This document shows positions 1 to 64,000 of a stretch of DNA of 64,000 nucleotides, in pieces. A program made the position numbers and the translations under genes. The first letter of the stretch is position 1, and each line of letters opens with the position of its first letter. The DNA is taken from contig JAMDHS010000079.1 in the NCBI GenBank assembly GCA_029717555.1, positions 27,847 through 91,846 on the forward strand. Direction: 5' to 3'. Under the pieces are notes generated by a model that worked only from the letters and a program-made list of their open reading frames with translations, was not told the origin of the DNA and searched no databases. The stretch is from Peribolospora baueri. Taxonomy: Eukaryota; Basidiomycota; Peribolosporomycetes; Peribolosporales; Peribolosporaceae.

Positions 1-2426
1 CCCCTGACTCGGTCCTCTTCACCATGAGGCCAGGCAAACCGGCGACCTTGCCTGACGCCTTGCTAGTCGAGTTGAGGAGCTGTTTGAGCACGGGCACGCG
101 CGTCGCGAGGATCGTCCGATGGGCAGGAACGTAGCGACCGCTGGCGACGACGAACATATCGCTCCCATGAGGGGGTTGAAGGTTGTGGGGACCCCACAGC
201 GCACGTTCCTGAGAGACTCCTGACTCTTCCGTGGCGCTTAATTTGTCCCAATGGCGAACGACGGCGGCGATCTTCGATGCGTCGTGCTCGTATCGGTCGA
301 CCTGGTCTTCCGCCGTGTCACTGATGTCGTCTTCGTGACCGTCCTCGACTTTCTGGGCATCCGTCGATCCTTCCGCATGACCGCTCACAGATATGAAAAA
401 TTGTGGAAGCAGGTTCTGGAGGTCGTCCGCCAGGGTCGGACCGTGCACGCTGATCGGTGGCGGAGAGGTGTCTGCCGTGATCGCCCCAAAAGCACCAGTC
501 TCGTTCGCGCACACTTTGACGACCCGTTGCAGGTAAGGCACCTTCTGGAACTTGTGGGACCGGATCTTCGTGCCAGCTCCGTCTCCTCGAATCCCAATCG
601 TCGAACTTTCAGCCCGACGAGAGCGCACGAACACGTGCCCGGATTCTGTACACAGAATGATGCTCCCGTCCAGGCCGAGCGCGACGTCTCGAACGGCGGT
701 GAACTTGCGCCTCAAGCTCCACACAAGCTGCGGCTTTGGGATGGGCGCGCGAACCGTAGTCGCACCGCCGTCCCTGTTGGAATACTCGCTGGGGTGTTCC
801 AAAGAGAACGTGAAGACGTCTCCGTGATTGCTCAGCGCAGCGAAGGTCGTGCCAGAAGAGGTAATCTTGCATATTTCCGGCTTGCGATAAGCGCCCTGGG
901 GTCGGAACAGGACCCATTCCGGCGAGAACCGGTTCGTCGGGAAGGCAACGCGGAAGTGCGTGTCGTTATGAAAGACGAGCACTTCCGCCGTCTCCAGCAG
1001 GACCGCTGTGGCGAATTCGGTGACTGCGACCTGAACGATTGCTTGGGAAATGGCGGTGACCTTCCTCGGAGTCATCTGAACGGGATGGGCGTTCTTGTCG
1101 TATCCTAGATAGATGTTCAAGAGATCCCAACGCGACTTTAGGGAAGTCTTTTTTTAAAGAAGACCGATGGGCGAAATGAGAATGAACTCACCCAGCTGCC
1201 CCGTGTTCGTCCCAAAGGTGTACAGTGACGATTCGGTGAAGACGACGGAATGAATCCTGCTCGCCGCCGCGCCGATGACATGTTCCTTCTTGAGGTTCCC
1301 AACAATTCGCCTCGGAGACACCTGCACTTCATGCTCTTGCATCTGTCTTGGATCTCCAAGCGCCGGGTTACCCATGCGACCAGACGAGCCCGGCGCCGTG
1401 ACGCCTTGACCAATCTCGATGGGGTACCCGAGCTGACCGAACTTATTAGACCCGAAGGAATACGCGCTACCGGAGGCAGTGACGATGACGGTGTGATCCT
1501 GCCCGAGAGCAATGCTGCAAACGGCAAGAGGGAAGGAAGGGATCGGCGCAAAGTGTGTCTGCGTGCTCGTCACGGCGCCCAGCCTGTTCGGGAATGGAAG
1601 AGAAAAAAGTTAGAGCGCTATTATCTCTCCATGATTCCTGGTCAGTCAGAGAGTCTCACCTTCCGTTGTTCCCAAACCCACACAGCCTCACATTTCCACT
1701 GCTCTCCGTCGTAAGCACAGCGGAGTGTAGCTTGGCCATGCTAATATCAACAATGCCCACGGCATCAAACCTGGTGGGTAACCGTGCTTCCGTCGCAGCC
1801 GTCCTACTCGACCCGCTCGATCCGCTTCCACCTTCCTGTCGAAGCGACAGTCGTTCAGGGAGATGCCTGTCGTCTCCATCCCCGGTTCCGAGCACGAAGT
1901 TACGATTGGCGCCCCACGTGAAGAGTTCGGTCCCTCCGCCGGCGCGGCCCCTGGTCGGATTGGTTCCCTCGACGGTGGAGTTGTACAGATCGAAGGCGGT
2001 CAGGCCCTCGGCGTCCTTGAGCTTGAGGTCAATGCCTGGATGTCGCAGGAGCAGACGGGCTGCGAGCAGGTTACCAAGATAGAGGGCGCGATGCAACGCG
2101 GTCCAACCGGATTCGTAGTCCTGCAAGTTGGGATTGAGGGCCGGAACGGCGAGGAGAACGTGTAGATAATCCAAGGACGACGGGGCTGTGGAGGAGCAGA
2201 CGAGGTGCAAGGGCGTACGGCCGAGGTGGTCCCTCCTATTCACCTCAGCAGCCACGTTCACCGAGGGATGATGGTGCCCGGCGCTTCCCCAACTGCCCGT
2301 CTTGGACAGCGACCCGTATTCCGCTTTGCAGCCACCGGGTGCCCCGGAGGGCGGCAGCCCCTTGAGGAGCTCGCGAAAACCTTTGAGGTCATTCGCGAGG
2401 AAGTGCTCGTGTGCGGTCGGTCTCAT
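1..2426 (-). CDS. Ankyrin-RCC1-BTB protein (IBtk/Btb1-like), 3' end cut by window edge
   Basis: Three exons read on the minus strand: 2426-1660, 1583-1192 and 1104 to beyond position 1; the joins keep phase (introns 1659-1584 and 1191-1105, GT-AG). At least 754 residues are visible. Residues about 60-150 hold two ankyrin repeats (GRTPLHLVCSS, GWTALHRALYLGN). From about 165 RCC1-type repeats begin (ELFTWGANRNFVLGTGD, AYSFGSNKFGQLGYP, LYTFGTNTGQLG), and the last visible residues open a BTB/POZ domain (GSDMFVVASGRYVPAHRTIL). This order matches animal inhibitor of Bruton kinase and fission yeast Btb-type proteins, which act as Cullin-3 substrate adaptors. The start is the first ATG four codons after an in-frame stop at 2441-2439. 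The second BTB domain expected for the family lies outside the window. Function as an E3 adaptor is inferred from the family. Confidence 0.85.
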
Positions 2427-3048
2427 GCAAGATCAAAGTCAAGTCGCGCCCGGTTCCCAGCGTCGCCTCGATGATGACGGGCGACGGCGAGGGAAGGGAT
2501 CGGCGCGGCTTGAAGAAAGATCGTTTCGCCTTTTCTTCTGGCGAAACGAGAGTGGCGAACGCAGAAGAGGGTTGCGACGCCAAAAAGGTCCTTTGGGAGG
2601 GGTAGAAACGGACGGGGGAGGGTCGAGGGTGGGGCAACACCGTCGGGCGAGAGCAGTGGCGACTGGGCGAGATAAGGGGAAAAGAAGCGCGTCTCCGGCT
2701 GATCGTCTGGGGTGGCGCACGAGTCGAAGGTAGCCGGTCCTGTGAGCAAGGCGATAATAAAGACGTCACGAAAAGCAGACCAAGGAGGTCCCAGATGTCG
2801 ACAGCAAGACGCCGAGTCGTACCAAGAAGTGACTCCAGGGGTGGACGACGAGTTGAGAGTCGTCCGTGATCGGACCCAACGACCGCACGTGCTCGCTTTT
2901 TCCCGTCCACGTTGGATTGTCACGTGCGCCATCGCGACGGCTGGCCGCAGCGACCGCTCGATTGGCTCGCTCGCGCAGGGGCCACACATTCTCCCGTCCA
3001 CCGTCCACGATCGTACAAGGGACCTTCACTGACCCGGACCACCCCGCA
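2427..3048. other. Divergent intergenic region
   Basis: This 622-bp stretch separates the starts of the BTB protein (minus) and the cyclophilin (plus), so it must hold both promoters. I see no convincing coding exon; the open frames here are GC-driven shadows. No TATA box or operator stood out. Confidence 0.5.
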
Positions 3049-3638
3049 ATGGCGCAAGCGCAGGCGAGGTATGTCGTCCTCCAGACTTCTATGGGGGACG
3101 TCACCTTCGAGCTTTATCCTCAACACGCTCCCAAGGTGAGTCGAGCCGCTAGGAAGCCCGCGTCCGAATCGACTCCGAATCGACTCGAGCGCAGCCGACC
3201 TCTTCTCTCTCCTCTTGCCTTCTTTCGTTTCCGGAGTAGACCGTGAGGAACTTTGAGGAGCTCGCCAAGCGAGGCTACTACAATGGCACCATTTTTCACA
3301 GGTCAGCGTTGGAGAGGACGGCGAGCTCGCACGGAAGGTTGGATGGAAGAGCGCGTCTAACCACGTCACACGCTCCCCCCGTGTTTTTCGCTCCACGCCC
3401 TTTCAGGGTGATCCCAGATTTCATGATCCAGGGCGGCGATCCGACGGGAACAGGTCGCGGCGGCTCGTCCATCTACGGCGAAAAGTTTGCAGACGAGATT
3501 CACCCCGAGCTCCGTCACGTAGGCGCCGGCGTCCTTTCCATGGCCAACTCCGGGCCGAATAGCAATGGTGAGTCGCGACCTCCTGGAGTTGTGGCTGACG
3601 AGAAAGGAGCGAAAAGACGGAGATGTACTAACGACGGC

Positions 3639-3676
<38 letters not shown>

Positions 3677-4117
3677 CACTGTCTCTGCGTTCACCTTTCC
3701 CATCTCTCTCGGCGTCCAGGCTCGCAGGTACCGCAGGCATCCGTTCTTTCTGAGCGAGCGGTTCCTCAATAATTGACTCCGTCCCTCATCCTCCTCGCTC
3801 ACAGTTTTTCATCACCCTCGCCCCAACACCTTGGCTCGACCGGAAGCACACGATCTGTGAGTGAGATCCTTCGCGGTCGATTGAACCGTTGGCCGGTGAA
3901 GTGGAAAGGCATGGCGCCTGACAGGCCCCTCCTTTCGTTCCTTTCCCGCCCGTATCTGTCCGTATCCTTTATCCCCCTTTTCCCCGCCCGCCCCCCAGTT
4001 GGCCGAGTAAGCGACGGGATGCGCGTGGTCCAGCGCATGGGCCTCGTCGCGACGGATTCGAACGACAGGCCGAAGGAGGAAGTCAAGATCATTCGCGCAA
4101 AGGTGGTCGTAGATTGA
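3049..4117 (+). CDS. PPIL1: PPIL1-type cyclophilin (peptidyl-prolyl cis-trans isomerase)
   Basis: Six exons: 3049-3135, 3240-3301, 3407-3567, 3720-3727, 3805-3856 and 3999-4117, giving 162 residues, close to the usual ~165. The product is a single cyclophilin domain: [66 protein letters not shown] and IFGRV follow each other as in spliceosomal PPIL1. R and F of [14 protein letters not shown], the FFIT block and the WLD tryptophan (cyclosporin-binding position) are present. Exon 4 is only 8 nt (GCTCGCAG) and is needed to restore NGSQFFIT. WLDGKH is here WLDRKH, an odd substitution in a usually invariant glycine. Family members work in the spliceosome; that role is inferred. The intron before exon 4 carries a TACTAAC branch site and a 37-T run. 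Confidence 0.92.
3640..3676 (+). repeat. T37 homopolymer in cyclophilin intron 3
   Basis: A run of 37 T lies in the intron, a few bases after a perfect TACTAAC box (3626-3632) and 43 bp before the acceptor at 3719. It is an extreme polypyrimidine tract and probably length-variable. Confidence 0.9.
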
Positions 4118-4258
4118 TCCGTGTCGTCGACGCTTCATGACGACGTAGTTAGACTCGCCGGCGGGCACATACATACTGTACTCGTACTTGATTGGTGTAC
4201 GCATCAGCGTCGTGGCGTATGCAGAGAGCTAAGACGGCTAGGCGAGACAGGAGCCGTC

Positions 4259-7200
4259 CTACGTCATCGAATCTACGGGCCCCCTCGCGCCGTCCACATG
4301 ACCGCCGTCGAACAAATGGGAGGCAATCGGCGTCCTACTCGAGCTCCTGTCTGCCTCCTGCACCCTTGCCGACCCAGCCATCTCTCCCACCCCCGATCCC
4401 ATGGCCGTTCCCATCCTGGCACCGGCACCAGCACCGGCACTGGCTCCCACCGGCTGCGGAGCGAAAACAGCCCTGGCGATCCTACTCCTACCCCTCCCCT
4501 CCTCCTCCCTCTCCATCTCCAACACGTCTCTATAGCTAGGCGGAGGAGGCGGTCTGCCGCCCGCCTCGTCTATCTCACCGCTGACCAGCTGCTCGTACCG
4601 GCGACTCAGCTCTGCGGGCGTGAGGGATTCGGAAGGCCTATCTGACGACGCGGCCGTGGTGTGCGAGTGCGAGTGCAGATGAAGGTGCAAGTGGCTCGTC
4701 GATGATAGGGATGGGGAGGACAGGGGAAAGGAAGGTGGGAGGACGGGAATCGACGTCGCGGCCGCGGGATGGCCCATAGCTCCCGCGCCACCCCTACCTG
4801 GCGGGACGACGGGGACGGGTTGGGAGAATGGCAAAGAAGGGCCAGGGTTAGGGATGACGCCCGATCCGAGAGCCCTCCGGTCGGCGGCGGAAGGCCGAGG
4901 GCCCACTCCGGCGACGTACTCCTCCATGGCGCGTTGGATGCCTGCGGCGTGGAACGCGGTCGGGTTCTCGACTTCGCAACGACATCGACTTGTGCTCGTG
5001 GATAGGTATGGGCTTGATGCGGGGTTCGGGAAAGCGGAGGCTGGCGAGGTGATGGAGAAGTAAGAAGGGAGGGACGTCGAGTCCGTTGTGCAGCGACAGG
5101 AAAGGATGTGGATCTGGAGAAGCGATAAAAGGGGAGGAGGGAAGACGATGGATGGATGGATCGATAGTCCGTAAGCGTTCGCTCACCGACCGCCCACGCG
5201 AGAAAATGGTCAGCCGGCGTCTGCTGGTCTCCCCGACCGGCTCGGACGCTGGACTCACGGGTGCCTCTACGATGACATCCCACAGCTTTCTCTTGCCCTT
5301 GCTGTCCAGATACAGGTCATCGCCCCTCTCGACCCTAATGGTGACGCGCAAGATATGGTGCACGGCAATGTTGCTCTTGGCGTGGTTGCTTGAATGGTGC
5401 ACTTTGGCGGCGCAGAGCGGTAGCTGCAAGGCGTGCTGGAGCTCCCAAGGGCCCGTGGGGTCCAGAAGGGACGGCCCGGCGTCCGAGCCAGGCTCGGCCC
5501 AGCCGGGAGGGGAGGACATGCTAGCACGACGTGCGCCGATCACCGCGTCCTCCTCGCCGTTGAGCCCGGCGGACGAAGGAACGAGAGCGGCGAGCGGCGA
5601 GTCTTGAAGCGCCGTCGGAGAATCGGACAAGATAGGCAGCAACGGCGTCTCGTCCGCGTTGAGGCACTTGAGCAATTGAAACCTGCGCGCCGCTTCATGT
5701 CTCGTCACCTTGCGCTGATGCGCATAGTAGTCTACTTTCTCTGTTGATGGAAATGGAGGAGGGACATGAAACGAAAGCTCGGCCGATCAGCGGTGTCGTC
5801 CAATTCCTGCTTCGTAGCGTCGTCGTCGTCGTCATCGTCGTCGTCGGCCGAAACACTCGCCTTCCAATACGGCGGAAATCCTGTGCACCTTTACCTTGGC
5901 GAGCGGCAAAAATCGGATATGCATGGGTATGCGGGTTCCGATGGGAAACTGCTTGCCATTGAGGATGATGAGATAGCTCATTTGGTCGCTGCCAATCCCG
6001 GAGAAGGGAAAAGAGGTGGTGTGAGCGCGGGGCGAGAGGAAGCAGGGGAAAAAAGGAAAAGTAGAAATGAACACCCACTCCCACGTCCTTTCCACCACTA
6101 TGTTCTCCGTTTCCTCCGTGTCGTCCTCGCCAGGACTGGCGACGAGGATGACCTCCCTCTCAGCGGTCAAGTTGGGCGTCAGAGCGCCGGCACGATGTAC
6201 GGTCACCTTGAGGGTGTACGAGACATGGCCAAAGTCGCAGTGAATGGTGGGCGGCAAGGAAGAGGCGACGGGCAACGAGATGGGATATGTGTACGTTCCT
6301 GATCGGGCCAAGCGCGCGAAAGCGGTTCAGCATCGGGACAGAAGCGAGCGACACCCCCCCCCCCCCCGGAGATGCTAAGCGAACCTCATCTCTGGCGATG
6401 CGGGCTCACCTTTCTTAAACTCGCGCCACTCGTGCTTCACTTCGCTGTCTTCCGAGCTATCCAACTTTTCCTCCCCGGTGAGAGCGCTCAAGAGGGCCTT
6501 CAAACCTCTGCTGTGGCCGCCTTCCCTCTCCTTCTCCCTCTCCCGATCTACGCTCGCCGCGGGCGAACTCGCCCTGCTACCAAGAGCAGACCTGGAGCCG
6601 GTGCGGCGGGCGGTGCTCACCCTCGAACCGGGGCGATCCACACTCCTCTCCTTCGAGAGAGCGCTCCTCGTCCTCGGACGCCGACCGAGTCCGTCTTCCG
6701 GCACCGGAGAAACTGGCGCAGAGGCGGAGGCGGGCTCGGAGGAGAAGTGGACATGATCGAGAGTACCGCTCGGCTTGCGACTGGCCGCGCGGGCCTTGTG
6801 GAAGATGCCGGAGACGGTGAATCGGTTCCTACTCGTCTCTCGAGCCTGGGAGGTGTCTCGAGCCTGGGAGGATGACCGGATCGTGTCGGAGCAGGAGACT
6901 TCGCGGTGACGATTCCCCGTTGAGAAGGCCATTTGTCGTCGACGAGCGGGGCTTTGCCGGCCCGCCTCGTCATCGTCAACGTCGTCGATGTCGTCGTCCT
7001 CGCCTTCGTCATTGATGGCGCTCTCGTTGGAACCACGCGTGGAGTCGGCCTGGGAAGTGCAGGTGGAAGCGGGGCCGCTGTGTCGCGAGGCGGCTTGGGC
7101 AGAGTAGTAGTGATGGTGAGGGTGGGAGGGATCGGTGAACGACGAGGGCGACTCAGGCATGGGCGAAGAGGTGAATGGCGAAGCGACGGATTCTGGGACG

Positions 7201-8664
7201 GCAGAAAAGTTGCTGTTCCCGCTCGCCGTCCTCGGCATACCCGGGGCGGAGGCGGCGGCGGGGGAATAGCGCAGATTGAGCGGGTGGAGGGTCGCGCCGT
7301 TCCTCCTGTCAGCTCGGAGGTCGACACGAGATTGGGAGCGGCTGTTGGAGCAGGAGCCTGGCCGGGAAGGCTCTGGGGAGGCCCACGGAGAGGGAGTAGA
7401 GGGGTTGGAGGAGTGACGAAGGACGGAGCGGTCGGACGAGTGTCGTTGGAAAGGAGCGCCTTCTGGAGTAGAGGGCGTCGCCGACGCCGGTTGCACCGCG
7501 GTCCTCTCGAGGGCGTCGTCGGAGGGTATGGAAAACTCGGAGGCGGCGGCGGAGATGACGCGTCCAGAGGCAGGGGTCGCCGGCCTGGAGGTGGACGACC
7601 TGGGGGGCAAGGCTCGAGAGGGGTCGTTAAAGTGGTCGTCGGAGCTGTTGGACCGGTGCAGATCGAGCGAAGCCCCGACCCGCGAACGAGCGGGGCTGGC
7701 ACCGCGAGAGGTTGGGCGTGACAGAGGACGGCGAGGTTCGTCGGCGAAGCTAGGTCTCCCCGTCCTCGTCTGGGGTATCATAAACGACGCTCGGGCGCCG
7801 AAGAAGCCAGACCGCCTGCGAGAGCCATCGAAACGGTGATCGTCGTCCTGTGAAGGCGAGTTGTCCACGGACCGTCGAGAGCCCTCGATTCTCTGCCAAT
7901 CGACATCATCGTCGTAACGGCGATGTCCGGGACCTACGGAGGCGGCGCGGCGGGCGGCGGCGGCAAAGGTGTCGTCTGCGGCGGCGTTGTAAAGAGTGGC
8001 CTTTTCCTTGATGATGAGTGTCTCCTCGTGCGTCTCGACGCGATTCGGGCCGATGCCTGCACGGACGGGCGGAGAAGCGAGAGGACAGGACAGGGCGGAG
8101 GGAAATGAGCAAGACGAGGGTGGAAGAGAAGAAACGAGCGCGCTCACCTTCAGGCCAGTCGGTTCGACAAACGCCCTTAAGCTGGACCTCTATCCGCTTG
8201 ATCCTGCTCGGCTTGGCGAGGTTGAGCGTGCAGAGGGCGCGGAGCTGAGCCGGTGGGTTGTCGACGTTGACGGGTCTCCTCCGACCTCGGAGATCCTGTG
8301 AGTGCAAAATGAGAAGGAAGGGAAAACGAACAGAACTTGACGATCAGCAGTGTCCGTAAAGCGGGCCCGGGTCGGGGGATCGAATCGAGTGCGCGCTCGC
8401 CCACCTCTCCGCTCGCATACTGGCTCCGGAGGAAGACGACGGGCCTGGACGAGTGGGAGGACGACGAGGGGAGGGGAGGAAAAAAAGAAAGAACAAACAA
8501 ACAAGTCAGTCCCTCTCTCCAACCATCCATTCGTTCATTCGTCCGTCCGACCGATCGACGACGGGGCTGCGAGCCGATCCTATCCGAATCGAATCCCTCT
8601 TCCCCTCCCCTATCTATCGCCGGGCAACTCACTCTGTAACGCTAAGCGAGAGGTGGGGTGCCAT
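4259..8664 (-). CDS. Alpha-arrestin (ART-like), copy 1
   Basis: Eight exons: 8664-8633, 8444-8405, 8295-8148, 8056-6410, 6298-6079, 5988-5861, 5740-5259 and 5113-4259; all phases agree and give 1183 residues. The N-terminal arrestin strands (EPVVFLRSQYASGE, RIKRIEVQLKG) are split from the rest by a ~530-residue Ser/Arg/Pro-rich insertion. The fold resumes at about residue 622 (GTYTYPISLPVASSLPPTIH) and continues through GKQFPIGTRIPMHIRF and ETPLLPILSDSPTAL. The tail has a His-rich patch and a PPPPPSY motif, a PPxY ligand for Rsp5/Nedd4 WW domains. Such proteins recruit the ubiquitin ligase to plasma-membrane transporters; that role is from the family. Intron 5860-5741 starts with GC, not GT. 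It is an inverted paralogue of the gene at 33447-37051, which fixed the exon limits. Confidence 0.9.
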
Positions 8665-9207
8665 CTCTTTGCGGCTTGGAGGAAGGAAACAAAAAAAACG
8701 AAGGGATGGAGGAAAGAGGAGGGAGGAAGGGAAGGAGGGAAAGAAGGAAAGAAGGAGTCAGTCGGCCGGTTTCGATCGGTGCGATCTCGGCTTCACCGAG
8801 CCACTCCCTCCCTCACTCACTCCCGTCCGTCCGAGAGAGCGAACGGCGGGGCGGGGTGGGGTCAGTGGGCAGGAGGACGAGGGCGATGGCGGCGACGATG
8901 GCGGTGGCGGTGGTGGTGATCGCGATTGCGAACCGAGAGTCGTCGGCCCCCGTCCGTCAGTGCGCCAGTCCATCGGTCAATCAATCAATCAATCAATCAG
9001 TCGGGAACTTTGGACGGAAAGAGTCAGACGGATCGAACGTGTCGCGCATGAAGAGAAGAAGAGCTGCTTATTATTATCTTCACTTATCGCTTCCGACTCA
9101 CCCGACCCCGTTTGTTATCTTGGCCGATCTCGCCGCAGCACGCCCGCGATCACCCGCTTGCCCACCTTAACCTCCATTCTTCTTCACCCCGTCCACCAAC
9201 CAACGAT
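8665..9207. other. Intergenic, 5' side of arrestin copy 1
   Basis: Low-complexity purine and pyrimidine tracts (GGAAGG-type, (GGCGAT)-like, ATCA tandem repeats near 8983-9000). It separates the arrestin start from the end of the next minus-strand gene and should contain the arrestin promoter. No gene seen. Confidence 0.5.
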
Positions 9208-10302
9208 CTATCCCAACTGAACCGTGGCCCGGGCGACTCGCTCAGCAGCAGTGCGCAGGTGTTCCTCCGCGTTAGGATTGCGGAGCCCAAGCGGCACGTC
9301 ATCGTCGTCCTCGTCGTTCACAGCATCCGGAGAGGCCGTCCCAGCGGAGGAGAAGCTCATGCTTTGGCCGATGTCCTTAACCCGGTCTGGTCCAGAGGCA
9401 GCGTCCTTCTCGCCCACGCTTTGATCTCGGCGGCTTGCTTGCTGGCAATGACCTGTTGAAGCGGGACCTCGTCATCGTCAAAAGAGTCCCCGGCGGACTT
9501 GGCGAGCGGCGAAAGGGGGGGGGGGGGAAACGCCATCGAAGTGCGCGGAGAGTCCGTGCTTTGGAGCTGCGCAAGAGGCACCTCGTCGTCTGAGCTGTCG
9601 TCGCCCTCGGGAAGAGCCAACTTGGGAGGAGGACTATTGGAAACAGCAGCGGTGGACGCTTCCACTTCTTCGCTTGAGTCGTCGTCCGACTCTGCGTCGC
9701 TGTCCTCGCTATCGCCCTCCTCATCACCAGACATGCGGAACCATTGCTCAGCGTCCTCAGTCTTCGGGCTCTTGCCGTGCGTCTCTTCTTCTTGACCATC
9801 GAGTTCGACTTGACTTCGTCTTCCAGCGAGCCCAGGAGGTTCGATTGGTGTTTTGGAGCGGGCAGGCAACTTCGTCTCTTGCCCTTCGGTCGTCTTCGTT
9901 ACTATTATCCTCCTTGTCTCCACTAGGCTCAGACTCCGGCTCTACGGGCTTGTCGAGATCCATGGGCGACTTGAAGGTCCAGGACGGGTAGACCAGACCC
10001 TCTTCGTCGAGCTGCGGCTGCCACTTCCTTCTGGGAACTTCTTGAGCTTTTTTGGCCTTCTTTTTAGACCTTCTTGCTACCTATCATTCATCTGCATCAC
10101 TCTCTCTTCCTCTTCCAGAGCCTTGGCGTCTGGCGCTCCCTCCCGCGCGAGCTCTATGGGCCATCTGTTCTAACTCGCGCTTCCATAGCTCGTTCGTCGA
10201 CGCCGAAGAAAGACGGCCTCCATGCGCGTCGTCCGGGCTATACGTCCGTCGGGGCGTCGTGAGAACGGATCCCGAAGAGACGAGAGACGACCGAGGCGCC
10301 AT
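9208..10302 (-). CDS. Acidic, Ser-rich protein of unknown function with DDEVPL repeats
   Basis: Best splice model: 10302-10175, 10072-9903, 9808-9453 and 9375-9208, 273 residues; phases agree but the first two introns are weakly supported. The N-terminus is basic (SKKKAKKAQEVPRRKWQP), then the protein turns strongly acidic (GDSEDSDAESDDDSSEE). A short motif recurs three times in the C-terminal half: SDDEVPLAQ, DDDEVPLQQ and DDDDVPLGL. I do not recognise the family. The charged layout suggests a nuclear or chromatin-associated protein, but that is a guess. A run of 13 C on the coding strand (13 G at 9515-9527) encodes a proline stretch and is a likely site for length variation or sequencing error. 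An alternative frame near 10095-10150 also looks peptide-like, so the N-terminal exons may be wrong. Confidence 0.5.
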
Positions 10303-12242
10303 CCCCCCCAGGCGGCGAGCGGGAAGGGATATAACGTATGTGATCGACCGAGCTTAAACACTAGATTGAAACTCAACCCATCGAGCATCAAAAAAATAAA
10401 TTAAATAAATAATTAAATAAATAAATAAAAAAGGAGCGGGGAAGCGCCTATAAACTCAAGGACCTTGCCTAGTTCTTTCCTCTCCGTCTGTCTCTGCTCC
10501 AACAACATCGATAAAGCTTCTTCCCATACAGCTAGCTGCCCAGCGGGGAACTTGCTAGGGGGGAAATGAGACGACGTCTTGAAACGCTACGCTCGTCTTC
10601 TCATCCTCGTCCCTGGGGCCTAGCTAGGCGTCTGGGACGCGGAGGAGGAGCAGAAGAGAAGGATGCAAGAGGAGGAGGAGGAGGAGGAGGGAGGGAGAGC
10701 TGCTGACCGACCGACCTATTCGACGTCGGACTCGCCTCGCTTCGCGTTTTTTCGTCGTGGCAGGCGCATCTGAACAATTCCGCACCACCGACCTAACCGA
10801 CGGAGCTTGAAAGGCAAAGAAAGGGAAGAACAGAATGACTGGGAGTGGGCACATCATCTATCACTATCTTACACGACGACTTTTGGCAACGCGACAAGGG
10901 GGTGAGGGGGGGGAGGGGAGGGAAAGAGAGCAAAGTCGCGGGACGCTGGTTGGACGTGACGTGTGAGAGAGAGGGACAGAAAAGACGAAGACAAAAACAT
11001 GATAGGAGCTGCTGGCCTATATAGAGCCCATGGCCACGACCTGTGCATAGGGATGGAATGGGCGGTGGGCTGAGCGGTTGAAAAAAAAGACAAAAAGGAA
11101 GAATGGGGGATAGATAGCTAGCTAGGTCTGATGGGTGTGGGCGGGTGGGTGGGGCAAGACGATCATGACGTACAACCGACGAACAGACAAAAGAGGAATA
11201 GAAAAGGGGAAGGAAAGGGGCGGCCGACGAAAAAGCGAAAGAGGCGGAAGAAAAGGTTTGACGACGACGAGGCGGATAGTTGGAGAAGGAGGCAGGCCTG
11301 TTGGTAGGCAACTCGTACGGACGGAACTGACGGGATCGGTATGTGGGCACGTGCCCTCTGCTGGGAGGGCCGAAAAGCCAAGCAGGACTAGACGAAGAGG
11401 AGAGAAGCGAAGAGGGGAACAAGACAGGCACAGAGGAAGAGAGAGAGAGAGCGCGCGTGACGAGGATACGTAAAGAGAAAGGGGAAGACGGGCGAGGCCT
11501 CTCTAGCTAGACCAAACTGCGATATTGCGGTTGTTGGGAATGGCAATGCGAGAACGTGAAATCGGGGCGGTCGGACAAGCGGGACAGACATGAAGCACGG
11601 CGGAAGAAGGAAGGAAGGGCGGAAAGAGAAGAAGAATCGGGCGCCGTCTGTGTGACGCAAGCAAGAGGAGGCGCTTGGCGATCCGAGGGTGGGCCCGAAG
11701 CTGACCGGCGACGTGGGACGATGAACGGATGGAGGAATAGGCGGTGCTTCGGTCGGCGTCCATGTCGAGGTCCGACCGTCATGCCGTCACGCCGTGTGAG
11801 CGTGGGGACCTGCCTACGTAGGCGCCACGAAATCCGGGATCGAATGGTCACACCCCGGAGCCCGAGCCCAAGTCACAGCCGGACGAGATGGGGGCGAGAA
11901 CGGAACGAAAAGCTGTCGTTGCCGCGTCGCGTCGTGTCGCATCGCACAGATCGCATCCCATCCCTTCGTAACCCCTCCTCTTCCCCTTCCGCTTCCCTTG
12001 CCGTTTGCTTGCCATCCCTCTCCATCTCTTCGAGCGCACAGAGCTCGTCAGCCGACCCCGAGCCATTCGTTTTCCATCCTTCCTCGACGACGACCCCCAA
12101 CCCCGGCCCGTCATCTACGGGGAGCGCCGGGCAAGTCAAAGTTGAGACGAGACGAGCCCCCCATCCTTCGATCTAACCTTCCTCGGTTCTCCATCTCAGA
12201 TTGGACCACAGTCGCACACAAAAAACGTATCGCCGGCACCGC
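10303..12242. other. Long intergenic region
   Basis: About 1.9 kb without a supportable gene. It holds an AT-rich (TAAA)n stretch at about 10389-10432, a (GGA)n tract near 10660-10695 and many GA-rich segments. It lies upstream of the acidic-protein gene and downstream of the PSP1-domain gene, both on the minus strand. The many open frames are low-complexity. Confidence 0.5.
10389..10432. repeat. (TAAA)n-like AT-rich simple repeat
   Basis: Imperfect tandem TAAA/TAAAT units in otherwise GC-rich DNA, just upstream of the start of the acidic-protein gene. Confidence 0.8.
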
Positions 12243-15200
12243 TCAGTACATCTGAGACGCCATGCCCAACCTGCCAACGGAAGCCAAAGCAGACGCGGAA
12301 GCGCCCGCGTTGGCGTTGGTGGTGGCGGAGACGGGGGGCAGCCAGGAGCACCAGATGCGTGTCTTGTAGGTACGGAAGAGCTCGCGGACGAGCTCGCGGA
12401 AATCGATGCGCACCTCGGAGCGGAAGTAGATGGTCAGCTTGCGGCGATCCCTGGTCGGGTGAGAAAGAACGAACGTTGTTCAAGCCGCGCTGCCCAGCGT
12501 CGAAAAAAAAAGACCTCGCCATCGCCCGTCGACTCACCATTGATACTCCACGTCGACAACCTCCATGGGCAGCCTTTTCTGTTTGACCTTGGTCTGAATG
12601 AGCTGCAAGGCTCTCTCCTCGTCCTGTGCCTTGCTCAGCAACAAGCTCGTGTCTGCCTGAGTCGCCCGGGCGTAGATGCGCTTCGGGTTCATGTTCTTGT
12701 GCAGCCCTCCCGGTCGGCCGCCCGGACCACCGAGCCCACTTGCGCCGTCGCCCATCCCACCGCCCTGGCCATGTCCCGCCGCGGCGCTAGTCCAGAGTGC
12801 CACCTCGGCCTCGTGTGCCTGAAAGGCCTGCACTTCTTCGATGGTGATGCTGTCGTTGATGACCGTGCCCAGGTCCTTGCCGCGATCCGCCTCGACAATC
12901 ACGAGGTCGCCCGTGCGGATCTCGACATCCTCTCCGCCGCCGCCGCCGCCGGCGGAGGAGCCATTGGCGAAGTAGTAGAACAGATCCACCCTGCCGGCCT
13001 TGAACTGGACAATGAACAGCGGGCAGTCCGGCGGCACGGCGTGCAGTGGGATACCTTTGCCGAGGTCGGACAGCGCGGGTGGGGCGTCCAGCGCGCCGGC
13101 GCCGGCGCCGACGGAAGGAGTGCATTGATGTCCGAACGAGGCTCCGGGACCGAACGCGCTGGACGGCGAGGGTGAGGGCCGATGAGGTGGCGGCATGCCT
13201 ACGCTCTGCAGCTGGAGCATGTGCTGTTGCTGCTGCTGATGCTGTTGCTGTTGCTGGGAGAGCACGCCGCCAGGTTTCTGGGCCATTCCTCCCATCGCAG
13301 GTTGACCAAATCCGCGCTGGACCTGAGCGGCAGCGGCGGCGGGGCCGGCGCCGAGGCCGACGGCATACGCGGTTCCTCCTCCGGAGGAGGACGAGCGAAC
13401 GTGACCGACGTTGGAGGACGAACGAGGAGGAAGACCGCCAACGCTCGGAAAGCCAGCGTGCTCGAAAGCGTGCCTCTGGGAGGAGGCGCCCATTCCCACA
13501 TCCGGCGGGCCGGTGGGGAAGAAGCTCGTGCTCGAGGGCGGAGGGAGACCGACGGGTGGGGGGAGGCGCTGAGGAGCAAAGGACTGGAGAGGCGAGGAGG
13601 GGACGTCGTAAGACTGGCCTCCTCTCACCGGATCGAGGGCGTGTCGACTCGCGCCGGAGGTCAGACCTACGCTGGCGGGATAGGACTCGGAGCGACTGCG
13701 ACCAGGGCCCAAGACGGACTGAGAACCGATGACGCCGACACCCTGGCCGGGAGGGTGGTGGACCTGACTGATAGCGGGGGCGGAGGTGTCAAAGGTGGTT
13801 GTGGTGGGCGAGAGGAGCTGTCTTCCTTGAGGACTTTGTTCGCGCTCGCCGCCGTCGCCAAGCCTGCCGCTGCCGACAGCGAGGCCGGATGCACTGACGC
13901 CGACGGCGCCGGAAGCGCCGGCGAAGGACTGAGCGCGGCTCTTGGGCCTGGGCATCCAATAGCTCGATGGGGACACGGGGGGTGAAGGCGGGGGTGGGCT
14001 TGAGGGTTCTCCGAACCTAGCGCGGAGCTGGTGGAGATGACTGGCGGTGCGCGAGTAAAGCGCGCCGGGGCCTCCGTACTCGTCGGCGCCATAGTCCCTG
14101 AGGGCGGAGCTGCCGTGAATAGGCATCGAGGCCGGGTGGGCACCGCTGGCGGCCGTCGTGGGCACGCGCAGGACGGGCTCTACGCGCTCGCCACGACCGC
14201 GCTCCTCTTCGGCGTCACCAGCCAGGTCGTCCTGAGCGAGATCGAAGCGGAGCGAGCTAAAATCGCTGGCCAGGTCGTCGTCCGAGATGGCCAAGCCGCC
14301 GGTCGTCCTACTACCGCCACTATCGAAGAAGCCTCCAACACTGGTGCGAGGCGGAGGCTGTCCGAGGCTTCCGCTAAAGTAGCCGCCTGGGGCGCCGCCG
14401 CCGCCGGGGAGGGAGAATCCAACGGCCTTTTTGGCGCCATGAGCGATGGGCGGAGCAGCGATGGAGTGACGCCTACTCTCCGGGTTCACTTCGAAAAATG
14501 AGCCGGAGCCGAATCCGGTTTGGAAATCTTCGAAACCGCTGAAGCCGACGGCGGTGTGGGAGCGGTCCGTCGAGCTATCGCGCCGGGGAAGCTCGCCGGC
14601 GCCGGCGGTGGTGGTGGCGGCGGCGGCAGAGGAAAGGGCCATGAGACGGTTGAAGCGAGGAGAGGAACCGGTGTCGCTGCTGCCGAGGCTGGCGGGGTTG
14701 AGGCCGGGAGCTCCAAAGGCCCTGGAGCCGGCTTCTGCGCCACTACCACCACCGCCGCCGTACAACTGCTGCTGTTGGGCCTGCTGCTCGGCGAGCAGAT
14801 CGGCGTCGGTCATGGGAGACGTTGGATCGGCGTGGCCAGGCTTGGGCCACAGGGACAGGTTGGCGAGCCTGTCGGGGCTAAGCAAGCCGCCGTAGCGGCT
14901 CAGGCTGGGCTCCCGTCCGGCGCGAGGGGCGGCGGAGGAGTGAGGGTATAAGGAAGAGCTGCGGACGGTGCGGACGGGGCTGCTGCTCGTAGGCGGGCTC
15001 TCGACGGAAGGGCTTTTGAGACCGCCGCCGCCGCCGCCGCCGAAGGATAAGGGCGAGTCCCAGACGCCTGTGGCGCTGGTGCTGTAGTAAGAGGGGGAGC
15101 TGGGACCGACGGCGGAGGAGGAGGCGGAAGAGCTGGTGTCGGAGCGTTGGTGGAGATGGAGGGCGAGGACAGCGGCGGAAGATTGGGAGCGATGGCGTGC

Positions 15201-15626
15201 GGCGCTGGGTGAACTGGAGGGGCTTGCGGTAAGCGGAGCGGGCGAGCGTGCAGGCCGAGGCGACGAGCCAGTCGATGCCTTGTCGCGGGTCAGGTTGGAG
15301 GGAGAAGGCGCGGTGAAGGGTGCGACGGCGGTGTCATTGTGATTGCCATTGCCGTTGCCGTTGTTGTTGCCATTGCCGTTGGCGCTGGCGCTGGCGTTGG
15401 CCTCGCGGTTATTGTTGTTGTCCTCGTCGTCGGCGCCGAGTCGCGCATGAGAGTCGGTCGCATGGACGGCGGACGGTCGGCGGAGGGAACGGTCGGTGGG
15501 GCGCCCTCTAGGCTGGTCGGCGTGGACGGTGGTGAGGTGTGTGGCGTGGACGGAGGGAGGAGGCCACTCTGCCTCTCCCTCGGCGTGTTCATGCATGGTG
15601 GGCAGCCCGGCGGAGGAGCGGTCCAT
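12243..15626 (-). CDS. PSP1 C-terminal-domain protein
   Basis: Two exons, 15626-12538 and 12450-12243, 1098 residues (intron 12537-12451, GTGAGT...CAG). The first ~900 residues are disordered: Ser/Gly/Pro-rich with Gln runs. The last ~170 carry the conserved PSP1 domain: PLFIVQFKAGRVDLFYY, EIRTGDLVIVEADRGKDLG, then NPKRIYARATQADTSLL, LPMEVVDVEYQWDRRKLTIY and EVRIDFRELVRELF. That core is shared with yeast Psp1 and with small bacterial PSP1/YaaT-like proteins. Yeast Psp1 is a low-complexity protein identified as a suppressor of DNA polymerase mutants; its biochemical role is not settled, so none is assigned here. The start is the first ATG after an in-frame stop at 15783; an upstream exon cannot be excluded. 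Confidence 0.85.
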
Positions 15627-17895
15627 GTCGATGGATGGTGGGCAGGGTGCGTTGCTTGAGTTGAGGAGGAGGAACGAGGCGGGTGTGAGGGACGTCTCGT
15701 GGGCGGTGGAACAAAGGCAAGAGGGCGGGGTGAAGAGACGAAAGCGGGCCGGGGACGGCGACCGGGGAGGGGGTATCTAGGTCTAGGGGTGCGGTTGCTG
15801 TGCGGGAATGCGGTACGAGACGAAGGGATGGAGAGAAAAGAAAGGGGAAAGGGAAAGGGAAAGGGAAAGGGAAAGGGAAAGGGAAAAAGAGGAAATGGGT
15901 GGGATCGGATGGGATGGAGGGAGGAAGGAAAGAAGCGATGCGGGTTGGCGGTGGCGAGCGGAGGGGAAGGCGACGGCGACGATGGATGGCGGGGCTGGGA
16001 ATGAATAGAGGGTGAGAAAAGCGGGGAAAGGGTGCGGTGAGGTGATGGACTGGGGAGGAGGAGGTTGGAGGAAGGAAGGATGGATGGCAGAGGGAGATGG
16101 GATGATGGAAAGAAGGATGGATGGACGGGCGAGCGAGCGAGTCGAGGGAGACAGAGAAGTGGGACGGATGGATGGATCGGATTGGTCGGACGACGACGAC
16201 GACGACAGCCAAAGCCAGCTCAGCTGACCCTTCGCAGCTATTTCTTGCTCTGCTCGGCGTTGCTCAGCTTTGTTTTTTCGCTGCTCTTCGCTGCGCTGCT
16301 CGGCGCTGCTCGGCTTGACTTGTCTCGGCTCGGCCCTCTTCCCTTCCCGAACCCCGTACGTCGACGTCTGTCTGTCGGTGGTGCGGGTTGTGATGTGGTG
16401 TGGTGGGCACGAAACGTAACGTAACGTATATGCACGCGCTCGCGTGAGCGCACGACGACCACTCGCTCCGCGGCGGGGCGCGACGCGGCGCCTTTTGGTT
16501 CCTCCGACGGACCGACGACGCGACGGCCGGCGCCTTGGAAGGAAGGAAGGGTGGCGACACGGGCGCGTCGCTAGTGCGAACGGGACGACGGCAAACAGGC
16601 CAGGGGTGGATAGAGCGCGGGAGGACGAGGAGCCGGTGTGGAGGAGAGGAGTTGGAGTGGCGCGTGAGTGAGACGACGGAGGGGATATAAGAATAAGGAA
16701 AAGAAAAGACAGACAGGAACCGACGCCGGAGGCGAATGACTTTTCCTCTTTTTTCTTGTTTTCCTCCGTCCAACGACACCAGACGGACGACACGCACGCA
16801 CGCAGACGTAATGTAATCGAATATACATGTGGCGGGACAAAGGGAGGAAGGAGGCGAGGAGGACGAGCTAGTAGTCCTGTACTCTACTCAGTCACGCTCT
16901 CCCGTCCCATCCACGACGACGACACGACGACGATGACGACGATCGATCGGCCGCGATCCAAATAGTCAGTAGTCACCCCTCGTCGCCTCGTCAAGGAAGC
17001 GGCTGCCGACCGAGGGTGCGACGCAGACGCAGACGCAGACGAAGAGATCGCAAACCGTTCGTTGGTGGGTACGCAAGTCAAGCACCACAACGACTCAGTC
17101 AGATCAGCCTAGCCCCTGTACTATATATGCTTATGCCGCGTGCTGTCTCTGTGTGTGTGTGTGGACCCCCGCTGGTGCCCTTTTCGTGCGGGGCACCGAA
17201 ACCTTGCACCACGTGGTCCCCTCCTTCCTCCAGACTGGCGGAGTTAGTCGGTCCAAGCCGCGTCATCATGCCGTGCGCGCGACACGAGTCCAACGCACGG
17301 GCCACATCGAGCCGCGGGACGACGGGTCCGGCCCTGGTTCGTCCCTGTCCGACCGATCGGCCGGTAGGCTTGCTTCGTCGCACATCACTCGTCCGTCCGT
17401 CCGTCCGTCGTCCGACTCCCTGCGGCGCAAAGCAGACATTCGCGGAGCGAAAACGAAGCTTTCTTTTTTGTTGTTCATCTCCTCCTTACTCTCCTACCCT
17501 CCTCGCCCAGCCCAGCCCAGCGCGCGCGTTCGTTTCGACAGATCTACCGGGGCCCCGGTGCAGACAGAGCTAGCCGGCGAGCCAAGCCGCGCGCACGATC
17601 GGAGCCCGAGCGACGAGGGGGCGAGGCGATCGGGAGGACGTGCGGTCGTAGCCTCGTCCTCGCTCCGAGGCGGAGGAGAGACGCGGAGGAGAACGAGGGG
17701 AAAAAAAGGAGGGCGAACATGGCGTCGAAGAGAAAAAAAAACTCGATCGAATTAAAGATAGAGGTTGGATGGGAGGAGTACAAGAACACGTCGAAGAGGA
17801 TCGTCCATTCATCCGTCGCCTCGTCCGTCGCAGTCCATGAAACAGGTCGACAAGGGAAGGAGAAGGAGAAGAAATAAGAAAAAAAATGGCGTGCG
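15627..17895. other. Long intergenic region with simple repeats
   Basis: About 2.3 kb upstream of the PSP1-domain gene and downstream of the single-pass membrane protein gene. Contents are low-complexity: a (GGGAAA)n array at 15838-15890, (GGAT)n patches near 16070-16180, GCTCGGC-rich repeats at 16240-16330 and (CCGT)n at 17390-17410. No exon with conserved protein features was found on either strand. Confidence 0.5.
15838..15890. repeat. (GGGAAA)n hexanucleotide array
   Basis: About eight tandem GGGAAA units. It lies in the presumed 5' region of the PSP1-domain gene and encodes nothing. Confidence 0.9.
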
Positions 17896-20170
17896 TCATG
17901 GTGGTGATGGTGGTGGTGGTGGTGGTGGCGGTGATGCTGATGATAATGGTACTGGTAATGCTAATGGTAATGATGACGGTGATGATGGCGGCGCTCCTCG
18001 GGAGCTCTTGGCGACGCTCCCGCTCCCACTTCCCTCGTTCAGTCCTGAAACAGACACACCCGATCCCGATCCTGATCCCGACCCTGATCCCGACCCTGAC
18101 CCCGACCCCTCTTCCACCCCTTTCCCCTTCCCATCCCCATCCTCCAGGGCCCCCCCCGCGAAAGAACGACTCGCTTTCCTCGCCGTCTCTTCCACCTCCA
18201 GCCCCGGTGACGTTCCCCGCGTCGGCGCATGCGTCTGGGACGACGACGACGGCGGACGATGAAAAGCGCTCAGGATCGGGCTTCCGTCGGTGGTAAAGCC
18301 GGCGTCGCTGGCGCTGGGAGCGCGCGAGTGGCCCGCGCTCCCGTCCCCGTTCCCGTTGTGGGCCGCGGTCCCCTCGGGTGACGACCAACCGGCGAGCTTG
18401 TGCCCCGACGTCGTCCGACCGCGTCCCATCTGCGCGAGCGGCGAGTGGGCCAAGAGCTCTGGAGCTATCGGCGGCGTGGACAAGTTGGAAGAAGTCGGCG
18501 GCGTGGACAGGTTGGAAGAAGATGGCCGCTTTTCATCTCGGGGACGGTGGCGGAGGGAGGAGGAGTGGGGCGCCGAGGCGGACGAGGCGCCACTGCCTGT
18601 TCGACTCATCGACCTGCTCGTTGCCTCCCCGCTGGCCCTGCTGCCCCCGCTCCAGCTGCCCCCGCTGCCATTCGTCGACGCTCTCCTGCTCCAGTCCAAG
18701 TTCCGGCGGTTGCCGTCGCTCCCGCCGCCCCCGTTGTCGGAAGGTCCGGCGCGGTTGGCCGAGGAGGCCATGAGGTGCTGGTGCGCGGCGAGCATGGCCG
18801 GGTGCATCGGCTGAGGTCCCTGCTGGAGGTAGCGTTCCCGCCAGCTGTCATCGTTGGCCATCCAGCTCGTCGTCCTGCCCGTGCCCGTGCCCGTGCCCGT
18901 GCCTCCGGGCGACGCCGACGAGGAGAGGTTCGGTTCCGTGTTCGACCACATCATTCCGTTCGCCGACACGTCCGTCCACGCTTCTCCCGACCCGATGCCG
19001 GATGAAGAGCTGAAGGCGAGCGTTCGCTGCGACGACGGAAGGAAAAGAATAAATAACAAAAAAAAAAAAAGAAGCAAAGAAGCAAAGACGTCAGAGGGGC
19101 CAACAAAATGAGCATGGCATACACGCGCGACTCACCTGGTCGGTAGCGGTAGCGTATCCGCCCGGCTTGACGCCGAGCGGCTGAGGCGGGACGATGGCGA
19201 ACGGCGTAGGGTTGAGCCTGCTATGAGGCAAGAACGAGCCGCTGAGAGGCCGATGGGGTTGGACGCCGTCGCGCACCCCGTAGATGGTCGTTGCGTAGAG
19301 GCTCCTTCGCTGCGGCAAGCCGAACGGCCCGGCTCCCCCGGCGCCGGGTCGGTGGTGAGACGGCGTGGGGAGGGAAGCGGCGATGCTGGGCGAGGCGGGA
19401 AGGGACGAGGTGCCAGCGCTGCCACCACTGCCGGCGCTGTTGTTGGCGTGCTGCATGCCGAGACAATCGCCAGGGGCGGGGGCGGAGAACCTGTTGGGGG
19501 CGGCGCGAGAATGGGATGGGGGCGGTGCGAGGAGGGCGCCGTTGGAGGTGACGGAGGCGTCGGAGAGGTTACGATCGCGTTCAAAGTCTTGGGCGCTCAA
19601 GGGGGAGGGGCCAAGGGGAGGGAATTGTGGGGTATCGAGGGCGGAGGCCAAACCGTTGGCATCGTCGTCGTGCGCGGGGAAGCTGGTCTGGGAGGCGGTA
19701 GGGCCGGGTGCATGGCCGATGCTGGTACCGTCGCCGTTGCGAGGAGCAAAGGACGAAGCGGAGCGTCGACGGTCGTGGTCAGCCTGGTCAGCGGGGAATG
19801 TGGAAAGGAGAACGCTCTGGTGGGGGCTAATGCTTTGCATGCTCTTTCCGCCGTACATGGAGGAACCGTAGCCCAAGGTACTGTCCCTGAGGTGGTTCCT
19901 GTCGGACGGCGAGGTGACAAAGTAGCCGTTTTTGCTAGGGCTGCGGCTGGTCGTTCCAAAGAATGTCGGCGGTGACTCGCGAGCGACGGGCAGGGGATCG
20001 GGTCGGTGGAGCCAGTTGTAGGCTCTGCGGTAGAATTTGTAGGCGAGGACGAGGAGGACGAGGCCGCCGAGGATGGCGCCCACGGCGATGCCGGCCGTGG
20101 CGGACGTCATGGGCGCCGTGTCCTGGGTATTGGGGTTGACGCGGCGCTGGAGAGGCCGCGGTGCGGTCAT
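17896..20170 (-). CDS. Single-pass membrane protein with long Ser/Gly-rich tail
   Basis: Two exons, 20170-19136 and 19026-17896 (intron 19135-19027, phase 0), 721 residues. A short N-terminal segment is followed by one hydrophobic helix at about residues 23-43 (AGIAVGAILGGLVLLVLAYK) and a basic stop (FYRRAYNW), so the long tail is probably cytoplasmic. The tail is disordered, rich in Ser, Pro and Asn, with STPP-type repeats (SSNLSTPP twice) and a run of GS dipeptides encoded by the CCCGAT-type repeat at 18060-18110, ending in polyproline. I recognise no family. The layout (tiny lumenal end, GxxxG-like helix, long phosphorylatable tail) resembles fungal cell-surface signalling or scaffold proteins, but nothing more specific can be said. 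Confidence 0.7.
18060..18110. repeat. Hexanucleotide repeat encoding Gly-Ser run
   Basis: Tandem GATCCC/GACCCT-like units read on the minus strand as GSGSGS. The repeat is in frame, so length changes by six bases would keep the protein open. Confidence 0.85.
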
Positions 20171-22356
20171 GGTGTTCGCCGGCGAGGGCGGAAGGAGGGT
20201 GGGGGAGGGGAACTAGGTGCGACGACGGACCGCGAGGGGCGGCCGTCGAGCAGACGATCGACGTGGTGGGGGGGAAGAGAGTGGCGGCAGTAAGGAAGGG
20301 GCATGCGCCTCAATTACGTCGTCGAGGACGGCGGGTGGGTGCTGGCGCGAGGCGGGGGTTGATCATGAGAAGGGCGGTGAGGGCAAGAGGGGGGATGAGA
20401 TGGAGGAAGGGCGCAAGGTGGGCGGGCGATAGAGGGAAGGAAGAAGGTTGGAAAAGAAAGGCTGCAGGGAAGCGAGCGGGGTCTGTTGGTGGACAAGCGC
20501 GTGGGTGGTTGCGTCTCGAGTCGAGTCGATGGACCAAGGAAGTGGTCGTAGGGAAGAAGGGAAGAAAGGAAGGAGGAGGGATGAAGGAGGGAGGGATAGG
20601 AAACGGATGAGGTGACGATGGTGACGAAGACGGCGGCGAGCGACGTCGACGTCGACGACAACCACCAAGACGACCACGACCACGACGTCGATCCGTCATC
20701 CAACTTGGACCCGTTCACCCCGTCCTTGTCCTTTTCGCTCTCGCCTCGCCTCGCCTCGCCTAACCTAGCCTCGCCTCGCCTTGCTTCGCTTCGTCTCGCC
20801 ACGCCTGCTCTCGCTTTCTCGCTTTCTCTCTTTCTCACTCTCTCCCTCCTCGCCCAACCCAACCGCCGCCTGTGCCGTTCTCGCTCGCTCGTTCGGCCGG
20901 CCGTGCCTGCCGAGTCGAAGTTGGTTGGTGTGGCGGGTCGCGCCCGATCACGATCCAAGATGGCCGGCCGGCCGTGTCGGTCCAGGGGGCCGACGGACGA
21001 GGATAGAAGGAGAGACGGCATGGCAGACAAGACAGAGAGACAGAGAGACGGTGGACAACCACTAATAACTAATAGCTAATAACTAACTAACTGGCTGGCC
21101 CCACGCACCGATGTCCACGATACGACGTCGCACGCTCGCCCCGGAGAATGCAATGGACAGCTCCCACTCCGACTCGGCGCATCTTGCGCCAGCCATCGTT
21201 ATGGATCCGGATTCGGCACTATGTGCGTTAAGACTTGACACTACACCGCACCCGGCCCGCGCATGTATTACGTAAGTCGCAGACGCAAACGCAGGCGCAG
21301 ACAAACGGCTCCTTCTCCTCCTCCGCATCGCCCCTCGCGCTCAAAACAGACCCTCGCCCGCCTCGGCAGGTCATCGGCACGAGGCGCCCGTCGTCAATGT
21401 AAGGACGACGATAGCTTGCGTAGGGACCGACCCGACCGCCTGGACGGCAAAGCGTCTCGAGACGTCGGGCCAGGGTTTGCTTGCGTGCGCATCGCAGCCG
21501 CCCCCGCCCCGGTCCCGTCTCGACACACACACTGGCCTGCCCTGGCCGTCTTGCCAGTCGTGTCGCGATCCCACTTTTTCTCCTCTTTTGTATATATACA
21601 CTGACTACACTGTACTCAGAGAGACGGTCTCGGAGTGCTCGCGTCGCGTGCTTCCTCCGTCCGTCGCCCCGCACACGCTCGAGCTGGCGAGCGAGGCATG
21701 TGCTCAAACTCGGACCGGAGCGAGGACGAAGCGGAGACGGAGACGGAGACGGAGACGGAGATGCGGTGCGATGCGGTGTGCACGGACGGCGCGGACCGAG
21801 TCTAATAATAAGTGGACGTTAGTTAGTCAGGCATGCCACTGTCACTGCCGGCGACGACGACGTTGGCCACGCGTGTCGTCATCGCGCTTCCCTCCATCTT
21901 TATTTTCGCCCTTCCCCTCGCTTTCCCTTTCCCTTCCCGCCTATCCCCTCGCCCTTGCACCGGCACCTCGCCGCCCGCGCCCAGCCTCTCTCGCCGCAGC
22001 CGCACGTCTCCGCCCCGCAAGAGACGGACGGTCTGAGAAGAAAAGAAAGACGAAGAGAGTGGATCACGTGCTGTCTTCGTCGCGTCCTCTACTCGGCCTC
22101 GCACCGTCTTCTTTCCTCCTCTTCTCTCTCTCTCCATGTGTTCAGTCTTTAAGATCTCCCTTTTCTTCACTACTTCTTTCGCATTTCCCCCATTCCCCCC
22201 CCCGCCTGTCGGCGGTGTAAAAATCGCTCTCCCCCGTCGCTACTTCCGAATGGCCGATAAAACACCCAGACCAGACCATGTTTCCAGCTATGCGCTGTCT
22301 GCCGTCGCATCAACCCCAAGGAATTCGAAGCCAGGCTCGACGTCAAGCTCGACGCC
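20171..22356. other. Long intergenic region
   Basis: About 2.2 kb between the membrane-protein start (minus) and the inverted duplication. It holds CCTCG/CCTTG pentamer repeats (20735-20800), a CT-rich block (20815-20850) and polypyrimidine DNA. A short ATG-led frame at 22250 runs into the duplication but looks non-conserved. No gene is supported. Confidence 0.45.
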
Positions 22357-22985
22357 AACGTCCTCCAGTCACCCCACCTTCCGTGCCTCCTACACTCATC
22401 CCAACGGCTAACTCCGCTAGTGAGTGCCTCCCTGTCCCCCTCCGTCCATAGGGTAGACCCTGCCGTGCTCGACGCGATCGCGGCCAACACTCTCCGGCCC
22501 GAGCATCTCTACAAGGTCGCCAGCCCCGATTCATATACAAGGGGCAAAGCCTCTCCGTCAGGGAAGCGGCTTGCTATCGAAGACGGGCGTTTCACCGTCC
22601 AAGATTTCCCCATGTCCGCTTCAAACGCCCCCTCCGCCTTTCCGAAAGCCGTCCCCTCCGTCTCCGCGTTCATGCATGTCTGCACGATCTACACTGTCAT
22701 TAGATCTTCGTTCAACGAAGGCTTTCCGCGCTGGCAATCACAAAACCCTTGGGGAGGCACATGCTGTACGTCGGCGAGCTCGCCGTTCAGTAGTACCAAT
22801 GGCCTTCGGTTCGTTGCTTATCACCTCGCCCGTCTGCCGCAATAACTTTCAGAGCGCCGAGTTCTTCAGCCCAGAGGGATGGCTGAACAAGGACACGGAG
22901 GCGTACATCGAGCATATCGGGCCTGAAGCCGCCGCGTCTGGTCCCCGCCCCCAACCCCAGCGCGGCCCCTCGAAACCTCTTCGGG
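22357..22985 (+). repeat. Inverted duplication, arm A (gene fragment, plus orientation)
   Basis: This ~630-bp arm is repeated in reverse at 23439-23923. It reads as protein fragments: VDPAVLDAIAANTLRPEHLY, KVASPDSYTRGK, LAIEDGRFTVQDFPMSASNA and, in another frame, FSPEGWLNKDTEAYIEHIGP. The reading frame is broken between the blocks, so this copy is either a multi-exon gene I cannot splice or a decaying copy. It is longer than arm B by about 145 bp (extra sequence around 22650-22800). I do not recognise the family; the two-copy, decayed state suggests a mobile or recently duplicated gene. Confidence 0.75.
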
Positions 22986-23438
22986 CTACCCTACCCGCTT
23001 TCATCGTAGGAACGACACCTTTGCATATTACCTTATTCTGTTACATGGCGACGCCTGCAGGATTCCAACCTGCGCCAACAAAGTGGACGGCCTTAGCACG
23101 CAGTCGTCGCCATGTAACAGAATAAGGTAATATGCAAAGGCGTCGTTCCTACGATGAGGAGCCGGCGGGGGCGAGGTAGGGTCATCTGCCGCAGCACTAG
23201 ACGCTACTCTGGAGGGGAGGAGGCGAGGTGGGAAACACGCCCGCACTCACCGCTGCAAAGTTCATGTTCACACTAGAGTCGACGGCCTGGCCGAGCCATC
23301 TCTCTTCGCCTGGTTCTGGTCTTGGTCGACCGCGGCGCCGCAGCCGATACAAACGTGCTTCCTAGCGCAGTCCTTCCTTGGCATCTCTCGCTGACGTTCC
23401 AGAGGAGGCAGATCTCGTCGCTCCAGTTTCGAAGTGGT
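22986..23438. other. Spacer between the inverted arms
   Basis: Outside the foldback element this spacer shows no gene. Short minus-strand frames after 23440 continue from arm B and may be its degraded 3' end. Confidence 0.4.
23001..23157. repeat. Foldback element with 53-bp stem and tRNA-like loop
   Basis: Positions 23001-23053 and 23105-23157 are inverted copies matching at 52 of 53 bases (only one mismatch, A/G). The 51-nt loop holds a 5-bp stem and 7-nt loop (GCAGG-ATTCCAA-CCTGC, 23057-23073). On the minus strand this is a tRNA T-arm with loop TTGGAAT, and the flanking GGCGACG...CGTCGCC pairs like an acceptor stem. A normal D-arm is missing. It sits between arms A and B of the larger inverted duplication. 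It looks like a MITE-like or palindromic element that captured or derives from a tRNA. Confidence 0.8.
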
Positions 23439-23923
23439 CCGAAGAGGTTTCGAGGCGCCGCGCTGCGGCTGGTGGCGCTGAGGCAGGCGCGGCAGCTTTG
23501 ACTGGCGCTAGCCGAGGAGCAGGCCCGATATGCTCGATGTACGCGATCGTGTCCTTGTTCAGCCATCCCTCTGGGCGGGAACTCGGCGCTCTGAAAATTC
23601 TTCCGGTAGACGGCGAGAGGTGGGTAAGCAACGACCAAAGGCCTTACCCTTCGGAAAGGCGGAGGCGGCATTTGAAGCGGAGACGCGGAGATCGTGAATC
23701 GTGAAACGCCCGTCTTCGATAGCAAGCGGCCTTGCCCATGGTATACGAATCGGGGCTGGCGACCTTGTAGAGATGCTCGGGTTGGAGAGTGTTGGACGCG
23801 ATGGCGTCGAGCACGGCAGGGTCTGCCCTATGGACGGAGCGGGGACAGGGAGGCACTCACTAGCGGGGTTAGCCGTTGGGATGAGTGTAGGAGGCGCGGA
23901 AGGTGGGGTGACCGGAGGACGTT
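23439..23923 (-). repeat. Inverted duplication, arm B (gene fragment, minus orientation)
   Basis: Reverse copy of arm A, about 485 bp. It encodes related fragments: DPAVLDAIASNTLQPEHLYK, VASPDSYTMGK, AIEDGRFTIHDLRVSASNAA and PEGWLNKDTIAYIEHIGP. Compared with arm A it has lost about 145 bp between the FPKG and FQSAEF blocks and carries a frameshift after SYTMGK, so it looks like a pseudogene. The two arms flank the foldback element. Confidence 0.75.
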
Positions 23924-24275
23924 GTGGGGAGGGGAAGGCCCAGAGCCGGGCGCGAAAGCGGGTACCGGGCACGATGGCGGGCACAGAAGGGGAGTCGGGT
24001 CGAAGGGTTAGGTAGTGAAGAAAAACAAAGAAAGAGGGAGAGAGAGATGATAAAAGGAGAGGAGGAGCGGAAAATAACGAGCGAACGGACGGACGGACGG
24101 GCGGATGTGGGCAGGCTTCGTTCGACCGGGGCTAGCTCGCAGGGGCCTTTGGAACGCTGCGTGCGACGCGATCCGATCGATGCTGTATTATTGCAATTTC
24201 CACCGGAGACGTGGATGGACAGGCGAAGCGACGCGAACGACGACGATGACGACGACGACAAAAGAAAGAAAGAAA
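23924..24275. other. Intergenic, downstream of acyl-CoA synthetase
   Basis: About 350 bp of GA-rich sequence with a (GACG)n patch near 24090 and (GAC)n near 24238-24260. It is the 3' flank of the synthetase gene. Nothing else seen. Confidence 0.5.
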
Positions 24276-27168
24276 TTACAACTTGGCTTTGGGAACGGCG
24301 TTCTTGCTCTCGTTTTGCTCCTTCTGTGCCACTTTGCGCAGGTCCTTGCGCAGGATCTTGCCGGCCGCGCTGAGCGAATGGAAGGAGGAGGACGGGGAAG
24401 CGAGGTCGGATTGGATCGGATCGGATCAAATGACATGACATTGACATGAGATGAGATGAGAAGAAATGAGGATGAGATCAGAACCGAACAAACGCGCCCA
24501 CAAAAGTCCTTCTCGACCGACGCGGCGACCGAACTCACGTCCTCGGCACCGCGTCCAAGAATCGAACGCCCCCACGAAGGCGCTTGTGCGCCGCCACCTT
24601 GGCCCGGACAAAGGCCACAATCTCCTCGACCGTCGACGCGTCGCGCGTCACGCCGGGCTTTACGACAACGTCTGGAGAAGGAGGTGAGGCGAAGCGGAAG
24701 GGTGGGAGGGAGGGCATTAGAGAACAGGAACCGAGGGCGGTCAGAACAACGTCGGACACCACGCCCCGACCCCGACGCGACTCACACGCGCGCGGAAGCT
24801 CGGTGGCCTGCTCCTCCGCGTAGACGCCGACGACGGCCGCATCGGCGACTCTGTGACGACGGAAAGCGAAAAGCAAGGACTCCAGGTGAGTCAACATCGG
24901 GTCGACACGAGAGAGATAGAAAGACAGACGCGACGCACTTGGGATGGGTCAGGAGAAGCGCTTCGAGCTCGGCGGGGGGCACTTGGAAGCCCTTGTACTG
25001 TGACGACGGGAAAGGCGAGGCGAGCGAGGCCTAAACGTCAGCGCGGACGATCCGAAAATGAGCACGCCCCGCGTCGTCTACCGATACGACCGCCGACCGA
25101 CCTTGATGAGCTCCTTCACCCGATCGACGATGAAGATGAAGTCGTCCTTGTCGATGTAGCCCACGTCTCCGGTGTGGAGCCAGCCTTGCTCGTCCAGCGC
25201 CTCCGCCGTCGCCGACAGGTTCTTCGTGTAGCCCCTGGCCGACGGCACGTGTCAAGAGTCAGTGTTGCCCCAGCCAGCACGACCCTGAGTCAGCACCGTA
25301 CCAACCAGTCATGGCGAGCAAAAAAGAACCGAAAAAAAAGGGCGACGCACTTCATGATGTTAGGACCTCGGACCCAAAGCTCGCCCCTTTCGCCTCGCGG
25401 TACGTCCTTGCCGTCAGGGTCGACAAACCTGATCTCCACGCCGGGCACCGGCCTACCGACGCTACCCGGGCGATTGTGCTTCCACGTGGCCACCGTACCG
25501 GCCACCGTCGTCTCCGTCATGCCCCATCCCTGCACGACCGGCATACCCAACCTCTTTGCCGTCTTCTCCGCCACCTCTGCGCCCAACGGCGCGGCGGCGC
25601 AGAGCAGCTGGTTCAGGCTCGAGTAGTCGTACTTGGGGACGATCGGATGAACGGCCAAACCGAGTGCCATGGGCGGCACCACGAAAGTGGACTGGATCTT
25701 GTGCTTCTCGATTGCCTCGCAGAACAGCGGGAGGTCGAAAGGCGCGAGGACGTAGGTGGTGCCGGCCGAGGCGATCGTACACATCAGGGCACAAACGTTG
25801 CCGAACGCGTGGCTGCAGGCGACGAAAGAAGACGAGAGATGAACACGAACCCCCCGCCTAAGCCAACTGGCCGCACCATCGCACGAAGCCAAAGTGGTCA
25901 ATGCAGAGGCGAAGACGACGGCGCTCACAAGAATGGCAGGACGACGAGCGTCCGGACGCCGGGGAAGGTAGTGCCGTTGGGAATGCAACGTAATTGCTCA
26001 ATCCTGCGCGCGTGAAGAGGTGAAGTGTGTCAGAATAATAAAAAAAAGGCCGCGTTACAGGCGGAAGGGCGAGGGAAAGAAAGGGAAGGAGCGACGACGG
26101 ACATGCTCGTGACGTTGTAGTGCGACAACTCCACGCCCTTGCCCTTGCCCGTTGTGCCGGACGAAAACGGGATGTAAGCCGTCTCGTGAGCGGCGTCGCC
26201 GTCGAAACGCTCGGGCTCAAGCTCCCGGGAGGAGCAGAGGTCCCAGATGGAGCGAAAGCCAGCCGGCGCGGACGCGTCTTGATCGATGATCACGTATGCG
26301 ACGGAAGTGCTTATGCCGGCCTCCTTGACGACCTTGATGAGATTGGGCGGGCAGATGATCGCTTTGGCGTCGCTGAAGATGATCGAGGGAGCACACAGGG
26401 TTACGCTCTCAGCTTCGGCCCAAGGGTCGAGAGTAGGTACACTAGGGAGGATGCTACCCCTGCCGGGCCGTCATCGTAAGCGCGCCTGGTGGGCTCACCT
26501 GATGTCCCAAGCGTGCTTCAACTCGTCGGCCTGATAAGCACTGTTGGCCAAGGCGGTGCGAAGGCCGGCAGCTTGGCACCCAAAGGAGGCGACGGGCCAA
26601 TAGATCGAGTTGGGGGCAAAGAGCATGCTGTCGGACGACGAAGCGGGTGTGACGACCGTAAGCAGCCTGCGAGCCTTGGCCGCCTCGCGCGACGTTCAAA
26701 GTCGGAGATACGTCAAGACGGCTCACATGGTATCACCGCGCTTCAGGCCCACGTCGTGTCGGAGACCGTAAGCAAGCCTCTTGGACGTATTCACGAGACC
26801 ACCGTAGCTGGGGACGTGGGAAGGAAGGAGGAGGAACGGCCGGACGCCGCGCGGTCGGTCCGCCTCGTTGAGCGTTCGGTCCCATCTGACGACCGGGGAA
26901 AGACTGAACGAGGAAAAGAGGGCGGCGACGCTCACCTAAAGTACTTTCCCGTCCTCACGTCCACGAGCGCCTTCCTGTCGTCTGGCGTGCCATGGGCGAA
27001 GAGGTGGGAGAACTGGACGAACGTGGCCGGTGGGCAGCCAGTGGAGCGTCAGATCAGATCAAGCGCCCCACTTTCTCCCCTGAACGACAACGAACGATGC
27101 CTATTCACCACGGAGTGCTTGGGCAGGCTCTTGAGCGGCTCGCCAGGATACGTATACGTCTGCGGCAT
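24276..27168 (-). CDS. 4-coumarate-CoA-ligase-like acyl-CoA synthetase, peroxisomal
   Basis: Twelve exons, all in phase: 27168-27109, 27012-26936, 26807-26727, 26666-26499, 26372-26103, 26003-25929, 25812-25351, 25234-25102, 24997-24939, 24850-24786, 24671-24539, 24369-24276; 558 residues, the normal length. It is an ANL-superfamily enzyme that adenylates a carboxylic acid and transfers it to CoA. The AMP-binding loop [13 protein letters not shown] lies near residue 193, LPFFHAFGN follows, QGWGMTET is motif A5, [12 protein letters not shown] and [20 protein letters not shown] mark the hinge, and [11 protein letters not shown] supplies the catalytic lysine. The protein ends in AKL, a type 1 peroxisomal targeting signal. 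Acid substrate unknown: such fungal enzymes use aromatic, medium-chain or other acids. It is divergent from the HypX-like gene across 1.2 kb. Confidence 0.93.
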
Positions 27169-28371
27169 GTCGGCAGCTAGGGTGTTCGAGTCGGGTCGGC
27201 CTGCACCAAAATCAAAACCAAACGGAGTGGTCGTTCTTCGCAGAGAAGGGGGAAGGGGAGCGAGCGCCGGCCCATCTCGTTTCATTCGTTTCGTTCCTGC
27301 TTGCCCTTCCGGTTCAACACAAACCCGGCCACCGGTTCCTGGGGCCGGGGCACGAGTGAAACAGACGGCCTAGACGGACGTTGCGAAGGAATGGCGGGGA
27401 CACCGCTGCGACGGGCGAGCACGGGTTCGGGTGACCAAGCGAGCGGTGCACGGCCCCTTGAATTACCGGTGTGTACGGGTGCACTGGCGGAGCGACTGCG
27501 GCACCTCCCAGCACCTCGATCCCCGAGGCCATCCCTTCTCTGTCTACACCAATTGGAAGCCTTCAATATCAAGGATCTCGAGGAGTAGCGCGAGCGTCAC
27601 GAGCCATGGTTGCCCTCCATCCTGTCATCCTCGTCGCCATCCCAGAGAGCGGGACCGTAGACATGGCCCGCGCCGAGAGCGAAGCGGACTGCTCGTACCT
27701 GCACCTGACCTTTCTTTACCTGCACTTTGCTTGGCCTTGCCTTGCCTTGCCTTGCCTGTGCTGCCGCCCGCTATGTGGCGTGCGCGGCGGAAAGAGGGAC
27801 GCGAGTGCTCGCTCGCGGAGGGGACGGCGTTGGGGGAACGGGACGGCCGCGCTCAAGGCTGGCTGTAGTTGTTTATTATTGCCTTGAAGCTCCCGCTCTA
27901 AGTCCCGCTCTAAGCACGGCCAGCGGCGATCACGCACGCACGAGACGCCACGACGGGTGCAGACGAACATGGCCACGAACGCGAACGCAGCCCGCCATGA
28001 AGGCTTCTCTCCAATACACACATACCCACCTTATCCATCTCCCCTTCCTTCCTTCACCTTGGAGACGAGCAAACGCCGAGCAGGCCTCGCGCTCCCGCGT
28101 CCGTCATCTCGCTCGCAGCCATTCTAGCCTCGCCCTCTTCAGTTCGTCCTTCGTCTTCTTCCCACCCTCGGACTTTCTTTCTGCCTTTCGTTTCTCTTGG
28201 CCCCTGACCACCTTCGCTCCACTTCGCTCCAGCCAAGGTCTGGCGTACGTCGTCGCCAGCTTCAGATAAAAAGCCTCCCCCCACGTTCCTTGGACCTTTA
28301 CGCCCCACACCAGGGACCACCCTCCTTCCCTTCTCATCTCTTAAAGCCTCTTGAGACCAGGCTCTCTCGTC
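27169..28371. other. Shared divergent promoter region
   Basis: About 1.2 kb between the starts of the acyl-CoA synthetase (minus) and the HypX-like gene (plus). It has CCTTG pentamer repeats at about 27722-27762 and pyrimidine-rich DNA before the HypX-like ATG. No coding exon is supported. It must hold both promoters. Confidence 0.55.
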
Positions 28372-31300
28372 ATGAAGATCATCTTCCTTTGCACGGCGTA
28401 CGACGCTCTGGCGCAGAGGTGAGCCCTTTTCCGTCTATCTCCTTTGATCAAGGAAAGACATGCTTAAGTGTGCCTCCGTGTTCGGCCTCCAGGCTTGCTC
28501 TCGTCCTGCGCTCGCACGGCCACGCGGTCACGGTCGAGTACGACATATCGGCCGAAACGATGACCGAGGCCGTAAACCTCTCCCAACCCGACCTCGTCAT
28601 CTGCCCCTTCCTCACCAACCTCGTTCCCAAAGACATTTACGAGCACTGGTTGACCCTCATCCTCCATCTCGGCGCCCCTGCCGACGCCGCCCCATCCGCT
28701 CCCGACTGGGTCCTCACGGGAGATGACGGAGCGATCGAGGACGCTGGCCATCCTTGCCGATGGGGCGTCTCCGTCACGCAGGCGGTTGGGGCCCTCGGCG
28801 TGGGGCCGGCCTGGGCCTTCGACCAACTCCCGGTCAAGGTGGACTGCTCGCCCGACGAGTCGCTCACGAGCAGCGTGCTCTATCGCGGACCGGTCACCCG
28901 CGCCGCCGTCGCCGCCGTGCTCAAGGCTCTTGAACGCATCACTGACGCAGTCCTGGCTGCGGGCACCAAAGATGCCGTTCGCCCTGACCTCGTTCCTCCC
29001 CCAGAGGTGCGAACCATCTCATGGACCGCCTCGCTGCCGCTCCAAGGGGGTCCATCCCATGACCGTCCTCTGCTCACGCATTCAGAACGCGACTTGGACT
29101 TTCGGACACACCCCGCTGAAATCATCGCTCGCCGCATCCGATCCGTCGACTCTCAACCCGGCCTCCTCACGCGCCTGTTCAGCGAAAAGGCGCCCCTGTT
29201 CGTTTACGGCGGCCTCGTGGAGCACAACAAGTTGCCGGCGGCGGCAGCGGAGAGAGCCGAGCGAGGCGGACCTGGGACCGTTGTGGCGCAGCGTCAGGGT
29301 GCGGTTCTCGTCAGCACCAAGGACGGCAATGGCGTGTGGATCACGCATGTCAGGAGACCCAAGGCCGACACGGACAAGTATCTCCACCCCAGATTGCCCG
29401 CCGTCATGGGTCTCCAAGCAGACCCAGAGCTGTTCGAGAGCCTTCAGATGGGCGACGTGCCGGAGTGGGATCTCGTCGAGCACACCGGCGGGTGGGGTCC
29501 CGTCCTCGGGACCTTCCAGCAGGTATGGATAGACGTGGAGGAGTACCCTTTAGCGCATCTCCCCACTGCTGCACCCGTCAAGATGGCCTACCTCCACTTC
29601 GATTCCTATGACGGCTCCATGTCTACCTCGCAAGCCCGGCTGCTCTCCGACGCACTCCGGCACGCGCTCACCATCCCTGGCTTGAGGGGGCTCGTTCTCA
29701 TGGGCGGAAGCTACTTCGGCAACGGCATCGCCCTCGACGTGCTTGAAGGCGCGCCCGACCCCGCCACCGAGAGTTGGGCCAACGTCAACGCTATCGATGA
29801 CGTCGTGCAGACCTTCCTCGACCCGCGGCTCACCGCCGACCGCGGCATCCTCACCTTGGCCGCCGTTCGTGGAAACGCATCTGCAGGAGGCCTCGCCCTC
29901 GCCGCTGCTGCGGACGTCGTCCTGTGCGCCGAGGCCGTCGTCCTCAATCCACATTATAGAAGCATCGGTCTTTTCGGCTCTGGTGAGTCTGGCGCCGTTG
30001 CGACCAGCAATAGCGAATGCGGGTCATCGAGTTCTCACTGGAAGCTGACGTTTTGCCTTGACGATCACGCCATTTTTGTCAGAATTTCATACTTTCACCT
30101 TCCCGGCTAGAGTGGGCGAGGAAAAAAGTGAGCAGATTTTGCGACAGATGCTCCCCATGAGCGCCAGCGAGGCGCAGGAGCTTGGTTTGATCGACCTCGT
30201 GGTCGGCGCGGGGAGCGAAGACGCTGAGGAAGTGGACGCGTTGGTCAAGGCCGCCGTTAGGGCGATCGTCACCGCTCCCGTCGCCAGCCAAGAGCCGGTG
30301 ACGACGCTGGGCGCGCCCTGGACCAAAGCGACGAACGCCGACGACGAGATTCCGATTGGCGCCTCTCTTAACACGGATCTGCTCCTGCACCACAAGCGCG
30401 AATACATGGGCCGTCTCTCCCAGGACCCGTCCGTCCATCCCCTTCTCCGCTTCCGCCAGGCCGAAATGCATCAGACGAGCCTCGACTTCTTCCATCCCTT
30501 CCGGTCGCAGCGCTATCACGCGCGTCGGCTCGCGTTCGTGAGGAAGGCGCGGCCAGCTGCCACACCCACGAGGTTCGCCTTGCACAGGCGCTACGATGGG
30601 CCCGGTTGGAACGACGCGGCGGCGCGAGGCGAGTGCCCGAAAACGCTGGACGAAGAGGAGCGGGACGCTTTCGATGGTTTAGGCGATGTGCCTATCGGAC
30701 CGACCGTCATCCACTGGCGGCACCGAGACGAAGGTCAGCCGGACGTGGTCGTGGGGGGACCAGATGCCGAGACGCCGACTTTGGCGGCGGACTTGGTCAG
30801 CGCGCCGGGCTTGTTGCCCACACCCGCGACGAAAAAGACCATGAACTGGCACCGAAGGAGTCCCAGCCGAGATCATGGTCTTCTGCCAAAGCCCGTGGCA
30901 GTGCCGGAAGAGCTCGCGCCGTCGACAGCGGCCATCGAGTTCAACAGAGCGCTTCAGGAGAGGGGCCTGCTCACCCCCGTCAGTCCCGCCATGAGCGACC
31001 TCAGCAGCGTGGGCTCGCCCCCACCCTCCACGCCCCAACGCTCTTTCGGGGCCGTACAGGGCGGCCAAGCGAGACCCACGACGCCGAGCGGTCAAAGTCA
31101 GAGCAGCCCTGACCCAACGAAAGCGACGTGGACGGAGGGTGGGTTCCTGACCTCCTTCGGCCGCGCAATCGCATCGGGTTGGGCCGTCGCAAGCGGAGAC
31201 AAGCGCTCCGCTGACGCTGACAGCAGTCCGCTGGCGAGCCCTGCAACACCCTGGACGGGCGCAATAACGTCCTCGTTCGCGGAGCAGCAGGTTCCACAAC

Positions 31301-31788
31301 CTCCTGCGCGCCTCTCAGCTCCTCCGCTTCTTCCGGCGAAGAAACCGTCCGGTCAGACGTACGAGCAGCAAGAGCAGCCACGGCGGCAAGAACAACAACA
31401 GCAGCAACAGAGGCAACAAGCCACCCCGACAACGACCGCGCGGGAGAAAGCGACGGAAGACGAAAGCCCGCCGCCTACCGGCAGTCTCAGAGGGCTGGGC
31501 AAAATGCTAGGCGGGTGGCGAACGAAAGCTCTCGATCAAATGGAGTCTTTGGCCTCTGCAGCCTCTGCAGCGGCGGCCGCAACCACACTGCCTCGCATGC
31601 TCCAACAAGCCGGCGGTCGCGCTGCTCCTCGCCCTGAGGATGGGGCCAAAGCTTCCGTAGTCCAGGATGCGTCGCCGTCGTCGTCGTCGTCGTCGCCGGA
31701 CGAGCAGGTGGAGAAGGGTACTACCTCGACCAAGGCGCACGGCAAGGCGCGCCAGCCTCTCTTCTCCTGGTCCGTCCGCGACGAGTGA
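28372..31788 (+). CDS. hypX: HypX-like protein: formyltransferase-like plus crotonase domain
   Basis: Three exons, 28372-28418, 28493-29982 and 30083-31788, 1080 residues. Residues 1 to about 665 align in order with bacterial HypX/HoxX. First comes an N-terminal formyltransferase-like half (MKIIFLCTAYDALAQRLALV, PDLVICPFLTNLVP, SAPDWVL, RWGVSVTQAV, RRIRSVDSQPG, FVYGG). Then a crotonase (enoyl-CoA hydratase-like) half (MAYLHFDSYDGSMSTSQ, MGGSYFGNGIALDVLEGAPD, ESWANVNAIDDVV, VRGNASAGGLALAAAADVV, VVLNPHYRSIGLFGS) and the closing RFRQAEMHQTSLDFF block. Bacterial HypX uses formyl-tetrahydrofolate and CoA to make formyl-CoA, then releases CO for NiFe-hydrogenase assembly. Fungi have no such hydrogenase, so the role here is unknown. 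The HPG motif of the N-terminal half is HLG. The last ~415 residues are a disordered fungal extension with a Gln-rich stretch. No targeting signal is evident. Confidence 0.88.
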
Positions 31789-33446
31789 CGTTCGTCTGCT
31801 CTTCTTTCTTCGCCTTCTCGCATCATCTGCCTCGCTAGCTCCGGTCCCTGTAGCGGTCCCGAGTCCTTCACGGTCCCGAGGGTGACTAAATTGAAGTTCA
31901 CCACAGTTGCCCCAAAGGAAAATTATCGCCGTTGGTCCGCGAGGTGCTGCGCGGTGTCAAGTCATCCGGCGTCCGTGCGGACCAGTAAGACGTAGCCGAC
32001 TTCCTTACCACTCCATTCCGAATGGAGGAGATACCCCTCGAAGGAGGCGACATGTAGTCTACCTCGCTAGTACTTAATCAATCGCAAGCGTCACAAACGA
32101 CGTCGTTAATGTCTTCTTCTTGGCTCGCATCACGCTCCTCACCTATCCACACCTCTCTTTCGGTGGTACACCGCCACGCCCACCACATGTCATCTTGACT
32201 GCGACTATGAGAAAGCTGCATCGCATACTGTCGGTGGCGGTACACAGACTAGGACGCTAGCCCGGGCGCCCAGGGATGAAATCTCATCGCCCCAACTCGC
32301 CCGCCACTGGCCACATCGAGGAGCCTGCTGGTGCTGCCAGGGAACCAGCACAGGTCGACGCGCTGAGTCTTCAACGCCTGCCACATCTCCCACCCCTCTT
32401 GTCTTTCCTTCTTCTCATCTTGCATGAACAAGAAAAGACCGTGACCTGGGCAAAGTTCATCCCTTCGCTGACGATCACCAGCTCGCTCGCCATCGGGAAG
32501 TCTGTGGCCGGCTCAAACCGAAGGTAGCAGGGAGCCCAGCGGTGATGAGGTGAGGGCCAATCCATGATGGAGTGAAAGAGTGAGATCATGTGTGCAGAGA
32601 AGGAGAGAAGGACATGGCGGCGACCTCTGCGGTTGGCGAGGAGGAGGTCGGTCGACAAAGGATAGCGAGCAGGGGCGGATCGGCGATCAAATCCGTTCCG
32701 GATGCAACGCCTCGCTCGAGCGAGCGGCCCATGGCGTCGCTCTGGGCCATAAAAGCCGAGGGCACACATGCTCACTAGTGAAAGAGGAACGTCTGTCCGA
32801 CCGGGGAGACATCGCCACATCGACGATGTTTTCGATTTCTGTTGTTCGCCTTGAAGTCACTGGACCGCTTATCTGTTCGGTATTGATCGGCCTGCCCCAA
32901 GATCTGTCAGGCACGTACAGTTACATAACATCCATTGATAGCTGGGATTGCTTTTTCCGCTTGATCGCCGTGCCTGCCCACGCTCGGCGCGACGCTCGCC
33001 CAAGGCATGGCCCTGCTTCCTTCGTTGATGCTCTCTCTAGACGAGAGCGGACGCAGGTCGGAGCCTTCCTTCTGTCGGAGCCCCATCTCATCCTCGTGCT
33101 CAGCCGTGTCCGTGCTTGGCAGATCGACGGCGGATGGTGGGCCTGAAAAAGAACGACCTGCCGCAGTTAATTTGTGGCTGCTGGATTCGGCGTCTTGCCA
33201 CGCTCGGCCTTCTACCTCCGACGGGACTCTGTAATCCCTCTCCCCGACCTCGACGATGGCTTCCTCGCCCCCTCCTTCCTTCGACCTGAGCTAAGCTCGT
33301 TCCCTTTTTTTATTGCCTCCAAGTCACCATGGCCACCTGCTAGTATACATAGCCGCTTCTTTGTGCCCCCCTTTCCCTCCTTTCCCTACTGCGTTCGCCC
33401 GCGCTTTGCCTTTCCGAGCTCACCCACTGACTAAAAGGCCGCCACC
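31789..33446. other. Long intergenic region
   Basis: About 1.65 kb between the HypX-like gene and arrestin copy 2, both on the plus strand. It is less GC-rich than neighbouring genes. The only hint of coding is a minus-strand peptide-like stretch at about 32247-32560 (reported as a finding). A GCCGCCACC Kozak context precedes the arrestin ATG at the right end. Confidence 0.5.
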
Positions 33447-36400
33447 ATGGCGCCGCCCAGCTCCGTCACCATCAATCTCGCAGAGTGAGCATATCATCGA
33501 ACATGCTGGACGCTAGCTATGTCAGGGCCAAGCCGCCTCGATCGCCGCTGCACTTCCGCTCATTGCTTATCTTCTCTCCCCGACTGTCCTTCTAGGCCAG
33601 TCGTCTTCCTTCGCGGTCAATATGCGGCCGGAGAGGTGGGATCGTCTTCAGACCTTTTCGCACCCAGCTTTCGCATGGCATTTTGTGTCTGGACTGGCCT
33701 GACACATGCTGACGTCGACCTCTTTGCCACTTACGCCTCTCGTTCCTTGCTGGACAGGACTCCGACGGTCGACCGCGTCCGGACAATCTGGAGGGCCCGC
33801 CATCCCAGATCCGAGGTCTGCTAACCCTGGACATCACCAAACCGTGTAGGATCAAGAAGATCGAGCTCACCCTAAAGGGAGAAGTGCGGACCGAGTGGCC
33901 GGAGGGTGAGCTCTATGAAATCGCATAGATCGAAATGTTGTCACATCCCTCTGGCTCACGTCGCTTGCTCTAACGTCAATGTTGCGATGACACGCTCCGA
34001 AAGGCATCGGTCCCCAGAGAATGAACACGTCCGAGGAAAAGGTCGTCCTCGAGGAAACCGGCATCCTCTTCAATGCCGCTCGGAGCAGGAAGCGCGCCTC
34101 CTCCATCGGCCCAGGCTTGCATCTCGACAACCATTCACTAAACGGTCAAGCGACAGCCGTCCCGCCAGCCCCGAGGACGGCCGGCCTTCCACCTTCCCAG
34201 TACACCAGCCACGGTGCTAGCCTGTTCCCCCCGAGAACGGATATCGCCGCTGCCACGTTGCAGCGCCCGGTGATGCAGAGGGCCACGAGCTCGGTAGACG
34301 TACGACCGCAGGCGAGCGAGCTTGGCCATCACCGCACTCGGTCCACCGCTGTCTCTGCGGCCTCAAGCCCAGACACTGGGAGCGGGCCCATGAGTTCGCC
34401 GGGCGGCGCACTCTCGGAGGATGACCGGCGCGGGTTCGCTGGGGCGGTCTCCCGGCGCCCCTTCTCTTTCCATCTCCTAGACTCTCACAGGCTTAGGCTG
34501 CCGTCTACTGGCAACGGTCCCGCCCCGCAAAACTCCCTCTCCCCTTCATTCCCCGCCTTGCCCATCTCTGAGGACAATGAAAGCGATTTCGAGGACCCGC
34601 GCGGCCCGGCTCCGATGTATACGCCCGACCCAGAGCCGGACGCCGGCGGGAACGAGGATGCGGTGTCTGACTGGGAAACGGAGGCGACAGCGAAGCCGAG
34701 CCAACCAGACAGACGGCCTTCGAATGCGGAGACCATCCGCGCCAGTGCGAACAAGTTCAGCTTTACCGGCATGTTGACCAAGGCGAGCAAAGCTGCTCAT
34801 GGACAGACGCATGGACATTCGCATAGTTCCGGAGCGTCTCCTTTCGTCCACGTTTCCAGCTCGAGCGGCGACGGATCCAGTCACCCCGTGTCGCACGATT
34901 ACTTCTCTCGCGCCATCCGCTCCTCGCCCGCCTCGCCCGCCAAATCGACGACCCCCGCGCAAGACTCTCGACAGCGTCACGTTCCCTTAGCTTCGGCAGG
35001 TCTTTCCAGCGGGAGCGAAGCGGGCAGCCGGGCCACGTCTCCGGCCGCCGAGTTCGACTCCGTGAGAGGTCGCAAGCCGGCGGCGTTTAAGGCGCTCATT
35101 GGCATGGGGAGCCATGGCAAGGAGAAGGATCATTCTGAGCACGGGAGTGGGAAGGAGGAGAAGGGGAAGGGGAAGGAGAGGAAGAAGGAGAAGGAGAAGA
35201 AGGAGGAGAAGTCCAAGGAAAAGAAAGAGGAAACCGGTGAGAAGCACGGGCGGGAGTTCCAGAAAGGTGAGTGTGGCCGTCCCACGTTTACAGGGCGGCG
35301 TCCTTCTTTCGAATTGGCTCTGATGCGTTGCCATCGCACGGCATCGAACGCTCCAGGCGTCTACACCTACCCCATCTCTTTTCCCGTTTCCGCCTCTGTC
35401 CCTCCGACCCTGCACTGCAACTTCGGAAGCATCACCTACACTCTCCGCGCCACCGTCCACCGATCCGGCCCCTTGACGCCCAACCTCGTCGCCGTGCGCG
35501 AGGTCAACCTCGTAGCTCAACCTGGAGAGGACGACACGGAGGAAGCGGAGAACATCTCAGTCGACAAGGACTGGCAGGAGCAGCTAGGTTATCAGGTCCT
35601 CTTGAGCGGGAAGAGCTTTCCCATCGGGACGAGAGTGCCGTTCAGCGTCAAGTTCGTCCCCATGGCAAAGGTTAAGGTGTGGAGGATCTTGATCACGTTG
35701 GAAGGTGAGTTTGACGAAGATAGCAGGCGTTTGCGGACGCATGAGGTTTGTTGGCAAGCTGATGAACCTCTCTCATGCAACCTTGAACTCGTAGAGCGCA
35801 TCGACTACTACGCCGCAAACGGCAAGCACGAACGACACCAGGGGCCGCGAAAGTTTGTTTTGTTGAAACTCGTGAACGAAGGCTCGACGCCGCTTCTACC
35901 CATCACGTCCGACTCGCCGACAGCTCTGGCCGATTCCGTTCTCGCCCCTTACATTCCCACTTTGACGCCTCCCGATGACAATCTCCCCGTGTCTGACCCG
36001 ATGATGGCGACTAATGCGGCCTTCGCCGCTAGTGCGCCCATGGACCGCGGCGTGGGCTCTTCAACTACGACGATCCAAGGAGCGGGGACTTTCTCGCCCC
36101 TCCCTGCTTACGTCGCCGGCGATCCCATCTCCGAGGTGGCGAGGGCGGACGAGGCCGGCTCCAGCCTCCTTGATCCCATAGGAACGTGGTTGCTCGAGGG
36201 GCACCTCCAGCTGCCCTCTTGCGGGGACGAGGTTCATCATTCAAGCAACCATACCAATAGCAGCATCAATGTGTCTCATCTGTTGAGAATATCGCTAAGA
36301 GTCGAGAGAGGCGACGACGAGCATTTAGATTCGAAGGGAAAGAGGAAGCAATGGGACATCACAGCGGAAAGCCCGGTGAGTGTTTCTTTTCGCACCCTCG

Positions 36401-37051
36401 ATCTCTGCCAACGTACGCCTCGCGCCATCTCACTGGAGCCGTTTGGATTTGTAATTGCTCTCGACGGCACAGGTCCACCTCCTCTCTTGCCGCGCTACTC
36501 CGGACTATACCCTTTTACCCTCCTACTTGTCCATCACGGATCCGATCCCTGAAAATGGCTTCACGACGGGCCAATGCTGCTGTCCCAACTCTGACCCGCG
36601 TTACGGAGGAGCACGCACTCAAGCCGTCGCGACTCGCGTTCTCAACGATTACCTCTCCGGCGTGGGACCTCGTCCTTCACTTGCGGATATGCGCGAGGCC
36701 GTCGGAGGCGGGCCGCGCGGGCGCTCTTCGCAGTCTGTGGAGTCTACTCCGTCACCCACGACACCAGTCCGCGGCTCTGCTGCGCGGGATGCGAGCGTCG
36801 GGGCCCGGATAGCAACTTCTTCCGAGAGGGGTTCTTCGCGCTCGACGCCCAACGCGGTCTCCTCCTTCGGCGGCAGCGCCCTCGTGCCGTCCAGCCCTTC
36901 TGCTAATTCTCCACCGCGCAGCGCCCCGCCTGGGACGGGCGTCATACCCTTGAGTGAGCTCAGCAGGAGATACGAACGTCTCGTCAGCGGCGTGGAGGAC
37001 GAGAGAGGTTTGCAGGCCGAAGTACCGCCGCCGGTGTACTCGGAGCGGTGA
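33447..37051 (+). CDS. Alpha-arrestin (ART-like), copy 2
   Basis: Seven exons: 33447-33484, 33596-33635, 33758-33905, 34004-35266, 35357-35704, 35795-36375 and 36473-37051, 998 residues. The start has a strong Kozak context (GCCACCATGG). Arrestin strands EPVVFLRGQYAAGE and RIKKIELTLKG are separated from the rest by a ~410-residue insertion that includes a Lys/Glu-rich charged run (35150-35240). The fold resumes with GVYTYPISFPVSASVPPTLH, then PGEDDTEEAENISVDKDW, GKSFPIGTRVPFSVKFVPMA and the C-domain SSNHTNSSINVSHLLRISL. The last residues contain PPPVY, a PPxY motif for WW-domain ubiquitin ligases. Exons 2 and 3 are exactly as long (40 and 148 nt) as in copy 1, and exon 5 (348 nt) equals exons 5+6 of copy 1. 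Presumed role: Rsp5 adaptor for transporter endocytosis. Confidence 0.92.
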
Positions 37052-37502
37052 AGAGAGAAGAAGGAGGGCTTCCCCTTGATGAGTTGCCGTGGTATGTGCT
37101 TTGTCGACTAGGCATTTATCGGGGAACACAGGAAGAGCATACTATACGAGCAATGTACCTCACTATCTTTATTTTTTCCGAGTCATCGGCGGGTAGAGCT
37201 TCGTTCCTTTCATCCGCACCGTCGTAGTGCTCTCCGATTCACGCACGCTCCCCTCACTGCTTGGATTTCGTTCTCTTCGGCGCTTTCGATTTTCTCTCTT
37301 GGATTTTGGACTTTTGTTTCCCGGACCGTTGGTTCGCTTGGGTTCGATCTCGGATACGCGTTTAGGTCTCTCTGCTTAGTTCTCGCGGCGCCGTACGAAG
37401 GTGTGCAATGGAGAAGTGTGGAGGAAGATGCGGGTATATGCGATGCGAACTGGACACAAGATGGAGAGGAGGTTCTATATTCCAGACGGGCGTCAGGTCT
37501 CG
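37052..37502. other. Convergent intergenic region
   Basis: About 450 bp between the 3' ends of arrestin copy 2 (plus) and TIM22 (minus). AT-richer patch at 37140-37180 could include poly(A) signals. No gene seen. Confidence 0.5.
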
Positions 37503-38347
37503 TCAATCCTGTGCAGTGAGAAGAATCGTCAGAAGAATGGCCCAGGAATTTCAGCAAATCCAGCTCAACTTCATACGGGAACGAACGAGAAGGAGCTCAC
37601 CTCCTCTGCAGGCTCTCTTCGCAAATACATGTCTATCGCTGCGGAGAAGGCGGCAAACGCTAATCCTCCTCCCACCATAGCCTTTGGGCCGGAGTTGCGA
37701 GCGAGGATGGCGCCAGACAGTCCGCCGGCGACAATAGGGTTGGCAATATCGTTCCTTCCTCGGTACTGCGTGGAACGTCGTAAACGTGTGAATAAACGTC
37801 CCTCCGGCGTCCTTAAATCCCCACGCACGCCGTCCGTCCTGATCGATCGAGTTGTCCGACACTCACCCCTTCAATGCAGCACTCGATGCCAGAATAGAGC
37901 GCTCCGACCTTTGCAAAGCCCTTTCCGCTCCTCCACATCCCTCGGCCCATATCCTTGAATACCTGCATCGTCTTTTGTCGCGTCGTCATGTTAGATGGGC
38001 CGGTGTCGTCTATTCTTCGGAAGGGGTCATCGTAGGCAAATGTGGCGGACATCATACTGAAGAAAGCTCCCAAGCCGAAACCTAGTGAGAAGTGAAGGAG
38101 GGTATTTCAGGACGTTTCCCGCCTCAACCGCTGAGTGGCAAAAAGAAAACGGAAAGATGCGATCGGACTCACCCACGCCCCCGCTGATGACCGTCTTGGC
38201 CACGCAGCTCTCCATGGCCATGGAAGCCCACTTGCTGTACCTCTGCATCGTTTCGGCCTGCTCCTTCTCCTCCGGCGTCAAGTTCCTCATCGCCGGCTCC
38301 TGCCCGGGGAGGTACATCGGCGCCACCATGGGCAGTTGTCCGTTCAT
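37503..38347 (-). CDS. TIM22: TIM22, mitochondrial inner-membrane import channel
   Basis: Four exons, 38347-38173, 38081-37867, 37765-37601 and 37508-37503, 186 residues, the normal size. The Tim17/22/23 signature is clear: [60 protein letters not shown] and [20 protein letters not shown], with four hydrophobic segments. TIM22 forms the carrier translocase that inserts multi-span carrier proteins into the inner membrane. The cysteine pair expected to form the Tim22 disulfide is plausibly the one in ESCVAK and GIECC. The last exon is only six bases, one Asp codon and the stop. The start is the ATG at 38347; upstream in-frame sequence has no ATG. It is divergent from MED21 across 455 bp. Confidence 0.93.
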
Positions 38348-38802
38348 TTCGGATGACGATGGGGGGAGGAAGAGGGACGCCGATCTAAAGGTGAAGCGAC
38401 GGCTTCGTGCTTGCGTTGCTCGTGTTCGGGAAGACGAAGTAGTCGCACGAGCAAGTACTGCGGTCACCGTCGACTGCGGCACCACCGGCCGGTCATGCGA
38501 CGCTCGAGCCCCATCGGCGCTTTCGCCTGCTCAATTCGCGCTCGAGGCGCACCTCGTCCCGTCAAGCCAGTCAGTATCTAGACTTTACTAAACGGATGCC
38601 TTGTCCGCCTCATCATTCTGCCGCTGGAGCAAGAGCCCCGCCCCTCTCAGAACCTCGTCAGTCGACTTCATGACGGCCGAGCGCGAGGGTGAGCGCACGC
38701 GCAACGGTCGATCGCGGCACACCAAGCGAACCGTCGCCCCAAGTCTGATTTCCGTTCCGTTCATTCCTGCGTCGCTCTATCTCTCCGCTGTCAGCATCCA
38801 AC
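38348..38802. other. Shared TIM22/MED21 divergent promoter
   Basis: A 455-bp gap between two divergent start codons. No motif could be assigned with confidence. Confidence 0.5.
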
Positions 38803-39765
38803 ATGGACAGAGTCACGCAGCTCGAGGAAGCGATAGACATGGTGAGCTCTACTGTCCGGCTTCCCTCACATGTCCCTACAATGTCCCCTTCATTTCTTGT
38901 TCGCTCATCCTTCGCCCGACCTCGTTTCTCATCTCCTAGCTCGTCACGATGATGTTCAAAGGGCTCCAGTACCTTAACACCAAGCATGGCTTCAAGCAGG
39001 CCAACCCGACGGTGCCCATCACCGATTCGATCCCCACCGCCGACGACCCGAAGACTTTCGAAGGTGCGTTCCAGCTCCATCCAACCCGCGGCGGAAAGAC
39101 GGGACGAGTGTTCAAAGTCGGATCTCAAACGTAGCTCTCCATCTTGAATGTCCTTCTTCCTTCCCTCCTCCTCTTGTCCGCTTGATTGCGTCACTTCGAC
39201 GGACGATACAGAAAACACAAAAGAGCTCGTGTCCGACCTGGTGCACAAGTCGAAGCAAGTAGAGTTTCTCATCAATGCCTTGCCCGGCATCGACACTCCG
39301 GAGGAAGAACACGTGAGTTCACCCCCATCTCTCCATTGGACGGTCTAATGGACGCGCCTCGGCTCGGTTCGAGCACCTACCTGTCTTTCTCGCCGCGCTG
39401 TGTGCTTCCTTGGTTCCCCCGGAGGCGTCCACCCCGCCGTTCCTCATCTCCACACTTCGATGCCTAAACCGGGCTCCGCATGATCGACACAGGCCCAACA
39501 GATCCAAGCCATCGAGGACGAGATGCAGGTAGCGAACAGGGAGTACAAGCAGGCCGTAGAAGAAGCAGGTGAGTGTCGCCCCGGTCAGGACCCGTCATCA
39601 CAGCCGTCCCTCTTTTTTTTTACCTTTGGCCCAGTCTTACCGAGAGGCCCGAAACGGCGTTGCTCAGAACGTTTACAGGCCGAGGTGCGAGAGCTGCTGA
39701 GACGGCTTTGCGACGGTCACCAGCGGGCGTTGGCGAGCATTGACGAGGAGACGAGCCAAGGTTGA
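38803..39765 (+). CDS. MED21: Mediator complex subunit 21
   Basis: Five exons, 38803-38841, 38940-39063, 39212-39312, 39493-39568 and 39668-39765, 145 residues, typical for Med21/Srb7. The N-terminus MDRVTQLEEAIDMLVTMMFK and the core ELVSDLVHKSKQVEFLINAL with PGIDTPEEEHAQQIQAIEDE are the family hallmarks; the C-terminal half is a coiled coil (EMQVANREYKQAVEEAERLQ). Med21 pairs with Med7 in the middle module of Mediator and links activators to RNA polymerase II. All four introns are short GT-AG introns. Confidence 0.95.
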
Positions 39766-40151
39766 ACCGGGCCCGTTCAGTCTCGGAAGAGGCTCCGATC
39801 GATCTGAAACCGACTTGTATTCGTATTCGTGAAATCGCCCTCGCGACGGAGGGGAGATCCTGTACTTGTAGAAAGACACGACGCTCCGAATATGAGCGAT
39901 AAACCACTAAGGAGAAAGGAGCACAGCGATAGGAAGAAGAGAGTGAGAGAGAGAAGAGACGAACGAGCTGAGTAAGGACGGGGGTGGGAAAGTGATCATC
40001 GAGCAAATGTCGTCGAGAAAGTCCAAGGTAGAAATACACGTCCAATTAATCCAAAGGCGATGGGGAACAAGGGGAAAAAAACTGCGTGAAAGGGATGGAA
40101 AAGGCGTGCGTCGTCTGCGCTCGCAGTGCGGCATGGCAATGGCGGAGGAGC
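39766..40151. other. Convergent intergenic region
   Basis: 386 bp between the 3' ends of MED21 (plus) and IRE1 (minus). Contains GA-rich sequence. No gene seen. Confidence 0.5.
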
Positions 40152-43100
40152 TCATGAGTCGCCGTCCGCGACAAAGTAGGCGCGGAACATGTTTTCGTGG
40201 CGAAGATGGTCAGCGACGACCGAGTGAACATGCAGGAAGAGCCGGGGAAAGCGGCGAGTGAAGAAGGCGAGGAAGCCGTCGGGAAGAGGGCCAAGATGGC
40301 GTTGGACGTTCGACGGCAAGTCTTGGTAGTGGTGTTTCTGGTGGGATGGGCGGAGGGAGAAAGAAAGGGACGGTTTATCAGACCCAACACCAAAACAAGC
40401 AACCGGAGACCCTTCCAGAACCCGGACGACGACGGCTCACCTTGTTCCTGAGCGCTCGCAACAGATCCTGCACGCTGTTACCCTGGTACTTGCGATACTT
40501 TCCTAGATTGTCGATGAACACGCGATCCAGTCGTCGATGCCAGTCTGGACCCACGACGTGTACCGCCTCAGCCTCGAGAGCGACCAGCGTCGGGTGAGGC
40601 GGCGTCCTCTCCATGATCTCAAATCGATCCGACGCGTCCTGAAGGAAGACGAGCCGACGAGCGGGGGTCCAGAAGTACGGATGTGCCAGGATCTCGCCGG
40701 CACGAGGGCGCGCTTTCGGATCCTGGGCGAGCATCGACGTGATGAGGTGTTGCGCTTCGTGAGCCTCTTCTCCGTGTCCGTCTAGTCGCTCGAGGGTGAA
40801 AGTGTTGGCGATGACGTTCAACTCGCGCTCGTAGCGATTGCCGAACGGATGTTCGCCGTTGGAGAGGATATAGCTGCACGATGCATCAAAAATCAAGAAA
40901 AAAAACAAGTCAGCGACATTCTAGATGCAACTTCGCCCCTTTCCAAACGCCACCGAAGCCGATGCTCACTATGCCAAGCAGCCAAGGGCGAATATGTCTA
41001 CAGCCCGTGTCAGCCTCCTCCTCTCCTCTGTCGGCTTCTTCCCATCGCCTTCCATGCCGTCGGCAGGACTGCCCTCGCCCTGCGGCCCTTCCACAATGCC
41101 TTCCTCGAGCTTCACATCGCCACGCAAAATCTCCGGCGCTCTCCAACCGACGGTACCACCGGGATTGTTCATCGTCTGCGTGAAGCTCGTCTGGCCCGTC
41201 CCGTCGAGCTTTTTGGAAAGGCCAAAATCAGAGAGAAGCATTTTGAGTCGGCCGTTCGCGTCCAAGGACACCAATATGTTCTGAGGCTTGATGTCGCGAT
41301 GGACGACTGCCGGATGACGAACGAAAGAGAGATGGGGAAAGGAAATTGGAAAAGATTAGTCAGCAAACCAAAGACACCAAGGGCCGCATCAGGTTTTCCG
41401 CGAGCCATAACTCACTCGACAAGGAATGCAGGTGACGGAGCCCGCTCGCGATTTGTTGCAACGCCCGCTTGGGCTCCATCTTGGTGTTGAGGTCCTGATG
41501 CAACTGCGGTCGTTCGACGACGTCGGCGAGACTGGCGGGACAGAGTTCGAGGGCGATGTAGAGAAAGCTGCCGGTCTCCTCCTTGTAGAAATACCTGCAG
41601 ACGTTAGGATGGTTGTCCGACATCTCCAGCAGAGACACCTCTTTGGCGGCTACAGTGACGAAGTCGCGCAACAGACGCTTCACGGCCACGGCTCGGCTTT
41701 GGAAGGTGCCTTTGTAGACCACGGTGCCATGCGAGCCATAGCCTGCGTGGAACGACGTTGGAACAAGGCGCAGAAATAAGTGTGTGTGTGCGAGTGCGTG
41801 TGTGTGTCAATAGCCGTTATCTTCGCTCGAATCTCGACACGCATCAGACGGACATACTCACCAAGGACAGTCTTGGAAATCTTCAAAGCCGCGCTCGGCA
41901 GGTCCTCCGTCTCGTCGAAAGGTCCAGGCATGGACATCCCACTCGCCTTTTCCGACGCGCCAGGAGACGGAGACTCGGAGCCGACGGCGTTGTCGTTGTC
42001 CGCAGCGGCCGAGTCGGTCGGCCATGGGTCGCGCTGACGCGCGGGGCGGAAGCTCTCGACGACGCGTTTCACGTCCGACGAATTGCTGTCCGACAAGGAA
42101 GATGAAGCTTGGACGGAAGTCGGCCTCGCAGGTCTGCGGGTCCTCCCCAGAACCAAGCACCGGACGGGCGGCCCGGCGTATTCCGGCTCGGTACTGTCCT
42201 CATCTTCGGACCCTTTTGGCGCCTCCTCCTGCTCTACATTGTTGTCCGGCGGTCTCTTCGCCTTTCCGCCCTTGCCGCGTCCTTTCCTCCTCGTTCGCTT
42301 CTTCTTGCCCGTCGCGGCACTACCTCTCGTCGTCGATGGACCCGCCGCACCGTCTTCAGCCTCGGTATCGCCGTCGTCGCCTGGGACGAACGCGGAATGC
42401 GACTCTCTCGCCGTCGGGAGGACGCCACTGCCACTGCCGCTGCCGCTCCCGTTCGTCGGCGGACTGGAGCCGCTCAGCGGATGGTCGAAATGAGCAGGCG
42501 GCGTGCGAGGGTAGCCGGAAGGCCCGGCGTCGACGTCCTCCCCATCACCGTTCAACTCCTTCGGACTCCCCGTGCGCGATCCAGCGCGACGTATGGCGGC
42601 CGCCGCTTCGGCCTCCTCGGTCAACGTTTTAGCAAAGGCCAGCTTTTCCTGGTCGGCCAGCAAGTTGCCAACCTCCTCCTCGTCGTCGTCGCCCTCTTCG
42701 GACGAACCATCACTTCGCCTCGCCGCCCGTTCCGTGTCGATGGCCATGCCCCCCGAGTTGACGGCGGCGGCGCAGTGGAGCCTCGCGCGAATCGTCGGAT
42801 TGTCGTTGTCCTTGATAGCGGGCACGTAGATGACACCGGCGGCGATCTTGTCGGCCAACTCCTTCCGTATTCGCCTCCTCTCAATGATGATGACGTAGCC
42901 GCAGAGGAGGAGAATGGAGAGGATGAGCGATGAGAGCAGTTGGATGAGAATGGTGGTCGGAGGGATGTCGCCGAGCCAAGAGAAAGCTCCATTTGCGGTT
43001 GACAAGGCAGCCAAGGATAACCGCTTGGACGAGCCTGTCGGTGGGAGAGTCGCGTTTTCCGGCAAGAGAACCGAAGGATCCGAGCCTTCAATGCCTGGTT

Positions 43101-45016
43101 GTTGCGGCGTCGAAGGAACGGTAGAGACGTCGTCCTTTCCCAAGAGATAAGAGCCGACGTGGCAGTCAACGCCGGTGCAGAAAGGCTTCTGTCCGCGCTT
43201 GTCAGGAGGAGCGTCGGAAATAGTATCCTCCTCCTCGTCACCGCCCTCGTCTCCCACCCGGTCCTCCTCTTCTTTTCCCGTCCTCTTCGACATCGGCTCG
43301 CCAGCGAGCGCACGAGCGGCGAAGCGCGCAAGCGGAAACTTTTCGGCTGACATGACGTAAAGCGAATGGCGCGTGGCTCCCAAGAAACTCGACGGCGGCA
43401 ACTCGGAGAGGCCGCGAGTGAGTCTGGGAGAGAAAAGCGACGAGATGGGCGGTTGCGGCTGAGGGAGGAGCATGGGCTGTGCAGGACCCGTGGACGCCGG
43501 TTCTTTGTACGACACCACGTCGTATACGGACGCCCTGAACGCGAACATGGGACAGTTAGAGGGATTCAAGGTTCAATGTGCCGTCGTCTGACCCCATCGT
43601 CGCGTCGCCTAAAAATCGTTCGACACTAAAAGACGCAGAGACACTCACACAGGCACGCCAAGGTGCTGCACCCAGAGTGGATCGTCGGCGCCTTTCTTGA
43701 AGCAGGCTAGACTTCCGTCCTCGGGCATGGCTTGGAGATAGAGGTCGTCCAGGGTATGCGTCCACAGAGCCTGCACGTCCAAGTCGATGATGTTGGGTCC
43801 GTAAGTCGAGTAGCTGAGCGATTGCTGCAAGCCATCGTCCCGCGTGTGAATCGAGATGTTGTAGTCTGTGAGTCGGCAAAGACGACGCAGCATCGTCCGG
43901 TCAGACCAAGAGGGCTTATCGCGACCATCTCTGCCTCGCGGGTTTTGACCGCTCCACCCTGCGCAAGAGACCTGCCTCACCTGTCCGTCCCAGGAGGATC
44001 CACTCCGGCATTTCGGTCGCATCGTGCTCGCAACTTTCAGGCGAGAGACGGTGCGAGCGATCGCGGTCGTTCCACCAGCAAATCCCGTCGCCTCCTCCGT
44101 ACACCTGGCCGACCTTTCCGGTCTTGACGTCGACTTGCACGAGCCGTGTCTCCTTCTTGCCGACGAAGACGCGCCTGTCGTCTCCGGGGAAAGCGAAAGG
44201 GGAATTGTCGACGAGCTGCGACATGGTCAGCGGCACCCGCCGCAACGTGGAAGGCGTCCTGGGGGGAGACGAGTTGGTGGAAGGCGAGGTGAAGAGGTAG
44301 ATGTCGCCTTGTGAGGTCGGCTCGACGACGAAGAGCTTCACGTCCGCCGCCTCGGCTTCCGGCGCGAATAGGTCATCGACGGAAGATCCGTGGGGGCCGT
44401 AGCTCATGCGCACGAGCGGGGAAAGGAAACTCTTCAACGTCGAGCGCCTGGTGGTGCCCTCGCCCTCGCCCCTCGCGCCCCTCGTCTCGCTGGCCCTTTG
44501 GCTCTCGGCGGCGTCCGTGCCTATCGGCTCTTGCTCCTCGTCCACCCCGCCGAGCCGCCAGAGCCAACGGCCAGTCTTCCTGTCGAGGCCGTACACATTC
44601 CCGTCCAAGGTAGCGACCATGACGACCGGCTCGAGCGTCAAATCGTCCATCGATCGCGGGCGCAGACCGTGTAGCTGCCCCGGCTGTGATGCGCTCCCCT
44701 TCTTGCGGCCCGCCTCGTCCCCGGCCCCTGCCGACGACGAAGGTCGACCACCGAGGAACTCGTCGAGGGGGGAGGGCAAGGACCGCCTGGCGAGCGCCGC
44801 ACCGCCTGGCTCCCAGCCTGCGACAGCGAGGGCGGCAGGCGGCTGCTCGCTGGCAGCAGACCTCATGGCGAGCGCCGCTGGGCCTGGGACGGCATCGGCA
44901 CGGCCGACGGACGGGACGGAGGCGGCGGAAGCAGCGACGAGGGCGACGAGCCAGGGGAGGAGCAGGAGCGACAGCGTGCGGTAGTGCCTGATCGTGAGGA
45001 CATTGGAGTCGCTCAT
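40152..45016 (-). CDS. IRE1: IRE1, unfolded-protein sensor kinase/endoribonuclease
   Basis: Seven exons: 45016-43981, 43865-43649, 43534-41862, 41742-41416, 41306-40970, 40873-40441 and 40337-40152; 1402 residues. A signal-anchor-like N-terminus (TLSLLLLPWLVALVAASAAS) leads the ER lumenal sensor (LEPVVMVATLDGNVYGLDRK, WLWRLGG, VQVDVKTGKVGQVYGGGDG). A transmembrane helix lies near residue 610 (SSLILSILLLCGYVIII). A ~330-residue acidic/basic linker precedes the kinase: GYGSHGTVVYKGTFQSRAVA, catalytic HRDIKPQN and DFGLSKKL, then GTVGWRAPEIL and SNGEHPFGNRYERELNV. The RNase (KEN) domain has the active RNKKHHYQDLP, split by the last intron, and PDGFLAFFTRRFP. On ER stress IRE1 cleaves HAC1-type mRNA or other RNAs. 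No HAC1 candidate is in the window. The linker makes it longer than yeast Ire1 (1115). Confidence 0.96.
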
Positions 45017-45674
45017 CGTCTCATCGCCGTGCAGTCGTGCGGGTCGTGCGTAGGAGATGCTAGGGCGAGGAGGGGCGGGCGGGGCAGGGGAAGGGAGACG
45101 GTGGTGGGGATTCGAGGTGGAAGGGCGGTGGGGAGAGAGATAGCAGCATGCAAAGCGAAGGGGAGCGTGAAGGGAGCCGGCGGGTGGTGTGCGTGACGAG
45201 AGCTGCTGTCAGTCTTATCTTGTCTTGTCTTGCTTGGCTTACCTCGCCTTGCCTTGCCTCGCCTTGCCGTCCTCGGCGGGACAGACAGTGAGTCTACCAG
45301 TCAGTTGTTAGTCTGTCTGTCGGCAGAGCGGACTAGCCGACTGATGAACGGCTGCTTATCCTATCCGCTCACGACGCCGCCTCAACGCTTCGCCCGACTG
45401 CTCACCGCCTCGACTCCGCCCCGCGTAGCGACACAGCGCCCTTGGCAGGTGGCCTCCACCTCCCCGCTCACATCGCCGCCTATCCCCGCCCGACCATGTG
45501 TGTGCCGGCGGAGCGCGTTAGGGCTCGAGGTAGGTAGGTGGGTACCTAAGGTACACGGAGTGGCAGAGCAAGCAGGCAGGCATGAGATGAATGGCAGAGC
45601 ATGCCCGAGTCGAATGTGTACCGTTTACAAGGATAGTACAACACGATGGAGAGATCACCAACGCAGGCCCCGAC
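45017..45674. other. Intergenic, IRE1 promoter side
   Basis: About 660 bp between the IRE1 start and the 3' end of the poly(A)-polymerase gene. It carries TCTTG/CCTTG pentamer repeats at 45215-45270, similar to those upstream of other genes in this window. No gene seen. Confidence 0.5.
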
Positions 45675-48491
45675 TCATCCTGCCCCCGTCGTCGACGCCG
45701 GCTCGCCCCCATCGCTCTCCTCCGCAAACGCTCGAGCAGTCGCTTTGGTAGACCAGTACGCCCGCTTCTCCTCCGCAGAGATCTTCCTCACGCCGACAGC
45801 GGGCGGCCCGCCAGCACGGCCAGAAGCACCACCACCCCCGCTGGCGCGCGCACGACGAGCAGCGCCGGCCACGCTCGTTTTCTCGTCGTCCAACTCATCC
45901 TCATCCTCCGAAGACGAAGACGCCGCCGGCACAAAGTCTTCTGCCACCCTCCTCCGTTTGGCCGCTTGCGCGCCCGCGCCCCGACCCGCCGCCGCATAGC
46001 GCGAATCGCTCTCCTCGTCCAGCTCGTACACCTCCTCGTCGCTCGCCTTCAGCTCGGCGGCGGCGGCTCGGAAGGTCTCGATGAACCGCCATTCGGCGCG
46101 GTCGTCTTCGTCCGAGTCCACGCCGTTGACCCTCAAAGCGGACAGATCGCTCCGCACGCCATCCGCTCGGCGATTCGAAGGCGCCGAGGAAGAAACGTCC
46201 TGGTCGTTCTCGGCGGCGAGCGCTTGGTATCGATTGCGAGAAGACTCTTTGTGGATACCCAGCTTGTCTGTGATGGGCAGCAAAACAAGTCTCCACTCTA
46301 CGTCAGAGCAGCCCACGGCCACCTGAAGCACGCCCGGAATCCGGCCTAGGCTCGAGACGAGGACAACGCAAGGACTCACTGTGCAAGGTGCCACTCTCCC
46401 ACAATTTACCTATGTCTCTCCGGAACTTGATCACGTCGTTGCTCACGCCCAAGATGCTGCTCAGCAGGCTCTCCCCGTCCGCCTCGTCCTTCCCTTGCGC
46501 CTCCGCCTCCGCCTCCAGCGCCCTCCTTGCCTCTTCGTCTTCGTCGCGAAAGTGAGTGTGATACCCCGTCCCGCGACGCCGTCGGGCAGCCATCTCCGTC
46601 GCGCGCACGCACAGCGCAGAGGTGAGCATGTCGTACGCCCCTTCGAAAGTGGCCCGCACGCTCAATATGCCGTAGGAACCTTTTGAGATGTCGTTCGCTG
46701 ACGCATCCGATGGGTGGGCGGGTGACGAAAGCGGTGAGCGCGTGCACGCGCGGACGGCGGCGCCCGAAACAGAAGCGACTCACTTGGATCCTGTGGGTCT
46801 TCGATACTCAGAAGGAATGGCCTGTTCGGCTCGCTCCAGCCTCGACGGACTTTGCTAAAATAACCTCCATTGCCGGTGACCCTGATGCCCGTCGCGTCAT
46901 AGGAGAAGTTTTTTCCGTAAAGCTCTAGGAATTCGATGAGGAGCACGCCCAGGTTGCGCGTCGCCTCCAGCTCCCGACGCTGCAACTTGGGATGGAGCTG
47001 CGAGTGGCAAGGCGCGAGCGAGGGAACGCCGGAGAAAAGTCAGAGCACAAAACGGCGATTGCGCTCGCTCGTTTCGAGACGAAAAAGGTCTCACCTGTAA
47101 AAAGCTTAGGACCAGACAGGTAACCGTGTAGCTTCCCACTCCGCCCATGTACACCTCGTTCATGCCTCTTTGGTTGAGGAAGAATTTGATCGCCACGCAA
47201 AGCGGTCTCAGAGCGGGATACTCCTTCAAATACCGATTGACGATGGTGGCAGCCTTGATCCCGTTGGACTGGTTTAGGCTGATGTCGACGTTGTACCGCC
47301 CGTACAAGCAGACGAACTTGACGATCGGCACTTTGGCCTTGGCGATCACTTGGACGTTGTGGGCCAGGTTGGCAGCTCGGAGGACGTAGGCGAGTCTGGG
47401 AAGGATTCGCTGCCGTGCCTGTGTCGCCATCACTTCAGACATTACGACCAAGTCGATGTCACTGGACAGGAGAAAATGCGAGACGAAGGAGGGGTGCACA
47501 ACAAGGACGCGCCCCGCCCGTGAGCTCTCTTTCCTGCTCTCAAAGAACGACGAGGTCTATGACAAAAAAAGAGATAACGTAGCAAACCCATCTCCCTGTC
47601 GTGGCAACTCACCCTTGTGGCAAATACAGCTCCGTGTTTTGACTTCCAAAGCTCCTCACATCTGCATCGGGCCAGTGTGCGACGATGGCCCTTCGGATGA
47701 GCTCGATGACCAATATCCGCGTCTCGCTTTCGGCCGGCGTCGGGGACAGCCAGTCTGTGAACGCGACCATCTCACGATGCAGCCTTCGAGTCGAGGGAAG
47801 GAGGGAACGGCGGAGAACAAAAAAAGTCCGCACGACGCGGACGGGAGGTCGATCAGCTCGGAGCGCTTCCATTTGGACACTACACGGCTCGAAAGGTTGA
47901 GAACAGCGCTACGTACATTTCAGCCGGGTTTTTGCACCGGCCCCAGTCCACGTCAGCCGCCCAAGGCGTCTTCCGAGCTGCCGCCTTCTTCCTCCGCTTC
48001 TTGCCATGCGAATCATCGTCCACCTGGTCGAACCCTCTCTTCGTCCCTCGCTTGCCATTCTGGCCCCCGCTCGGCAAGACCGGACCAGAGGCTTGACCCT
48101 TTCCCTTGGAACTCTGCTGGACACTCGATCCCCGCGTGGACGGACTGGCTGAGTTGGAGAGATGGTCCTCGTCCTCATCGTCGTCGCCGAAATCGAAGGA
48201 GATAAAATCCGCACCCAACTCGCTCGTCCGTGGCGTAGCGGGCCTACGCTCCTGAGACGAAAGTGGAAACAGTGGGCCCCGGCTCGGTCCTGGCGTTGCG
48301 TCTGCCATCTCTCGGGTCCCTTCCACGATCGAGAACGCAGTCGACGCTGACGACATCGAAGATAAGAGCACCTCGCCAACGTGAGCAGCAACAAACGGTA
48401 GCCCCAACGTCCGTCCGCTCGGCCAGAAGAAGTGCTGCGGTAGACCGTCTAAAGCCGCCAGCGAGCCGTCTACCTGTGCGACGACCACCAT
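45675..48491 (-). CDS. Non-canonical poly(A) polymerase, Trf4/5 (Cid14, PAPD5) type
   Basis: Six exons: 48491-47917, 47783-47613, 47461-47095, 46997-46784, 46697-46380 and 46267-45675; 745 residues from the first ATG. Later in-frame ATGs (near 48356 and 48311) are also possible starts. The basic, nuclear-signal-like N-terminus (GKKRRKKAAARK) is followed by the nucleotidyltransferase core: LHREMVAFTDWLSPTPAE, SFGSQNTELYLPQGDIDLVV with the paired aspartates, and VKFVCLYGRYNVDISLNQSN with the third. The PAP-associated domain follows (YPALRPLCVAIKFFLNQRGM, MGGVGSYTVTCLVLSFLQ, TRNLGVLLIEFLELYGKNFS, YGILSVRATFEGAYDML). The tail is acidic then basic. These enzymes add short oligo(A) tails to aberrant nuclear RNAs as part of TRAMP, marking them for the exosome. 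Residue numbering depends on the start chosen. Confidence 0.93.
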
Positions 48492-48767
48492 CTGCTCCTT
48501 TTTATTTTTTTTTTATTTTTTTCTACCTCATACTCGACGTACCCAATGTAATCGACCCGATCCCGACACTGCACGAAGGAAAATGGACTCACGCAGAAGT
48601 TGCTTGTACACGCAAGGTGGGGTGCCGAGTTTTTCGTCGCAGGTCGTGAACGGCCGCTCATTCTGTGGCGTTGCACGGCACAGAAAATGAAAGGCTGATC
48701 TGATCAGCGACGTCGGGTAGGTAGGCGATGAGACGAGGATGGGATTAGGCAGGCGAGATCAGCGTAC

Positions 48768-49475
48768 TCACGCCCCACCAGCTGAGAAGAAGTGAAGGCA
48801 CAGTGAGTAAATCCCACGTCCAAATGAATCGACGCTAGTGAGACTGCGGCTCTTTCCTTCAAGCGAACTACGTCAGGCGCTTTCAAAGCTAACGCTTGTA
48901 CTTACCTCGGAGCAACGTCTGGTGACAAAGGATGACAGGAAGCGCACAGGTGAGTGACGTCGTCACGCTGATCGCACGTCGTCCGAAACCCCAGCAAACA
49001 CCATGCTCACTGTTGTATTGAAGCGCGAAGAACCAAATTATTGATAAGATGGCGATTCCGGCACCAAGGGCTTGCGAAAGAAGATAGCTGTACTGAAGAG
49101 AGAAGGCGACCGCGCCAAGGCGCAGCTGGAGTCAACATCCGCTGTAAGAGATTCGGGAAGAAAGAACATAGTATCACCTTGGCCCACCATCCGGTGTACC
49201 TAAACATTATGAATGTCATGAAGAACCAAACCCAAGGCAACGCGGGGAGGAAGTAGTACAGATTGAGGGGAGCAAAGTTGACTGTGACCGGCAAGGGGCA
49301 AGAGTGAATACGCGCACGTAAATATACCTGTCTGTGTAGTTACGCCCTCTCCACTTTCCACGCCTGCTTCAGTTTCCCCAGACACGTCGCCTTGACTTAC
49401 TTTTGCCGCCCTCTCGCGCGTTCGTTGGGGCGCCGCTTCCCTAATCGGCCAGCTCTGGTTCGATTCACTGCTCAT
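48768..49475 (-). CDS. Small multi-pass membrane protein, family unknown
   Basis: Firm exons are 49475-49328, 49281-49178 and 49125-49011, in phase; further exons 48918-48906 and from about 48862 down to a stop at 48768 are tentative. The N-terminal ~50 residues are polar (SGETEAGVESGEG). Then come hydrophobic helices: LNLYYFLPALPWVWFFMTFI, and after FRYTGWWAK a second block, AVAFSLQYSYLLSQALGAGI, and a third, AILSIIWFFALQYN. The sharp alternation of coding and consensus splice sites supports a real gene. I cannot name the family; the size and Trp/Phe-rich helices suggest an ER or mitochondrial accessory protein. Its start lies about 200 bp from the mitochondrial DNA insert, so its promoter may have been changed by that insertion. 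Confidence 0.5.
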
Positions 49476-49684
49476 TCTGCAACCATCTGCACAGAACTCA
49501 CGCCACGGTCGGCAAACGTCCAGCCGGCCAGTGCGCCGGAACCGTCGCTCACTTCTCCCTGTTCTGCCCACGCTGGCGTGAACACCGTCGACGCCTATTC
49601 CGGTGCCCTTGATCGTCATCAGGGCTTCCGGACCTTGCTAGGTTTCCTCGATCGTTACCACATCCCCCCTTCCGGAGTCCTTAT
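49476..49684. other. GC-rich gap before the NUMT
   Basis: About 210 bp of normal base composition upstream of the membrane-protein gene. An open plus-strand frame here has no family features. Confidence 0.4.
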
Positions 49685-50430
49685 TATTATAAATGCAACA
49701 CCTAGCTGATTTTTAATAAAATAACAAGGAGAAATTTCATTTATAGTTCAGGAAAAGTCCATTCTGTAATGAAAATTATAGTGAATTTTAATAGACTTTG
49801 TAGATGAATTTTATTATCGCCATATTTTTCTTTATAATTGAATAAAGTCGTTCAAAGTTTGAACACTATACAATATTCAAAATACCTAGTTAACTTCACT
49901 AAACTATTTTCCTATCTTATTTGTTTTTTGTTCCAGAAGGTAAGGCATTGAATTAAAATAGGTAAGCAAGCTTTCTATGCAATTCACCCAATTTGGGGAC
50001 TAAATTTATTTTATAATCCTGTTGCTTCAGATAGAGCGAAACCTAAAATAGCAAATGTGAATAATTGTGGCCGTAAACTAGGGTTTCGTGAAACTCCTCC
50101 GATTAAAGCAGCGAAAACTAATCCAATTCCAACTCTTGCTCCAGCTACTAAAAACAAGATTATTTATTAAAATACTTTGGAGAAAGAGAAAAAAAAGAAA
50201 TAGTGATAATTTAGAAGATTGGAAAATCAGCAGGAGAGTTCTTATTCTTAGGTAATAGTTTACCAATAATAGAAAAGACCCCTCAACGATAATACGCCAA
50301 CATCCAGAACTATATCAATGAAGGCAAAATATTATTTATAATACTTATGCGCTGCGCGCCGAAAAAGAAGAGTGTATAAAAAGCGAAAATATTATAATCA
50401 TATATATTAAGCAATAATAGTTTAGAGGTC
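49685..50430. other. Nuclear mitochondrial DNA insert (NUMT)
   Basis: About 750 bp of strongly AT-rich sequence abruptly embedded in GC-rich DNA. The minus strand at 50160-50011 reads as mitochondrial ATP synthase subunit 9. The rest is AT-rich non-coding DNA with a short GC cluster (GCGCTGCGCGCCG at about 50351), a feature of fungal mitochondrial genomes. Left and right limits are judged from base composition only. An assembly join between nuclear and mitochondrial contigs is the main alternative. Confidence 0.85.
50011..50160 (-). pseudogene. atp9: atp9 fragment (mitochondrial ATP synthase subunit c)
   Basis: The minus strand encodes [20 protein letters not shown] then [20 protein letters not shown] then EATGL and a TAA stop. 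This is subunit c around its conserved RNPS loop and the SEATGL glutamate that carries the proton. The first helix start and the last ~12 residues (normally FALMMAFLLLY-like) are missing, so it is truncated at both ends. Upstream the frame runs into stops, which could reflect a mitochondrial intron or the end of the captured piece. Confidence 0.85.
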
Positions 50431-50735
50431 CCCCGCAGCCTAGCAGTCCCGCAGTCTCCTCTTTCCCACGGTGTACGTCCAATTACAGTCCTTTTAGGCC
50501 GTTACCAACCAGTGACATGGAGTACAGACAGAATCAATCCATCATTATCGGTCAATTGTCTATTGCCGCCGATCACTCGCGACATCCCCACGTGAAATCA
50601 TAGTTAGGTCCGGAGAGGGAGCAGCCGGACTTGCTCCAGAGCTGTAGCATAGCCAGCCCCTTCGTCTAGAGCCGTCTCACTTTTCTAGTCTTGCGCTCCT
50701 CCATCTCCATCCCAGGAAAGAAGGGACGATTCATC
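50431..50735. other. Promoter region of enoyl-CoA hydratase
   Basis: About 305 bp of normal composition between the NUMT and the hydratase start. Nothing else identified. Confidence 0.45.
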
Positions 50736-51979
50736 ATGCTGTCCAGTGCTCGCGTCTCTCTCGCCAGGGCTCTCTACGCCCGCGCTCCACTCTCCCATGT
50801 GCGCGCCTTGTCCACGACGCTCCCCCGATTCCAGGCTGCGGAGTACAAGAACATCCTTGTCTCCAACCCCAAGCCAGGCGTCGCCCTCGTTACCCTCAAC
50901 AGGACCAAGGCGCTCAACGCACTCAACTCGGAGCTCATTTCCGAGATCAATGACGCGTTGGTAAAGTCCGACGGGGACGACAGCATACGGGCCATCGTTT
51001 TGACGGGCGGCGAAAAAGCTTTCGCAGGTACGCTGTCCTTCCTCGACTTTCTGTATGGCGGCGGGGCGACTTGAGCTCCCTCGCTGAGGAATATCCGTCT
51101 TCTTTTCTAATTTGCTTCAGCTGGAGCTGACATCAAGGAGATGAGGGACCTAAACTTCTCCGGAGCCTACAAGCGGGACTTCCTCGGAAACTGGACGGAC
51201 ATCTCCGCTATTCGCAAGCCAATCATCGCCGCCGTGAGCGGATACGCGGTGAGCGCTTTTGAGGTTTCTGTTGCTTCTCGGTCGCCTCTGAGGGCGAACG
51301 CGCGTGCAGACGCTGATCAGTCCAGCTCCTTCATTACCATGTTCGTCGTCGTCAGCTCGGCGGAGGTTGTGAATTGGCGATGATGTACGTCTCTCGTTTG
51401 CGTCTCGCCGGCGGGTTGAATGAGCGTACTGATGTTTTCTTTTCCCTCAAATTGCAGGTGCGACATCATTTATGCGTCTCCCACCGCCACCTTTGGCCAG
51501 CCAGAGATCAACCTCGGCGTGATCCCCGGCGCGGGAGGCACGCAGCGTCTGACGAAAGCGATTGGCAAGTCCAGAGCGATGGAGATCGTCTTGACGGGCC
51601 GTAACTTTGGCGCGAAGGAAGCGGAAGCATGGGGGTTGGTGAGCAAAGTCGTTGAGGAAGGGGAAGGAAAGGTCGTGGAAGAGGCGATCAAGACGGCCGA
51701 GACGATCGCCAAGAAGGGCCAGGTCGCTATCCAGGCGGCCAAAGAGGCCGTGAATGCTTGTGAGTCGTCGCGTCGTACCCTAGCATTCGCTTGCGATCGC
51801 GAGAAAACGAGTGTGATTCAGTGCTGTTCCTTAAACCTTCCTCAGCTTATGACCTGTCCCTGCACGAGGGTCTTCGCCTCGAGCGCCGCCTCTTCCTTTC
51901 GCTCTTCTCGACCAAAGACCAGAAGGAGGGCATGGGCGCTTTCGCCGAGAAGAGAAAGGCCAGCTTCACCCACGAGTGA
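50736..51979 (+). CDS. Mitochondrial enoyl-CoA hydratase (ECHS1-type)
   Basis: Five exons, 50736-51027, 51121-51248, 51356-51384, 51458-51759 and 51846-51979, 294 residues. The N-terminus is a basic, Ser/Ala-rich mitochondrial presequence ([18 protein letters not shown]). The crotonase core follows: [37 protein letters not shown] (oxyanion hole), [20 protein letters not shown] with one catalytic glutamate, and [20 protein letters not shown] with the other. The C-terminus holds [20 protein letters not shown] and [14 protein letters not shown]. It hydrates trans-2-enoyl-CoA in fatty-acid and branched-chain amino-acid breakdown. Exon 3 is short (29 nt) and encodes only LGGGCELAM. Confidence 0.94.
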
Positions 51980-52116
51980 TCGGTTGACGGCGGTTGGCGC
52001 TTCGACATCTCTGCGAGCGGACGAGAGCGGTCGCTTAAATAGTCGCGAATGAAATGCAACGATACGAAAAGAGGGGGTTTGATTCCAGATAGGAATGAGA
52101 GACAAAGGAATAGGCT

Positions 52117-53270
52117 CTACACAGAGAAGTGCTTTTCCATTCCCCCCTTTGACTTGTCGCGGTTTTCCTCGAGTCGCTTCTCAAGCTTGGAGAATTCGTC
52201 GAGAGCTACCAACTCCTCCTGATCCAGGACCTGCTCCACGCCCTTCACTTCAGGAATGTAGTGCGTGAGCATCCTCTCGATGCCCGTCTTGAGCGTCACC
52301 ACCGAGCTATCGCACCCGCGGCAACTGCCCTTGAGCATGAGGCGTACGATTCCATCGCCGTGCTCCTCGAAGCCCCTGTACTCGATATCCCCGCCGTCCT
52401 CCTGGATGGCTGGCCGCACTCGCGTGTCAAGGAGCTCCTTGATCATAGCCACCACCTCCGAGTCGGTGTCGAGGATCTGGGTGTCTGTCGCAGCCTGTGC
52501 ATGCGACGGGTCGGCAAACAACGGTGTTCCGGCCGTGAAAAACTCCATGAGGGTGCTGTAGATCTCTGGTTTGATCGATGGCCAGGGCACCTCCGTGTCT
52601 TTGGAGACCGTCACAAAGTCAGGACCGTAGAAGACACCACGGACACCTTGGATACCGAACAACCGCTTTGCCAGCGGTGACGACCTGATCATTTGTTAAT
52701 CAAGAGAAGCCCGGAATGGGTCATCGGCTTCTATTAGCTTGCTAGGAAAAACATGAAGAAGGCTGGGAGGGAAATGTAACAACTCACATTGACGATCGGT
52801 TGTCCAGAAACTCGGCCGTGCCGCTCTCCATGACTTGCTGTCCTGGAAGGAACTTGAGCGAGTCCTCGTTCGGCGTCGTCTCGGTTTGTATGAACATGGT
52901 TCGGACTGCAAGATGACGCGAGACGGCAAAAAATGAGGTGGCGAGGTCAGCGCGCAGACTCCTTTCGTTTCAAGGGCATCACAAGCGATCGGGGATGGAT
53001 TCAACTGCTGAACGGGCCATAACCCCTTCCTACGGAATACTCACCCTGAGAAGCGCCTAGCCGTGCTTTTTCAGTCCACCTCAAGCCCATCCTCGCGCTC
53101 GAGCCAGCGGACCCGACCCGGAAGGTGGAGGTTGAAGGTGTGGCAAAGGCAAAAGTGCTAAGTTGCCGTCCGCAACCGGCCACTCTCGTGGCGGCGGCAA
53201 AGGCAGTGGCGCGTGAAGCGCCGATGCGAGAGATGTTCCCTAGGAGACAGGCTGCCCTTGTGGTCGCCAT
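52117..53270 (-). CDS. NFU1: NFU1, mitochondrial iron-sulfur cluster carrier
   Basis: Three exons, 53270-53045, 52905-52788 and 52684-52117, 303 residues. A mitochondrial presequence ([20 protein letters not shown]) precedes the Nfu N-terminal domain ([59 protein letters not shown]). The NifU C-terminal domain follows ([40 protein letters not shown]) with the CxxC that binds a 4Fe-4S cluster. NFU1 delivers clusters to lipoyl synthase and other targets. A charged ~30-residue tail follows. The chosen ATG is followed directly by the presequence. It is convergent with the hydratase gene (137 bp apart). Confidence 0.95.
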
Positions 53271-54011
53271 TGGTGATTCAAGAACTGATGGGAGAGAATG
53301 ACGGTGATGATCGGATCGCTCGAGCTCGACGCCGCATGGCAGGGTCAAGATTGCGACTGCGGCGAGTGATCAGTCGCCCCGTGACAAAGTGGAAATGCAG
53401 ACTCTCTCTTGGTCGTCACCCCCATCACAGACTATGCGGTGCTGCGATGGTTACCCGATATTCGCTCCAAATTTCCGGGCCCCCGCCGACGCCTGCTCCA
53501 AGGAAGCGATGCGATCTCCTTCGTGACGCAGGGCGCTTCCCCCTTTCCTTCGGGACCTCGATCTCGTCTACCCGACCTAAACCTACTCCGCCTCCGCAGA
53601 TGTCGTCGCCTCCGATCGCCCTCTCCCATCCCTCCCCCATCCAGCCCAACATGCAGGACGCACCTATGCTAAACCGATTCACGGACTGATTGCCGAATCC
53701 AACGCCACCTAGCGGACCTTCCTGTAACGTTATCACGGCGTTCTTGCACAGTCACGTTAGTCCTGTTTTGCTTCTTTTCCCCTAGTTGACCGGAACATGG
53801 GAAGTCGCCATCGGTGCCGCATCCTATCTCATTCCGTTCTCCGACAGTCCTATGCCCCACGCTCCGCAGCCCCCATCTTCCCACGGTACATATTCTTTAG
53901 TCCCCTAAAGGCCTGGCGTATAGACTCTAAACAGAATAAATGAATGAATGAATAAAGGCAGATTGTACGTCAGAACCAACGCCCGCACGAAATAACAGTA
54001 ACACCACAACC
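53271..54011. other. Divergent intergenic region
   Basis: About 740 bp between NFU1 (minus) and the C78-protease gene (plus). It includes a (GAAT)n patch at 53937-53955. No exon is supported. Confidence 0.45.
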
Positions 54012-56566
54012 ATGGCCGAGCCGAACAAGGGGCAGTCTCCTGATTCGGACGCTGACTGTCCGGGGCTTTTGTCCAATGACGGATTAGCAGCCGTGCGTCT
54101 TGTTTTTCGTCAGTCGCGCTTGCTCTCGTCCGCCTTTAGTTGAGATGGTCACTTTAGCCTCTTATGCGGCCTCGTTGGACTGAACGCCACTGTCGCGGCG
54201 TCGCCTTCTCTTTGTCCAGAATGCTCGTTCCGCCGGGCAAGACCTGCGACGGATAAAAAAATTCACTGCTTTCTTTTCGGGAGTAAGCATTATTTTCCTA
54301 TCCAGCTCCCAGATGGTTGCCACGTCGAGCGTGTGATGTCGTACTTGGCTAAAAAAACTGCTTCCTGTTATGGACCTACTCGCAAAGACGAGCTGGGCTT
54401 CAGGCAAGTCTTACTTTCTTTCGCAAGAGCGAGGCCGCATGCGATTTACCAGAAGGGGTGGAGTTGACACATCTCGCTATAAACGCATACAGCTGACTAT
54501 GTCACCTCAAAGAACGGGTCGACGGAGCGCACACTCCTCGAAAACCTGGGCAGTCCTGGTCGCATGGGGTCGAGGATGTACGGAAGCGGTGTCCAAATCC
54601 AACATCCTGAACGATGCAACTCAGCCCCTCCTTACGTTTGGAGCTCCGACGACCCCGTAGCGGATCCCCCTTTGGATTCGCAGCAACAGCCACATCGGGC
54701 ACAAGAAGGACCGGCGGAGACGACGGAAAGCATTTCGCCCAAGTCGCCTTCAGATTCTTTGCACAAAGCCGAACTGCCGCGCGATCTGCCAGTTCCACGA
54801 AGGAAACATGAGATCAACGTCATTCACAGTGAGGTCTACGCCCCTTCTGATCAAGAGAGTATCCGGCCGTACCAAGAGTCTTGCTTACCGATGGACTCTG
54901 GTTCCGCCTCAGATACCGCCGAGCTTATCCGACGACTTCTGGAACAATCAGTCTCGCATGGGGATATTGCCTGCGCCGTGAGCCGCCAAGCTGTTGTCGA
55001 TGCGCAGAAACTGGACGAAGAGTCCTCGTCTAAATGGCTCTTGCGTGTCGTCGACTCAATTACAGACAATTACCTCGATCGACGTCCCACATATTCGAAC
55101 AGAGTCGGGTAAGCTCTTCCTCCGACGCTGGCGGCGGCAGGAGGAATCCTTGCCGTCGTATGTCAGAAATGCATGCCGTAACCTCGTTGTTGGTGTGCGG
55201 TCAGGCGACCGCACATGGGGCTGCGGGTGAGGCCTTTCCGAGTCTTTATTTATTTTTAGAAGGGGCACTGGACTTAGCGCCTGAGTGGCCGTCCTTTGTG
55301 ACGCGTCTCTCACCGATGACAACAGGTATCGCGACTTCCAAATGTTGGCGTACGGCCTCAGCACATTGCCCGAGTATGAAGGCATTTTCGAGGAGAATTC
55401 TCCGGCCTTCGAACCATCCATCCTTAATTTACAGTATTGGGTCGAGTCAGCGTGGCGCGCAGGTGAGATTGTGATCTTGCTTTCACTGAAGGACGAGGAC
55501 CTTAGGTATCTCCTCGTCATAACAGGGTATGACCCTATGGGGGCGATCCAACTGAAGAAAAGGATTGTGAACACGACAAAATGGATCGGCACCTCTGAGC
55601 TCGCCGTGGCCTTTACCTATCTTGGAATACCGTGAGCTTATTTTCTTTACTGCCTGACATTCCGAACAAGTGTCTGATATGTCTGTCTCCCTCATCGTCG
55701 ATGCTTCTCTGATGATCATTAGGAGCAATGACATCCTCGACTTCCCGCAAGCTTCCGGGCCTGGACGTACGCACACCTCCCTTGTTAGGTTCATTCGAAG
55801 GTATTTCGACAGCCCGGTGGTCGATGCTTCGAACTCCGCATCATCAAGATCTCGCTCGACGCTACCAGAATTGCTCAAGGGCGACGAGTCGGAGGGTGAT
55901 CTTGCGTTGCAAGAGAGAGGTGTGCGTGCGGTTCCCAAGCTTCCACTCTTTCTCCAACACCGCGGCCACTCGCGCGTCGTGATCGGATACGAGGTCAACC
56001 AGCAAGGCGAAACATTGCCCCTCCTTCTGGACCCGGCTAAGTGAGTTCAATCATGGCGCTGCCGTCCAGCCTGCCCCTGGCCGCCAAGCGGGATGGGGAT
56101 GTTGGCATTACTGTGTCTCCGACTAAATGGCGTGCCCTTCGTATCATCTTCCAGGTCGTGTTCACCCGCCTTTGTTCGCGAGACAATCGAAATCGGTCAC
56201 GTCTCTGCTGAATCGTCTGCGAACACGAATTCGATGGGAGTGACAGAAACGTCGATCCGTGAAGCGATCCCGCCGCGTGCGCTGCCTGCATCCGAAGTGC
56301 GGCAGATGCTCAAGCCATTCCGTGTGTCTATGCGCCAACTCAGCAGCCACTCGTGAGTCTTTTGTGGCCGTCAGGTGGCTCTTTCGCGCATGCGACGCTG
56401 ACAGGCGAGACGCCGCTTTTTTTTCCGGCCCTTCCGTCGTCGCTCGTATTCATTCCTCTTTCCATCGCACAGGCACTATCAGATCTTGAGCTTCACAGGC
56501 GGACCTATGTTGTCGGAAGAGGAGCGCAAAGGCCGCCGCATCTTGATGTCACGGACTCTCTTCTGA
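54012..56566 (+). CDS. C78-family cysteine protease (UfSP / ZUP1 / Mug105-like)
   Basis: The catalytic half is well resolved: exons ending 55044, then 55103-55226, 55326-55462, 55526-55631, 55723-56040, 56155-56352 and 56473-56566, all in phase. It reads GDRTWGCGYRDFQML with the nucleophile Cys, then SILNLQYWVESAWRAGYDPM, KWIGTSELAVAFTYLGIP, HRGHSRVVIGYEV with the catalytic His, LLDPAK with the Asp, and the closing HYQILSFTGG. These are the marks of UFM1-specific proteases and the K63-ubiquitin protease ZUP1/Mug105. The family cannot be narrowed to UFM1 or ubiquitin by eye. The N-terminal part is uncertain: the ATG at 54012 opens a short peptide with CPGLLS, perhaps a degenerate zinc finger, and a Ser-rich linker begins by about 54483; how they join is unclear. 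The protease domain is confident. Confidence 0.75.
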
Positions 56567-57949
56567 ACGTACTCCCCTTCGCTGGGGGTTCTGGCCCCGG
56601 CTTCCGGCTCGACTCGACTCGGTCTCCATCCCGCACTTGGCGTTTGCGCACCGTCTCTTCTCGTCGGAGCTGCCGCTGCTTCGTTTTCGTTCGCTTCGTT
56701 CGCTCCACGTACAATACGTAATAGTATATCCGCGCCTCCGTCGATACCTTCCTCTGCTCTACCCGACGCTCGCTCGTTCGTGTCGCGTCGACATGGCGTC
56801 GTCGCTCGTTGATGTGGTGGGCGGGCGCCTTGTATGCCACCGTTTGCACTTTTCGATTGCGAATTGTGAGCCTGGCGAACCTGGTCTGGTGACCCAACTC
56901 GATGTCGATTGGGGCTGACTTGACTGACGCAGGAACAGGGTTTGAGCCTCCCCGGGCCGACCGTCGCGGCGTTGCGCACTAGATGCGGGGGAACTGAGGA
57001 GAGCTGCAGCCGACTGGTGCTAAGAAGGACCGCCCAGTCTGTCTGTCTGTCTGTCTGTCAGCCTGGCTATCTATTTGTCTATCTGTCTGCCCCACTGGCA
57101 AGGCCAAGCATAATAAAAACCACTCCTTCGTTTGCCCAGGTCGGGCGACGGCGCTGTACGGCGATGGATGCAATTTTGCCTAAGAGGATAGGGGATGCGT
57201 CGAGCGAACGAGAAACCTCCGGCGGCCAATGGAAGCAGGACGGGCAGGTGCGCTTGGCTGGGTGCGCTTGGCTGCGAGCGCCACGATCGGCGCGGGCGGA
57301 TGCTGGCCAGGGAGCCTAATACAGTAAGTGTGTATGGGAGAAGGCCGGATGTTGATCAGGGGGTGGATTTAAGGGTGCTGAGAAGCGAGACGCGCGAGAA
57401 CGGGGGACACGAGAGCGGGAGAGAAGAACGGGGCTAGCGCGAGCGAATATGTGCTGCACGTCGCGCTTGCTGCTCGCTTTATACAAGGCAAGTTACATCC
57501 CACATAGAGGCGACCTACAGCCGTGCAATGGTCTAGTACAACAGAGTCAAAGCACGCTACGCACTTGCGCATCCCGCTGTGGGGGGAGGAATTCGGCCGG
57601 CCTTGCTGCTGGAATTGGAATGCAACCTTGCGCACGCCTCGTCGGCGCCTATACGCGTCGGCCCTTCCGGCTGACCTGACCCTACGACGGGCCGTGAAAC
57701 GCCGGCGGTCTTGCTTGGCCTTGGTCGGGGGACCGTCCCTGAAAAGCAACCTTGCCGGGCCGGCCCCCTTCTTTCTTTCCTCCATCTTTCTCTCTTTCCT
57801 CTCTTCTCTCCAACGTTCCCTCCACGTCCCCTTCGCTCCTCCTACCTCCCCCCTTCCCCCACCAGGCCCGCAAGGAACGAACGAATTGGTCCAGTAATCG
57901 CCCGAGCCCAAGCCCTAATAATCTATTACTCTAATCCCATTCTGCCGCC
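56567..57949. other. Long intergenic region
   Basis: About 1.4 kb with TCTG/GTCT tandem repeats at 57035-57080 and a pyrimidine-rich block at 57770-57850. The latter leads into the secreted-protein start and may act as its promoter. No supportable gene. Confidence 0.5.
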
Positions 57950-59145
57950 ATGAAGTCCGTCGCCGCCGCCGCCCTTCTCGCCGCCCTGCCCTTCCTCGTC
58001 AAGGCGTGAGTCGAGGCGTCTGTCTGTCCGTCGTGTGGCGTAGCGCAGCCAAGGCGAGGCGAGGCGAGGCGAGGCTTCCAGGGCTCAGGGCCGAGCTTGC
58101 ACGGTCGCACGACCGCTCGTTTCGCTCACCTCCTTCTCTCCGTACGTCGCTTCTTCGCCCTTCTTTCTCGCAGCGACTACGACCCTGCGAACCTGCCCGC
58201 GACCACGGAGCAGGGTCAGACTGGCACGAACAAGTGCGACCTCGGCCACTCCTCTCAATCGTCCATGTGCCAGAACGTCTTCGTCAACTCGGTCACCGAC
58301 TTCTGCCTCTGGGCCCCGCCCCAGAAGGGCACCATCGGCGATACCGAGACGGAGGAGGTGGCGTGGTGCCTCAAGTCGGGCTACGGAACGCGTCTCATCC
58401 CCGACGGCACCATTCACGGCGCCCACTTTGTCAAGACGCCGTCGTACGTCCAGGTCACCGGCGTGGGCGACTTTACCAAGATGAACATCGCCGACAAGGA
58501 CGAGGGTGGAGAGCTTGACCCGCACGGCGCGACTGGCGTGGGCAACCCTATCGGCGGTCTTTTCTTCACCAACGCCTTCTCGGGCCAGTACCAGCAGATC
58601 CACGAGTGGACTAACTTTATGTCCTACAACGAGTTTTGCATTCGTGGCTGTGTCGGCAACTACGCCGCCCAGTGGTGCCAGCACATCTACGACACCATGG
58701 GCTGCTACTGGAACATGCCGGCCAACTATGATGCTAACGTGTTCGAGAACTGCGAGTCCAACGACTCGGGCGAGTGGCCTGGAGTGAGTAGCCGTTCGCC
58801 TTGGGATGCGGCTGGACGTTCCGGGGCTCTCGAGCGTGTTCGCTCAATGTTTCTTCTCCTCCCATCGTCGCTAGGTCTACAGCGGCTCGACTTGGTACCA
58901 GGGCCAGAGCCCGACTCCTTCGGCTCAGCGCATCCCGTCGTCGTCGAACTGCGCGAAGCAGTCGTCGGTCCACAACGCCGTGCAGACGAAGTGAGTACGG
59001 GCCCGGTCGTCTCGTCTCTGCGCTCGCTGGATCGTTAACGACGCGTTGCTTTTCCTTTCTTCGTCTGCGCAGCTACCCGGGCGCCAAGGGTGCGAGGAAG
59101 CACCGCCGCCACGGTTCTCTCCAGCCTACCCCCACGACTCATTAA
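57950..59145 (+). CDS. Secreted Cys-rich protein, macrophage-activating-glycoprotein type
   Basis: Four exons, 57950-58005, 58174-58783, 58875-58990 and 59073-59145, 284 residues. Signal peptide MKSVAAAALLAALPFLVKA spans residues 1-19. The mature protein matches a basidiomycete secreted family often annotated 'macrofage activating glycoprotein': CDLGHSSQSSMCQNVFVNSV, EVAWCLKSGYGTRLIPDGTI, GAHFVKTPSYVQVTGVGDFT, GGELDPHGATGVGNPIGGLF, CQHIYDTMGCYWNMPANYDA. At least eleven cysteines suggest disulfides. The C-terminus is Ser-rich then basic (GARKHRRHGS). No enzyme motif or GPI signal is evident. Biochemical function of the family is not established. The short first exon carries only the signal peptide. 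Confidence 0.88.
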
Positions 59146-60630
59146 ACTTGCTCGTTCCATCCATCCGTCGCAACAAGACGGACCTGAGCTTGGACGGTTC
59201 TCATCACGCATCCACGGACTTTTACTTTTTTTCTTTGGCGCTGGCATGCATGGGTTTATCTTAATGGGTTTAGATTCTAGTGCCCTCTCCCTCCCCTCCC
59301 CTTGGCTCCTCTTAATGCAGCTGTCGTTTCGACTCCCGGGGCAGCCAATTTCTACTTACTACTGGGCTACACTTGCGCTTGTACTTGACAATCACTTCGT
59401 CTTACCTTCCTTCGTCCTTCCTTCTCTCGCGGGCTTTGCTGTGACCTCCCCCTCACCCCCGCCCCCCACCCCCCCGCACCCCCTTGTTGAAATCACGGAC
59501 ATTCATTCGTTTGGGCAATGCCATCCCTCCGTTCACCCGTGCATCATCCATCCATCCATCCATCCACCCCATTTATCGTCTGCGTTGAGTCTAAACCAGA
59601 CCCATCGACAATCGACAATCGATGGACGGGGCGCCTGCCTTGCTTATCCGAACGACTGCGAAGACGTGATAGGCTGGCTGAAATTCTTCTCCGACAGACG
59701 GGCTGGGCTTGGCTTGGCTGCGCTCGCTGGCTGGCTCTCGCGGGCTCGGAAGAGGAAACGGGGTACGAGGTCGGATTAGGAAGGAGGACGTTGGCCGCAC
59801 GCGACGAGTGGGAGTGTGTCTGACAAAGCGGCCACTTTCGTCTTTTCTCTTTCTCTTTTCCCTTTCCTCTCGCCTGTGCCTGGATCGCATGGAGGAAGGA
59901 GCGAGTCTCGAATCAGGCCGGGCGAAGGCGAAGGACGAATGTCAGATGTCAGATGTCAGTCAGTGCCAGTGCCAGTCACAGTGCGGGTGTGGCCATTCAC
60001 GCAGGCCGAGAACGGGGTGCGTGGGTGGGCAATGTTTGCTTGGCGGTGGTCAGCAAGCCAACCAGCCAGCAGGCCTCCCACATCGCTTTCCCTCTGTCTC
60101 TGTGTCTCTCTCCCTCCCTTCTTGCCTCGCTCGGCTTTTTGCATGTGCAGTCAGTCTCCCAAGCTAGTAGCTCCCCGCCCAGGCGAGAGTGCAGAGGGCG
60201 GGCGCCCGTCGTCGCAGGCATGCGTCTGTCTGTCTGGAGGGCGGAGGAGAGAGGAGGCGGCGTGATGAGGTTTCGAAGGTGGTCACTTGGACTGGAGTGG
60301 CCGTCGTCTCTTTCTGTTGTCTGAGGTGGTGGTCTCACCGATAAGAGCCGGCCGGATTGGCGACCGCGAGCGATCGATCACGCGTCGAGCGAAAAGAAGA
60401 GACAAGATCTCGCCCGGCCCGTCTGTCGCTGTTCGCCGTCCGTCGCTATCGCTGGCCGTCGATGTTTCGTCGCGCGCGACGACGACGACGACGAACGAGG
60501 GCGAGCGAGACGAGACGAGCGCCGGCCGTGAAAGCCAGGGCGACCCGCGATTCGCGATCTGCACGTTTCTCGCTGTCTTGCCCGTATAAGGCAAGTCCTG
60601 CTCTCACGCTCTCCCTCGCCCTCGCCGTCC
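59146..60630. other. Long intergenic region
   Basis: About 1.5 kb with CT-rich tracts (59450-59480, 59830-59870), ATCC tandem repeats (59540-59565) and AGTC/GTCA repeats (59940-59985). It precedes the bZIP gene and probably holds its promoter and a long leader. No exon supported. Confidence 0.5.
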
Positions 60631-63420
60631 ATGAACCCGCCAGTCGTCGACGACGATCACGGCCACCGCCAGCTTCAGCTCCATCCCCATCGACACTCCC
60701 ACTCCCACACACCACGCCCCTGTCCTCACTCCATCACCGCTCCCACACCCCCCATCGGTCTCGAGGACATCCAGGTCGGTGCCGAGCTCGCAGCCACAAT
60801 TGCAGCACCGGACGACGCAAGCAAGAGGATGCTCTCCTCCGCCATCGCCGCCGGGGGCTGGAACGAGCCTCAGTTCAGCTTGGACGACAGGCGCGCCGAT
60901 CACCACCACCACCGCCTCGACGCAGCAGCAGCAGCAGCACCCCCCTCGCCCTCCTCGCCAGCCTTCCAGCCAGCTCAGGACTCCAACATCATCTTCGGCG
61001 CCACCGACGCCGCCGACGTCGAGCGTGTCTTCGAGTACGCCAACCCGGAGACCTTCCTCGCCCTCCTCCAGAAGCAGCTCGAGCCCGATCAGCCCGATCG
61101 CCCCCCACCGCCCCCGCCCCCGCCGGCAGCGCTCTTGACCGCCACCGCCGCCTCCTCCTCCTCGCTCTCCATCTCGCCCGTCCAGGGCTTCGCAGATCCC
61201 TCTTCTTCCTACCCAGCCCCTAACCTCGATGTCACCCCGGGCAGCCTCGGCCTCGACTCGACCCACTTCCCCGCCGCCGCCGTGGCCACGTCAGCGGCAA
61301 CGACCATGGCGGCGATCACGACGACCAAGACCATGGCCGGCGCCGGCGTGGACGACATGGGCGAGCATGGTCTACACAAACGTGAGTCCGCCCCGCTTCT
61401 TCCTTCTCCCTTCGCTCCCGGCATGGGCATAATGTGTCCATCGTCTTCATCGCCGGCCGATCGCTTTCTTTTCTTCAGGCCCGCGGCCGAATGAAGTTCA
61501 CACAAAAAAGAACAGGCCCAGCCTCCCCATGCCTGGCACGGGCCCAGATGGGGGCGGAGAAGTCATGCTCGCCGATGGCATGGACGTCGTCGCTGCTGCC
61601 GAGGGCGGCGAGACGAAAGGCACGAGCGTCAAGAAGAAGCCGGCGACTGCCAATGGTGGTAGGAGGGCTAGCGGCTCGTCCGTGCCGAATCAGGTGAGCC
61701 TCGAGCACGGTCTGCCGATTTTTTTTTTTTTTTTTTTTTTTTCCCTCGACCGTCGCCCCGCGGATCATCCGGCTCGACTCGCGATCTGACGTTTCGCATG
61801 ATCGTCCCGGACATACGTCCTTTCCATCGCCTTGATCCACAGAAACGAAAGGAGCAGAACCGGGCAGCGCAACGAGCGTTCCGAGAGCGGAAAGAGAAGC
61901 ATGTCAAGGAGGCGAGTATGCTCATCCCCTCGCGCCCCCTGGACGTTGAGCCTGACGCAACCGCCGTCATCGCCCTTTTTGACATGCAGCTCGAGGACAA
62001 GGTCGCAGAGCTGACGGCAAAGCTTGAGGAGCAGGCCAACGAGAGCCGTAACCTCAAGGAGCTCTTGACCCGGCTTCAGGCGGAAAACGTCATGTACAAG
62101 CAGACCGCCTTTCAGTCCAACTTCCAGACCCCCGCTCGCGATTCCGACCCTCAGCGCGCTTTCGGCGCCCCTCTCGCAGATTCTCCCGCCGCTTGCTCTT
62201 CTCGCAATGCTTTGACCTCTCCGCAGACGTGGCTCAGGTGGAAAGAGCCTCGCCCGCCGCTCGGCCTGAGCTCCGCCGGCTCTGGGCCCAACGGACAGAC
62301 ATCCAGTCGATCCAGCGGCAGCGGCGAGAGTTCGCTGCCGTCCGCCCAGACGTCTCCCATGGGTGCCGGCAACGACGCCATCGGGACGACGCCTCCTCAG
62401 CAAGATCCCGTCAAGGTGCTCCAGTCCATCACCGCCCCCGCTTCGTCCAACGCCACCGCCTTCTCCGACCCCACCAATCCGTCCTTCTCCCAGTCCCCCA
62501 CGACGGCGAGCAGCTTTGGGGCCCTCGGCGCCAACGATGGGTCCTTTGGCGCTCTCAGCGCGCCCATGGCTACCAGCGCCGACGTTGAGATGAGCATGCC
62601 CGCGCTTTTCGATGATGCGAGCCAACTGCCACCCGCCTCGCGCAGTCTCACGCCGGCCATCGACTTGTTGCCCACCTCCTTCACACCTCCGCCGTCGCTC
62701 ATGAGCGCCGTCGGAGCCGGCAGCGGTCTCACCGGCGGAGTCAACAGCCCGGCCAGCTTTCCTTTCTCTCCTTCCACCTTTCTCCGCTCTCCCTCCGCCA
62801 CTTCGCCCGCAGCCGGCGGCGGCGGCGGCGAGCCACGTGGGTCGCAGCAAGGCCTCCCGGGCTCTTCGTCCTTTGTCCCGTTCTACCTGCGCGGAGGCGC
62901 CGGCGCCGCGGACGCCCCGCCGATCCCGCTCGAGAGGCTCAGCATCGAAGGCCGACAGTTGCCCGTCGTGCAACCCAACTCGCTCAACCAGATTCCCTTG
63001 CCGCAGGCCTTTGAACTCGTTCGCAATGCCGCCGGAAGGACGGTGGACGAGAATGAGCTGTGCAAGGCGCTGAAGGAAAAAGCCAAGTTTGATGGCTCCA
63101 AGGCCGTCGTGGAGCGTAGTCCCGATCTGATGGCTATCATGGCTCGCTTTGCCGACCCGGCCCATTGGCAACCGCAAGCTTCGATGGCAAAAAAGCAACA
63201 AACCTTGGCACCGGACGGCGTCGCGCGGCAAGCGCCATCTTCTTTCCCCATCGTCAGAAGGCGATCGAGCGCTTCCGAGGTCACTTCCACTTCCTCGGCC
63301 GGTACGCCCAATGCCGCCGCCCAAGACGTCAACGTCAACGGTGACGCACAGAGGATCTTGTCGTCCTCTGGCTCGGCGACCGGCATGAAGGTGGAAGACG
63401 TTGAAAGTCGGCTGGTCTGA
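60631..63420 (+). CDS. Yap1/Pap1-type bZIP transcription factor
   Basis: Four exons, 60631-61381, 61479-61693, 61843-61911 and 61990-63420, 821 residues. The basic region KRKEQNRAAQRAFRERKEK is the Yap1/Pap1 (fungal AP-1) form with the NxxAQxxFR signature. The zipper starts right after intron 3 (LEDKVAELTAKLEEQ, LKELLTRLQAEN). The N-terminus is Pro/His/Gln-rich; the C-terminal half is Ser/Pro-rich. Near the end ELCKALKEKAKFDG resembles the Yap1 C-terminal Cys-rich/export domain but keeps only one of the cysteines. Members bind TTACTAA-type sites and drive oxidative-stress and drug genes. Intron 61912-61989 begins GC, is 78 nt and has no stop: unspliced it adds 26 residues between basic region and zipper. 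A T24 run is in intron 2. Part of the exon near 62190-62270 may hold another intron. Confidence 0.9.
61719..61742 (+). repeat. T24 homopolymer in bZIP intron 2
   Basis: A run of 24 T lies 100 bp before the acceptor at 61842. It resembles the T37 run in the cyclophilin intron. Confidence 0.9.
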
Positions 63421-64000
63421 GCCGTCGCCATACTGGCGCTCGCCTTCTTGCCTCCCTCCCTCTCTCCAAGTCCCTCGTGCTCGTGTTCCCCTTCAGTCGT
63501 TTCGGACTGTGTGACCTTCTTCGCGTTCTGGGTCGTCTGAGGACGGTCGTCCCCTTTTTTTCTCTCTCTCGTGCGTGCACACGATCGCTCACTCACTCGC
63601 TCCGAGAGCGTCTGTCTGGTCTGGTGTGTCGCCACATCATCCTTCTGGCATCCAGTGACACGACCGCGTTCGGCCAATTCCTATCGCCACCACCGCCGCA
63701 CTTCTTCTCCGTTTCGTTTCGTTTTCCGGTATATCCTTCAGCTCTGAAGGGCATTCGTCATCTCTCTCCATCCATCCGATCGATCCATTCCGCATGCACA
63801 CGCAAACGCCATTCAGCCTCTCTCCATCTCCCCCTCTCTTCCTCTCTCTCTCTGTGTCACCCGTGTCATCATTTCGCATCTCGCCTCCCGTCCTTTCGAA
63901 TTTCTTTCGCGCGGCCTATCTCAACGGCCCTAGCGCCCGCGAGCTCTTAAGAGCGCGCCTTCTTCTACTGTTCCCCCCCCCTTCCCCCCTTCCCCCTTTT
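63421..64000. other. 3' flank of bZIP gene to window end
   Basis: Pyrimidine-rich DNA with many TCTCTC and CCATCC tracts, probably 3' UTR and intergenic. The right edge has C/T homopolymers. No gene supported. Confidence 0.5.

Follow-up and report, generated by a model that had tools for sequence, protein, structure and literature searches.

A eukaryotic HypX homologue that retains the proposed CO-releasing residue pair and has lost the proposed base of formyl transfer

The window analysed here, a single 64-kb stretch of genomic DNA, carries a HypX-like gene at 28372..31788 on the plus strand. The gene is divided into three exons, begins with an ATG at 28372 and remains in frame up to its stop codon, giving a product of 1080 aa. 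The three motifs quoted in the initial annotation (GGSYFGNGI, ESWANVNAIDD and a third one) are all contained in this translation. The features of the locus are the following.

24276..27168, minus strand: divergent neighbouring gene encoding an AMP-binding acyl-CoA ligase with C-terminus ...PKAKL (given as a single span)
28372..28418, plus strand: exon 1, from M1 to codon 16, which is split (gene model)
28372..28934, plus strand: Rossmann subdomain A, residues about 1-163, with intron 1 inside (alignment; boundaries by analogy with Aquifex HypX)
28419..28492, plus strand: intron 1, GT-AG, 74 nt (gene model)
28493..29982, plus strand: exon 2, with all of the formyltransferase-like half and most of the crotonase half (residues 17-512 modelled)
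28665..28691, plus strand: degenerate formyl-transfer loop, His74 and Asp80 retained, bacterial Arg81-Gly82 replaced by Ala81-Ala82
28797..28799, plus strand: codon of Gly118, at the position of the catalytic Asp109 (alignments)
29058..29381, plus strand: OB-like subdomain, Formyl_trans_C, residues 210-306 matched (Pfam)
29568..30225, plus strand: crotonase half, residues about 375-560, with intron 2 inside (Pfam and phmmer)
29955..29957, plus strand: codon of Tyr504, equivalent to decarbonylase Tyr416 (alignments)
29983..30082, plus strand: intron 2, GT-AG, 100 nt, splitting the codon of Glu513 (decarbonylase Glu426)
30083..31788, plus strand: exon 3, with the end of the crotonase half, the HypX-type C-terminal stretch and the stop codon
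30598..31785, plus strand: low-complexity tail of about 396 aa, absent from Aquifex HypX

The tail, which the initial annotation leaves unmentioned, is rich in Ala, Pro, Ser, Gly, Thr and Gln (13% Ala, 12% Pro, 11% Ser, 7% Gln) and is disordered-looking. Genes with recognizable domains in the window encode RCC1/ankyrin, PSP1, AMP-binding, arrestin, IRE1-type kinase and RNase, poly(A)-polymerase-like, enoyl-CoA hydratase and Nfu proteins, a set that, judged by these domains, fits a eukaryotic genome and is compatible with a fungus. The initial claim that this is a true nuclear gene is borne out by the two GT-AG introns, of 74 nt and 100 nt, and by neighbours of eukaryotic type, among them genes for an IRE1-type kinase-RNase, an arrestin, Nfu1 and a mitochondrial-type enoyl-CoA hydratase. 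A second, ordinary crotonase gene with a mitochondrial-looking N-terminus is present at 50730..52049 on the plus strand (ECH_1, 1e-30) and is adjoined by an Nfu1-like gene at 52120..52695 on the minus strand.

The start codon of the acyl-CoA ligase is located 1.2 kb from the HypX-like gene, and we take its AKL end to be peroxisomal-signal-like. Its identification as an oxalyl-CoA synthetase was unsupported. Its matches at E ≤ 1e-10 are a fatty-acyl-CoA synthetase, luciferases, 4-coumarate-CoA ligases and similar enzymes, so we claim no functional link to the HypX-like gene, and the proximity of the two may be due to chance. Within the 64-kb window we found no gene for a formyl-CoA source, and neither a tRNA (ARAGORN) nor a structured RNA (Rfam at gathering thresholds). 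A viral or phage origin was also discarded, as the viral contig scan gave eight pattern matches with no relative among them.

The first ~685 residues of the product align with HypX, in order. When PDB sequences were searched with phmmer, five distinct Aquifex HypX sequences were recovered at 2.8e-74 to 1e-70, the next best matches being ordinary crotonases at 2e-7. As proposed initially, both halves of HypX are present in order, since they match the Aquifex protein 6j0p separately with 95 and 143 bits. Pfam recognized Formyl_trans_C (2.2e-8, residues 210-306) and ECH_1 (1.6e-13, residues 401-555), with no match to Formyl_trans_N at E ≤ 0.1, and NCBIfam gave weak enoyl-CoA hydratase matches, none of them near its cut-off (best 25 of 48). 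Identity is 40% to the Aquifex HypX pieces across aligned columns and 28-37% to 80 bacterial HypX loci in the best segment; the highest bacterial identity in the tree alignments is about 40% over aligned columns. The initial annotation had also envisaged that the best matches might be ordinary crotonases with no formyltransferase-like half; crotonases score only 2e-7 and that half is there.

Structure prediction, suggested at the outset as a check, agreed with the sequence searches, the model of exon 2 matching HypX structures best. This AlphaFold2 model covers exon 2 only (residues 17-512) and was built from an alignment of 51 bacterial HypX rows (mean pLDDT 79.3, pTM 0.81). In Foldseek the top matches were eight HypX chains, the best of them with an E of 1.2e-31, a TM of 0.73 (by query length), 3.2 Å and 28% identity; formyltransferases followed from 2.4e-9 (1fmt) and crotonases from 8.5e-7. 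The predictor input, being HypX, biases the model towards HypX; the sequence result is independent of the model. A generic crotonase or enoyl-CoA hydratase is ruled out by the scores (2e-7 versus 3e-74 for HypX), and the model also matches HypX best. The HypX architecture, a formyltransferase-like half followed by a crotonase half and alignable across HypX, is present in the product, and by sequence the window gene is a genuine, unusual HypX homologue. Our search of the open-access literature found no fungal HypX; subscription papers lay outside that search, and absence from print is therefore not claimed. Two candidate reports were discarded: in the passage concerned of PMC5491491 HoxX stands in the list of references, and the gene called "hypX" in that of PMC4374905 is part of a tyrosine gene cluster. 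Sequence databases that cover fungi may already list fungal homologues.

The active sites of HypX have been described in Aquifex, where His74, Asp80 and Asp109 are the proposed formyl-transfer triad, with Asp109 as the proposed base, and where the residues proposed for decarbonylation are Tyr416 and Glu426; Ralstonia mutants in the equivalents of Tyr416 and Glu426 were HypX-minus in vivo (all from passages of PMC6802093). According to a passage of a review (PMC12134894), biochemical work has since demonstrated that HypX both transfers formyl to CoA and releases CO. In our alignment, the window protein has His74, Asp80, Gly118, Tyr504 and Glu513 at these five positions. The comparison of active sites thus gave a divided answer: the decarbonylase pair is kept as Tyr504 and Glu513, whereas the transfer triad is broken, with His74 and Asp80 present and Asp109 replaced by Gly118. 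Beside the catalytic loop, Arg81-Gly82 has become Ala-Ala. The gene is accordingly a non-canonical HypX as far as its sequence tells, because the transfer triad is a defining feature of HypX and is incomplete here.

These departures were compared with several bacterial sets, which overlap (the 31-sequence set partly with the set of 81; four genomes of the six-region set are already among the 31). Among 80 bacterial loci and Aquifex, His74, Asp80, Arg81, Gly82, Asp109 and Glu426 are each found in 81/81 sequences and Tyr416 in 77/81. The four exceptions are Bacteroidota with Thr (L027, L040, L064 and L073), in which Glu426 and Asp109 are intact, a departure that is the reverse of the one in the window protein. 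Asp109, Arg81, Gly82, Tyr and Glu are all present in every one of 31 sequences from 29 genomes and in all six of a set of HypX regions; nine more sequences have Asp109, Arg81 and Gly82 (9/9), together with Tyr and Glu. Among the sequences compared, all others being bacterial, loss of the aligned Asp109 is peculiar to the window protein.

The loss of the transfer site is local. Near-invariant columns, defined as identical in at least 77/80 bacterial rows, are kept by the window protein at 19/29 positions in the Rossmann part, 7/8 in the OB part and 32/42 in the crotonase part; because retention differs little between the halves, the N-terminal half is, on this measure, not decaying as a whole. 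Other changes carry unequal weight. Asn306, present in 81/81 sequences of the first set, is Asp389 in the window protein, a change that is less telling because Gly occurs there in 10/31 sequences of the second set. Lys59 and Tyr108 of the tetrahydrofolate site are also altered and were left uncounted because bacteria vary there too. Of the CoA-tethering residues compared, Q15, R131, S194 and Q195 are present, N306 is Asp389 and R9 is Ala9, several of these positions being variable among bacteria. The NPHY..IG.GSE surroundings of the Tyr/Glu pair are those of HypX. The crotonase pocket carries the changes Phe387Ser, Trp515His and Tyr517Phe, which as sequence changes count against an unaltered HypX chemistry.

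The initial annotation states that formyl-tetrahydrofolate is what bacterial HypX turns into CO; this is unlikely here, where Asp109 and the Arg-Gly beside the loop are lost. The complete reaction could be rescued if His74/Asp80, water or another residue took the place of Asp109, and the retention of these two residues and of the fold speaks for such a rescue. However, Asp109 and Arg81-Gly82 are invariant in every bacterial set, hydrogenase-free genomes included, and Formyl_trans_N is unmatched by Pfam; we regard full HypX chemistry as quite improbable. Bacterial contamination, a wrong gene model or a sequencing error might also produce such a sequence, as a single assembly was available and one substitution would be enough to remove Asp. 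Two GT-AG introns within the homologous part, eukaryotic neighbours on both sides, the lack of any bacterial relative above about 40% identity and independent changes at several places of the transfer loop all argue against an artefact, which we consider very improbable indeed. Gly at the Asp109 position could be a peculiarity of this strain, as it is seen in a single sequence.

To our knowledge, fungi have no NiFe-hydrogenase. The inference made initially, that a use other than hydrogenase maturation is implied, is well founded, as the HypX homologue sits in a spliced gene in a eukaryote-like setting. Its companion premise, that HypX belongs to owners of hydrogenase, turned out to be weak already in bacteria, 5/31 and 3/13 HypX-bearing genomes lacking both HypD and the NiFe large subunit. 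The 13 genomes were picked from HypX loci, mostly from loci without hydrogenase markers nearby, and the three are Nonomuraea candida, N. endophytica and Methylocapsa palsarum. The 31 came from even draws, in which HypX was found in 9/396 Actinomycetota and 22/398 Pseudomonadota genomes; nine of them lack HypD, and five of these nine also lack the large subunit. Another HypD-less genome, the actinobacterial G063, has a large subunit match that is only partial (35.5 bits). Two of the five have contigs of 5.8-6.0 Mb, so that incomplete assembly is no explanation there; for the others it might be. In the bacterial order of G063, HypX is present in 11/121 genomes, 9/11 of which are without HypD, a figure that concerns HypD only, the large subunit having been searched in two of the 11. 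Hydrogenase-free HypX is therefore real in bacteria, and its transfer triad is intact. The full active-site set also occurs in HypX genes of genomes without HypD, some of these genomes also being without the NiFe large subunit, at L117..L122 and L123..L131 and in genomes G002, G006 and G007. The many bacterial HypX genes in HypD-less genomes indicate a HypX biology wider than hydrogenase maturation.

Gene neighbourhoods were also inspected at the bacterial loci. In two actinobacterial genomes without HypD (G063 and G248), hypX is followed by a gene for a membrane protein with an MHYT domain (Pfam, 1.8e-37 and 3.2e-37).

L120:8731-9657 and L121:8860-9711, plus strand: MHYT genes directly after hypX

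According to passages of PMC11347149, the MHYT domain of CoxC senses CO via copper and MHYT proteins occur in several fungi. By analogy, this arrangement suggests, as a hint, that CO made by HypX could be sensed by the adjacent MHYT protein. MHYT proteins are found somewhere in all 11 HypX genomes of G063's order and adjoin hypX in two; none was seen at the other retrieved HypX loci, many of which are short. At L117:6893-14769 and L118:200-9197, hypX lies between zinc-type alcohol dehydrogenase and thymidylate-kinase-like genes and adjoins a phenazine-like gene run (recognized by eye, with isochorismatase alone tested by Pfam). At the Nonomuraea loci, the next gene after hypX belongs to the EPSP-synthase family and carries a helix-turn-helix domain (L015:11550-13247 by Pfam; L032, L055 and L080 by sequence likeness). 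Across hydrogenase-free HypX groups, shared neighbours are conserved within close relatives only, among the matches listed.

We then consider the ancestry of the window protein, which forms a long branch in each of three trees (2.72, 2.33 and 1.96 changes per column). The first quick tree left it as a lone long branch at the midpoint root, and the second joined it to Hydrogenimonas L019 with a support of 45 and a long-branch warning. In the careful tree, for which 55 rows were kept and L019 and many near-duplicates left out, it attaches between 38 rows and a 16-row clade, of which 11/16 come from HypD-less genomes; the fork to the 38 rows has a support of 82/55. By scores the protein is not among generic crotonases, and in none of the three trees does it fall inside a supported bacterial HypX clade. 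No bacterial donor was found among the rows of these trees. On the suggested horizontal transfer the trees speak neither way: no recent transfer is visible among the bacterial rows, the long branch lying outside bacterial clades, and the protein may stem from an old transfer or from an old eukaryotic lineage. A short loop before the catalytic Glu is common to the window protein and 15/80 bacterial rows, and a His after GSE is shared with 8/9 later actinobacterial rows. The short loop and the Trp-to-His change may point to kinship with the hydrogenase-free clade, which is a hint only because the tree placement there is unsupported.

The long branch (2.0-2.7 changes per column), the pocket changes and the 396-aa disordered-looking tail would also be expected of a neofunctionalised acyl-CoA enzyme or a non-catalytic CoA-binding protein, with the ancestral activities gone or changed and the tail serving as a regulatory or scaffold element. 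Retention of both decarbonylase residues and of their loop argues against such a protein, which seems to us rather unlikely.

What is kept and what is lost points instead to a eukaryotic HypX homologue specialized for the second of the two HypX steps, a reading that we favour tentatively, with somewhat less than even confidence, its split conservation resting on one sequence. Given the replacement of Asp109 by Gly118 and of Arg-Gly by Ala-Ala, the step from formyl-tetrahydrofolate to formyl-CoA is probably dead, and the substrate would most likely be formyl-CoA made elsewhere, CO (or formate) being the product. The N-terminal half would have lost formyl transfer to CoA and would remain as a CoA-holding or structural part; formyl-CoA supplied by other enzymes of the cell would enter the crotonase half, where Tyr504 and Glu513 would split it into CO and CoA, the CO being a disposal product or a signal. 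The most economical way to explain all the retained and lost residues may be that formyl-CoA enters from outside and is split by this pair.

Eukaryotic sources of formyl-CoA include oxalyl-CoA decarboxylase and 2-hydroxyacyl-CoA lyase. The crotonase superfamily includes thioester hydrolases, and the crotonase half could instead yield formate and CoA, which would make it the formyl-CoA hydrolase that is missing from oxalate metabolism or alpha-oxidation in eukaryotes. For the oxalyl-CoA route of plants, a formyl-CoA hydrolase has been proposed that "has yet to be identified" (passage of PMC9090294), and for an actinobacterium a passage of PMC7176365 states that no specific enzyme of formyl-CoA hydrolysis was found; with this step unassigned in print, a formyl-CoA consumer is wanted. 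A hydrolase would accommodate the lost transfer site, as well as the pocket, which is altered next to the catalytic Glu (His515 for Trp, Phe517 for Tyr). However, the Tyr/Glu pair and NPHY..IG.GSE are those of HypX, whose reported chemistry is CO release (passage of PMC12134894), and we hold a hydrolase to be unlikely. By analogy, the retained HypX-type pair favours CO rather than formate as the product of the proposed second-half enzyme. A more ambitious form of this proposal, a dedicated eukaryotic formyl-CoA decarbonylase derived from an ancient HypX relative and converting formyl-CoA from oxalate or alpha-oxidation into CO, independently of haem oxygenase and possibly as a signal, appears doubtful.

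If our reading is true, eukaryotes have an enzymatic route to CO besides haem oxygenase, and the protein is a candidate for the unassigned formyl-CoA consumer in the oxalyl-CoA and alpha-oxidation routes. Even on anatomy alone, the two HypX reactions would be separated in nature, the CO-releasing site being kept and the formyl-loading site lost, and this separation opens the way to a direct test of the division of labour that the HypX crystal structure suggested.

Among known systems, bacterial HypX/HoxX (Aquifex aeolicus 6J0P series; Ralstonia/Cupriavidus) has the same two-part order and is alignable with the window protein as far as the HypX C-terminal stretch. His74, Asp80, Tyr416, Glu426, Gln15, Arg131, Ser194 and Gln195 are common to both, whereas Asp109, Arg81, Gly82 and Asn306 are changed in the window protein, whose gene has introns and encodes a 396-aa tail and whose identity is at most about 40%. 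HypX of bacteria without HypD (actinobacterial and Pseudomonadota) resembles it further by a presumably shared hydrogenase-free setting, by the short loop before the catalytic Glu (15/80 rows and 6/6) and by His for Trp after GSE (8/9 later actinobacterial rows), but keeps the whole transfer triad, and the window protein is not placed among these sequences with support. The formyltransferases FMT, FDH hydrolase domain and ArnA share its N-terminal fold (Foldseek, 1fmt, 2.4e-9), whereas the window protein lacks the catalytic Asp and is fused to a crotonase. Finally, the enoyl-CoA hydratase/isomerase (crotonase) family resembles its C-terminal half (ECH_1, 1.6e-13), but matches it far more weakly than HypX does (2e-7 versus 3e-74).
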